This document shows, one piece after another, positions 1 to 40,747 of a stretch of DNA of 40,747 nucleotides. A model generated the notes under the pieces. That model ran no database searches. It was not told the origin of the DNA and worked only from the letters and a program-made list of their open reading frames with translations. Within the stretch, counting starts at the first letter, position 1. Each line of letters opens with the position of its first letter. Source of the stretch: a virus; the IMG/VR virus record IMGVR_UViG_3300032331_003750, positions 1 to 40,747 of that record; one strand, 5' to 3'. The position numbers and the translations under genes were made by a program.

Positions 1-1
1 T

Positions 2-64
2 TATAGCGATGATTCAGAAGGAGTTGCTTTAGGTTGGAATGATGTAAAATGGACTGCAGGATAA
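2..64 (+). CDS. C-terminal end of an upstream gene (partial)
   Basis: An open frame enters from the left edge and stops with TAA at 62-64, encoding 20 residues that end in DVKWTAG. It is followed after 15 bases by the next start codon on the same strand, so it is probably the last part of a gene in the same operon. Too little is present to assign a family. Confidence 0.55.
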   Translation, partial: YSDDSEGVALGWNDVKWTAG

Positions 65-79
65 TAATTAAATATAAAA

Positions 80-718
80 ATGGCACAAGATAAATTAAGA
101 ATGCAAATGTTGGCAGGTATTATTACCGAAGGTCAATATAAAGTAAAGTTAAATGAAAATGTAGCTGTTGATGAGGTAAGAAGGGCTATGGAGGCTGCTA
201 TTGCTAAAATTAAAAATCCCGCTGATATAGAACGACGAATAAACAATGTAAAATTTGTTGTTTATAACTCGCTAGATCCTAATACAAATGGAGGAGAAAG
301 ACCTAAACCTGGCTTTAAATTTGATGATGCTTGGTGGGATAGTACACATAGTCAAGCTACCGATTCTGTTATTGCTTCGATTTATGGAGAGCTTGCGGCT
401 GCAGTTAAAGGAGATAGTTTTGGTGAAGACCCAAATAAAGAAAAAATGGAAGAAGCAGATAGATATTATGGCGATATGGAAGATGGTCTTTATATTGCAA
501 TTGATAGAGAACTAGACAAGAAAGAGCAGGAACAGATAGCACTAGCAGCAAAGAAAAAGTTTTTTGTTAACCCGAAAAAAATAAAATTTGGAGAAAATCC
601 ACATACTGGAGAGTACTCAGTATTTATCCCAAATGCGGGAGATAATGCAAATATGCTAGATGTTTTAAAAAAATTTGGAATAGGTGAACCACCTTACACT
701 AGCCCACATCTTAGGTAA
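80..718 (+). CDS. Hypothetical phage protein, possible virion or internal head protein
   Basis: A 212-residue, charged, soluble protein with no signal peptide or membrane segment; I do not recognise a catalytic domain. Residues 9-27 (MLAGIITEGQ, then KVKLNE) resemble the N-termini of the proteins at 32231 and 32773, which also end in a KLxE motif. In T4, short N-terminal capsid-targeting sequences are cut by the prohead protease after an (L/I)xE motif, so packaging into the head is a reasonable but unproven idea. It is the last gene before a strong terminator at 742-768, consistent with the end of a structural operon. Start ATG follows an A-rich leader. Confidence 0.7.
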   Translation: MAQDKLRMQMLAGIITEGQYKVKLNENVAVDEVRRAMEAAIAKIKNPADIERRINNVKFVVYNSLDPNTNGGERPKPGFKFDDAWWDSTHSQATDSVIASIYGELAAAVKGDSFGEDPNKEKMEEADRYYGDMEDGLYIAIDRELDKKEQEQIALAAKKKFFVNPKKIKFGENPHTGEYSVFIPNAGDNANMLDVLKKFGIGEPPYTSPHLR

Positions 719-741
719 ATTTTAAACAAATCTTCTATAGA

Positions 742-768
742 AAAGCTTGTCTACCGGCAGGCTTTTTT
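742..768 (+). terminator. Rho-independent terminator
   Basis: AAAGCTTG (742-749) pairs with CAGGCTTT (758-765) to give an 8-bp stem with one G-T pair and an 8-base loop. The T tract runs to 768. It lies 24 bases after the preceding stop codon and separates the upstream gene from the DNA polymerase. Its 5' arm also carries the -33 element of a promoter. Confidence 0.85.
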
Positions 769-777
769 GTATCTTCA
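746..777 (+). promoter_or_regulatory. Bacteroidota-type promoter for the DNA polymerase operon
   Basis: TTG at 747-749 and TATCTTCA at 770-777 have the same 23-base TTG-to-TA offset as the other promoters in this window, and the leader ends AATAAAGTTTATG, like theirs. The -33 and spacer coincide with the terminator hairpin, so reading of the upstream operon stops where the next begins. The -7 box differs from the TATATTTAC form by two bases, so confidence is moderate. Confidence 0.5.
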
Positions 778-792
778 TACCAAATAAAGTTT

Positions 793-3393
793 ATGTATCA
801 ATCCGTTTATTACGATAGAGAAGAATATCAGTATTATTTAAGAGATGATAAAAAAGGTTGGAAAGTATTTAAATACTCTCCAACTTATTATGTTGCTCAC
901 GAAGATGGTGAAATAGAAACTCTTGATGGAACTAGAGTAGTTCCTATTAAAAAAATGGATAATTACAAAGATCCAAAATATTTTGAAAAAGATGTAGATA
1001 AAAATACTCGTTTACTAGTTGATTTTTATCACGAATCAGATGAATCCCCCTCATATCATAATTTAGTTTATTTAGATATTGAGTGTGAAATTGTTGGAGC
1101 CCTTACTCCTGAAAATATTAAAAATCCAAAAGGTAAAATTACATCTATTGCTTTATATGATAATAATAGTAAAAAATACTATTGTTTAATTTTAGATGAA
1201 AAGCAATTAATGAATGAAGCTAAATCCGAAAGTAAAGAAGTTATTCCCTATAAAACAGAAAAAGAATTACTTAGTGGTTTTATTGATTTATGGATTAACC
1301 TTGACCCAACAATAATTTCAGGATGGAATAGTGAATTTTTTGATATACCTTATTTATATCATCGTATTAGTAAAGTAATAAGTGAGGATATAGCTAATTA
1401 TTTATCTCCAATTCAAAAAGTTAAAACCCAAATCGTTCAAACAAAAAATGGTTTAGCCGAACATGTAAATATAGCAGGTCTTAATCATTTAGATTATATG
1501 AACTTATTTAAAAAGTTTATTACTAAACAGGAATCAAGTTATGCTCTAGGTACAATTGGGGAAAAATATGTTAAATTAGGTAAAATTGATTATCAAGGTT
1601 CACTTGATAAATTATTTAAAGAAGACATAGATAAATTTATTGAATATAATATTCGAGATGTTGAAATTATTGTTGAATTAGAAAAATCACTTAAGTTTAT
1701 TGAACTATCAGTTACAATTTGTCACTTATGTCATACACCTTACGAAACTATTTACTATTCAACAGTATTAAATGATGGAGCTATTTTAACTTATTTAAAA
1801 CGTAAAGGTATAGTTTCACCTAATAAACCAACAACATATAATCCTGGATTAAGAGAAATTAAAGAAGAATATGCTGGAGGTTATTTAAAAGATCCTGTAC
1901 CTGGATTATATGAATGGGTTATTGATCTTGACTTTACTTCGTTATACCCGTCAATTATCCGTTCACTCAATATGGGCATTGAAACATTAGTTGGACGCGT
2001 TGTTAACACAGGTAAATTCGATAATCAATGGTCATTAAGGGAACTTAAGAAAATGGATCCTAATAAAATAGTTGAAATTGAAAAGGTAAAAAAAGATAGA
2101 AAATTAATTCGTTCTGAAATTAAAGTATCTCATTTAATTGAACTTATTGAAGAAGGTGATTTGCTTATTTCTGCCCCCGGAGTAATATTCCGTAAAGATA
2201 AATCAAGTGTTGTTTGTGAAATTTTAGCTGACTGGTTTGCTAAACGCCAGGAATATAAAGCGTTAATGAAAAAAGCATATAAAGTCGATAATGACCCTAT
2301 TATGGGTGAGTTTTACAATAAACGACAACATGCTTATAAAATTAAATTAAATGATGTATATGGTGTATTTGCTATTAATAGTTGGAGATACACGGATGGA
2401 CATAAATTTATTAGTAAAGCTATTACCTTAACAGGCCAAAGGCTTCTACAAGAAAGTATAAAAAATATGAATTCGTATCTAAATAAAGAAATGAATATTG
2501 ATAAGGATTCAATTATTACTAGTGACACAGATAGTTTGTTTATTCAATGTTCTGATTTACTACTCCATAGAAACCCGGATTTAGATCTAAATAATAAAGA
2601 TGAAGTTATACCTAAAATCCTAGAAATAGCTACAGAATTACAGGATATGGCTAATAAATTTATAGGTGATTTTTGTCGAGAAGCATTTAATATTAAGATT
2701 AATGAACCTCATTATTTTGAATTAAAACAAGAAGTTGTATTAGATAGAGGTTATTTTGCAGGTAAACGCAGATATGCTATCCACATTGTAAACAAAGAAG
2801 GTGTAACAACTGATGAATTAGATATGAAAGGTTTAGATTTAATGAAATCAAATTTTCCTCCATTATTTAGAAAATTTGGAGAACATATTTTAAATCAAAT
2901 TATGTTTGGTACTAAAAAACCAAATATTGATACTCAAGTACTTGAATTTAGAGAATCACTTAGAACCGTAGGTTGGGAGCAAATCCTAAAACCTACAGGA
3001 TTAAAAAAAATGAAAGAATATATAGCTTCAGGCCCTACATCTGGAGAAATATTTTCAAAACTTGGTTTAAAATGTCCTATTAATACAAAAGCAGCAATAT
3101 ACTACAATGACTTGCTACGATTTAAAGGATTAGATAAAAAACACCCCACATTTCAAATAGGAGATAAAATGTATATTGGATACCTGAAAGAAAATCCGTA
3201 TCGTATAGATGTGATTGGATTTAATGGACATAGTGATCCCCCTGAAATTATGGAATTTATTGAAAAATATATTGACAGAGATGGATTATTTGATTCAGTA
3301 ATGAAAAATAAACTTGAAAGTATTTACCTAGATTTAGGTTGGGGTTATCCAATATTTAACAAAAAGATAAATAAATTTTTTATATTTAACTAA
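793..3393 (+). CDS. gp43: DNA polymerase, family B (T4 gp43-like)
   Basis: Replicative DNA polymerase with proofreading exonuclease, 866 residues (T4 gp43 is about 898). Exonuclease motifs: Exo I YLDIEC with D95 and E97; Exo II WNSEFFD (178-184); Exo III YNIRD with D289. Polymerase motifs: A DFTSLYPS (380-387), B KIKLNDVYG (516-524), C SDTDS with the catalytic DTD at 578-580. All catalytic acids are present, so both activities should be functional. The sliding clamp gene follows after 5 bases, as expected for a replication operon. The ATG sits after AATAAAGTTT, the usual leader in this genome. Confidence 0.97.
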   Translation: MYQSVYYDREEYQYYLRDDKKGWKVFKYSPTYYVAHEDGEIETLDGTRVVPIKKMDNYKDPKYFEKDVDKNTRLLVDFYHESDESPSYHNLVYLDIECEIVGALTPENIKNPKGKITSIALYDNNSKKYYCLILDEKQLMNEAKSESKEVIPYKTEKELLSGFIDLWINLDPTIISGWNSEFFDIPYLYHRISKVISEDIANYLSPIQKVKTQIVQTKNGLAEHVNIAGLNHLDYMNLFKKFITKQESSYALGTIGEKYVKLGKIDYQGSLDKLFKEDIDKFIEYNIRDVEIIVELEKSLKFIELSVTICHLCHTPYETIYYSTVLNDGAILTYLKRKGIVSPNKPTTYNPGLREIKEEYAGGYLKDPVPGLYEWVIDLDFTSLYPSIIRSLNMGIETLVGRVVNTGKFDNQWSLRELKKMDPNKIVEIEKVKKDRKLIRSEIKVSHLIELIEEGDLLISAPGVIFRKDKSSVVCEILADWFAKRQEYKALMKKAYKVDNDPIMGEFYNKRQHAYKIKLNDVYGVFAINSWRYTDGHKFISKAITLTGQRLLQESIKNMNSYLNKEMNIDKDSIITSDTDSLFIQCSDLLLHRNPDLDLNNKDEVIPKILEIATELQDMANKFIGDFCREAFNIKINEPHYFELKQEVVLDRGYFAGKRRYAIHIVNKEGVTTDELDMKGLDLMKSNFPPLFRKFGEHILNQIMFGTKKPNIDTQVLEFRESLRTVGWEQILKPTGLKKMKEYIASGPTSGEIFSKLGLKCPINTKAAIYYNDLLRFKGLDKKHPTFQIGDKMYIGYLKENPYRIDVIGFNGHSDPPEIMEFIEKYIDRDGLFDSVMKNKLESIYLDLGWGYPIFNKKINKFFIFN

Positions 3394-3398
3394 AAAAC

Positions 3399-4139
3399 AT
3401 GATTAATAAACTAGATCTTTCCTCAGTAATTTCAAAATATTATCTTAATGGGCTTGTTGAACCTGTTAAATGGGATATTAAAGATAAAGTTATAACTATT
3501 AAATTTAATGCACCAACAAAAGATATGATTGGTAAAGTTGAATTTATAGGTATGCCTCTTGAAGATTCAACAATTGCTATTAGTAATACAACTCAATTAA
3601 ATAAATTAATTGCAATTACAAATGGTTATTTAGAATTAAAATATGAAAAAATAAATAAATTTATTACAAAACTTATTATAGCTGATAATCAATTTACTTT
3701 AAATTATGCTTTAGCAGATACAATGATTATACCTAAAGCAGGTGAATTAGGAGATATTGGAGATTGGAATATTGAAGCTCCTTTAGATAATGAAAGTATT
3801 AATGCTATTGTTAGAGCTAAATCAGCGCTTGCTGAAAGTGAAACAGTAGTTATTAAACCCTTTGAAAATGCAGATAATGAATTTCAAATTGAAATGCAAT
3901 TTGGGGGTAATATAGAACATGCTAATAAAGTATCTTTTTATATCCCTCAAGCAACATATTCTAACCTCCCAGATGATTTTAAAGAACATTACAATTCAAA
4001 TATGATTAGGGAAATTATGTATTGTAATAAAGATATGGCTAATGGAACTATTAGTATTAATTTAGAAGGTATTATGAAATTAGAATTCAAAAATGAAAAT
4101 TTTAAAAGCACTTATTATCTTGTGTCAAAAGAAATCTAA
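3399..4139 (+). CDS. gp45: Sliding clamp, DNA polymerase processivity factor (T4 gp45-like)
   Basis: A 246-residue protein (T4 gp45 is 228). It contains ISNTTQLNKLI near residue 60 and a C-terminal block with NSNMIREIMYCNKD and a final GIMKLEFKNENFKSTYYLV-like strand pair, typical of T4-type clamps. It should form a trimeric ring loaded onto primer-template DNA by the gp44/gp62 loader encoded at 7409-9002, tethering the polymerase just upstream. The assignment rests on overall resemblance plus its place between polymerase and loader genes. Confidence 0.88.
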   Translation: MINKLDLSSVISKYYLNGLVEPVKWDIKDKVITIKFNAPTKDMIGKVEFIGMPLEDSTIAISNTTQLNKLIAITNGYLELKYEKINKFITKLIIADNQFTLNYALADTMIIPKAGELGDIGDWNIEAPLDNESINAIVRAKSALAESETVVIKPFENADNEFQIEMQFGGNIEHANKVSFYIPQATYSNLPDDFKEHYNSNMIREIMYCNKDMANGTISINLEGIMKLEFKNENFKSTYYLVSKEI

Positions 4140-4156
4140 TAATATATTTATATAAG

Positions 4157-4188
4157 ACAAAACCATGACTTTAGGGAGCAAGTTTTGT
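4157..4188 (+). promoter_or_regulatory. 5' UTR hairpin upstream of hsp20
   Basis: ACAAAAC (4157-4163) pairs perfectly with GTTTTGT (4182-4188), leaving an 18-base loop that displays CTTTAGGGAGC (4169-4179). That 11-mer is the exact complement of GCTCCCTAAAG at 4674-4684, just after the hsp20 stop codon. A role in mRNA folding or stability is inference. Confidence 0.5.
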
Positions 4189-4201
4189 AAATGTTTAACC
4201 C

Positions 4202-4232
4202 GCTGATCCTAGGACAGCACAATTTTAATGTG
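4202..4232 (+). promoter_or_regulatory. Two small hairpins directly before the hsp20 start (possible RNA thermometer)
   Basis: GCTG (4202-4205) pairs with CAGC (4215-4218), extended internally by TC/GA. The next element, CACA (4218-4221), pairs with TGTG (4229-4232) and ends two bases before the ATG at 4235. Small heat-shock genes are often controlled by melting 5' UTR hairpins (ROSE and fourU types). These stems are short and match no named class, so the thermosensor reading is a hypothesis. Confidence 0.35.
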
Positions 4233-4234
4233 AT

Positions 4235-4666
4235 ATGAGTACACTATTTAGAGAAAATTATTTCTCACCATTTGATTTATTAGTTAAAGACTTTTTTAAG
4301 TCGGAATTAGATTTCCAACCCGCCAATCAAGCCAAATATTCCCACCCTGTAGATATCTACGAAAACCCTGAAGGTCTTCATTTTGAAATAGCCTGTACGG
4401 GTCTTACTAAAAAAGATATTGAAATTCAAATCGAAGGGGATATTTTTAATATTCGTTATAATAAAGATAACGATGAAAAATGTTGTGAAGTGAATAATTG
4501 CAATTATATTCATAAAGGAATTGCTAGACGTTCTTTTAGTTTAGGATATAAAGTTGCAAATAAATTTAACCTTGCTCTAGCTTTAGCAGAAATGGAAAAT
4601 GGTCTTCTTAAGATTTCCATTCCCTTTTCTGAAGAATCAAAACCAAAAATCCTTACAATTAAGTAA
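4235..4666 (+). CDS. Small heat-shock protein (Hsp20 / alpha-crystallin family)
   Basis: ATP-independent holdase chaperone of 143 residues. The alpha-crystallin domain starts near residue 35 (HPVDIYENPEGLHFEIA), continues with GLTKKDIEIQIEGD and closes with the conserved ENGLLKISIPF. The C-terminal ILTI corresponds to the I-x-I/V oligomerisation motif. It sits between the sliding clamp and the GroES/GroEL genes, so the phage carries a small folding module. The 95-base leader is unusually long for this window and contains three hairpins, suggesting post-transcriptional control. A cysteine pair (CC, near residue 88) within the domain is unusual. Confidence 0.93.
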   Translation: MSTLFRENYFSPFDLLVKDFFKSELDFQPANQAKYSHPVDIYENPEGLHFEIACTGLTKKDIEIQIEGDIFNIRYNKDNDEKCCEVNNCNYIHKGIARRSFSLGYKVANKFNLALALAEMENGLLKISIPFSEESKPKILTIK

Positions 4667-4671
4667 TTAAA

Positions 4672-4687
4672 AAGCTCCCTAAAGCTT
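4672..4687 (+). promoter_or_regulatory. Hairpin after hsp20 whose loop complements the 5' UTR loop
   Basis: AAGCT (4672-4676) and AGCTT (4683-4687) form a 5-bp stem with loop CCCTAA (4677-4682). The loop is complementary to TTAGGG (4171-4176) in the upstream hairpin loop. There is no T tract, so it is not a standard terminator. Its 3' arm overlaps the -33 element of the next promoter. Confidence 0.45.
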
Positions 4688-4717
4688 GGATTAATTAAGA
4701 ATATTTCGTATATTCAC
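4685..4717 (+). promoter_or_regulatory. Promoter for the 99-aa gene and groES/groEL
   Basis: CTTGG (4685-4689) and TATATTCAC (4709-4717) have the shared 24-base start-to-start offset, with TTTCG just before the -7 box as in other family members. The spacer lacks the CCC/GGG palindrome. The ATG lies 19 bases downstream. Confidence 0.65.
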
Positions 4718-4736
4718 GTTATAAAATAAAAAAACT

Positions 4737-5036
4737 ATGAGTTATACAATTATTAAAGATCCGGTTCTTGAACCATTTTATCTCTCCAAAGACGAATACT
4801 GTTACACAGTATACGAAATTGTAACCCCTGATCCTAAAAATTTAGAAAAGGGTAGTAAAGGGAAAGATTATCAAAAAGCTCTCGGACATTACACAAAACT
4901 TTCCCATGCTTTGAATTGCATTGCCAAAGTAAAACTTGACCATAAGAAAGAATACGACAGTATTAAATCTTACATTCAGGAATGGGAAATTAACAAACAA
5001 GCAATGGAAACTTTATTAGAATCATTAGGAATATGA
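4737..5036 (+). CDS. Conserved-looking hypothetical protein upstream of GroES
   Basis: A 99-residue soluble protein with tyrosine-rich N-terminus (YCYTVYEIVTPDP) and a helical, charged C-terminal half. I do not recognise a named family. Its stop overlaps the groES start by four bases (ATGA), and it follows a promoter directly, so it is translated with the chaperonin genes. That coupling hints at a link to folding or to a shared expression time, but there is no sequence evidence for a chaperone role. Confidence 0.75.
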   Translation: MSYTIIKDPVLEPFYLSKDEYCYTVYEIVTPDPKNLEKGSKGKDYQKALGHYTKLSHALNCIAKVKLDHKKEYDSIKSYIQEWEINKQAMETLLESLGI

Positions 5037-5329
5037 AATTAGAAGCAATTTACAATGCCGTTATCGTAAAACCAATCGAAACGGAAGAAACCACTTATGG
5101 TGGAATAATCGTCCCGGATTTAGGGAGTGAAAAAAATAAACTAGCTGAAGTAATAACAGTTGGTGAAGGTTACTTTTCGGTAACTGGGGTCTGGATAGAA
5201 ACAGTTCTTAAAGTTGGAGATATAGTAATACTCCCTACAATGGGATTTAGTAAGGTAGAATTTGAAGGAGAAGAATACTGGATAGGCCCAGAAAATCAAG
5301 TTCTAGGTAAAATAAATAATAACAATTAA
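5033..5329 (+). CDS. groES: Co-chaperonin GroES
   Basis: A 98-residue 10-kDa chaperonin lid. The N-terminal strand NAVIVKPIE is followed by the mobile loop (ETTYGGIIVPD, about 18-29), which in this family contacts the GroEL apical domain. LKVGDIVILP and the C-terminal VEFEGEEYWI...QVLGKI are typical. It overlaps the preceding gene by four bases and is followed 9 bases later by groEL. T4 encodes its own co-chaperonin (gp31) to fold the capsid protein with host GroEL; here both partners are phage-encoded. Confidence 0.93.
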   Translation: MKLEAIYNAVIVKPIETEETTYGGIIVPDLGSEKNKLAEVITVGEGYFSVTGVWIETVLKVGDIVILPTMGFSKVEFEGEEYWIGPENQVLGKINNNN

Positions 5330-5335
5330 AAATAA

Positions 5336-6952
<1,617 letters not shown>

Positions 6953-6963
6953 AAATAAAACAT

Positions 6964-7161
6964 ATGAGAGATACAGTGAATTTAATAGGTAAAAAAATTG
7001 TATTAAATGATAAAACATATACTATTAATACAATAAATTTTATGCCAACTCCTGCCCAACCTAAAAACCATATTTGGGTTGGGTTAGAAATCCAGGGGAC
7101 ACTTCATAATTACGCTTATGAAGATTTATTACCTCACTTTAAAGAACAAATTAAGTTATGA
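6964..7161 (+). CDS. Small hypothetical protein
   Basis: A 65-residue basic protein predicted to be mostly beta (LIGKKIVLNDKTYTI, HIWVGLEIQG), like a small barrel or SH3-type fold, though I recognise no family. Its stop overlaps the next start by four bases, placing it in the groEL to clamp-loader operon. Confidence 0.65.
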   Translation: MRDTVNLIGKKIVLNDKTYTINTINFMPTPAQPKNHIWVGLEIQGTLHNYAYEDLLPHFKEQIKL

Positions 7162-7409
7162 AACAAGAAATTGAAAAAAATATCCTTATAGCAGAACGTG
7201 TACCTCCTGGAGATCAATGGCAAGTATCAGGAATTGAGGAAGTTCAACCTACTCTTACAGATGCTTTAAATGCTTTTTATATGAATACAACTATAAAACC
7301 TAGTGCATTTAGACTTGAACCCTTAAAAGGAAATTTGTACATTATTACAACAGAAGAAGTTGAAATTATAAAACCTAAGCCTAAAACCTTTAATTTATAC
7401 GGAGAATAA
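7158..7409 (+). CDS. Small hypothetical protein
   Basis: An 83-residue soluble protein with no recognised motif. The start is coupled to the previous stop, and its own stop codon shares a base with the clamp-loader start (TAATG). The tight coupling supports it being a real gene. Confidence 0.65.
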   Translation: MKQEIEKNILIAERVPPGDQWQVSGIEEVQPTLTDALNAFYMNTTIKPSAFRLEPLKGNLYIITTEEVEIIKPKPKTFNLYGE

Positions 7410-8323
7410 TGAGTAAAAAACATAATTCATTGTGGGTTGAAAAATATAGACCTCAAGATTTATCTACTTTTGTAGGTAATGAAACATTAAAAAATACTAT
7501 AAATAAATTTTTACAACAAAATGATATTATCAATATGTTATTCTATGGCCCCGCAGGTTGTGGTAAAACTACTCTTGCTAAACTTATTGTTAGTAATCTT
7601 GATTGCGATTATCTTAATATTAATGCTTCCGATGAACGTGGTATTGAGACTATTAGAGATAAGGTACAAGGTTTCGCATCCACTGCTTCTTTTAAGCCGC
7701 TTAAAGTTATTATCTTAGATGAGGCTGATTTCCTTACTATTCAAGGACAAGCAGCTCTTCGAAATGTAATTGAAACCTATTCACGTACAACTCGTTTTAT
7801 TTTAACTTGTAACTATGTTGAAAGAATTATTGATCCTCTTCAATCACGTTGTCAAGTATTAAAAATTGTTCCTCCTTCAAAACAAGACATTGCTAAACAT
7901 ATATCAGGTATTTTAGAAAAAGAAGAAGTACTACATACCATAGAAGATATTAAACTTTTAGTAAACCAATTTTATCCCGATTTACGCAAAATGTTAAACA
8001 CAGCTCAATTATCAAATAAAGATGGAGAGCTTAAAATTGATAAATCAGTAATTGTATCTTCAAATTACATGATCCAAGTAGTTAAAGAATTATCTAACCC
8101 AAAACCAAATTTTAATGAAATACGTCAAATTATTGCAAACGCAAATATCCATGATTTTGAGGAGCTGTATCGTTTCTTGTATGATAACGCTTCTGTTTAT
8201 GTACCTGGGAATGAAGGAATGGTGGCAATCTATACTAACGAATATACGTACCAATCGAACTTCAGACTAGATAAAGAAATTAACTGTATGGCTTTAATTG
8301 CTAGGTTAATTGAATTAAAATAA
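7409..8323 (+). CDS. gp44: Clamp loader ATPase subunit (T4 gp44-like)
   Basis: AAA+ ATPase of the sliding-clamp loader, 304 residues (T4 gp44 is 319). It has the RFC-type start LWVEKYRPQDLSTFVGNE, Walker A GPAGCGKT (47-54), Walker B VIILDEAD with DEAD at 104-107, sensor 1 FILTCNY (130-136) and the SRC arginine-finger motif at 146-148. It should work with the small subunit at 8580 to open and load the clamp encoded at 3399. Confidence 0.95.
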   Translation: MSKKHNSLWVEKYRPQDLSTFVGNETLKNTINKFLQQNDIINMLFYGPAGCGKTTLAKLIVSNLDCDYLNINASDERGIETIRDKVQGFASTASFKPLKVIILDEADFLTIQGQAALRNVIETYSRTTRFILTCNYVERIIDPLQSRCQVLKIVPPSKQDIAKHISGILEKEEVLHTIEDIKLLVNQFYPDLRKMLNTAQLSNKDGELKIDKSVIVSSNYMIQVVKELSNPKPNFNEIRQIIANANIHDFEELYRFLYDNASVYVPGNEGMVAIYTNEYTYQSNFRLDKEINCMALIARLIELK

Positions 8324-8341
8324 ATAAATAATAAAATAAAT

Positions 8342-8593
8342 ATGAACCAAAAACCACAAATGAATGTCAACATTGACATTAAAAACACAACACCAATCAC
8401 ATCACCTGAGGGTAATCAAGTATTCCAAGAAGGAGTAATTTTACGTAGAGTATCTAAATTTGTAACAGGAACTCAAGAAGATGGAATAGTTCCAGTTCCC
8501 GTATTTTTTGATGTAAAAACAGGAAAAATATTAGTAGAATTATTGCCTAAAGAATTACGTGACGAATTTGAAAACCCAGATGACTCTATTTGA
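8342..8593 (+). CDS. Small hypothetical protein between clamp-loader genes
   Basis: An 83-residue protein with ILRRVSKFVTG and PVPVFFDVKTGKILVELLP. It has no family I recognise. It lies between the two clamp-loader subunits and overlaps the start of the small subunit by 14 bases, so it is co-translated with the replication genes and may be replication-related. Confidence 0.65.
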   Translation: MNQKPQMNVNIDIKNTTPITSPEGNQVFQEGVILRRVSKFVTGTQEDGIVPVPVFFDVKTGKILVELLPKELRDEFENPDDSI

Positions 8594-9002
8594 TTTTTTA
8601 AATGAAATAACTTTTAATAAAAGAGATTGGTCAACTTTTACAGAAGATCAAAAAGAATCATTTAATCCGTATATGATCCACAGATATGTTAGTATGTATT
8701 CTAAATATGTTGATATCGCGAATGTTGCACAAAAACTTCCAATCAATGAAAAAGAAAAAATATATAATATATACAAAACCATGTTACCAAAGAAAAAAAT
8801 GTTTCTTAAATATGTAAAAAAACAAAGTAAAAATACATATGATGATTTATTAAAATATGTTTCCGAATATTATCAATGTAGCTTTGGAGAAGCAGAAGAA
8901 TATATTGATATTATACGAGAATCTGGAGTTAGAGGTATTCTTTGGGAAATGGGAATTAATGAAAAAGAAACAGATAAATTAATTAAAAAAGCTAAGTTAT
9001 GA
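8580..9002 (+). CDS. gp62: Clamp loader small subunit (T4 gp62-like)
   Basis: About 140 residues from ATG 8580 (T4 gp62 is 187). The block FNPYMIHRYVSMYSKYVDIAN, which continues into a helix with MLPKKKMFLKYVK, is characteristic of gp62-type accessory subunits that bridge the gp44 ring. A GTG at 8559 would add seven residues, but the ATG gives the natural start MTLFDFLN. It overlaps the previous gene by 14 bases and the next by four, and the position after gp44 is the T4 order. Confidence 0.82.
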   Translation: MTLFDFLNEITFNKRDWSTFTEDQKESFNPYMIHRYVSMYSKYVDIANVAQKLPINEKEKIYNIYKTMLPKKKMFLKYVKKQSKNTYDDLLKYVSEYYQCSFGEAEEYIDIIRESGVRGILWEMGINEKETDKLIKKAKL

Positions 9003-9376
9003 TTACTGAAAACCAAGGTTATAACCCAACAGGAACTGAAAAAGCTATCTCAGATTTTGAAAAAATGTATCCAACTTTAGCTGAATCTTTTAGAGAAAAT
9101 CAACAAGAACAATATGAATTATTTGCTCGAAAAATGATGGATTATGGTTTAGCAAATATTACTTTAGGGTCTACACTTGAGGATCCTGAGGATATTAATC
9201 TTTCGTTGACTGGTATTTGGTTGCGCTGTAATGACAAGATAAATCGCTTAAAAAACATGTTAAAACGCAAGGGTCGTAACTATGTTCAAGATGAGCCAAT
9301 GATTGATAGTTTTATTGATATTGCCAATTACAGCATTATAGCCCAGTTAGTAATGAAAGGTAAATGGAAAAAATAA
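8999..9376 (+). CDS. DUF1599 protein (nucleotide modification associated domain 1)
   Basis: A 125-residue protein with the signature of this family: YGLANITLGS (50-59), LTGIWLRCNDKINRLKNML (70-88), GRNYVQDEPMIDSFIDIANY and IIAQLVMKGKW. The domain is found in phage and bacterial operons for nucleotide or base modification; its precise reaction is not something I can state. Here it lies between the clamp loader and a nuclease gene. It may indicate altered nucleotide metabolism or modified phage DNA, but no thymidylate-synthase-like hydroxymethylase is visible in this window. Confidence 0.8.
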   Translation: MITENQGYNPTGTEKAISDFEKMYPTLAESFRENQQEQYELFARKMMDYGLANITLGSTLEDPEDINLSLTGIWLRCNDKINRLKNMLKRKGRNYVQDEPMIDSFIDIANYSIIAQLVMKGKWKK

Positions 9377-9394
9377 AAAGTTATATAAAAAGTT

Positions 9395-10384
9395 TTGACT
9401 AAAAAAAGAAAAATACCTCAAATTCTAAAACAAATAAAGAATCAACCACTACGAGAAATAAATCACGCTTTTCAAAAAGCTATTTCCTACAGTCAGTTTT
9501 CCGTATTTGCTTCGTGCCCTCATAAATGGAGTTTACAGTATAGAGACGGCAAATACACGTCTGAATCATCAATTCATATGACCTTTGGGACTGCGTTGCA
9601 CGAAACTTTACAGCATTATATAACAACTATATATGAGATAAGTGGTGCTGAAGCTGATCGAATTAATTTAGGAGAATATTTTGAAGAACGTTTTAGAGAA
9701 ACATATTTAAAAGATTATAAATCAAATAAAAATATTCATTTTAGTACTCCCGAAGAAATGAATGAATTCTTTACAGATGGAATTGAAATAATAAATTTTT
9801 TAAAGAAAAAAAGAGGAAAATATTTTGGAAAAAAAGGATGGTATTTAGTAGGTTGTGAATTACCTTTAATTGTCCAACCAAACCCACAATATAATAATAT
9901 ATTATATAAAGGTTATTTAGATGTAGTTTTATATCATGAAGCTACTAATAAATTTAAAATTTTAGATATTAAAACCTCTACTAGAGGTTGGGATGCTAAA
10001 ACTAAAACAGATGAAATAAAACAATTTCAACTTATTTTGTACAAAAAGTACTTTGCTCAACAATTTAATATTTCCTTGGACGATATTGAAATTGAATTTT
10101 TTATTGTAAAACGTAAAGTTTGGGAACAATCGGATTTCCCCACATCAAGAATTCAAGAATTTAAACCAGCATCTGGTAAAGTTAAATTAAGTAAAGCATA
10201 TAATGCAATTAATAAATTTATAAATGAAGCATTTAACGATAATGGGACTCATAATACTGTAAACCATCTCCCAAATCCTTCTGCCTTTAATTGTAGATTT
10301 TGTGTTTTTAAAGATAATGAAGAACTATGTAATAAAGGATTAACCTTGAAGAATCCTGATATATTTATATCAAAAAACAATTAA
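9395..10384 (+). CDS. PD-(D/E)XK nuclease, RecB/Cas4-like, probable Fe-S cluster
   Basis: A 329-residue exonuclease-type protein. SYSQFSVFASCPHKW (31-45) is the usual N-terminal motif of RecB/Cas4-like nucleases. GTALHE (H69), E155, D176 in GYLDVV, and ILDIKTS (D191, K193) followed by Q211 form the catalytic set. C41 with C300, C303 and C312 matches the four-cysteine iron-sulfur arrangement of AddB/Cas4 nucleases. The only in-frame start giving the complete N-terminus is TTG at 9395; the first ATG falls inside GTALHE. It follows the replication genes, so a role in recombination or DNA processing is likely. Confidence 0.88.
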   Translation: MTKKRKIPQILKQIKNQPLREINHAFQKAISYSQFSVFASCPHKWSLQYRDGKYTSESSIHMTFGTALHETLQHYITTIYEISGAEADRINLGEYFEERFRETYLKDYKSNKNIHFSTPEEMNEFFTDGIEIINFLKKKRGKYFGKKGWYLVGCELPLIVQPNPQYNNILYKGYLDVVLYHEATNKFKILDIKTSTRGWDAKTKTDEIKQFQLILYKKYFAQQFNISLDDIEIEFFIVKRKVWEQSDFPTSRIQEFKPASGKVKLSKAYNAINKFINEAFNDNGTHNTVNHLPNPSAFNCRFCVFKDNEELCNKGLTLKNPDIFISKNN

Positions 10385-10395
10385 AAATTAAATCT

Positions 10396-10587
10396 ATGAG
10401 TAAAAAAGACATGACCCTAACTTCGGTTAAAGTACAAAGTGAGTTATTTGATAATTTTAAAATTTCTTGTGTAAGATATAAATTTTCACTACAAAAGCTT
10501 GCCGATCGAACAATTCATTTGTATCTTACCGATGAAGAATTTAGAAAAAAAATTCACAACCATAATAATCTAGAAATTAATAATTAA
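10396..10587 (+). CDS. Ribbon-helix-helix-like small DNA-binding protein
   Basis: A 63-residue basic protein. Residues 6-14 (MTLTSVKVQ) would form the DNA-contacting strand, followed by helix LFDNFKISCVRYK and helix LQKLADRTIHLYL, the order seen in Arc/CopG repressors. It lies just upstream of the sugar cassette, so it may regulate it or the repeated promoters, which contain short palindromes. Assignment is by pattern only. Confidence 0.6.
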   Translation: MSKKDMTLTSVKVQSELFDNFKISCVRYKFSLQKLADRTIHLYLTDEEFRKKIHNHNNLEINN

Positions 10588-10606
10588 CAATTAAATTAAA
10601 GTTACA

Positions 10607-12049
10607 ATGAATAATAGTTTTGCATACCTTCCTCCGGAGAAGAGGAAAAAAATCCTTTTAATTTGCGATGATATCCGAGTTCATTCGGGAGTAGCAACAG
10701 TAGCACGAGAAATAGTAATACATACGTGCCAACATTTCAATTGGGTAAATATTGGTGGTTCTATCAATCATCCCGAAGTAGGAAAACGTTTAGATCTATC
10801 TCAATCAACTAATGAAACTAAAGGTATAACCGATTCATCAGTTGTAATTTACCCGGCAAATGAATATGGTGGACCTGATATGTTACGTCAACTTATCCAA
10901 ATTGAAAAACCGGACGCTATAATGTTAGTTACAGACCCTCGTTATTTTGTTTGGTTATTTTCAATGGAAAATGAAATTAGAAAAAATATTCCTATTACCT
11001 ATTTAAATATTTGGGATGATTATCCTGCACCTCATTATAATAAAGCATTTTATGAATCATGTGATTTATTGATGGGAATTAGTAAACAAACTGTTAATAT
11101 TAATAAACTTGTTTTAGGAGATAAAACAAAAGATAAAATAATTAGATATGTTCCTCATGGTTTAAGTGAAAAAATATATTTCCCTATCTCCCAAAATCAC
11201 GAACAATATCCTCAATTTACAGAGTTTAAAAATAACTTATTTGGAGGAAAAGAATTTGATTTTGTATTATTTTTTAATTCAAGAAACATTAGAAGAAAAC
11301 AAATTCCGGATACAATGTTAGCTTATAAATATTTTATTGATAAACTTCCAATAGAAAAAGCTAAAAAATGTGCTCTTGTACTTCATACTGAATTAGTATC
11401 AGATCATGGAACAGACCTTAAAGCTATTGAAGAATTATTTTTAAGTGAAGATCAATACAATGTTATTTTTACTAATAAAACAATGAATTCAACAGAAATG
11501 AATTTTTTATATAATTCATCTGATGCTCAAATTTTATTAACATCTAATGAAGGATGGGGATTATCATTAACTGAAGCAATATTAGTTGGAAATCCAATTA
11601 TTGCTAATGTAACAGGGGGAATGCAAGATCAAATGAAATTTGAAGATGAAGAAGGTAATTGGTTTACTCCATCCCCCGAAATTCCTTCTAATAATACTGG
11701 AAAATATAAAAAATGTGGAGAATGGGCCTTCCCAGTTTTCCCAAATAATCGATCTATTCAAGGTTCTCCTCAAACCCCTTATATATGGGATGATAGATGT
11801 CGTCCCGAAGATGCTGCTGAACAAATATTAGCTGTTTATTCTTTAGATAAAAAAGAAAGAAAAGCTAAAGGTTTAAAAGGTAGAGAATGGGCCTTAAATG
11901 AAGCGGGACTTACATCACCTCTTCAAGGTCAAAGAGTTATTGAAGCCTTTGATACATTATTTAAAACTTGGAAACCAAGAGAAAAATATGAATTGATCAA
12001 TGTTAATGAAGTAAAAGATAAAGTTATAAACCATAATTTGTTATATTAA
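10607..12049 (+). CDS. Glycosyltransferase, GT-B fold (GT4-like)
   Basis: A 480-residue glycosyltransferase. It starts with the Rossmann segment KILLICDDIRVHSGVATV and carries the C-terminal EX7E motif in NEGWGLSLTEA, which binds the nucleotide-sugar donor in GT4 enzymes. It is the first gene of the sugar cassette and is followed one base later by a second GT-B enzyme, so the two probably act on the same glycan. Donor and acceptor cannot be told from sequence. Confidence 0.88.
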   Translation: MNNSFAYLPPEKRKKILLICDDIRVHSGVATVAREIVIHTCQHFNWVNIGGSINHPEVGKRLDLSQSTNETKGITDSSVVIYPANEYGGPDMLRQLIQIEKPDAIMLVTDPRYFVWLFSMENEIRKNIPITYLNIWDDYPAPHYNKAFYESCDLLMGISKQTVNINKLVLGDKTKDKIIRYVPHGLSEKIYFPISQNHEQYPQFTEFKNNLFGGKEFDFVLFFNSRNIRRKQIPDTMLAYKYFIDKLPIEKAKKCALVLHTELVSDHGTDLKAIEELFLSEDQYNVIFTNKTMNSTEMNFLYNSSDAQILLTSNEGWGLSLTEAILVGNPIIANVTGGMQDQMKFEDEEGNWFTPSPEIPSNNTGKYKKCGEWAFPVFPNNRSIQGSPQTPYIWDDRCRPEDAAEQILAVYSLDKKERKAKGLKGREWALNEAGLTSPLQGQRVIEAFDTLFKTWKPREKYELINVNEVKDKVINHNLLY

Positions 12050-12050
12050 T

Positions 12051-13352
12051 ATGAAACCACTATTTATTATAAGTTCCCCTTTTGACACCTACAGTGGCTA
12101 CGGTGCTCGTTCAAGAGATTTGATTAAAGCCATTATTAAAACAGATAAATATACTGTAAGATTATTATCCCAGCGATGGGGTTCTACCCCATTTGGGTTT
12201 TGCCAAGACAACCTAGAGTGGACATCTTTATTAGATTTAGTTCTCCCAAATAATCAAATACCTAAACAGCCTGAAATTTGGGCTCAAGTAACTATCCCTA
12301 GTGAGTTCCAACCTGTTGGAAAATATAATATTGGGTTTACAGCAGGTATAGAAACAACTATAGCCCCAGCAGACTGGATTGAAGGATGTAACAGAATGAA
12401 TCTTAATATTGTATCCTCAGAACATTCTAAAAACGTTTTTTATCAATCTCAGTTTGAAAAAAGAAATAAACAAACTAATGCTTTAGAAGGGACTATTAAA
12501 CTAGAAAAACCAATTGAAGTATTATTTGAAGGTGTTAATACAGATGTATATAAAATATTAGAAAAAAATATTAATAAGAATATTGATTTAAGTTATATCA
12601 AGGAAGATTTCGCTTATTTATTTTTAGGACATTGGATTAATGGAGACTTAGGAGAAGATAGAAAAAATGTAGGTTTATTAATTAAAGCATTTTATGAAAC
12701 TTTTAAAAATAAATCTAAAAAACCAGCATTAATTCTTAAAACTTCTCAAGTAGGTTCATCTTATGTAGATAGAGAAGAAATTTTAAAGAAAATTAAAGCG
12801 ATTAAAAAAACAGTTAATTCTACAAACTTACCAAATGTTTATTTACTCCATGGGGATTTTACGGATGAAGAAATAAATGAATTATATAATAATTCTAAAG
12901 TAAAAGCTATGGTTAATTTAACTAAAGGTGAAGGATTTGGTAGACCATTACTTGAATTTACTTTAACTAAAAAACCATTAATTACTACAGCTTGGTCAGG
13001 TCATATAGATTTCCTTAACCCCGAATTTACTAGTTTAATTGGTGGTCAATTAACTAATGTTCATCAAAGTGCGGCCAACCAATGGTTATTACCTGAATCT
13101 CAATGGTTTTCTGCTGATCATGGCCAGATAGGACATTTTTTAAAAGATGTATTTGAAAATTACAAAAATTATACAGATAAAGCTAAACGTCAATCTTTTA
13201 AAAGCAAAACAGAATTTAGTTGGGATAAAATGAAAGAAAAATTATGTAATATTTTAGATACATCCATTCCTGAATTCCCAAAAGAATTTGCATTAAAACT
13301 CCCAACTATTAAAAAAATCGAATTCCCTAAAAAAGAAATAATAAATGGATAA
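12051..13352 (+). CDS. Glycosyltransferase, GT-B fold (GT4-like)
   Basis: A 433-residue glycosyltransferase. The N-terminus IISSPFDTYSGYGARSRDL is a glycine-rich loop, and the donor-site EX7E is GEGFGRPLLEF. The segment AYLFLGHWINGDLGEDRKNV starts the second Rossmann domain, as in related phage and bacterial enzymes. The gene overlaps the next by eight bases. It pairs with the preceding glycosyltransferase. Confidence 0.87.
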   Translation: MKPLFIISSPFDTYSGYGARSRDLIKAIIKTDKYTVRLLSQRWGSTPFGFCQDNLEWTSLLDLVLPNNQIPKQPEIWAQVTIPSEFQPVGKYNIGFTAGIETTIAPADWIEGCNRMNLNIVSSEHSKNVFYQSQFEKRNKQTNALEGTIKLEKPIEVLFEGVNTDVYKILEKNINKNIDLSYIKEDFAYLFLGHWINGDLGEDRKNVGLLIKAFYETFKNKSKKPALILKTSQVGSSYVDREEILKKIKAIKKTVNSTNLPNVYLLHGDFTDEEINELYNNSKVKAMVNLTKGEGFGRPLLEFTLTKKPLITTAWSGHIDFLNPEFTSLIGGQLTNVHQSAANQWLLPESQWFSADHGQIGHFLKDVFENYKNYTDKAKRQSFKSKTEFSWDKMKEKLCNILDTSIPEFPKEFALKLPTIKKIEFPKKEIING

Positions 13353-13800
13353 TTTAATTAATTGCGCCCATTGTGATTCAGATGCGTGTTATGTAGAAGA
13401 AGTGAATCAAGATATAAAAACCTATTTTTGTTATGGGTGTGGTTTTCAAACTAATTCATTAATGAAAAAAGGAGAACCATTTTTTGAAGAACAATCAAAA
13501 ATTCTTCCTGAACTTTATAAAGATTTATTTTATGCTGATAAAGAGGGAAAAATATGGATGGCATCCTCAGTAAATTTACCCCAACAAGGAATGATATTTG
13601 CAAATGGACCTTCTAAAGAAGATTGGGGATGGGCTTCTGTAAAAGCTGTTCCTGTTTTAGAAGAAGAAAAAACAAAATACCCAATCCTAGGAAAACCAGA
13701 TGAATATTATGAATGGAGAATGGATATGACTACATTAAAAATGTTTCCTAAGCGTGATTATATAGATGCTCTTTCGTATATTAACGTATTACCTGAATAA
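13345..13800 (+). CDS. Hypothetical protein with N-terminal zinc ribbon
   Basis: A 151-residue protein. Four cysteines in two pairs (C7, C10 and C29, C32) form a zinc-ribbon signature with YFCYGCGF as the second knuckle. The remainder includes a region rich in aromatic and acidic residues (EDWGWASVKAVPV, YYEWRMDMTTLKMFPKRDY), of unknown function. It sits inside the glycosyltransferase cluster and overlaps the upstream gene. Confidence 0.7.
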   Translation: MDNLINCAHCDSDACYVEEVNQDIKTYFCYGCGFQTNSLMKKGEPFFEEQSKILPELYKDLFYADKEGKIWMASSVNLPQQGMIFANGPSKEDWGWASVKAVPVLEEEKTKYPILGKPDEYYEWRMDMTTLKMFPKRDYIDALSYINVLPE

Positions 13801-13811
13801 ATTATATTATT

Positions 13812-14447
13812 ATGAAAATAAGTTATGGATTAACCGTGTGTAACGAACACGAAGAATTAAAAAATTTAATTGAATATTTATTTAAAAGAATTGATAGTGA
13901 AGATGAAATTGTAGTAGTATACGATCAAAATAGAGTTACTCCTGAAGTATTAAAGGTTATAGAAGATTATAAAGAAGAAGCAACTTCTCATCCTTTTAAT
14001 TTTCAACAAAATTTCCTAGAAAACAAAAACTTTATGAATAGCAAATGTACTGGAGATTATATATTCCAGATTGATGCCGATGAAATTCCTGAAAGTTTTT
14101 TGGTAGAAAATCTAAAATCAATTTTAGAAGATAATCCTATAGACTTATTAATTACACCTCGTAAAAATTTAGTTGAAGGATTAACTCAGGAACATATCCA
14201 AAAATGGGGATGGAATGTAAATGAACAAGGTTGGGTTAATTGGCCTGATGCTCAAAAACGAGTTTATAAAAATACCTCAGAAATTAAATGGTCAGGTCAC
14301 CAGGTGCATGGGATGGTTGAAGGTTATAAAACATTTGCAACCTTACCTTTTACTGAAGAATGGAGTATTATCCATAACAAGACAATTGATCGTCAAGAAA
14401 ATCAAAATGAACGTTATACTAAAATTGAAATAGGAGAATTAAAATGA
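13812..14447 (+). CDS. Glycosyltransferase, GT-A fold (GT2-like)
   Basis: A 211-residue GT2-like enzyme. It begins ISYGLTVCNEHEELKNLIEYL, and the metal and nucleotide-sugar binding motif is DADE in FQIDADEIPESF. It is shorter than typical GT2 enzymes but contains the catalytic core, with W-rich acceptor-side segments (KWGWNVNEQGWVNWP). Its stop overlaps the next start in ATGA. Confidence 0.85.
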   Translation: MKISYGLTVCNEHEELKNLIEYLFKRIDSEDEIVVVYDQNRVTPEVLKVIEDYKEEATSHPFNFQQNFLENKNFMNSKCTGDYIFQIDADEIPESFLVENLKSILEDNPIDLLITPRKNLVEGLTQEHIQKWGWNVNEQGWVNWPDAQKRVYKNTSEIKWSGHQVHGMVEGYKTFATLPFTEEWSIIHNKTIDRQENQNERYTKIEIGELK

Positions 14448-14842
14448 GAAAGTACCTACCAACCCTTAGCGAATTAGTAGACAGATTGTCTATTGCCCAG
14501 CTTAAAGAAGTGTTTATTGTAGAACACAAAAATGAATACTCACAAGAAATTGCTGATATCGTTCATGATATCCAAGTATTACTTGATGAACAAAATGGTA
14601 AAATAACAGCAGATACAATTCGAGCAATTGTTGTTTTATCCCAAATGAATCTTCATATTTGGCATAATGAATCTAATTACCGTAAAGGTATTAAAGATGG
14701 TAATAATTTAGAATTAACACACGGTTTAAATGGTATCCGTAATGTAGCAAAAAACCGTATTCAAGAAGTAGTAGGTGGCCGTAAAGATTATAAAATCGAT
14801 TGTTTGGCTGCAGATTTTAAAGATTGGGAAATTAGCTGGTAA
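14444..14842 (+). CDS. Conserved hypothetical protein, helical
   Basis: A 132-residue, predicted all-helical protein (PTLSELVDRLSIAQLKEVF, IRAIVVLSQMNLHIWHNES, GLNGIRNVAKNRIQEVVGG). It has no catalytic motif I recognise. It is translationally coupled to the glycosyltransferase before it, and the epimerase starts one base after its stop, so it belongs to the cassette. Confidence 0.72.
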   Translation: MRKYLPTLSELVDRLSIAQLKEVFIVEHKNEYSQEIADIVHDIQVLLDEQNGKITADTIRAIVVLSQMNLHIWHNESNYRKGIKDGNNLELTHGLNGIRNVAKNRIQEVVGGRKDYKIDCLAADFKDWEISW

Positions 14843-14843
14843 T

Positions 14844-15782
14844 ATGAAAAAAGTATTAATAACAGGAGGAGCCGGTTACTTAGGTTCCGTTTTAACAGAA
14901 GTATTATTAGGAAAAGGATATCAAGTAACAGTATTAGACAATCTAATATATAAACAAACATCTATAGCTCCTTTTAGCTTCAATAAGAATTTTAAATTTA
15001 TTTTAGGAGATGTAACTGATAATTCAATTTTACGTCCATTAGTTGAATCACATGATGTGATAATTCCACTAGCGGCTATTGTGGGTATGCCAGCTTGTAA
15101 AGCTCAACCAGAATTAACAATAAAGATTAACTTTGAACAAGTAAATAACATCACAAAATGGGTTACCAAAAATCAAATGATATTAATTCCTAATACTAAC
15201 AGCCAATATGGTTCTTCTACAGAAATTATTACTGAAGATTCTCCATTTAAACCATTATCTCTTTATGCTGAAACTAAATGTGACGCGGAAAAATCCGTAC
15301 TAGACTCCGGTAATGGGATTGCCCTAAGATTAGCTACAGTATTTGGTATGTCTTATAGAATGAGAATGGATTTATTAGTAAATGATTTTGTATATAAAGC
15401 ACTTACTGATGGTTATTTGGTACTATTTGAATCCCATTTCATTCGCAATTATATACACATTAGAGACATAGCTAACACATTTTTATTCATGATTGAGAAT
15501 TATGAAAAATGTAACAATAATGCCTTTAATGTTGGTTTAACATCTGCTAATTGTACAAAACTTGAATTAGCACAAACTATTCAAAAATACATTCCTGGTT
15601 TAGTTATTGTTGAAAATAACTTTAAACAAGATTCTGACCAAAGAAATTATATGGTTTCTAACAATAAGTTGGAAAGCGCAGGATGGATACCTACATTTAC
15701 ACTTGAAGATGGAATTCAAGAATTAATTGAAGGTTACCAACTAGTTAATAAATTCAAAAACAAAGACTTTACAAATTTATAA
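14844..15782 (+). CDS. NAD-dependent epimerase/dehydratase (extended SDR)
   Basis: A 312-residue nucleotide-sugar enzyme. The NAD(P)-binding motif is GGAGYLG (8-14) and the catalytic pair Y141/K145 lies in SLYAETK. NTNSQYGSS supplies the usual active-site serine region. It probably epimerises, dehydrates or reduces a nucleotide-activated hexose, possibly making substrate for the 3-dehydratase at 21349. The start at 14844 (MKKVLITGGAGYLG) is the natural SDR N-terminus; an upstream in-frame ATG at 14775 lies inside the previous gene. Confidence 0.9.
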   Translation: MKKVLITGGAGYLGSVLTEVLLGKGYQVTVLDNLIYKQTSIAPFSFNKNFKFILGDVTDNSILRPLVESHDVIIPLAAIVGMPACKAQPELTIKINFEQVNNITKWVTKNQMILIPNTNSQYGSSTEIITEDSPFKPLSLYAETKCDAEKSVLDSGNGIALRLATVFGMSYRMRMDLLVNDFVYKALTDGYLVLFESHFIRNYIHIRDIANTFLFMIENYEKCNNNAFNVGLTSANCTKLELAQTIQKYIPGLVIVENNFKQDSDQRNYMVSNNKLESAGWIPTFTLEDGIQELIEGYQLVNKFKNKDFTNL

Positions 15783-15786
15783 AAAT

Positions 15787-17325
15787 ATGAAAGAAAATTT
15801 AGATGTTTTATTCATTGCTCCTAGCAATGCTTCTGGTATATATCAAGACTTAGCTAAAGATTACGCGGGAATTGAACCACCTACATGGGCTTGTTTATTA
15901 GCTGAATCTTGCCGATCTATAGGATATAAAGTAAATATTTTAGACATAGGAGCTGAAAATTTATCTTATAAAGAATCTTTAGAACGTATCAAACAAGAAA
16001 ATCCAAGGTTTATTTGTTTTGCAGTTTATGGTCAAAACGTAAATGCTGGTACAACAATGATGAGTGGAGCTGTAGGTTTAACTAATTTTATTAAAGAAAA
16101 TAATATTGAGACTCCTATTGGTTTTATTGGATCTCATGTTCAAGCACTTCCCTTCCAAACATTAGAAAAAGAAAAAAACATTGATATTGTTTTTACTAAT
16201 GAAGGAGTTTATGCTTTACGTAATTTACTTTCATATGATGACTTTATGAGTAATCTTAAAGATATCAAAGGAATTGGATATAGGGTAAAAGAAACAGTAG
16301 TATTAAATCAACCTGAAAGATTAGTTCCTAATAATAAAATGGACGAAGACCTTCCGGGATATGCTTGGGATTTACTTCCGTATGATAAAAAACCATTTGA
16401 TCTATATAGAAGTCCAATGTGGCATGCTGAATATAACCATTCCCTTAGAACCCCCTATGCTGCTGTAAATTCTTCTTTAGGGTGTCAATTTGGATGTGAA
16501 TTCTGTATGATTAATATTTTAAATAGAAATGATAATGATCCTATTGGAGTAGCAGGTAATTACAGTTTAATGAGATATTGGTCTCCTGAATTTGTATTAA
16601 AACAATTTGATAAATTAACAGAACTAGGAGTTTATAATATTCGAATTATAGATGAAATGTTTTTATTAAATCCTAAATATTATGTTCCGCTGTGTGAAGG
16701 TTTAATAGAAAGAGGATATGGAGATAAATTAAGAATGTGGGCATACTCTAGAATAGATACAGTTCGCCGACCAGGAATACTAAAATTACTTAAAGATGCG
16801 GGTATCGGATGGTTAGGTTTAGGTATTGAAAGTGGTGATAAAAATGTAAGATTGGAAGTTTCTAAAGGTAAATTTGAAGATGTAGATATTGCTAAAGTAG
16901 TTCACCAAATAGAAGAAGCAGGAATCAATGTTGGTGGAAACTTTATTTTTGGACTTCCAGGTGATACATTAGAATCTATGCAAACTACTTTAGATTTAGC
17001 AATAGAATTATCCCCAATGATGGCTAACATGTATGGTTGTATGCCACTCCCAGGAAGTCAAGTTTATAAAGATGCTATTGAAAGAGGTTATACACCACCC
17101 GAAAATTATGTAGATTATTCTTTCCATTCATATACTACAGTCCCCGTTCCAAATGAAACCTTAACATCAGAAGAAATCTTAAGATTTAGAGATGAAGCTT
17201 ATATTAAATATCATACTAACCCTAAATTTTTAGAAAAAGTTAAAAATAAATATGGAGATCAAGCTGTTGAAAATATTCTGAATAATACTAAAATTAAATT
17301 AAAACGTAAAATTTTAGGAGATTAA
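15787..17325 (+). CDS. B12-binding-domain radical SAM enzyme
   Basis: A 512-residue protein. Residues 5-150 form a Rossmann-like domain of the B12-binding type (DVLFIAPSN, FICFAVYGQN, PIGFIGSHVQ) without the canonical DxHxxG cobalamin-ligand motif. The radical SAM cluster CxxxCxxC is C233, C237, C240. GIGWLGLGIESG and GGNFIFGLPGDT are typical of the TIM-barrel half. Relatives do C-methylation, epimerisation or thioether chemistry. In this context a sugar or glycan modification is plausible. It uses S-adenosylmethionine, as does the methyltransferase at 23355. Confidence 0.88.
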   Translation: MKENLDVLFIAPSNASGIYQDLAKDYAGIEPPTWACLLAESCRSIGYKVNILDIGAENLSYKESLERIKQENPRFICFAVYGQNVNAGTTMMSGAVGLTNFIKENNIETPIGFIGSHVQALPFQTLEKEKNIDIVFTNEGVYALRNLLSYDDFMSNLKDIKGIGYRVKETVVLNQPERLVPNNKMDEDLPGYAWDLLPYDKKPFDLYRSPMWHAEYNHSLRTPYAAVNSSLGCQFGCEFCMINILNRNDNDPIGVAGNYSLMRYWSPEFVLKQFDKLTELGVYNIRIIDEMFLLNPKYYVPLCEGLIERGYGDKLRMWAYSRIDTVRRPGILKLLKDAGIGWLGLGIESGDKNVRLEVSKGKFEDVDIAKVVHQIEEAGINVGGNFIFGLPGDTLESMQTTLDLAIELSPMMANMYGCMPLPGSQVYKDAIERGYTPPENYVDYSFHSYTTVPVPNETLTSEEILRFRDEAYIKYHTNPKFLEKVKNKYGDQAVENILNNTKIKLKRKILGD

Positions 17326-17357
17326 TTTGGATTTTATAAATTAAATTATTATATTAC
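17326..17357 (+). promoter_or_regulatory. Candidate promoter inside the sugar cassette
   Basis: TTTGG (17326-17330) and TATATTAC (17350-17357) keep the exact 24-base offset of the promoter family. The spacer is pure A/T without palindrome or TTCG. It lies in one of the few gaps of the cassette, just before the DJ-1-like gene at 17362. Start is only 5 bases after the -7 box, so the transcript would be nearly leaderless for that gene, which lowers confidence. Confidence 0.4.
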
Positions 17358-17361
17358 AAAC

Positions 17362-17922
17362 ATGAAAAAAGCACTTATTATTACTTGGGAACGATTCCAA
17401 GATCATGAATTAGTTTATCCTTACTATTCACTAAAAGAAAATGGATTTGATGTAACGTTAATGGCTAATAGAGTTGGTAGAATTTACGGTGATATGGGAT
17501 GTCACATGCCTTGCGATATTACCACAGATATTTTTGAAGATGAAAATATTAGAAGAAGATATCTAAATGAATACGAAGTTATTCTTATTCCTGGAGGAGT
17601 TAAATCTTTAGAAAAATTAAGACAAGAAAAAGGTGTTCTTAAATTTATCCAAGAATGGAACACCGCCAATAAAACTATTTTCTCTATTTGTAATGGAGCT
17701 CAATTACTAATTTCAGCTGGTATCCTTAAAGGAAGAACAATTTCAGGATATTATTCAATTGATGTTGATATTGAAAATGCAGGAGCTACCTATAATAGAG
17801 GTCCCGTAGTAGTAGATGGTAATATTATTTCAACACCACATTATGATTTTATGGGTGAATGGATGAGAGCTTGTGTAGAAACACATCAACAAAGAAGTTA
17901 TAATCCGGAAACTATTATCTAA
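17362..17922 (+). CDS. DJ-1/PfpI family protein (class I glutamine amidotransferase-like)
   Basis: A 186-residue protein. The nucleophile elbow SICNGAQLL places the reactive cysteine at C110; the acidic partner is probably E16. ILIPGGVKSLEKL precedes the elbow, as in the family. PfpI proteases have His after the Cys, but here it is Asn. Family members act as protein/small-molecule deglycases, glyoxalases, hydratases or chaperones. In this cassette it may handle a reactive sugar or keto-intermediate; this is inference. The stop shares a base with the next start. Confidence 0.85.
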   Translation: MKKALIITWERFQDHELVYPYYSLKENGFDVTLMANRVGRIYGDMGCHMPCDITTDIFEDENIRRRYLNEYEVILIPGGVKSLEKLRQEKGVLKFIQEWNTANKTIFSICNGAQLLISAGILKGRTISGYYSIDVDIENAGATYNRGPVVVDGNIISTPHYDFMGEWMRACVETHQQRSYNPETII

Positions 17923-18581
17923 TGAGTTACGAGTCAACAATAGTAAAAAAACCTTGGGGCTATGAATATCTTGCTTATGAAAATGAGCACGTAGCCCTAT
18001 GGTTTCTATATATTAAATATACTCATTCTACATCTTTACATTGCCATCCTAAAAAAACAACCGGTTTAGTATTATTAGATGGTAAAGCTGAAGTATCATT
18101 TTTTAATAATACCAATAAACTAAACCCAGGAAATAAAATAATGATCAGAAAAGGTTTATTCCATTCAACAAAATCAACCTCAGAAAAAGGAGCATATGTG
18201 TTTGAAATTGAAACTCCTGTAGATAAACAAGATTTAGTTCGTTTTAGAGATAGTTATGGAAGAGAAGGTAAACCATATGAAGATAGTACTCATGAAACTC
18301 CTAAATTAGAAGAATGTCTTTGGATTACAGATGATTCTAAAGATTATAGTTTTTCTAATTGTGTTTTATCTGTAAAAAATATTACTAATATTTCCCAACT
18401 TAATGAAGTTGAAGATCAATATAATATTATGTTTTTAAAAGGTGGTTTACAAGCCGATTATGGACAGAATGTAGCAGGTCCTGGAGACATTGTCTCAGCA
18501 AGTACTGTTAAACAATTAACAGAAGTATTTACTAAAATTGCTCCTGAAACTCTAATAATGATTATAAAAAACAATGGCTAA
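17922..18581 (+). CDS. Cupin-domain protein, sugar isomerase-like
   Basis: A 219-residue protein with the KPWGYEY start seen in mannose-6-phosphate isomerase and cupin-type sugar enzymes. Cupin motif 1 is SLHCHPKKTTGLVLLDG with H40 and H42 as probable metal ligands, followed by FEIETPVDKQDLVRFRD. A second, less clear cupin-like half lies near the C-terminus. It may isomerise or epimerise a sugar, or bind one. It overlaps the HAD gene by eight bases. Confidence 0.78.
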   Translation: MSYESTIVKKPWGYEYLAYENEHVALWFLYIKYTHSTSLHCHPKKTTGLVLLDGKAEVSFFNNTNKLNPGNKIMIRKGLFHSTKSTSEKGAYVFEIETPVDKQDLVRFRDSYGREGKPYEDSTHETPKLEECLWITDDSKDYSFSNCVLSVKNITNISQLNEVEDQYNIMFLKGGLQADYGQNVAGPGDIVSASTVKQLTEVFTKIAPETLIMIIKNNG

Positions 18582-18957
18582 TTTTTACCCCCCAGGATTT
18601 GAATCCGAAAAAAAGAATTTAGCCATCGATTTTGATGGTGTAATCCACAATGCTTATAAAGGATGGCATGATGGAACTTGTTATGGAGACCCACTCCCAG
18701 GTTCATTAGAAGCATTACTTAACTTATCTGAAAAATATAATATTGTTATATTTACCGCTAAAGCAAAACCTGATAGACCTCTTGTAGATGGTAAAACAGG
18801 AGTTACTCATGTTTTAGAATGGTTAGAAAAACATAATGTATCTCAGTATGTAGACTTGGTAACATCCGAAAAACCAAGAGCAGAATTATACATTGATGAT
18901 AATGGGTATCGTTTTGAAAATTGGAAAGATACATTAAATTTTATAAAAAAGTTATGA
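18574..18957 (+). CDS. HAD-superfamily hydrolase, small
   Basis: A 127-residue HAD protein. AIDFDGVIH gives the nucleophile D19 and D21, IVIFTAK is motif II and ELYIDDNGYRF is the acidic motif. It probably dephosphorylates a small phosphorylated compound. In heptose pathways a HAD phosphatase follows the kinase step, and a heptose-kinase-like gene lies at 24784, but this protein is not a clear GmhB match. It overlaps the E1 alpha gene by four bases. Confidence 0.82.
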   Translation: MANFYPPGFESEKKNLAIDFDGVIHNAYKGWHDGTCYGDPLPGSLEALLNLSEKYNIVIFTAKAKPDRPLVDGKTGVTHVLEWLEKHNVSQYVDLVTSEKPRAELYIDDNGYRFENWKDTLNFIKKL

Positions 18958-19787
18958 GTAATTATAGATTAAAAGCATTTGCTAAAGCATCTTTTTGTAG
19001 ACATTTTGAAAACCAAGTTTATAAAAACCTTCAAAATAAAACAATTTTAATACCCGCATACCTGTCAGCAGGACAAGAATACATCCCAGCATCAATTTTT
19101 ACAATTCTGGAAGAAAAAGGAATTAATACTAATCTATTCATCCAGCATAGAGGACATTCTCATTATCTTTGTAAGGGAGCCGATCCAATTCAATTAATTG
19201 ATGAATTATTAGGACGTAAAACAGGATGTGCTAATGGAATGGGTGGTTCAGCTTCAATTCAATCAATTAAAAAAAATATTTTTGGACATGATGGTTTAAT
19301 GGGGAGTCAAGTTCCTATTGCTGTTGGACATGCTTATGAAACTCGTAAACCCACAGTTGTAGTAATGGGAGATGCCTCCGCGGAAGAAGATTATGTGTTA
19401 GGAGCATTAGGTTGGGCTTCAACTAAAAATTTACCTATCTTATTTATTGTTGAAGATAATAATTTATCTATTTTAACAGAAAAAAGAGTAAGACGTAATT
19501 GGGAAATGGGGGATGTTGCTAAAGCCTTCAAATTGAAAGCTTTTAATATAGATGATAATCCATTAACTATTCAAAAGTATTTAGAAGATTATGATTTTTC
19601 ATACCCTATGCTTTTAAATATTAATACTCATAGAAAATATTGGCACTCAGGAGCTGGACAGGATGGGAATGAATTTGATCGTTATAAAAACGAATTAAAA
19701 TCATTAGGGGATGAAGGTAAAAAAATTGATGAAGAAAATAAGTTATTTATAGAAAAATTATGGCAACAACAGTTAGAGATACAATAA
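18954..19787 (+). CDS. Thiamine-diphosphate E1 alpha-like subunit
   Basis: A 277-residue homologue of the alpha subunit of pyruvate/acetoin dehydrogenase E1 (usually 320-370). IQHRGHSHYLCKGADP and GRKTGCANGMGGSASI are diagnostic. The ThDP/Mg motif begins GD at 139-140 and ends NN at 169-170; the usual GDG is GDA here. The beta subunit follows with a 28-base overlap. No lipoyl E2 or E3 is present, so a full dehydrogenase complex is unlikely. ThDP-dependent acyl transfer or decarboxylation in sugar synthesis is the better guess. Start 18954 overlaps the previous stop; an in-frame ATG at 18921 lies inside the HAD gene. Confidence 0.88.
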   Translation: MSNYRLKAFAKASFCRHFENQVYKNLQNKTILIPAYLSAGQEYIPASIFTILEEKGINTNLFIQHRGHSHYLCKGADPIQLIDELLGRKTGCANGMGGSASIQSIKKNIFGHDGLMGSQVPIAVGHAYETRKPTVVVMGDASAEEDYVLGALGWASTKNLPILFIVEDNNLSILTEKRVRRNWEMGDVAKAFKLKAFNIDDNPLTIQKYLEDYDFSYPMLLNINTHRKYWHSGAGQDGNEFDRYKNELKSLGDEGKKIDEENKLFIEKLWQQQLEIQ

Positions 19788-20677
19788 AAGAAATCACTCG
19801 TAAACACCTTTTAGAAGGTAAAGGTAAATGTTACGGACAATGTTTAACAGCCGTAGGTTGGGTTGGTGGAACTCTACCTGAAATGTATGAAGAAGATGGT
19901 ATGGTTGAATTTTCAATGTCAGATGTTTCTAATGGATCAATAGCTACAGGTATTGCTTTAGCAGGAGGTAGACCTATTTATGTAGTTCGTTATCAAGGAT
20001 TTCAATGGTATAATTTAGTTTCAATAGTTAATTATGCTGCTAAATCTAAAGAATTATGGAACCGCCCTTGTCCTATATTTGTAAGAAGTATAGCAATGGA
20101 AGGTGGAGTAGGACCCGTAGCGGGTTCATCTCACCACTCATTAGCTCACAGAATGCCAGGTATTAAAGTTATTTCTCCTATGACCCCCGGTGAATATGAA
20201 TATGCTTATGAGTGTTTTATGAATGAGGATGAACCTTATTATGTTTCTGAACATAGAAAATCATATGATAATGCTGAAGAATTAGAAAATATTATTTTAC
20301 CAACAGCAGATTTCACCATTTTCCCTATTTCTATTACTAGATTGGAAATGAAAAAATTAGTTGATTTAGCTAAACAAGAAAATATTATTTTAAACATAAT
20401 TCATCAATTATGGATCAAACCATTTATTGTTGAAGATAGTTGGAAAATTGCTTTAGATAATTCTAAATTTGGTGGACTAGTAACAGATGATGATTATGTA
20501 GAAGGTACAGCAAGTAGTATAGCTAATGAATTAAGTTTGGCTACTGGAAAAAAAGTATGGACATTAGGCCTAGAACCTCGTACAGCTGGTTTTTATGCTA
20601 ATGTAGATAATTTACCACCATCTGCTGAAAAAATAATTGAAAAGTTAAAAAATATTAAAAATGGAATTAGTAAATAG
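19760..20677 (+). CDS. Thiamine-diphosphate E1 beta-like subunit (transketolase C-like)
   Basis: A 305-residue partner of the alpha subunit. It has the pyrimidine-binding domain (SDVSNGSIATGIALAGGRPIYVVRY, residues 54-78, given here as family hallmark) and a C-terminal transketolase domain (KPFIVEDSWKIAL, then GTASSIANELS). In most E1 beta proteins a conserved Glu in an SE-x-x-I-x-G motif activates the cofactor; the aligned residue appears to be Asp55, which is unusual. The 28-base overlap with E1 alpha implies coupled synthesis of a heterotetramer. The gene overlaps the next by 17 bases. Confidence 0.87.
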   Translation: MATTVRDTIKEITRKHLLEGKGKCYGQCLTAVGWVGGTLPEMYEEDGMVEFSMSDVSNGSIATGIALAGGRPIYVVRYQGFQWYNLVSIVNYAAKSKELWNRPCPIFVRSIAMEGGVGPVAGSSHHSLAHRMPGIKVISPMTPGEYEYAYECFMNEDEPYYVSEHRKSYDNAEELENIILPTADFTIFPISITRLEMKKLVDLAKQENIILNIIHQLWIKPFIVEDSWKIALDNSKFGGLVTDDDYVEGTASSIANELSLATGKKVWTLGLEPRTAGFYANVDNLPPSAEKIIEKLKNIKNGISK

Positions 20678-21365
20678 AAACCCATCCCCAATTAAAATCT
20701 CAGTAATATTTCCTTCCCGAAAAAGAATAGAAATGTTGAATGATACTTTATTTTCTCTTCTTTCTACAGCTGATCCTGAAAATGTAAATTTTGAAATATT
20801 AGTTAAATTAGATTTAGATGACCATGAATCTATTGATTATATAAAAAATTGGGGAAATGAATTTGAAAATGTAACTTTTATAACTAATTCAAAAAAAAAC
20901 GGTTGGCTTAACATGGTTGACTTTGTTGAAAATTTAATAAGATGTGCTGAAGGTCAATGGATATTAGGATTTAATGATGATTTAATAATGAAAACCCAAA
21001 ATTGGAATACATTACTAGAAAAACATTTGACTGAATTTAAAGTTTATTATCCAAATCCTAGTTTTGGTTATAGATGGGCTTTTCCCTTATTTCCTAAAAA
21101 ATTGTATGAACTTTTAGGTCATATATCTCCTCATAACCAAATTGATACCTATTTATATGAATTAGGAGAAAAAATTGGTATTAATTCTTTGATTGATGAT
21201 GTTGTTTTAGAACATGATTATGAACATTTTGATGAAACCACTGAGGGTAAAGCAGAAGTAATTGATAGAAATTATTTAACAAGAAATTATCATTTTAATT
21301 CAACCGAGTTTAAACAAGATATAAAAAAATTAACAGAATATTTAAACAATGATGGAAAGTTTTAA
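20661..21365 (+). CDS. Glycosyltransferase, GT-A fold (GT2-like)
   Basis: A 234-residue GT2-like protein starting ISVIFPSRKRIEMLNDTLFSL. The DxD-like motif is NDD in WILGFNDDLIM near residue 110. It is short but has the donor-binding core. It overlaps both neighbours (17 bases each), tying it to the E1 beta and ColD-like genes, so it may transfer the sugar they help make. Confidence 0.8.
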   Translation: MELVNRNPSPIKISVIFPSRKRIEMLNDTLFSLLSTADPENVNFEILVKLDLDDHESIDYIKNWGNEFENVTFITNSKKNGWLNMVDFVENLIRCAEGQWILGFNDDLIMKTQNWNTLLEKHLTEFKVYYPNPSFGYRWAFPLFPKKLYELLGHISPHNQIDTYLYELGEKIGINSLIDDVVLEHDYEHFDETTEGKAEVIDRNYLTRNYHFNSTEFKQDIKKLTEYLNNDGKF

Positions 21366-22527
21366 ATTACCCTTAATGAGTGATAACATCGATAAAGAAG
21401 ATGTTAAAGCAGTAATTGATTTTTTAAGTCAAGATCAAATACCTAAATTAACTAATGGTCCTAAAGTAATTGAATTTGAAAATGCTTGGGGTGAGTGGTT
21501 AGGTACAAAATATAATCTCATGGTAAATTCAGGAGCATCAGCAAATGAACTAACTATGTTAGCTTTAAATTACATTCATGGCGAAGGTGAAATAATAGTA
21601 CCCCCTCTTACATGGATATCAGATATTTCATCTGTTGTTTTTAGTGGGATGAAACCTGTATTTTGTGATATAAATTTAAAAAATTTCTCGTTTGATATTG
21701 AAAAATTAAAACAAAGTATCACTCCAAACACAAGAGCAATATTTTTAACTCATGTACTGGGTATTAACGGATTAACTGATGAACTAATTCAATTATGTAA
21801 TGAAAATAATATTTTATTAATTGAAGATGTTTGTGAATCTCACGGTACAACATTTAAAGGTCAAAAAGTAGGTACTTATGGTTTTGCAAGTAATTTTAGT
21901 TTTTACTTTGCTCATCATATGTCTACTATTGAAGGTGGGATGATTTGTACTAATGATGAAAAATTTTATCAAATATGTAGAGCATTACGTTCACATGGTA
22001 TGATGAGAGAAATGACTAATGATGAAATGAAACAAGAAATTATTGATGCTAATCCTGATTTAAATCCTGATTTTATTTTTATTTGCCCTGCTCATAACTT
22101 TAGAAGTACTGAAATTAATGCTGTGATTGGTTTATCTCAAATTAAAAAATTAGATTTAAATAATTTGCATCGAATTGATAACTTTAAATATTTTATGGAA
22201 CGTCTTGATCCAAACAAATATCATATTGATATTGATTTAGAGGGGCAATGTAATTATGCTTTTATAATTGTATTAAAAGATGGTAGATTTGAAATGAGAA
22301 ATAAAGTAGAATCAACATTACGTGAAAACGGGATTGAATTTAGAAGAGGATTATCAGGAGGTGGCAATCAATTAAGACAACCTTGGTTTAAAAAACATTT
22401 TGATATAGATCATTCACAATTCCCAAATATGGATCATGTACATCATTTTAGTTGGTATGTAGGTAATTATCCTTCATTAGAAAGAAAAAAAATAGATACA
22501 TTAGTTAACGTATTAAATAATATATAA
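21349..22527 (+). CDS. DegT/DnrJ-fold PLP enzyme, ColD-like sugar 3-dehydratase
   Basis: A 392-residue fold-type-I PLP enzyme of the sugar aminotransferase family (VNSGASANELTMLAL, LLIEDVCESHG with D160). At the place of the Schiff-base lysine it has His: FYFAHHMSTIEGG, H189-H190. The same replacement defines ColD (GDP-4-keto-6-deoxymannose 3-dehydratase) and the RfbH/E1 dehydrases, and the segment around it and the later IGLSQIKKLD also resemble ColD, whose length (388) matches. It should therefore remove the 3-hydroxyl of a 4-keto-6-deoxy sugar rather than aminate it. Start may be the first or second of two adjacent ATGs. Confidence 0.88.
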   Translation: MMESFKLPLMSDNIDKEDVKAVIDFLSQDQIPKLTNGPKVIEFENAWGEWLGTKYNLMVNSGASANELTMLALNYIHGEGEIIVPPLTWISDISSVVFSGMKPVFCDINLKNFSFDIEKLKQSITPNTRAIFLTHVLGINGLTDELIQLCNENNILLIEDVCESHGTTFKGQKVGTYGFASNFSFYFAHHMSTIEGGMICTNDEKFYQICRALRSHGMMREMTNDEMKQEIIDANPDLNPDFIFICPAHNFRSTEINAVIGLSQIKKLDLNNLHRIDNFKYFMERLDPNKYHIDIDLEGQCNYAFIIVLKDGRFEMRNKVESTLRENGIEFRRGLSGGGNQLRQPWFKKHFDIDHSQFPNMDHVHHFSWYVGNYPSLERKKIDTLVNVLNNI

Positions 22528-22835
22528 TGACATTTAAAGAATATTATAAACATTACTTAACACTACACCAAAATAAATGGAATAGAAGACTACACGTTCT
22601 AGGTCAATTAACAACAATTGCTACTTTTATCTTTATAACTTATCTTATTATAAAATTATCAATCTTTTTCTTTTTACTATATAGTATTATTCCCTTCATT
22701 GTTTATCCCTTTGCATGGTCCGGTCATTTCTTTTTAGAAAAAAACAAACCCGCTTCTTTTAAAAACCCATGGTGGGCTAAAAGAGCCGATTGGGTTATGC
22801 TTAAAGATATATTAATTGGAAAAATTAAGTTATGA
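22527..22835 (+). CDS. Mpo1-like (DUF962) membrane protein
   Basis: A 102-residue protein with two membrane segments (about 28-46 and 48-64). The family motifs are YYKHYLTLHQNKWNRRLHVLG and WSGHFFLEKNKPASF. Yeast Mpo1 of this family is an iron-dependent dioxygenase that shortens 2-hydroxy fatty acids, and the conserved histidines here (HQN, NRRLH, GHF) are its likely ligands. It is unusual in a phage. Host membrane lipid or 2-hydroxyacyl groups on a glycolipid could be the target. Coupled to both neighbours by overlaps. Confidence 0.82.
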   Translation: MTFKEYYKHYLTLHQNKWNRRLHVLGQLTTIATFIFITYLIIKLSIFFFLLYSIIPFIVYPFAWSGHFFLEKNKPASFKNPWWAKRADWVMLKDILIGKIKL

Positions 22836-23308
22836 TATTCCCTGAAATACAAATATTCCAACCTGATTCGTTTGAAGATTATAGAGGTGAGTTATATACT
22901 TTATTTAAACAAGAAGATAGTAATTTAGTTTTTAACCATGATAAAGTAGCTGTTTCAAAACAAAATGTTCTTCGTGGTTTACATGGAGATCATAAATCCT
23001 GGAAACACATAACATGCCTCTCAGGTGAAATTTATTTAGTAATAGTAGATAATAGATCCGAATCTTCAAATTATTTAAAATGGGATTCTATTATATTAAC
23101 AGCAAAAAATAAAAAATCAGTACTAGTTCCTCCAATGTTTGCTAATGGTCACTTAGTACTAAGTCTAGAAGCAACATTCTTTTATAAATGGTCCTGTCCT
23201 GGAGAATACCCAGATGTTCAAGACCAGTTTAGTTTAAAGTGGAATGATCCAAAAATAGGTGTATATTGGCCAATAGATAATCCTATTTTATCTCAACGTG
23301 ATAGTTAA
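22832..23308 (+). CDS. dTDP-sugar 3,5-epimerase-like cupin (RmlC/FdtA type)
   Basis: A 158-residue double-stranded beta-helix protein. FEDYRGELYTLF and VLRGLHGDHKSWK carry the RmlC RGLH signature (R48-H51), followed by GEIYLVIVDNR and a late FFYKWS segment. It should epimerise or isomerise a 4-keto nucleotide sugar. In the colitose route ColD is followed by 3,5-epimerisation and reduction, so the placement two genes after the ColD-like enzyme is suggestive. It overlaps the preceding gene by four bases. Confidence 0.85.
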   Translation: MIFPEIQIFQPDSFEDYRGELYTLFKQEDSNLVFNHDKVAVSKQNVLRGLHGDHKSWKHITCLSGEIYLVIVDNRSESSNYLKWDSIILTAKNKKSVLVPPMFANGHLVLSLEATFFYKWSCPGEYPDVQDQFSLKWNDPKIGVYWPIDNPILSQRDS

Positions 23309-23354
23309 AATTTTAATACAGTATAAATAAATAAAAATAAATAAATTAAAAAGT

Positions 23355-24182
23355 ATGAATAAAAGTTTAGAGTTTGTAGAAACAACATTTGGAAATTTTT
23401 TAATAGATGAACAAGATTTAATAGGAAGATTTATCCAACAAAATAAATCTTGGGAATCTCACTTATATGAGTTATATTCTAAAATGATAACCCCTGATTA
23501 TCATTGTGTAGATGCAGGGGCTAACATAGGGTTCCACTCAATCCAGTTTGGAAAGTTAGGAAAAAAAGTATACTCTTTTGAACCTCAACGGTATATTTTT
23601 AATCAAATGTCTGCTAATATATTAATTAATGATCTAGATAATCAAATAAATACTTATAGACTAGGTTTAGGAGATAAAGAAGAAACCCAACAATTATGGA
23701 ATATAGAACATGAAGATTGGGTAGGTGGTGGAATGCATAATTGGGGAGGAAGAGGTATTATCCAAAAAGAAGCCCAATCCTTATACCCGGGATGGGGAGG
23801 AAACAGGCATGTAGAGAACAAATTCAGAGAAGAAGATACAGTACAGGTTATAAGTTTAGATTCTTTAAATTTAAGTCAATGTGATTTAATAAAGATAGAT
23901 GTTCAAGGATATGAATATAATTTAATTGTAGGAGCTAAAAATACTTTAAATAAATTTCACCCTGTTATTTTCCTAGAAAATGCAATTGGAGATGAGGTAG
24001 ATTCTAAAACCTCTCTTTTAGTAAAAGAATACTTGCTAAATATAGGATATAATTTTTATAGATATAATATAGGAAATAAAGAAGATTGTATTCTTATTCA
24101 CTCTGGACATAAACACTATAAGGATCATGTTAAAATTATAAGTGACTATCAAATGAAATATAATATTGTACAAGAAGCATAA
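23355..24182 (+). CDS. FkbM-family methyltransferase
   Basis: A 275-residue SAM-dependent O-methyltransferase. The SAM site is VDAGANIGFHSIQFG (near 51-65) followed by KVYSFEPQRYIF, and DLIKIDVQGYEYNLIVGA is the diagnostic FkbM segment. It probably methylates a sugar hydroxyl. A 46-base AT-rich gap before it is larger than elsewhere in the cassette but shows no promoter of the main family. Confidence 0.88.
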   Translation: MNKSLEFVETTFGNFLIDEQDLIGRFIQQNKSWESHLYELYSKMITPDYHCVDAGANIGFHSIQFGKLGKKVYSFEPQRYIFNQMSANILINDLDNQINTYRLGLGDKEETQQLWNIEHEDWVGGGMHNWGGRGIIQKEAQSLYPGWGGNRHVENKFREEDTVQVISLDSLNLSQCDLIKIDVQGYEYNLIVGAKNTLNKFHPVIFLENAIGDEVDSKTSLLVKEYLLNIGYNFYRYNIGNKEDCILIHSGHKHYKDHVKIISDYQMKYNIVQEA

Positions 24183-24184
24183 AT

Positions 24185-24736
24185 ATGAGTAGAATTTTTA
24201 TAGTAGCATTTCCTAATGAAGTTGAATTCCAAACCACTATATTAGGAAGCCCAGTTATATTTAGTGGTATTGGAAAAATTAACGCCACTATAGCTGCGTA
24301 TAATGCGGTAAATAGTGGTTATAAACACATAATTAATATTGGTTCATGTGGTTCGTTAAAACATAATTCTGGTGATATTATAAAAATAGGTCAAGTGTTT
24401 CAAGATATAGATACTAGTCCTATAGCAGAATATGGCTATACCCCCGGTGATACCCCAGGAAACCAAGTTGTTATAGATAATAAAACAAATTATACTTGTT
24501 TTACAACAGATTATTTTTATGATAAGCACCAAAAAAGTAAATATTCTCCAAATTATATATCAATGATAGAAAACTGTGATGTTTTTGATATGGAATGTTT
24601 TGCTTTATCAAAAGTATGTTGTAAATTTGGTGTAAAATTTGATTGTTATAAATGGGTTAGTGATGATGGTGATTTTTCGCATTGGGAAGATATGTGCCAA
24701 TTAGGTTTTAATAAAATAAAGGAATTGTTAAAATAA
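24185..24736 (+). CDS. Nucleoside phosphorylase / MTA-SAH nucleosidase-like protein
   Basis: A 183-residue member of the PNP/UDP superfamily (MTA/SAH nucleosidases are about 230). SGIGKINATIAAYN, INIGSCGSL, GDIIKIGQVFQDID, the purine-binding DMECFALSKVC and the catalytic acid in VSDDGD are present. It may recycle S-adenosylhomocysteine or methylthioadenosine from the adjacent methyltransferase and radical SAM enzymes; a nucleoside phosphorylase role is the alternative. Confidence 0.82.
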   Translation: MSRIFIVAFPNEVEFQTTILGSPVIFSGIGKINATIAAYNAVNSGYKHIINIGSCGSLKHNSGDIIKIGQVFQDIDTSPIAEYGYTPGDTPGNQVVIDNKTNYTCFTTDYFYDKHQKSKYSPNYISMIENCDVFDMECFALSKVCCKFGVKFDCYKWVSDDGDFSHWEDMCQLGFNKIKELLK

Positions 24737-24783
24737 AACCAGATTAATTAATTTCAATAAAAAACAAATTAAAATAAAAATTT

Positions 24784-25518
24784 ATGAGTAAAATATTAGT
24801 TATAGGAGATTCATGTATAGATATTTTTAAATATGGAGAAGTTACTCGTTTAGCTCCTGAAGCACCTATCCCTATTATAAAACCCCACAAAGAAACCTCT
24901 AATCCAGGAATGGCCGGAAATGTAGTAGCTAATTTAAAATCATTAGGTGATGAGGTAGAATTTATTACTAATAAAACAGAAATACATAAAATTAGATACG
25001 TTTGTTCTAAGTATAATCATTTGTTATTACGAGTAGATGAAAACGATACTTGTGAAAAGATAGACATAGTCCCATTTAAGACAGGAGTATTTGATGCAGT
25101 TGTCATTTCAGATTACTGTAAAGGGTTCTTAACAGAAGAAGATATCAAAATTATTGCTAAAATTTCCGATTGTCCCGTATTTTTAGATACTAAAAAAATA
25201 TTAGGTGAATGGGCGTATGACATTGATTTTATAAAAATTAATTCTTTAGAATTTAATAACAATAAATCTCTTTTAGCTACCGATAAAATACTATTAGATA
25301 AAATTATAGTTACTAGAGGACCTTTAGGATGTGATTATCAAGGAAAAAATTACCCAACCCAAGAAGTTTCAGTTAAAGATGTTTCGGGTGCTGGTGATAC
25401 ATTTTTAGCAGGATTAGTTCATAACTATATTAATACTAAAAATATAGATTTAGCTATTGATTTTGCTCAAAAATGTACAACAATTGTAATTCAAAAATCA
25501 GGAGTATCTACAATCTAA
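24784..25518 (+). CDS. PfkB-family sugar kinase, HldE/RfaE-like
   Basis: A 244-residue ribokinase-fold protein. KILVIGDSCIDIFKYGEVTRLAPEAP closely resembles the start of D-glycero-manno-heptose 7-phosphate kinase (HldE N-terminal domain, about 320). NPGMAGNVVANL is the sugar-binding region and VSGAGDTF (D205 as base) the C-terminal PfkB signature. It lacks the nucleotidyltransferase half of HldE and is shorter in the middle. Heptose phosphate is the likely substrate. A 47-base AT-rich leader precedes it. Confidence 0.85.
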   Translation: MSKILVIGDSCIDIFKYGEVTRLAPEAPIPIIKPHKETSNPGMAGNVVANLKSLGDEVEFITNKTEIHKIRYVCSKYNHLLLRVDENDTCEKIDIVPFKTGVFDAVVISDYCKGFLTEEDIKIIAKISDCPVFLDTKKILGEWAYDIDFIKINSLEFNNNKSLLATDKILLDKIIVTRGPLGCDYQGKNYPTQEVSVKDVSGAGDTFLAGLVHNYINTKNIDLAIDFAQKCTTIVIQKSGVSTI

Positions 25519-25530
25519 TATAATTTAAAA

Positions 25531-26400
25531 ATGAAAACTGCAGTTATTACTTTTAGTAGAAATGATGGTTATAAAGAAAAAGAACGATTCGCCATTCATT
25601 TAAACACACTATTAGACACTTTCGATGAAGTCAATTATGTTGATTGGAATTCAGAAGGTAGAAGTTTTTTATATGAAGTAGAAGACTTAGTTCCTAAAAC
25701 AGGACGTATTAAACATTTTATTATCCCCCCAGCAGTTCATAAATTGTATTCAACTTATGTTCCTGATATTCCTAAATGTTTTGGCCCATCATCATTTAAT
25801 CTAGCATTAAGACGAACAGAGGCTGATTGGGTTGTATCAACTACAACTGATAATATTCCTCCAACAAGAGATGAATTACATGGGTTAATAAATAACAGTG
25901 ATGGTAACACATTCTACACCTTTAGTAGGCGAGAAATTGAGTATTCCGAGGTATTATCTAATATAAATAATTTAGATCAATATAGACAATATCTTAAAGA
26001 ATCAACTGAACCTCGTTACTATAATGCAAAAGTATCTCCTAATGATAATTATAGTTTAATAAATTGTTGTGGGGATTTTCAATTAGCACCTCGTAAAATT
26101 TGGTTTGATGTTAAAGGATTTGAAGAAAATATGTTCCATAATTGTTTCATAGACACTAATATCCAGAAAAAAGTAGCACTTACTGGTTATAAACTTGAAG
26201 CTGTATATGATATTCCAATGTATCATATGTCTCATGAAAATATTTTACCACAAGCACATACTAAAGCAGTACATAAAAATGCTGAAAAGGCCCCACCAAA
26301 ATATAACGATGCTTGGGAATGGGTTGAATTTTTTGAAGAATCCCAAAATACTAATGATTGGGGATTAGGTAACTCAGAAATTGAATATGAAATTTATTAA
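25531..26400 (+). CDS. Glycosyltransferase-like protein (GT2-type)
   Basis: A 289-residue protein. The N-terminus AVITFSRNDGYKEKERF and the later EADWVVSTTTDNIPP and CGDFQLAPRKIWFDVKGFEE (acceptor-side segment) follow the GT-A pattern of phage and capsule glycosyltransferases. No clean DxD is seen; TTDN may serve. It lies between the heptose kinase-like and UDP-sugar dehydrogenase genes. Confidence 0.68.
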   Translation: MKTAVITFSRNDGYKEKERFAIHLNTLLDTFDEVNYVDWNSEGRSFLYEVEDLVPKTGRIKHFIIPPAVHKLYSTYVPDIPKCFGPSSFNLALRRTEADWVVSTTTDNIPPTRDELHGLINNSDGNTFYTFSRREIEYSEVLSNINNLDQYRQYLKESTEPRYYNAKVSPNDNYSLINCCGDFQLAPRKIWFDVKGFEENMFHNCFIDTNIQKKVALTGYKLEAVYDIPMYHMSHENILPQAHTKAVHKNAEKAPPKYNDAWEWVEFFEESQNTNDWGLGNSEIEYEIY

Positions 26401-26414
26401 TTATAAATAATATA

Positions 26415-27263
26415 ATGGAAAAAATAGGAGTTATAGGACAAGGATTCGTTGGATCTGCAGTCCGTGAAGGAATGAAAAATTATTATGATGTAAGAACATA
26501 CGATATCAATGGTAATTGTAATGAACCCTCATTAGATGAATTGATTAATCAAGTAAATGAAACATTCTTATGTGTGCCTACTCCAATGAAAAAATCGGGG
26601 GAATGTGATTTATCAATTGTAAAAGAATGTTTACAAGATATTTTAAACATAGTTGAATATTACCAAAAAGAAAATTTTATAGTAATACTCAAGTCAACTA
26701 TCCCCCCGGGAACTACAGAAAAATTAAATCAAGAATTTAAAAATATTCACATTGCTTTTAACCCGGAATTTTTAACTGAGGCAAATGCTGTTGAGGATTA
26801 TAAAAATCAAAATAGAATAATTATAGGAGCCGACAGACCATACTCTTCAAGGGTAAAACAAATATTTTCAAAATCATTTCCAAAAGTACCTATTATTAAA
26901 ACATCCTCAACTATAGCTGAAACCATTAAATATGTTACAAATACATTTTTATCAATGAAAGTTTCATATGCAAATGAGATATATCAATTATGTAATACTT
27001 TAGAAATTGATTATGATAAAGTAATTGAATATGCTAGATATGATGATAGATTAGGCAATTCACATTGGTCTGTTCCCGGACCCGATGGTGATTTAGGATT
27101 TGGAGGTCATTGTTTCCCTAAAGATATTGCTGCTTTGCAATATGTAATGAAAACACTAAATGTTGATTCAACAATGTTAGATTCAACTATTATAAAAAAC
27201 GAAATGGTACGAACAGACAAAGATTGGGAAAAACAAATCGGACGTGCTGTCTCAAAAAACTAA
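26415..27263 (+). CDS. UDP-glucose/GDP-mannose dehydrogenase, short form
   Basis: A 282-residue NAD-dependent nucleotide-sugar dehydrogenase. It has Rossmann motif GQGFVG (8-13), VPTPMKKSGECD, STIPPGTTEKL, NPEFLTEANA, K172/N176 and the catalytic cysteine C233 in GFGGHCFPKD. Family members are usually 380-450 residues; the C-terminal UDP-binding Rossmann domain is missing. The frame ends in a normal stop with no obvious continuation in another frame, so the short form looks genuine. The product would be a sugar acid, if active. Confidence 0.86.
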   Translation: MEKIGVIGQGFVGSAVREGMKNYYDVRTYDINGNCNEPSLDELINQVNETFLCVPTPMKKSGECDLSIVKECLQDILNIVEYYQKENFIVILKSTIPPGTTEKLNQEFKNIHIAFNPEFLTEANAVEDYKNQNRIIIGADRPYSSRVKQIFSKSFPKVPIIKTSSTIAETIKYVTNTFLSMKVSYANEIYQLCNTLEIDYDKVIEYARYDDRLGNSHWSVPGPDGDLGFGGHCFPKDIAALQYVMKTLNVDSTMLDSTIIKNEMVRTDKDWEKQIGRAVSKN

Positions 27264-27285
27264 ACTTGCTAACACATTTTACATA

Positions 27286-27465
27286 ATGGGCCTATTTATA
27301 TACTATAACAAACACGATAAAACTAAGGAACCTCACGGCAAATTTGAGGCTATTAATTTAGAGGATGCTATTTTAGTAGCTTCTCATATTAAAGATATGA
27401 ATCTACAGGATTTCCTAAAAGTATTTAAAGTTGAACAAGTCTTTAAAAATTCTACAAAAAAATAA
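27286..27465 (+). CDS. Small hypothetical protein
   Basis: A 59-residue protein starting MGLFIYYNKHDKTKEPHGKF and ending in a lysine-rich tail. An in-frame ATG at 27244 inside the dehydrogenase gene would add 14 residues; the later ATG gives a cleaner start, but this is uncertain. No family recognised. Confidence 0.55.
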   Translation: MGLFIYYNKHDKTKEPHGKFEAINLEDAILVASHIKDMNLQDFLKVFKVEQVFKNSTKK

Positions 27466-27481
27466 TTAAAATAGTAATTAT

Positions 27482-27859
27482 ATGAATCCATTTGGCAAAA
27501 ACCTTAATATTAAACTCCGTAACTCAGAACCTACTGAAAAGGATTATTTTTTAGATATTGTTTTAGCTATAGATGAGTGTTGGAAAAGAACTAACCATAT
27601 GGAAGAGGAAGTGGGAATGGGAATTGCTAATTATGAAGAATCTTTTTATATTATAATTGAAAATTTAATCCTTCTTCACTATGGGGAATGGAAAGGAAGT
27701 ATCATTTTGTGGTGGTTGTTTGAACGTTTTAATGATGAGGGGGAATTATTAGCTATAGAATTAAATAATCTTGATGAAAGTACTCAAAAAGAATTATTAG
27801 TAGAAACTCCTGAACAACTTTGGGATTTGATTAAAAAAATTGAATTAAACGAAAAATAA
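27482..27859 (+). CDS. Hypothetical protein, paralogue-like to 38989
   Basis: A 125-residue acidic protein. The central YIIIENLILLHYGEW, then LWWLFER, and a late LWDLIKKIE match in order the pattern INILLEVYYGKEGADW, WYLWER, LWEEVEQ in the protein at 38989, suggesting a shared family of unknown function. No catalytic motif is evident. Confidence 0.68.
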   Translation: MNPFGKNLNIKLRNSEPTEKDYFLDIVLAIDECWKRTNHMEEEVGMGIANYEESFYIIIENLILLHYGEWKGSIILWWLFERFNDEGELLAIELNNLDESTQKELLVETPEQLWDLIKKIELNEK

Positions 27860-27863
27860 AAAT

Positions 27864-28157
27864 ATGATTATTAGATATTGTAAAGGATGTAAAGAACAAA
27901 TTAATCCAAAAAGATTAGAAATTCTTCCAACAGCAACAACTTGTGTCCCCTGCTCAACAACACAAAAAAGAGGAGCAGTTACAGTAATGAAAGGTGAAGG
28001 AGACCATACATGGATTGAAACAATATTCATGGAACATGATGACTTTCACCGTTATGAAGAACAAAATAAAAAATCAAAACGCATTACCTCTAAAAATTCT
28101 CAACCAGAATATCAAGATTACAACAAGGATAATTCAGTTGATAATATTGATATTTAA
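27864..28157 (+). CDS. DksA/TraR-type zinc-finger protein
   Basis: A 97-residue protein. C6, C9, C27 and C30 in RYCKGCKEQI and TTCVPCSTTQKRG reproduce the DksA/TraR C4 zinc finger. The long N-terminal coiled coil of DksA is absent, and the C-terminal half is polar and probably disordered. Proteins of this type can bind RNA polymerase through the secondary channel. A role in redirecting host transcription is possible but not shown. Confidence 0.78.
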   Translation: MIIRYCKGCKEQINPKRLEILPTATTCVPCSTTQKRGAVTVMKGEGDHTWIETIFMEHDDFHRYEEQNKKSKRITSKNSQPEYQDYNKDNSVDNIDI

Positions 28158-28176
28158 AACTTTATAAAATAAAGAT

Positions 28177-28821
28177 ATGCCAAAAGCAAAACCATTAGGA
28201 AAAGAATTAATTTTAGCAGCTGTTGCTAAGACTAAATCAAATAAAGCAGCGGCACGTTATTTGAATTGTTCTTATATACACTACAAAAAATGGGCTAGAA
28301 TATATGAAGCAACAAAACCAGGATATGAAAATTTATTTGAACAACATAAAAATCAATGTGGAAAAGGTATTCCAAAATTTTTAAGTAATGGAAACCCAAG
28401 AAAAGATTTTGCTTTATTAGATTTAATTGAAGGAAGAATTGACCCATCTTCTTTTAATCCAAATAAAATTAAATATAAGTTGTTACAAGAAGGTTATATG
28501 AAAGAGGAATGCTATTCGTGTGGCTTTCATGAACATCGCGTACTAGACTATAAAATGCCGCTTTTAATGCATTTTAAAGATGGAAATAAACAACATTATC
28601 GACTTGAAAATCTAGAAATGCTTTGTTACAATTGTTATTTCCTATACCAGGGAGACCTGTTTACAGGAAAACAATTAGAGGGTATAGAGGATCATTTAAC
28701 TAAAAATGATTCCAAAGTAGATTGGGAAATAGATTCATATACTCAAGAACGCTTAAAAGAATTAGGCTTATATGATTCAACTCCTATAGATGATGGAAGC
28801 GAATATATAAGTCATTTATAA
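28177..28821 (+). CDS. HNH-like zinc-finger protein with N-terminal HTH
   Basis: A 214-residue protein. Residues 8-45 read as a helix-turn-helix (TKSNKAAARYLNCSYIHYKKW). C112/C115 and C150/C153 form a zinc site around LMHFKDGNKQHYRLENLEML, the layout of HNH endonucleases. The usual double His is MH and the final NCH is NCY, so catalytic activity may be weakened. It could be a free-standing HNH nuclease or a DNA-binding derivative of one. Confidence 0.72.
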   Translation: MPKAKPLGKELILAAVAKTKSNKAAARYLNCSYIHYKKWARIYEATKPGYENLFEQHKNQCGKGIPKFLSNGNPRKDFALLDLIEGRIDPSSFNPNKIKYKLLQEGYMKEECYSCGFHEHRVLDYKMPLLMHFKDGNKQHYRLENLEMLCYNCYFLYQGDLFTGKQLEGIEDHLTKNDSKVDWEIDSYTQERLKELGLYDSTPIDDGSEYISHL

Positions 28822-28840
28822 ATTTATAATATTTAGAATC

Positions 28841-29029
28841 ATGGGTAGGAAAATAATTCCATTATTAAAAAAAGGTAAACATAAAAAACATGATACTATT
28901 GTGAATGACTTTGATATCCAAAAAAGTAAACATCTAGAAAAGTTAGCAACTAAAATGATTAATGAACAAGATAAAATAGAGAAGCTTAAATCTAAAAATA
29001 TAAACCCAAACTTTTTAAATCTATTCTAA
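28841..29029 (+). CDS. Small basic hypothetical protein
   Basis: A 62-residue lysine-rich protein with a predicted helix (KHLEKLATKMINEQDKIEKL). It lies between the HNH-like gene and the next with one-base spacing. No family recognised. Confidence 0.6.
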   Translation: MGRKIIPLLKKGKHKKHDTIVNDFDIQKSKHLEKLATKMINEQDKIEKLKSKNINPNFLNLF

Positions 29030-29030
29030 C

Positions 29031-29372
29031 ATGGCACTCGAAATCACAATCCAAAACTCAGATGAATTTCAAGAAATGGTTGAAGGCAAAGACTTTCGTA
29101 TTTCTGAGGCTGTAGTTAATGGAATTTTAAGCAATTTATCTACAAAAAAAAGACATATTCACGTAATTTCTATAATTTGTATTGAAGATGATTCTATTTA
29201 TGATATTACAATTGAACGTAAACATTTTCTTGAAACACTTGAGGAAAATCTTCCATATTACATTAAAGAAGAAAAATATGAAGAATGCCAAATTATTGCC
29301 GACACAATAAATAAATTAAAAAGTCAAGAAATAGGAAATATGATTGAAGATATTTCAAAATCCAAAAAGTAA
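29031..29372 (+). CDS. Hypothetical protein
   Basis: A 113-residue acidic protein with mixed alpha/beta pattern (HIHVISIICIEDDSIYDITIE, then a helical C-terminus). No recognised motif. It ends one base before the -33 element of the promoter at 29374. Confidence 0.65.
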   Translation: MALEITIQNSDEFQEMVEGKDFRISEAVVNGILSNLSTKKRHIHVISIICIEDDSIYDITIERKHFLETLEENLPYYIKEEKYEECQIIADTINKLKSQEIGNMIEDISKSKK

Positions 29373-29373
29373 A

Positions 29374-29405
29374 TTTGGTATACCCAGATAGGGTTCGTAT
29401 ATTTG
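29374..29405 (+). promoter_or_regulatory. Promoter for the glucosaminidase gene
   Basis: TTTGG (29374-29378) and TATATTTG (29398-29405), a perfect Bacteroidota -7 TAnnTTTG. The spacer contains ACCC-AGATA-GGGT, a perfect inverted repeat, then TTCG. Offset 24 as in the rest of the family. It fixes the start of the next gene at 29430, since an upstream in-frame ATG-less TTG-type start at 29403 would lie inside the -7 box. Confidence 0.82.
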
Positions 29406-29429
29406 ACCATAACCATAAAAATAAAAGTT

Positions 29430-29996
29430 ATGATCTATTGGAAATACAACGTTAACACTTTCAAGTGGGAGAAAAACAAACGCAAAACAAGAATTTTTTG
29501 GGGGATAATTATTACCCTAATTATAGGTTCATTTATTGGAGGATGTTTTGTTAGAGGAAAAACATTAGAAAATTTTGAAAGAGAATTACTTATTTTAGAT
29601 TTACAACAAGAAAAAAATAAGTTTACTCAAGAAAAATTAGTTGAAGAATTAAAAAGATTAAAAGTCAAATTCCCATATATTGTTATGGCCCAATCTATTC
29701 TTGAAACAGGTCATTGGAAAAGCCAAGTATTTAAAGAAAATAATAATCTATTTGGAATGAAACAAGCAACTATTCGTATTAATACAGCTAAAGGTACTAA
29801 TTTAAATCATGCCTATTATGATGATTGGTATCAATCCGTTTATGATTATGCTTTTTATAGTTGTAGATATTTAAGTAATATTGATACTGAAGAAGAATAT
29901 TACTTATATTTAGGTCAAAATTATGCTGAAGATAGTAATTATATTAATTCTTTAAAAAATGTCATTAATAAAGAAAAACTTAAAGAATTATTCTGA
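29430..29996 (+). CDS. Membrane-anchored glucosaminidase (FlgJ/LytG-like), probable lysis or cell-wall enzyme
   Basis: A 188-residue peptidoglycan hydrolase. A basic N-terminus is followed by a single membrane segment (about 22-40), then a coiled-coil-like linker and the glucosaminidase domain: VMAQSILETGHWKSQVF with catalytic E92, NNLFGMK, YDDWYQSVYDYAFY and YAEDSNYINSL. It would cleave the N-acetylglucosaminyl bonds from the outer face of the inner membrane. The signal-anchor layout recalls endolysins exported by the host Sec system. The ATG follows AAAAGTT, the normal leader, downstream of its own promoter. Confidence 0.88.
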   Translation: MIYWKYNVNTFKWEKNKRKTRIFWGIIITLIIGSFIGGCFVRGKTLENFERELLILDLQQEKNKFTQEKLVEELKRLKVKFPYIVMAQSILETGHWKSQVFKENNNLFGMKQATIRINTAKGTNLNHAYYDDWYQSVYDYAFYSCRYLSNIDTEEEYYLYLGQNYAEDSNYINSLKNVINKEKLKELF

Positions 29997-30001
29997 TATG
30001 T

Positions 30002-30026
30002 ATTAGGGTAACGTTTTAACCCTAAT
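30002..30026 (+). promoter_or_regulatory. Hairpin between the glucosaminidase and the 47-aa basic gene
   Basis: ATTAGGGT (30002-30009) and ACCCTAAT (30019-30026) form a perfect 8-bp stem with a 9-base loop. It starts six bases after a stop codon and ends six before the ATG at 30032. No T tract follows, so attenuation, RNA processing or translation control are as likely as termination. Confidence 0.5.
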
Positions 30027-30031
30027 CAACA

Positions 30032-30175
30032 ATGGCCAAATCAAAGTCTCAAGTAACAGTTTTAAAAGCAGATAAACCTAAAGTATCACGCACTGGAGTT
30101 CACGCAAAAACAAAAACTAGTAAGTTAAAATCTAGTAAAAATTATAGAAAGTTATATAAAAGTCAAGGTAAATAA
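30032..30175 (+). CDS. Small very basic protein
   Basis: A 47-residue, lysine-rich protein (MAKSKSQVTVLKADKPKV, GVHAKTKTSKLKSSKNYRK). I recall similar small basic proteins in Bacteroidota-infecting and other marine phages, of unknown function; nucleic-acid binding is suggested by charge only. The start lies just after a hairpin. Confidence 0.72.
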   Translation: MAKSKSQVTVLKADKPKVSRTGVHAKTKTSKLKSSKNYRKLYKSQGK

Positions 30176-30196
30176 ATAAATAAAATAAATAAAGTT

Positions 30197-30313
30197 ATGA
30201 GTAAAACAAGTAATCCCGCTAAAATAGAATGTCTAAAAATTTGGATCGATAATCTTAAATACAGAATGGGTAAAAAGGATAAACCAACTCCCTATTCTAA
30301 AAAACAAAGATGA
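30197..30313 (+). CDS. Small hypothetical protein
   Basis: A 38-residue basic peptide (MSKTSNPAKIECLKIWIDNL, then KPTPYSKKQR). The leader AATAAAGTT is like other starts here, and the stop overlaps the next ATG by four bases, supporting a real gene. Confidence 0.55.
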   Translation: MSKTSNPAKIECLKIWIDNLKYRMGKKDKPTPYSKKQR

Positions 30314-30474
30314 AACTTAAAGCAGATGCTGTAGATATATTTAATTCTCTTCCCGATGAATTATTAATCCAAATTGCTCTAAAAGATCCGGAAGCTTTAG
30401 AAGAATTATGTATATCTCTTACTTTAGAATTGTATTTCATGAAAAAGAAATTAAATCCATTAAAAGTAAGTTAA
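30310..30474 (+). CDS. Small acidic hypothetical protein
   Basis: A 54-residue protein with an acidic helix pattern (DAVDIFNSLPDELLIQIAL) and a leucine-rich C-terminus. It is translationally coupled to the 38-aa gene by ATGA. No recognised family. Confidence 0.55.
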   Translation: MKLKADAVDIFNSLPDELLIQIALKDPEALEELCISLTLELYFMKKKLNPLKVS

Positions 30475-30491
30475 AAACATCTATAAAGAAA

Positions 30492-30524
30492 TTTGGCTTA
30501 CCCAAATCTGTTTCGTATATTTAC
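30492..30524 (+). promoter_or_regulatory. Promoter for the SWIM zinc-finger gene
   Basis: TTTGG (30492-30496) and TATATTTAC (30516-30524) with TTTCG just before the -7 box. The spacer has ACCC but a degenerate right arm (CTGTTT), making it a natural palindrome variant. The ATG at 30542 follows AATAAAGGTT. Confidence 0.8.
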
Positions 30525-30541
30525 CCCATAAAATAAAGGTT

Positions 30542-30988
30542 ATGCTAAGTGAATTAACATTAGAATATGAGAATGGTACTAAAGTTGTAAAAATAGTTCC
30601 AAAAAGCGAATCAACTATTTATCCCCAAAGAGATAGTATTAAACATTGCACTCATAGATCTTTCAAATACGAGGTATCAAAACATCCTTATTTATGTATC
30701 TCTATTATAAAAACAGGAGATAGATATAAAATAATGCCCGAAGGTATTCCATGTATCCCTGAAACTGAATTAAGTGATATTATAGTAATAGATAATTTAC
30801 CTAAAATAGTTGAAAAACCTAAACAAGAAAATAAATGGATGTTTGAATCCTCAAGTGGAGATGGTTTTTATCAAGTAAGAGAGAATATGGGTAAATTAAA
30901 ATGTAGTTGTCCTGGATCTTGGAGAGCTAAAGATAAAAAATGCAAACATATTAAAGAAGTAGAAAAAGAATTAGGCTCCCTGAAATAG
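30542..30988 (+). CDS. SWIM zinc-finger protein
   Basis: A 148-residue protein. The C-terminal KCSCPGSWRAKDKKCKH gives CxC-x10-CxH (C121, C123, C134, H136), the SWIM zinc-finger pattern found in DNA- or protein-binding proteins of transposases, SNF2 helicases and phages. The N-terminal 90 residues are not recognised. The last codons (ELGSLK, stop) are encoded by the -33 and palindrome of the next promoter. Confidence 0.78.
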   Translation: MLSELTLEYENGTKVVKIVPKSESTIYPQRDSIKHCTHRSFKYEVSKHPYLCISIIKTGDRYKIMPEGIPCIPETELSDIIVIDNLPKIVEKPKQENKWMFESSSGDGFYQVRENMGKLKCSCPGSWRAKDKKCKHIKEVEKELGSLK

Positions 30989-31003
30989 GGTTTGTATATT
31001 TAC
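30971..31003 (+). promoter_or_regulatory. Promoter overlapping the end of the SWIM gene
   Basis: TTAGG (30971-30975) and TATATTTAC (30995-31003). The spacer carries CCCT-GAAAT-AGGG, a perfect inverted repeat, and the TAG stop of the upstream gene lies within it. The leader is GATAAGATAATTAATTAA, shared with the promoters at 40158 and 40521, and ends AATAAAGGTTATG. Confidence 0.82.
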
Positions 31004-31043
31004 GGATAAGATAATTAATTAATAATAATAAAAAATAAAGGTT

Positions 31044-31472
31044 ATGATAGAAAAAACAGAACGTAGAGGTAGACCTGTAGAACAAGTATTGGTTCAACCC
31101 GAAAAATTTACTCGTGAGTATTATGAAGTACCAACTAAACCTGAGTTAGGTACCAAAACTGTACTTTATTACGATACTACTAAAAATCCTCTAAATCCAT
31201 ACAAATCAGAAATTACTTATCCTAAAGAATATAAACATAATAATTTAAAAGCTGAAAAGCATAAATCATATAACAAGCAACCTGTAGTTTTAGTATTTAA
31301 AACATCAAATCGTTCAAATGCTCAAACTAAAATGAAAATATTCGCTAACGAAAATATTGATTATATTATATCAGCTGATAAATTAGTAGGTGTACCTGAA
31401 ACTGCAATAATTTTAGAATGTGGAGTAGGTGAAAATTTTATTCAAACTTGGCAATCTAAGTATTCTCTTTAA
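31044..31472 (+). CDS. Hypothetical protein
   Basis: A 142-residue protein. The N-terminal half is polar (EYYEVPTKPELGTKTVLYYD) and the C-terminal half resembles a small alpha/beta domain (PVVLVFKTSNRSNAQTKMKIF, IDYIISADKLVGVPETAIIL). No family recognised. It is the first gene after a strong promoter. Confidence 0.66.
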   Translation: MIEKTERRGRPVEQVLVQPEKFTREYYEVPTKPELGTKTVLYYDTTKNPLNPYKSEITYPKEYKHNNLKAEKHKSYNKQPVVLVFKTSNRSNAQTKMKIFANENIDYIISADKLVGVPETAIILECGVGENFIQTWQSKYSL

Positions 31473-31502
31473 TATTTATGACATATATTTAATTTATAAA
31501 AC

Positions 31503-32225
31503 ATGGCAACTAGAGCTCTTATTGGATACCTCAAAAATGGAATATTAACAACAACTTATAATCATTATGATGGTTATCCTGAACATTTAGGAAAAGCATT
31601 AAACACTTTTTATAAATCAGATTCAGAAGCTGAACAAATTGCAAATAAAGGTTATATTAGTTTTATAGATGATAAAACAGGTGAAATTGAAGCTAATAAC
31701 AAAGGAAGAGCTGATAAAATAAACCTTAACCAATTAGACCCAGAACAAGCCGCTGAAGAAGTAGCAGGATTAATTGATTCATATGGAGCAGATTATGCTT
31801 ATTTTTATGGTACAATGGGTTGGGAACATATACAAAATAATAGTATTCGTTCTATGATAGATCCTTTACAGACTATTTTATTTGGTGACTTTGATAACAC
31901 ATATGGTAAAGAAGAAATGGAGGAAGCTTATCACGTTGGTGATGATAAAGAAATAGTTACTAAAGAAAATAAAGTTGATTCTCGAGAAACATTTGCTAGA
32001 GTATTATCTCAAGCATTATTTAAATTAAACGATCAACCTAAAGATGCTCTTGAAGCATATAAAAAATCATTAGCTAACGATGTTCGCTTAAATGGTATTG
32101 AACAATATGCAGATTATACCGAGGAAGATTTTCAAGAAGACTTCCAAAATTATCTTTCGGATAAAATGGAAATGAATGAAACCCATATTCGCCAAATGAA
32201 ATATAAAGCAGGTATTATAAAATAA
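31503..32225 (+). CDS. Conserved phage protein of unknown function
   Basis: A 240-residue protein beginning MATRALIGYLKNGILTTTYN and HYDGYPEHLGKAL. I know similar proteins from other T4-like and marine phages without assigned function. A Tyr/Asp-rich first half and acidic second half are apparent. The 30-base leader is AT-rich; a weak promoter-like TTGG lies at 31448-31451 but lacks the standard spacing. Confidence 0.72.
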   Translation: MATRALIGYLKNGILTTTYNHYDGYPEHLGKALNTFYKSDSEAEQIANKGYISFIDDKTGEIEANNKGRADKINLNQLDPEQAAEEVAGLIDSYGADYAYFYGTMGWEHIQNNSIRSMIDPLQTILFGDFDNTYGKEEMEEAYHVGDDKEIVTKENKVDSRETFARVLSQALFKLNDQPKDALEAYKKSLANDVRLNGIEQYADYTEEDFQEDFQNYLSDKMEMNETHIRQMKYKAGIIK

Positions 32226-32230
32226 ATAAA

Positions 32231-32767
32231 ATGAAAAAAGCAGACAATTTTAACGCATCAAAGTGGTTAGTAGAAAATAAAATTACTTTTCAATCAAAGC
32301 TAATTGAAGCAAAGGGACAGGAACCATCAAAATCAGGAGAGGAATTCTCATTATCCTGCAAGATAGTACAACTCTCAGGTGCTGAGTATGTTAACTATAA
32401 TTTTAAATTAGATGATGTTGATTTTGAAGAAGTAAAGAGAGGAACAGGTATTTTATCTAAGGTCGGAAGCTTTATAAAAGGCAAACCTACAATCCAATTT
32501 TATTTTAAACCAGTATCAATAGAAGGTCTTTCAAAAAGTGAGATAGAAGAAATTAAAGATGTATTTATTACTGTAAAATTAAAAAATGATGCTTTTGTTT
32601 TAGACACATGGAATACATCAGAAATAACCGCAGCCTCTATTCCTGATAGTACTCAAGCTACTAAATTTATAAATTATTTATTAGGAAAATCCCAATGGAA
32701 AGATGGTTTAAATAATACCTTTGGAGATATGAAAACTAAATTAACACCAGCTTCATTTAAAAAATAA
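32231..32767 (+). CDS. Hypothetical protein with capsid-targeting-like N-terminal tag
   Basis: A 178-residue protein. Residues 1-26 (DNFNASKWLVENKITFQSKL core, ending LIE) match the next gene's N-terminus at 20 of 26 positions. The tag ends SKLIE-A, which fits the (L/I)xE cleavage rule of T4 prohead protease. The remainder is beta-rich (GAEYVNYNFKLDDVDFEEV, KPTIQFYFKPVSIEGL) and not recognised. An internal head protein or ejected protein is suggested. Confidence 0.7.
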   Translation: MKKADNFNASKWLVENKITFQSKLIEAKGQEPSKSGEEFSLSCKIVQLSGAEYVNYNFKLDDVDFEEVKRGTGILSKVGSFIKGKPTIQFYFKPVSIEGLSKSEIEEIKDVFITVKLKNDAFVLDTWNTSEITAASIPDSTQATKFINYLLGKSQWKDGLNNTFGDMKTKLTPASFKK

Positions 32768-32772
32768 ATAAA

Positions 32773-33006
32773 ATGAAAAAATCAGACAACTTTAACGCTA
32801 TACAGTGGTTAACAGAAAACAAAATCACTACACAATCTAAGTTAAACGAAAACAACACTGAAGCTTCAGAGCTTTTATCTCTATTAGCATCCCCAGAAAT
32901 AAAAAAATACATGGACAAGTTATCGGATACTTTAGAGGATGCTGATTTTATGCGAGTAAAAAAGTTATATGATGGTTTATATACAGAATTAAAAAAACAC
33001 GAATAA
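32773..33006 (+). CDS. Small protein sharing the same N-terminal tag
   Basis: A 77-residue protein: a tag nearly identical to its upstream neighbour's (ends SKLNE) plus about 50 mostly helical residues (EASELLSLLASPEIKKYMDKL). The leader AAATAAATAAA before the ATG is also duplicated from the upstream gene, pointing to a local duplication of the start region. The stop overlaps the next ATG. Confidence 0.7.
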   Translation: MKKSDNFNAIQWLTENKITTQSKLNENNTEASELLSLLASPEIKKYMDKLSDTLEDADFMRVKKLYDGLYTELKKHE

Positions 33007-33929
33007 TGCAAAAATCAAAATTACAAGTAATTGTAAAAGAAGAAATAAAAGCAGCTTTTAAAGCAAAAAATAAAAAGGTTCATGAAAATTACTATGCGGG
33101 GTTAGGTGGATCAAATCCTCTTTCAGATTCAAGTATGAGAACCGATATAGTTGAGCCTAATTTAGGTCCTAATTATGAGGCTTTTATTATGATGAATAAC
33201 TGGAATGAGTATGGTAAATTAGATAAGCAATACCCTTCTTTAGTAACCCAAGGGTGGAAGAGCCTTTACCGATCCGATAGCGGTCAAGGATATGCAAGAA
33301 TCTCTCCTGATGGAAAGGTGATTAAAGCAGCTATTTTAACTGGTAATGGTATTGAAGGAGCTTTTTATGTGAAGTCTGGAGGAGGAATTAACGAATCTGT
33401 AACTTCAATATCTAAAGCAGATTTGATTGTAAAACTAGAACCATTAAAGAAGCTTTTTCCTAAAATCACAGATCGTGATATAAAATCACTAACATTTGTT
33501 GGTACTAAAGCAGAAACAACAAACATATATAAAGCCTTAGGAGCTTTAAAAATCCAAGACTATTTTGACCCACCAAATGATGACTCAGAGGCTAGTGGCG
33601 CAGGTACTTGGGTTATTGATACTATGGATGCTAGTGATAAGGGTCTTATTAAAGAATCAAAACCTTACTTTAAATATATAGATAAAGAACTCTACCCCAA
33701 CCCAGGAATGGAGGTTAATGCTAGGGATATTGATAATGAAATGATGATTTATTTTATTAAAAAAAATTTCAAGTTATTAATCACTACTAAAAATGAAAAA
33801 GACATTCCAGGATCTATTACTAAACAAAATAACAATTATCAATTCCTTAGAACAGGAGGATCTAATTCATCAACTTCGGATGAGATAAATAAGAAAGATA
33901 TTTTAAGTATAAAGATAGTTAGAGATTAA
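33006..33929 (+). CDS. Hypothetical protein, possibly virion-associated
   Basis: A 307-residue protein whose first 20 residues (KSKLQVIVKEEIKAAF) look like a helical leader, followed by a glycine/serine-rich stretch. I recognise no domain. It follows the two tagged genes with one-base overlap, so a packaged-protein role is possible. The C-terminal tail is polar. Confidence 0.65.
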   Translation: MQKSKLQVIVKEEIKAAFKAKNKKVHENYYAGLGGSNPLSDSSMRTDIVEPNLGPNYEAFIMMNNWNEYGKLDKQYPSLVTQGWKSLYRSDSGQGYARISPDGKVIKAAILTGNGIEGAFYVKSGGGINESVTSISKADLIVKLEPLKKLFPKITDRDIKSLTFVGTKAETTNIYKALGALKIQDYFDPPNDDSEASGAGTWVIDTMDASDKGLIKESKPYFKYIDKELYPNPGMEVNARDIDNEMMIYFIKKNFKLLITTKNEKDIPGSITKQNNNYQFLRTGGSNSSTSDEINKKDILSIKIVRD

Positions 33930-33956
33930 AAGGTTATATAAGAAAAAATAAAGGTT

Positions 33957-34280
33957 ATGGAAAATCAAAAATTATTTATTGAATTATCTAGTATATTAAA
34001 TACTAAAGGTGCTAATATTAGTATGGAGAGGTTATTCCAAGATGGAATAATTACTTATTCAAATATCCCTGAGGTAAAAGAATATGTAGGTCCTAATGGT
34101 AATGGATTTTGTTTTCGTGCAAATCACAAATATTTTGGGATTAGTGAATCTGAATTAGCAGACTTATTCCCTATCACTATTAACAATCATATTATTAAAT
34201 TAATAGAACACCTAGAATTTGAAATAGAATCAGGTAATGATCGTTATTATCCTGAATCATTTGCTTTTAGCATCGAATAA
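33957..34280 (+). CDS. Hypothetical protein
   Basis: A 107-residue acidic protein (MERLFQDGIITYSNIPEV, HKYFGISESELADLFPI). The leader AATAAAGGTTATG is the standard one, but no promoter of the family precedes it, so it is read from upstream. No family recognised. Confidence 0.65.
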   Translation: MENQKLFIELSSILNTKGANISMERLFQDGIITYSNIPEVKEYVGPNGNGFCFRANHKYFGISESELADLFPITINNHIIKLIEHLEFEIESGNDRYYPESFAFSIE

Positions 34281-34308
34281 AAAAAAAATAAAAACGTCAT
34301 ATGAAAAA

Positions 34309-34341
34309 TTTGGAATCCTGATGTGGGGTTCGTATATTTAC
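34309..34341 (+). promoter_or_regulatory. Promoter upstream of the gene at 34366
   Basis: TTTGG (34309-34313) and TATATTTAC (34333-34341), with GGGGTTCG before the -7 box. The palindrome is weak here (TCCT versus GGGG). Sequence from about 34287 onward resembles the promoter at 38323, including AATAAAAACGTCAT upstream, so one was copied from the other. Confidence 0.8.
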
Positions 34342-34365
34342 CCATATAAAAACAAAATAAGAGTT

Positions 34366-34761
34366 ATGAAAAAAACACCAAAATCAATTTTAACCGCCGA
34401 GTGGTTAACAATCAAATCAATGTATGAATCCAACACTAATGGATCAAACAAGTATGGTACTAACTTTCCAATTAATGGTGAATTAGATCAACTTACACTA
34501 AAGTTTATAGACAAAATTGGGGATATAACCCATAATTTAGGCTTTGAATGTATTATTGATGATGTTCCTATGAATTTATGGAAAGAACGTATTTGGTCCC
34601 TTATTGAAAATGCTGGTCTCCTTCAAGACATTGCCTGGAAAGTTGATTTAGAAGATGAAGAAGCAGAAATCCAAGACAACTGGTATTCAGGAGATGATGA
34701 TGATTTTGATGCTGATTTAGAAGCACAAAGTTATGAAGTATTTGGTCTTAATAAAATTTAA
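34366..34761 (+). CDS. Hypothetical protein with acidic tail
   Basis: A 131-residue protein (MKKTPKSILTAEWLTIKSM start), with a very acidic C-terminus (DLEDEEAEIQDNW, GDDDDFDADLEAQ). The acidic tail resembles DNA-mimic or single-strand-binding-type tails but nothing else supports such a role. An in-frame ATG at 34237 lies upstream of the promoter and is excluded. Confidence 0.66.
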   Translation: MKKTPKSILTAEWLTIKSMYESNTNGSNKYGTNFPINGELDQLTLKFIDKIGDITHNLGFECIIDDVPMNLWKERIWSLIENAGLLQDIAWKVDLEDEEAEIQDNWYSGDDDDFDADLEAQSYEVFGLNKI

Positions 34762-34764
34762 ACT

Positions 34765-34899
34765 ATGAACCCTGAAATGAAAGAGCGTTTATATAGAGAA
34801 TTAATGACTATACTTTTAATGGTAGAAGATAGAAACAATAACGAAGCAATAATGCATCTTGAAAATTTGATTAATAAACTCACACATAATAGGCTATAA
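34765..34899 (+). CDS. Small helical hypothetical protein
   Basis: A 44-residue peptide predicted as two helices (PEMKERLYRELMTILLMV, then EAIMHLENLINKL). It starts three bases after the preceding stop. No family recognised. Confidence 0.5.
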   Translation: MNPEMKERLYRELMTILLMVEDRNNNEAIMHLENLINKLTHNRL

Positions 34900-34917
34900 T
34901 TAAATATTTTATATAAA

Positions 34918-35100
34918 ATGACAAGAGAAGAAAGAGTTGAAGAAATGCTATACCATGCTCGTGAACGTGGATATTACGAACAAGTTTTACAAAAATACAA
35001 AGAAATAAAACTTTTAGAACCTAGAATAGATCTTTATGAATGTTGGGATAAAGCTTATTATGAGGCAAAATCAGAAAATTATGAAAGTCCAACTTCCTAA
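34918..35100 (+). CDS. Small charged hypothetical protein
   Basis: A 60-residue helical protein (MTREERVEEMLYHARERGYY, EQVLQKYKEIKLLEP), with a helix-hairpin layout like a short TPR-like unit. No family recognised. Confidence 0.55.
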   Translation: MTREERVEEMLYHARERGYYEQVLQKYKEIKLLEPRIDLYECWDKAYYEAKSENYESPTS

Positions 35101-35123
35101 AAATAGACAATAAATAAAATTTA

Positions 35124-35324
35124 ATGTACAACATATATTTTCATAATGGAGTTCCTTATAAGGTTTTAAAAAGAATTAAAACACATAGTGTATCTTTTAA
35201 AGATATAGTAAATATGGATTTACTTAAAGAATGGCGAGATCATGTTGGGGCCGATCATGTATTACAAAAAGCAGATGAATATTGGCTTTGTGAAACCATT
35301 AAAGAGGCGGAAATAGTTGAATAA
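35124..35324 (+). CDS. Small hypothetical protein
   Basis: A 66-residue protein (MYNIYFHNGVPYKVLKRIK start). No family recognised. It ends just before the next promoter. Confidence 0.55.
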   Translation: MYNIYFHNGVPYKVLKRIKTHSVSFKDIVNMDLLKEWRDHVGADHVLQKADEYWLCETIKEAEIVE

Positions 35325-35339
35325 TATTATCAATTTAAG

Positions 35340-35372
35340 TTTGGCTCCCTGAGATAGGGTTCGTATATTCAC
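35340..35372 (+). promoter_or_regulatory. Promoter for the gene at 35394
   Basis: TTTGG (35340-35344) and TATATTCAC (35364-35372). The spacer contains CCCT-GAGAT-AGGG, a perfect inverted repeat, then TTCG. The leader ends AATAAAGGTTAATG. Confidence 0.84.
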
Positions 35373-35393
35373 GTATCAAATAAATAAAGGTTA

Positions 35394-35807
35394 ATGCATA
35401 AAATAAATCGTTTTTTTCAAAGAATTGCTATCAAAGCTACTCGTCTTATGAACCCTGATATTGGAGCAGGGAATAAAGAAAATTTTAATATTGAGGTATT
35501 TTCTATTTGTAAATGTTTAATTTCAAATCAAGAAACAATACTTCTAATTTCCCCTATTTCTGGGAAAAGATACATCCGAAGTGATCAAAGTCAATTATTT
35601 ATTATTATTGAAAATCATCAAATAACTATTGTAAATCATCACTATAGTTATAATATTGATATTGCTGGTAGATCATATGAACGTATTGCTCAAATATTTG
35701 ATGCTGAAGTAGAAAAGAGACGTGAGCAAATGGAAATAGAAATTAAAGCCAATGTTAAACATTCCTTATCAAATATTTACAAAAATTTAATTAATGAAAA
35801 GATTTAA
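35394..35807 (+). CDS. Hypothetical protein
   Basis: A 137-residue protein: basic N-terminus (MHKINRFFQRIAIKATRLM), a beta-rich middle (ETILLISPISGKRYIRS) and a long helical C-terminus (AEVEKRREQMEIEIKANVK). No recognised family. It overlaps the next small membrane gene by 14 bases. Confidence 0.62.
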   Translation: MHKINRFFQRIAIKATRLMNPDIGAGNKENFNIEVFSICKCLISNQETILLISPISGKRYIRSDQSQLFIIIENHQITIVNHHYSYNIDIAGRSYERIAQIFDAEVEKRREQMEIEIKANVKHSLSNIYKNLINEKI

Positions 35808-35892
35808 ACAATTATGGTGGAAGGGTTTACTAATTGTAGGCATTCCTGTATTATTATTTTTATCTATGGTTTTAGCATTTTTATTTAAATAA
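35794..35892 (+). CDS. Small single-pass membrane peptide
   Basis: A 32-residue peptide: positively charged start (MKRFKQLWWKG), one membrane segment (LLIVGIPVLLFLSMVLAFLF). It overlaps the end of the previous gene. Small membrane peptides of this type can be holin-like or superinfection factors, but nothing specific is visible. Confidence 0.5.
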   Translation: MKRFKQLWWKGLLIVGIPVLLFLSMVLAFLFK

Positions 35893-35931
35893 TTAATAGT
35901 TTTAAGTTGGTTAGAACCCAACACTAATTAC

Positions 35932-35943
35932 AGTACAAGAGTT
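35932..35943 (+). repeat. Left arm of a 12-bp inverted repeat flanking the gene at 35971
   Basis: AGTACAAGAGTT (35932-35943) is the exact reverse complement of AACTCTTGTACT at 36368-36379. The gene between is entirely enclosed, so the transcript could close into a long stem-loop. Confidence 0.5.
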
Positions 35944-35970
35944 CTTTGACATATAAAAATTTAAAAAAAC

Positions 35971-36354
35971 ATGGTAGAAATTACATCATATGTTTTAGGT
36001 ATGCTTACGATTGCAGCAATATTATTATTAATTGCTTTAGTTCTAGGTATGGTTAAGATAAGCAAATTAGAGAAAAAAATAAGTGAACAACAAAAACAAA
36101 TAGATGGAATACATCAATTTTCATCCCACGAACACGAGTATTTTCAACGATTATTTGAAGATACACATCGCGATATCAATATGGTTGAAAAAACAGTAAT
36201 GAATCAAATTGAAAAAATTGATCGAGACCATCATTCAATAGAAGATGATATTCATCGAGAAATTAATCAAACAAAGTCCTATATTGATTCCCGGATTGAT
36301 AGAGTAGTATTACAAGGTTCCATTATAGGAAAAAAAGAAATAATTAAAGGATAA
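35971..36354 (+). CDS. Membrane-anchored coiled-coil protein
   Basis: A 127-residue protein. Residues 8-28 form one membrane segment (LGMLTIAAILLLIALVLGMV), and the rest is a long, charged coiled coil (KLEKKISEQQKQIDGI, DRDHHSIEDDIHREIN). Function unknown; i-spanin-like or membrane-scaffold roles would fit the topology, but no partner is visible. The flanking inverted repeats and a hairpin at 35906-35922 mark its transcript. Confidence 0.65.
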   Translation: MVEITSYVLGMLTIAAILLLIALVLGMVKISKLEKKISEQQKQIDGIHQFSSHEHEYFQRLFEDTHRDINMVEKTVMNQIEKIDRDHHSIEDDIHREINQTKSYIDSRIDRVVLQGSIIGKKEIIKG

Positions 36355-36367
36355 AATAACCCGTTAA

Positions 36368-36379
36368 AACTCTTGTACT
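36368..36379 (+). repeat. Right arm of the 12-bp inverted repeat
   Basis: AACTCTTGTACT, complementary to 35932-35943. It starts 13 bases after the stop of the membrane gene and ends 4 bases before the promoter at 36384. Confidence 0.5.
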
Positions 36380-36383
36380 TTTA

Positions 36384-36415
36384 TTTGGATTCTTAATTTT
36401 TTATTAATATATTTA
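36384..36415 (+). promoter_or_regulatory. Promoter for the 53-aa gene and the tRNA cluster
   Basis: TTTGG (36384-36388) and TATATTTA (36408-36415), offset 24. The spacer is A/T-rich without the palindrome or TTCG, like the one at 17326. It precedes the gene at 36434 by 18 bases and the tRNAs further on. Confidence 0.65.
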
Positions 36416-36433
36416 AAAACAAAACAAAACAGA

Positions 36434-36595
36434 ATGGAAATAGTAAATCTAGTTAATGACAAATGCCAAGTAATTGAATCATCAACAGGTCAAATCATGT
36501 TTGAAGGATCGTATGATGATTGTTTTATTTGTTTAGCTACATATGAAAATGAAGATGAAATGTATCGAAACCATTTGCTAATGTCCGGAATTTAA
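36434..36595 (+). CDS. Small hypothetical protein upstream of the tRNAs
   Basis: A 53-residue acidic protein (MEIVNLVNDKCQVIESS, GSYDDCFICLATYENEDEMY). The two cysteines in DCFIC are close together. A start 18 bases after a promoter supports a real gene. It ends seven bases before tRNA-Glu. Confidence 0.6.
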   Translation: MEIVNLVNDKCQVIESSTGQIMFEGSYDDCFICLATYENEDEMYRNHLLMSGI

Positions 36596-36602
36596 AAGAT
36601 TT

Positions 36603-36674
36603 GGTCCTATCGACTATCGGTTAGGTCGTCAGGTTTTCATCCTGGAAAGCGGGGTTCGATTCCCCGTAGGACTA
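36603..36674 (+). tRNA. tRNA-Glu (anticodon TTC)
   Basis: A 72-base cloverleaf. Acceptor GGTCCTA pairs with TAGGACT (one G-T at 1-72). The D arm is GAC/GTC. The anticodon stem is TCAGG/CCTGG with loop TTTTCAT and anticodon TTC at 36636-36638. The T arm is CGGGG/CCCCG with loop TTCGATT. The discriminator is A; CCA is not encoded. It would read GAA and GAG codons, which are abundant in the genes here. Confidence 0.92.
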
Positions 36675-36760
36675 CAACAGCCTGTACCCTTGAGAAACTC
36701 GTATTTAAAGATAAGCAGGTTGGCTTCGAAATAAAGGGGTAGGAGAATAAGAAGCAATAT
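36675..36760 (+). other. Structured spacer between tRNA-Glu and the tRNA-like element
   Basis: No gene is seen. It holds CCTG...CAGG, an internal GAG-AAA-CTC hairpin, and TACCCTT against AAGGGGTA. The last pairing would cross the first, giving pseudoknot potential. It could be a processed RNA or simply a precursor spacer. Confidence 0.3.
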
Positions 36761-36839
36761 AGTCAGGTGGGCGTAATGAGGGATTGGTCCCGAGTCCAGT
36801 TAAATGGTTGCTTATCCGGTTCGAGTCCGGCCCTGACTA
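36761..36839 (+). tRNA. Aberrant tRNA-like element, isotype uncertain
   Basis: Acceptor AGTCAGG pairs perfectly with CCTGACT (36832-36838), and the T arm is CCGG/CCGG with a normal TTCGAGT loop. The interior is 5-6 bases too long for a type I tRNA. The best 5-bp/7-base arm is GGATT/AGTCC with loop GGTCCCG (anticodon position TCC, Gly-like), but base 33 is G instead of T and no proper D stem is found. An alternative loop, GTTAAA within CCA/TGG, would suggest TAA (Leu) but has only a 3-bp stem. It may be a decaying tRNA or a tRNA-mimic RNA. Confidence 0.45.
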
Positions 36840-36913
36840 CAAAAAAACGTTGGTGGAAACACTAAAGAGCATAATGATATCAGCTCCAGCAGGTTAAGCG
36901 TGTCCTGTAAAAC
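36840..36913 (+). other. Structured spacer between the tRNA-like element and tRNA-Trp
   Basis: No gene is seen. It contains GTG-GAAA-CAC (a GNRA-type tetraloop hairpin), GAGC...GCTC, and GCAGG/CCTGT interleaved with GCGT/ACGC, which would form an H-type pseudoknot. The last arm overlaps the first two bases of tRNA-Trp, so the two folds would compete. Confidence 0.3.
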
Positions 36914-36987
36914 GCGTCTGTAGCTCTAACTGGTAGAGCATCGGATTCCAAATCCGAGTGTTAGTGGTTCGAATCCACTCAGGCGGG
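36914..36987 (+). tRNA. tRNA-Trp (anticodon CCA)
   Basis: A 74-base cloverleaf. D arm GCTC/GAGC, anticodon stem TCGGA/TCCGA with loop TTCCAAA and anticodon CCA at 36948-36950. T arm AGTGG/CCACT with loop TTCGAAT. The acceptor GCGTCTG pairs with CAGGCGG at six positions, but 1-72 is G-G, unpaired, and 4-69 is T-G. The discriminator G73 fits tryptophan tRNAs. CCA is not encoded. Confidence 0.88.
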
Positions 36988-37014
36988 CAATATAAATAAT
37001 AAAAATAATAAAAT

Positions 37015-37242
37015 ATGAATAAAGAAAAATTTGAAGTTGAAATAAAGTCAATAGCTAAAACTATAGCAGCAGTAATAATAGTTGCTATTGGGGTTAGATT
37101 ATTAACAGTTTATCTAACGGCTGAGTTGGATATTGTATCTATAATTGCCGGCATACTTGGTATATTAATTATCCAACCTGCTATAAGACATTATACAAGA
37201 TTAATAAATATATTATTCCCGGATAATATAAAAAGTAAGTAA
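37015..37242 (+). CDS. Small membrane protein, two segments
   Basis: A 75-residue protein with hydrophobic stretches at about 14-32 (AKTIAAVIIVAIGVRLLTV) and 40-56 (IVSIIAGILGILIIQPA), the second followed by basic residues. A holin-like size and layout, but nothing beyond topology supports that. The start is followed by the small membrane peptide at 37245. Confidence 0.6.
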   Translation: MNKEKFEVEIKSIAKTIAAVIIVAIGVRLLTVYLTAELDIVSIIAGILGILIIQPAIRHYTRLINILFPDNIKSK

Positions 37243-37244
37243 AG

Positions 37245-37337
37245 ATGAGATTAAATTGGTTATTAGTTGTTAGTTGGAGTATTGTAGTTATAATGTCTAT
37301 TATCGTTTGGGGAAGTTTAATTAAATTATTTATATAA
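37245..37337 (+). CDS. Small single-pass membrane peptide
   Basis: A 30-residue peptide (MRLNWLLVVSWSIVVIMSII core), almost entirely membrane segment, starting two bases after the previous stop. Together with the gene before it, it forms a pair of membrane proteins. Confidence 0.5.
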   Translation: MRLNWLLVVSWSIVVIMSIIVWGSLIKLFI

Positions 37338-37341
37338 AAAT

Positions 37342-37599
37342 ATGATATCACCACAATCAATCCGAAAAGGAATTACAATTAAATTTGATAATGTAGAAGT
37401 AGATAAAGCTACTATTATTAACTCAAGTAAAGAATGGAAAGAAAACCATGAAATTTTATTTAAAAAACTACTTAAACAAGGTGGTTCATTTAAAATCAAT
37501 GGTATTTTAGTAGAAGTTAAACCTACAGATAAAATGTTAACATCTCGTGGTGAACAAGATACTGGGATTTTAAAAATAGATCCTTTTGCAAGATTCTAA
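37342..37599 (+). CDS. Small hypothetical protein
   Basis: An 85-residue basic protein (PQSIRKGITIKFDNVEVDKA; GGSFKINGILVEVKPTDKML). A beta-rich pattern but no named family. Confidence 0.6.
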   Translation: MISPQSIRKGITIKFDNVEVDKATIINSSKEWKENHEILFKKLLKQGGSFKINGILVEVKPTDKMLTSRGEQDTGILKIDPFARF

Positions 37600-37620
37600 A
37601 TTTTATTACTTAAAACACTT

Positions 37621-38340
37621 ATGAAAATAACCTTAATTTCAGATACCCATACAAAACATCAAAATCTAAATTCAGATTTACCTGGAGGTGATATATTGAT
37701 CCATTCTGGTGACTTTATGAATTCAGGTTATGATAAATCGGATGCAACTGATTTTTTTGATTGGTTCGGTTCAATAAAAGGATATGATAAGAAAATTTTT
37801 ATTGCCGGAAATCACGATCGTATTTTAGAAAATGACCCTACTTGGAGTTTATTAACTATAAAAAATTATCCAAATCTTATTTATCTTCAAGATGAAGGTT
37901 ATTCTATTTATGACATAGATGGAGATTCATCAGTTAAATTATATGGTTCACCTTGGCAACCTGCCTTTTTTAATTGGGCATTTAATTTACCACGCAATGG
38001 TGAAGAATTAAAAGAAAAATGGGACGCAATACCTAAAGATACAGATATCCTTATAACACACGGACCACCATTTGGATATTTAGACATTCCGGGAGGACAA
38101 AGTATACGAGTTGGATGTGAAATGTTACGTTATCGAGTAGATGAATTAAAACCAAAGATTCATGTGTTTGGTCACGTTCACGGAGGATATGGCTACTACT
38201 TTAATGGCCATACTCATTTTTTTAATGCCTCAGTATTAAACGAGAGATACAAGTATACAAATAAACCATTCACATTTAAATGGGATCAATCAACTAATGA
38301 AATAAAAACGTCATACACAGAATTTGGAATACCTGAATAA
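37621..38340 (+). CDS. Metallophosphoesterase
   Basis: A 239-residue calcineurin-like phosphoesterase. The metal-binding motifs are complete: LISDTH (D8, H10), HSGDF (D31), GNHD (N64-H65), THGPP (H147) and GHVHGG (H185, H187). The substrate is not predictable: protein phosphate, nucleotides or cyclic nucleotides such as anti-phage signals are options. The last residues (EFGIPE) are encoded in the -33/spacer of the next promoter. Confidence 0.9.
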   Translation: MKITLISDTHTKHQNLNSDLPGGDILIHSGDFMNSGYDKSDATDFFDWFGSIKGYDKKIFIAGNHDRILENDPTWSLLTIKNYPNLIYLQDEGYSIYDIDGDSSVKLYGSPWQPAFFNWAFNLPRNGEELKEKWDAIPKDTDILITHGPPFGYLDIPGGQSIRVGCEMLRYRVDELKPKIHVFGHVHGGYGYYFNGHTHFFNASVLNERYKYTNKPFTFKWDQSTNEIKTSYTEFGIPE

Positions 38341-38355
38341 GGTTCGTATATTTAC
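38323..38355 (+). promoter_or_regulatory. Promoter overlapping the end of the phosphoesterase gene
   Basis: TTTGG (38323-38327) and TATATTTAC (38347-38355). The spacer carries ACCT-GAATA-AGGT, a perfect inverted repeat with an arm sequence different from the others, then TTCG. The upstream AATAAAAACGTCAT matches the promoter at 34309. Confidence 0.84.
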
Positions 38356-38380
38356 CCTATATAAAAATAAAATAAAAGTT

Positions 38381-38992
38381 ATGAGTAAATTTGATTACAA
38401 AGACAATCGAGCTACATCAATAAAAGTAAAAGATTTTGCTCAAAGTATGTTATTTTGGAAAAGTCGTAAGAAAGGTATGATACAAACTCGTAATATTGAG
38501 TTAGATGATTTTCGTTACATATTTTTTCCTAAAGGATTTGAAAAATATGGTTATTTAGGAACACAAATATGGAATGAAGATGGTGTTTATTTTAAAGCAC
38601 TTTATCCATTAGTATTAGCACTGGATCATGAAGCAAAACCAAAATGGTGTCCAAGATGGTTTCTACGTTTTTTGCATGTATTTGGTATGGATAAATCAAT
38701 TGTTCGAGTTCGTAATAGAAAATTAAGTAACCTATTAAATAAATTAACTAAGGGAATTAGTTTTGTTGATTGGAAAACTAAATGGGAATCTTATGACTTG
38801 CGAATTAGCATTCATGCTCCTCAACACATACAAAATTTGGCTGAGTGGATTGAACGTGGATTTTATAATGAAGGACGACAAGAAGAGTTAGTTAAACAAA
38901 TTAAATCTATAGATCCCAACGCTAGTATTATTTTAGGTAGTATAGATAGATTAAAAAAACAACTAAAGAACCTAGAAAATAAAACAAAATGA
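38381..38992 (+). CDS. Hypothetical protein
   Basis: A 203-residue basic protein (start MSKFDYKDNRATSIKVKDF). It has aromatic/basic stretches (KWCPRWFLRFLHVFGMDK) and a helical C-terminus. No family recognised. ATG follows AAAAGTT downstream of its promoter; an in-frame ATG at 38324 lies inside the promoter and is excluded. It overlaps the next gene by four bases. Confidence 0.68.
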   Translation: MSKFDYKDNRATSIKVKDFAQSMLFWKSRKKGMIQTRNIELDDFRYIFFPKGFEKYGYLGTQIWNEDGVYFKALYPLVLALDHEAKPKWCPRWFLRFLHVFGMDKSIVRVRNRKLSNLLNKLTKGISFVDWKTKWESYDLRISIHAPQHIQNLAEWIERGFYNEGRQEELVKQIKSIDPNASIILGSIDRLKKQLKNLENKTK

Positions 38993-39366
38993 AACTAGAA
39001 GTATTTACAGAAATCCTTAATAAACTTAGGAAGCAATCAGACAAGGAACATGCATTGTATGCACTAGATGTAGACCTTATAAACTATTCAGATGACCATA
39101 ACGCAGTAATAAACATTTTATTAGAGGTGTACTATGGTAAGGAGGGAGCAGATTGGATTAGTTGGTATCTATGGGAGAGAGATCCTGTTGGAACAATTGA
39201 CCAAGCAACTACTAATGACGGAAAACCTATTTGTTATGATGTCAAGTCATTATGGGAAGAGGTAGAGCAATGTAGGTTGGAGAATACGAAAGAGTATGAG
39301 CTACCTTATAAACTAACAGATGAGGAAAGATTACAAGTATTAACAATGATACAAAATGGATTATGA
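38989..39366 (+). CDS. Hypothetical protein, paralogue-like to 27482
   Basis: A 125-residue acidic protein with INILLEVYYGKEGADW followed by WYLWER and LWEEVEQ, shared in order with the protein at 27482. I have seen this sort of protein in phages with no assigned function. It is coupled by four-base overlaps on both sides. Confidence 0.68.
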   Translation: MKLEVFTEILNKLRKQSDKEHALYALDVDLINYSDDHNAVINILLEVYYGKEGADWISWYLWERDPVGTIDQATTNDGKPICYDVKSLWEEVEQCRLENTKEYELPYKLTDEERLQVLTMIQNGL

Positions 39367-39608
39367 AACAAACAGCAGTAGAAGGGTTGGGAAAAGAATT
39401 AGAATCATATGGTGACCCACAATTTTGTACAATAGAGTGGGAACAATTAGATTCACTAATTGAACAAGCCAAAGAAATGGAGAAGAATCAAAGTTATACT
39501 TATGATGAAATCAGAACTATTGCATATAATGCTTATTGTCTTGCTCAATTAGATGAACCTACAGAAGGTAAGTATAATATTTGGATACAACAATATAAAA
39601 AACACTAA
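39363..39608 (+). CDS. Small hypothetical protein
   Basis: An 81-residue acidic protein (AVEGLGKELESYG, IEWEQLDSLIEQAKEMEK). Similar short AVEWL...AKEMEK proteins are frequent in phages, with unknown function. Overlaps the previous gene. Confidence 0.62.
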   Translation: MKQTAVEGLGKELESYGDPQFCTIEWEQLDSLIEQAKEMEKNQSYTYDEIRTIAYNAYCLAQLDEPTEGKYNIWIQQYKKH

Positions 39609-39610
39609 AA

Positions 39611-39850
39611 ATGGGAAAAATAATACTGGAGTTTGACTCTTACGAAGACCAAGGCGATGCAAGAACAGCATTAGATGGATACAAATGGAAAATGGCCATG
39701 TGGGAATTAGATCAATTACTTAGAACTGCAACAAAATATGGTTCTTTTGAAAATAGAGAAGCTACTGAAGCTGAACGAGATATGGCTGATAAAGTAAGAG
39801 ACTCTATTAGAGATATATTAAATGAATCCAATTTAAACTTAGATGATTAA
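39611..39850 (+). CDS. Small hypothetical protein
   Basis: A 79-residue acidic protein (GKIILEFDSYEDQGDARTAL, WKMAMWELDQLLRTATKYG). The N-terminal IILEFDSYED segment resembles a strand followed by a helical rest. Overlaps the next gene by eight bases. Confidence 0.62.
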   Translation: MGKIILEFDSYEDQGDARTALDGYKWKMAMWELDQLLRTATKYGSFENREATEAERDMADKVRDSIRDILNESNLNLDD

Positions 39851-40136
39851 TATATTAAAAAAAATATTTAAATCAACTCCCAAATCTCAACCTGAACCTG
39901 TAAAGGAGATTATTGATTCTCCATTTGAAACAAGGATTCTAAGAGCACGTATAAGTAAACCTTCAAATCAACATTTTAACATTGATCCCAACTATGTCTT
40001 AACCCAAAACAAAAATCAATTAGCCTTAGAATTATTAGAACAAATAGTAAATCAAAATCTAATTGAATTTATCCAAACCCAAGATTTTGGACAAAACATA
40101 ATTGAAGCCGAAATATTAATATCAATAAAAAAATAA
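39843..40136 (+). CDS. Small hypothetical protein
   Basis: A 97-residue protein with basic N-terminus (INILKKIFKSTPKSQPEP) and mixed C-terminus (LIEFIQTQDFGQNIIEAEIL). No recognised family. It ends in front of the 83-bp promoter repeat. Confidence 0.6.
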   Translation: MINILKKIFKSTPKSQPEPVKEIIDSPFETRILRARISKPSNQHFNIDPNYVLTQNKNQLALELLEQIVNQNLIEFIQTQDFGQNIIEAEILISIKK

Positions 40137-40210
40137 TTAAATTTCTCTGCAAAAAGATTAGGCTCCCCGATATAGGGTTCGTATATTTACCAGGTAAGAT
40201 AATTAATTAA
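40128..40210 (+). repeat. 83-bp direct repeat, copy 1 (contains a promoter)
   Basis: This copy and that at 40491-40573 are identical except one position (G40149 versus A40512). Each includes the end of the upstream gene, an A/T-rich stretch, the promoter and its GGTAAGATAATTAATTAA leader. Confidence 0.88.
40158..40190 (+). promoter_or_regulatory. Promoter for the gene at 40216
   Basis: TTAGG (40158-40162) and TATATTTAC (40182-40190), offset 24. The spacer holds CCCC-GATAT-AGGG (three of four pairs), then TTCG. Located inside copy 1 of the 83-bp repeat. Confidence 0.82.
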
Positions 40211-40215
40211 AAAAT

Positions 40216-40503
40216 ATGAAAGCATTTCAATCATTTAAAGAAGAATATCCAGAATCTGAAGGATTTTCAATTACATTTGAAAACGGAAACTATATCAGTG
40301 TTATGTTTGGAAAACACACATATTCCGATTCAGGAGAAACAACAGCGGAGGTAGCAGCTTGGAATAGTAATAAGGAATGGATGTTATTTCAAGATGGAGC
40401 ATGGATCACAATAAAACAAGGTAGTGATGTTATGCCAAGATGCACACCTACGGAAGTTGCTGAAATGATGTTTGCATTAAGTATGCTTCCAAAAAATAAT
40501 TAA
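40216..40503 (+). CDS. Hypothetical protein
   Basis: A 95-residue protein (AFQSFKEEYPESEGFSITFE, GNYISVMFGKHTYSDSG), beta-rich with a helical end (PTEVAEMMFALSML). No family recognised. It lies between the two repeat copies. Confidence 0.66.
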   Translation: MKAFQSFKEEYPESEGFSITFENGNYISVMFGKHTYSDSGETTAEVAAWNSNKEWMLFQDGAWITIKQGSDVMPRCTPTEVAEMMFALSMLPKNN

Positions 40504-40573
40504 ATTTCTCTACAAAAAGATTAGGCTCCCCGATATAGGGTTCGTATATTTACCAGGTAAGATAATTAATTAA
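40491..40573 (+). repeat. 83-bp direct repeat, copy 2 (contains a promoter)
   Basis: Second copy, 363 bases after the first, with one mismatch. The gene between them, 40216-40503, is thus flanked by identical promoter cassettes. Confidence 0.88.
40521..40553 (+). promoter_or_regulatory. Promoter for the gene at 40595
   Basis: TTAGG (40521-40525) and TATATTTAC (40545-40553), offset 24, with the same CCCC-GATAT-AGGG spacer as at 40158. The leader ends AATAAAGGTTATG. Confidence 0.82.
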
Positions 40574-40594
40574 TAAAAACAAAAAATAAAGGTT

Positions 40595-40747
40595 ATGAAA
40601 AACACAGAAAATTTTAAAGATCCAAATCAATTAGATTTATTTGCAGGTATATTGTATACACCTGAACAGGAAAAATTAATTGAGGATTTTATTCAAAATC
40701 AAAAAAATCAAATTTTATTTGAATCTAGAAAAAACAATTTAAACGAA
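40595..40747 (+). CDS. Partial gene running off the right edge
   Basis: The first 51 residues of an open frame (MKNTENFKDPNQLDLFAGIL, YTPEQEKLIEDFIQNQK) with no stop before the window ends. It follows a promoter and AATAAAGGTT. No family recognised. Confidence 0.65.
   Translation, partial: MKNTENFKDPNQLDLFAGILYTPEQEKLIEDFIQNQKNQILFESRKNNLNE

Follow-up and report, generated by a model that had tools for sequence, protein, structure and literature searches.

The Locus and Its Relatives

The window, by which we mean the whole stretch of DNA analyzed, is a linear IMG/VR virus record of 40.7 kb with nearly all of its genes on one strand. It encodes a family-B DNA polymerase (PolB), a clamp loader, GroEL and Hsp20, and carries sugar-modifying genes. 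A search with the polymerase identifies about 40 relatives, the longest of 150 kb. The PolB and clamp loader of the window mark the carriers as T4-type phages, as does the T4-type capsid protein Gp23 encoded in both near-complete relatives, G001 and G002; Gp20 and Gp23 are present in the isolate immuto. Named isolates are distant, the closest being the Flavobacterium Immutovirus phages (62% identity in GroEL). Curated Rfam models find two tRNAs only in the window, and the element described below matches no known RNA family among them.

A Promoter Family With Fixed Spacing

An earlier note on this DNA proposed a family of host-type -33/-7 promoters with fixed spacing. The eight sites that it named (29374, 30492, 30971, 34309, 35340, 38323, 40158, and 40521) are all present, each with TT[T/A]GG, 19 bases and then TATATT. 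The pattern TTNGG-N19-TATATTT occurs eight times on the forward strand of the window and not on the reverse, a count that includes 36384 and omits 35340, which reads TATATTC; the reversed pattern, used as a control, has 0 and 1 matches. The family itself is borne out by gap-19 counts and a box matrix in 18 related phage records (1.16 Mb). In these records, the gene strand has 103 cases, and the opposite strand none, of TT[T/A]GG followed by TATATT[C/T] after exactly 19 bases; each of the other gaps from 8 to 35 has 0-6 occurrences on the gene strand. The matrix, built on the boxes only and iterated over the 18 records, finds 382 sites on the gene strand vs. 12 on the reverse (control) strand. 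The consensus is [TCG]TTGG, 19 bases with a conserved mid-spacer A and usually TTCG, then TATATTtAC. The promoters sit in gaps between co-directional genes, and the next ATG is mostly 18-42 nt downstream of the intergenic sites of the window. A scan for sigma70-type -35/-10 promoters gives no excess over shuffles, and the middle 50 kb of Bacteroides phage DAC16 has one site per strand, i.e., no such promoters. The sites in the window, with their hairpins, are:

746..777, + strand: -33/-7 promoter of the DNA polymerase gene, CTTGT-N19-TATCTTCA
about 738-769, + strand: hairpin of the 746 site, 5' arm including the -33 box, T-run at its end
4685..4716, + strand: promoter by the same matrix (score 28.1), no significant hairpin (fold -2.0)
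17326..17357, + strand: promoter-like (score 18.0), without a GC hairpin
29374..29405, + strand: promoter ahead of an endolysin-like gene, stem ACCC/GGGT at 29382-29394
30492..30523, + strand: promoter, hairpin at 30491-30507 in which the -33 box (aTTTGG) is paired with CCAAAt
30971..31002, + strand: promoter overlapping the end of ORF 30542-30988, hairpin at 30978-30990, CCCTGaaaTAGGG with TTTGTATATT
34309..34340, + strand: promoter, nested hairpin at 34313-34331, terminator-like in a scan
35340..35371, + strand: promoter, nested hairpin at 35347-35359, CCCTG/TAGGG
36384..36415, + strand: promoter-like (score 18.6), without a hairpin (fold 0)
38323..38354, + strand: promoter overlapping the end of ORF 37621-38340, stem ACCT/AGGT at 38331-38343
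40158..40189, + strand: promoter in the first copy of a repeated cassette (40128-40221), weak stem CCC/GGG
40521..40552, + strand: promoter in the second cassette copy (40491-40584), 95% identical to the first

The two cassette copies flank a 95-aa ORF (40216-40503). No hairpin in the window is stronger than that at 746 (-15.5 kcal/mol for a folded length of 36 nt, -17.9 in another fold). It lies about 5 bases farther upstream than the spacer palindromes, and its stem is kept with altered pairs in three relatives (G012:293, L028:562, and G008:7802). The absence of a palindrome that the note reported for 746, 4685, 17326, and 36384 is thus wrong for 746 but right for the other three. Of the palindromes that it called degenerate, two are more than that: 34309 has a stem of 7 bp including two U-G pairs (-7.8 kcal/mol) and 30492 pairs its -33 box.

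Promoters of the Bacteroidota sigma factor, sigma-ABfr, have the form TTTG / TAnnTTTG (PMC6847099). The phage elements resemble them in the TTTG at -33 and in a TAnnTT core at the right distance. They differ from Flavobacterium johnsoniae promoters in a far stronger TTGG at -33, and the near-invariant T-6 G-5 of the host is not kept in the phage set (T 0.47, A 0.70; PMC6847099). In the relatives, sigma region 2 is weakly matched by an encoded protein and region 4 is not matched at all, as would be expected if a gp55-like phage sigma reads the late genes and the host factor reads the -33/-7 promoters. G002 has a second motif, ATATTTATA, without a -33 partner, mainly at 3-88 kb in the stretch that holds the Gp23 gene. 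The strong -33/-7 sites of G002 are mostly at 95-150 and 0-8 kb, outside the ATATTTATA-rich stretch. The ATATTTATA motif is likely to be a late promoter.

Stem-Loops in and Around the Spacer

Among the relatives, the spacers fold better than spacers with swapped halves (E <= -7 in 15 vs. 2.5, maximum 8), and the peak of hairpin energy is centered exactly on the spacer. When upstream extension is allowed, 40 of 344 sites have stems of E <= -8, as against 9.7 (maximum 13) with swapped halves and 0-6 in shifted controls. All possible centers of symmetry were scanned, numbered in bases from the start of the -33 box. Over 317 non-redundant sites the peaks are at 7.0 (15 vs. 6.2), 12.5 (10 vs. 1.4), and 13.0 (11 vs. 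1.6). These are run counts, since the plain excess of antidiagonal pairs is too diluted: it has its maxima at the right centers but reaches only z = 3.2 and 1.8.

The hairpins come in three registers. Some lie upstream of the spacer, others take up the -33 box in their 5' arm, and others are contained entirely within the spacer. Nearly all end at or before the -7 box. Promoter and stem-loop form one short element in which the stem is nested or overlapping. At center 7 the -33 box is the 5' arm, e.g., gaaggga-TTTGGc-ttt-gccgga-tcccttTCG-TATATTT, and TTTT precedes the -7 box in 56% of this class vs. 9% of other sites. Stems at center 12.5 take up the whole spacer, as in TTTGG-AGGGGC-GAAA-GCCCCT-TCG; loops in the fully nested class are mostly GNRA, and TTTT occurs in 0% of its sites. 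The eight sites of the window are mostly weak versions of this nested class. A few stems are centered at 0-1; that at G002:45866, for instance, has 11 bp and is followed by TTTTTT. The same elements, with T-runs, are present in Immutovirus immuto_3-5A, e.g., aaaagaGTTGCttaaccgcagctcttttctTATCTTTA (-14.0) and agaagcCTAGTttttactaggcttttttcgTATATTTA (-15.5). About 80% of the promoters are without a strong hairpin, indicating that the hairpin is optional.

Pairs other than Watson-Crick are almost all G-U as read on the gene strand. Runs counted with Watson-Crick and G-U pairs exceed those counted with Watson-Crick and A-C pairs at centers 7 and 13, and A-C mismatches are rare; this test is supportive rather than decisive, because the composition of the fixed boxes already favors G-U over A-C. 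The strong hairpins are mostly 6-30 nt past a stop codon, and only 5/44 lie inside ORFs vs. 105/310 (Fisher p = 0.0017). Terminator-like sites number three in an independent scan of 28-40.7 kb, and two of them are promoters of this family, although the total is not above shuffles (3 vs. 3.9).

Covariation of the Stem Arms

The earlier note held that the palindrome between the boxes covaries. This is correct across the relatives and IMG/VR but not for the window alone, where swapping the halves among its own sites gives no significant result (p = 0.22). The apparent covariation there is mostly an effect of register: GGGT and AGGG overlap within a single string, and the right half ATAGGGTTyG is identical in 29374, 30971, 35340, 40158, and 40521. 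The sole clean two-sided change seen in the window is from C-G (29374) to T-A (38323).

Over IMG/VR as a whole, the pattern TTGG-N5-CGAAAG-N5-TCGTA-N2-TT has at least 91 distinct sites with at least 33 distinct arm pairs. Among the matches listed, 16/33 arm pairs are fully complementary over 5 bp vs. 1.8 expected (maximum 6 in 500 shuffles). The arms change yet stay complementary. About 12 of the pairs listed are unrelated, all-Watson-Crick arms around the same CGAAAG center, such as AGGGG/CCCCT, AGCCC/GGGCT, AGACC/GGTCT, AAGCC/GGCTT, ATATT/AATAT, and CTCCC/GGGAG; the listed fully paired arms that are not all Watson-Crick all use G-U. Around the control center CAAAA, arms are complementary in only 1/103. 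Judged from these matches, it is the pairing rather than the sequence that is conserved, and such covariation is strong evidence that the stem matters.

The same nested pattern has only 3 matches in 85,000 host species genomes, vs. the at least 91 distinct sites in IMG/VR, so the element looks phage-borne. Two of the three host-genome matches are promoter-like with paired arms, and lie on short MAG contigs.

Role of the Hairpin

We consider it probable that these are composite terminator-promoter elements of T4-like Bacteroidota phages, about 35 bases long, which would end one gene and start the next. The hairpin most likely forms in the transcript of the upstream gene, the simplest reading being an intrinsic terminator whose bases also belong to the next promoter. 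Pairing without sequence conservation, the three registers, the preference for G-U, the T-runs, the placement after stop codons and the avoidance of ORFs all point to an RNA hairpin of the upstream transcript.

The palindrome was proposed in the earlier note to be an operator, at which a dimeric phage or host regulator would repress or activate the promoter. Its location between the boxes, which is frequent for repressors, agrees with this, and the window has a possible regulator in the DksA-type protein at 27864. That protein is a real zinc finger (PF01258), but nothing ties it to these sites; the ORF at 10396, suggested as a ribbon-helix-helix regulator, matches no Pfam or PHROG family. The operator of a dimer keeps its arm sequence and register. 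Neither conserved arm sequence nor fixed register is found here: the arms are wholly different between sites yet complementary, the symmetry is centered variously at about 0, 7 and 12.5-13, and there are G-U pairs and T-runs. An operator is accordingly highly improbable. A further reading has the hairpin acting in the DNA, as a cruciform or in single strands, to aid promoter recognition as in phage N4. The stem of the nested class does sit exactly between the boxes; however, most promoters of the family are without a stem, the register varies, G-U pairs are mismatches in DNA, and the boxes match double-stranded host-type elements, which leaves such a role hardly credible.

That a few cassettes were copied from a common ancestor, with pairing that has no function, is suggested by the visible duplication at 40158/40521 and by halves common to many sites. 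It is nonetheless very remote in view of at least 12 different paired arm sets, the nulls from swapped halves and the unpaired control center. A post-transcriptional role of an RNA hairpin, in which it would mark or protect the 3' end of the upstream mRNA or be cut by an RNase with little termination, draws on the same RNA-level evidence as the terminator, and the nested class, with mostly GNRA loops and without a T-run, favors it. Against it, hairpins whose arm includes the -33 box are laid out as classical terminators, with A- and T-runs, and the PeSL stem-loops of T4-type phages are described as terminators in the title of Comeau 2014. We regard it as unlikely.

If the hairpin is a terminator, polymerase coming from the upstream gene would transcribe it and terminate there, aided by the T-rich stretch that doubles as the region ahead of the -7 box. 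The host polymerase with its primary sigma factor (sigma-ABfr type) would start the next unit from the same element. The arms would be free to change while paired, which would account for their covariation, and the element would insulate neighboring early units. The termination efficiency of the fully nested class is uncertain because the T-run is absent. At 30971 and 38323 the element contains the upstream stop codon, and the hairpin could therefore be blocked by a ribosome.

As a short repeated homology, the element might also serve as a joint for recombination. In one clear case, G007 lacks the gene that lies between the promoters G002:111624 and 112303, with the junction directly after the -7 box, and the window has its 95% identical cassette pair around a small ORF. 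Breakpoints of indels, taken as a sign of cassette recombination, are not enriched beyond ordinary gene junctions: about 21% of indel ends are near promoters vs. about 26% expected from gene junctions alone, given 382 promoters and about 1,500 ORFs.

Relationship to Promoter-Early Stem-Loops

PeSL (promoter-early stem-loop) cassettes of T4-type phages are reportedly the subject of Arbiol 2010, for RB49/phi1, PST/T4, and nt-1/KVP40. In RB49, stems lie exactly between TTGAC and TATACT, as in TTGAC-GGGGATC-gcga-GATCCCC-TATACT and TTGACg-CGGGGA-gaaa-TCCCCG-TTATACT; they have GNRA loops and also occur in shifted registers. Shared with the PeSLs are the T4-type phages and a promoter, here putatively early, with a stem-loop in intergenic gaps. 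The differences are the Bacteroidota -33/-7 promoter, the unrelated host phylum and sequence, and the -33 box in the 5' arm in one of the two main strong classes here. Because RB49 shows the same geometry, with the stem between -35 and -10, the elements are, on comparison of sequence and layout, probably a form of the PeSL promoter-terminator cassettes built on the -33/-7 promoter of Bacteroidota.

In PMC4503421, shuffling in T4-like phages is attributed to PeSLs, cited there as promoter stem-loops. The haloarchaeal virus HGTV-1 has a TATA/inverted-repeat motif before genes, likened to PeSLs by its authors in a passage of PMC3950731. Compared by that description, it is likewise a repeated promoter with an inverted repeat, but virus and promoter are archaeal (PMC3950731). 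In the literature searched, outside of which fall the two main PeSL papers, no description of such elements in Bacteroidota phages was found.

Implications

It is possible, though doubtful, that nesting a terminator within the promoter spacer is a general solution, reached separately with E. coli sigma70 (RB49) and with Bacteroidota sigma-ABfr. The element would act in three alternative registers as a coupled switch, in which read-through or termination from upstream sets the firing of the embedded promoter. The elements extend the PeSL idea to a different sigma-factor system. They provide hundreds of mapped candidate early promoters, and a likely late promoter, for Bacteroidota phages of an abundant yet little-studied marine and freshwater group. 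The isolate immuto, which grows on Flavobacterium sp. LMO8, makes them directly testable, and they may be of use as compact terminator-promoter parts in Bacteroidota genetics.

A second intergenic motif and its putative sigma factor

The gaps between genes are strongly enriched for a second motif, ATATTTATA, in the related phages G001, G002 (L069-L084) and other relatives. Of 256 copies of TATTTATA, 138 are intergenic, the intergenic share of the DNA being 6%. The ATATTTATA motif lacks a -33 partner, and in G002 most of its copies fall within 3-88 kb, where the gene for the capsid protein Gp23 is also located. ATATTTATA is likely a late promoter for a gp55-like sigma factor, candidates for which are open frames of about 240 aa that match sigma region 2 only, and weakly.

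Intergenic ATATTTATA, examples: G002 51022, 54923, 59394
Sigma-region-2-like frames, about 240 aa: G020:46046, G004:75896, G002:12597, G001:5943

Further observations on the -33/-7 family

Matches to the -33/-7 boxes within ORFs (window 7314, 10498 and 15668) may be internal promoters or chance occurrences. Several cassettes whose hairpin is centred 7 bases after the start of the -33 box are preceded by a conserved upstream word, AGAATcATTCTAAATGA (e.g., G005:27924, G010:36342), itself an inverted repeat. Leaders often end in AAATAAAGGTTATG, with a Shine-Dalgarno-like AAAGG near the ATG; this is odd, because Bacteroidota genes lack such sequences.

Leader ends with AAATAAAGGTTATG: window 30531, 31033, 33943, 40584, and elsewhere

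Three -33/-7 promoters, one with the stem AACCCC/GGGGTT, lie on L383 (JAIOYD010000100.1), labelled a Rickettsiaceae MAG and probably a misbinned phage contig. In the window, promoter cassettes at 40128-40221 and 40491-40584, 95% identical, flank a 95-aa ORF; such a pair would provide a ready substrate for gain or loss of the enclosed ORF.
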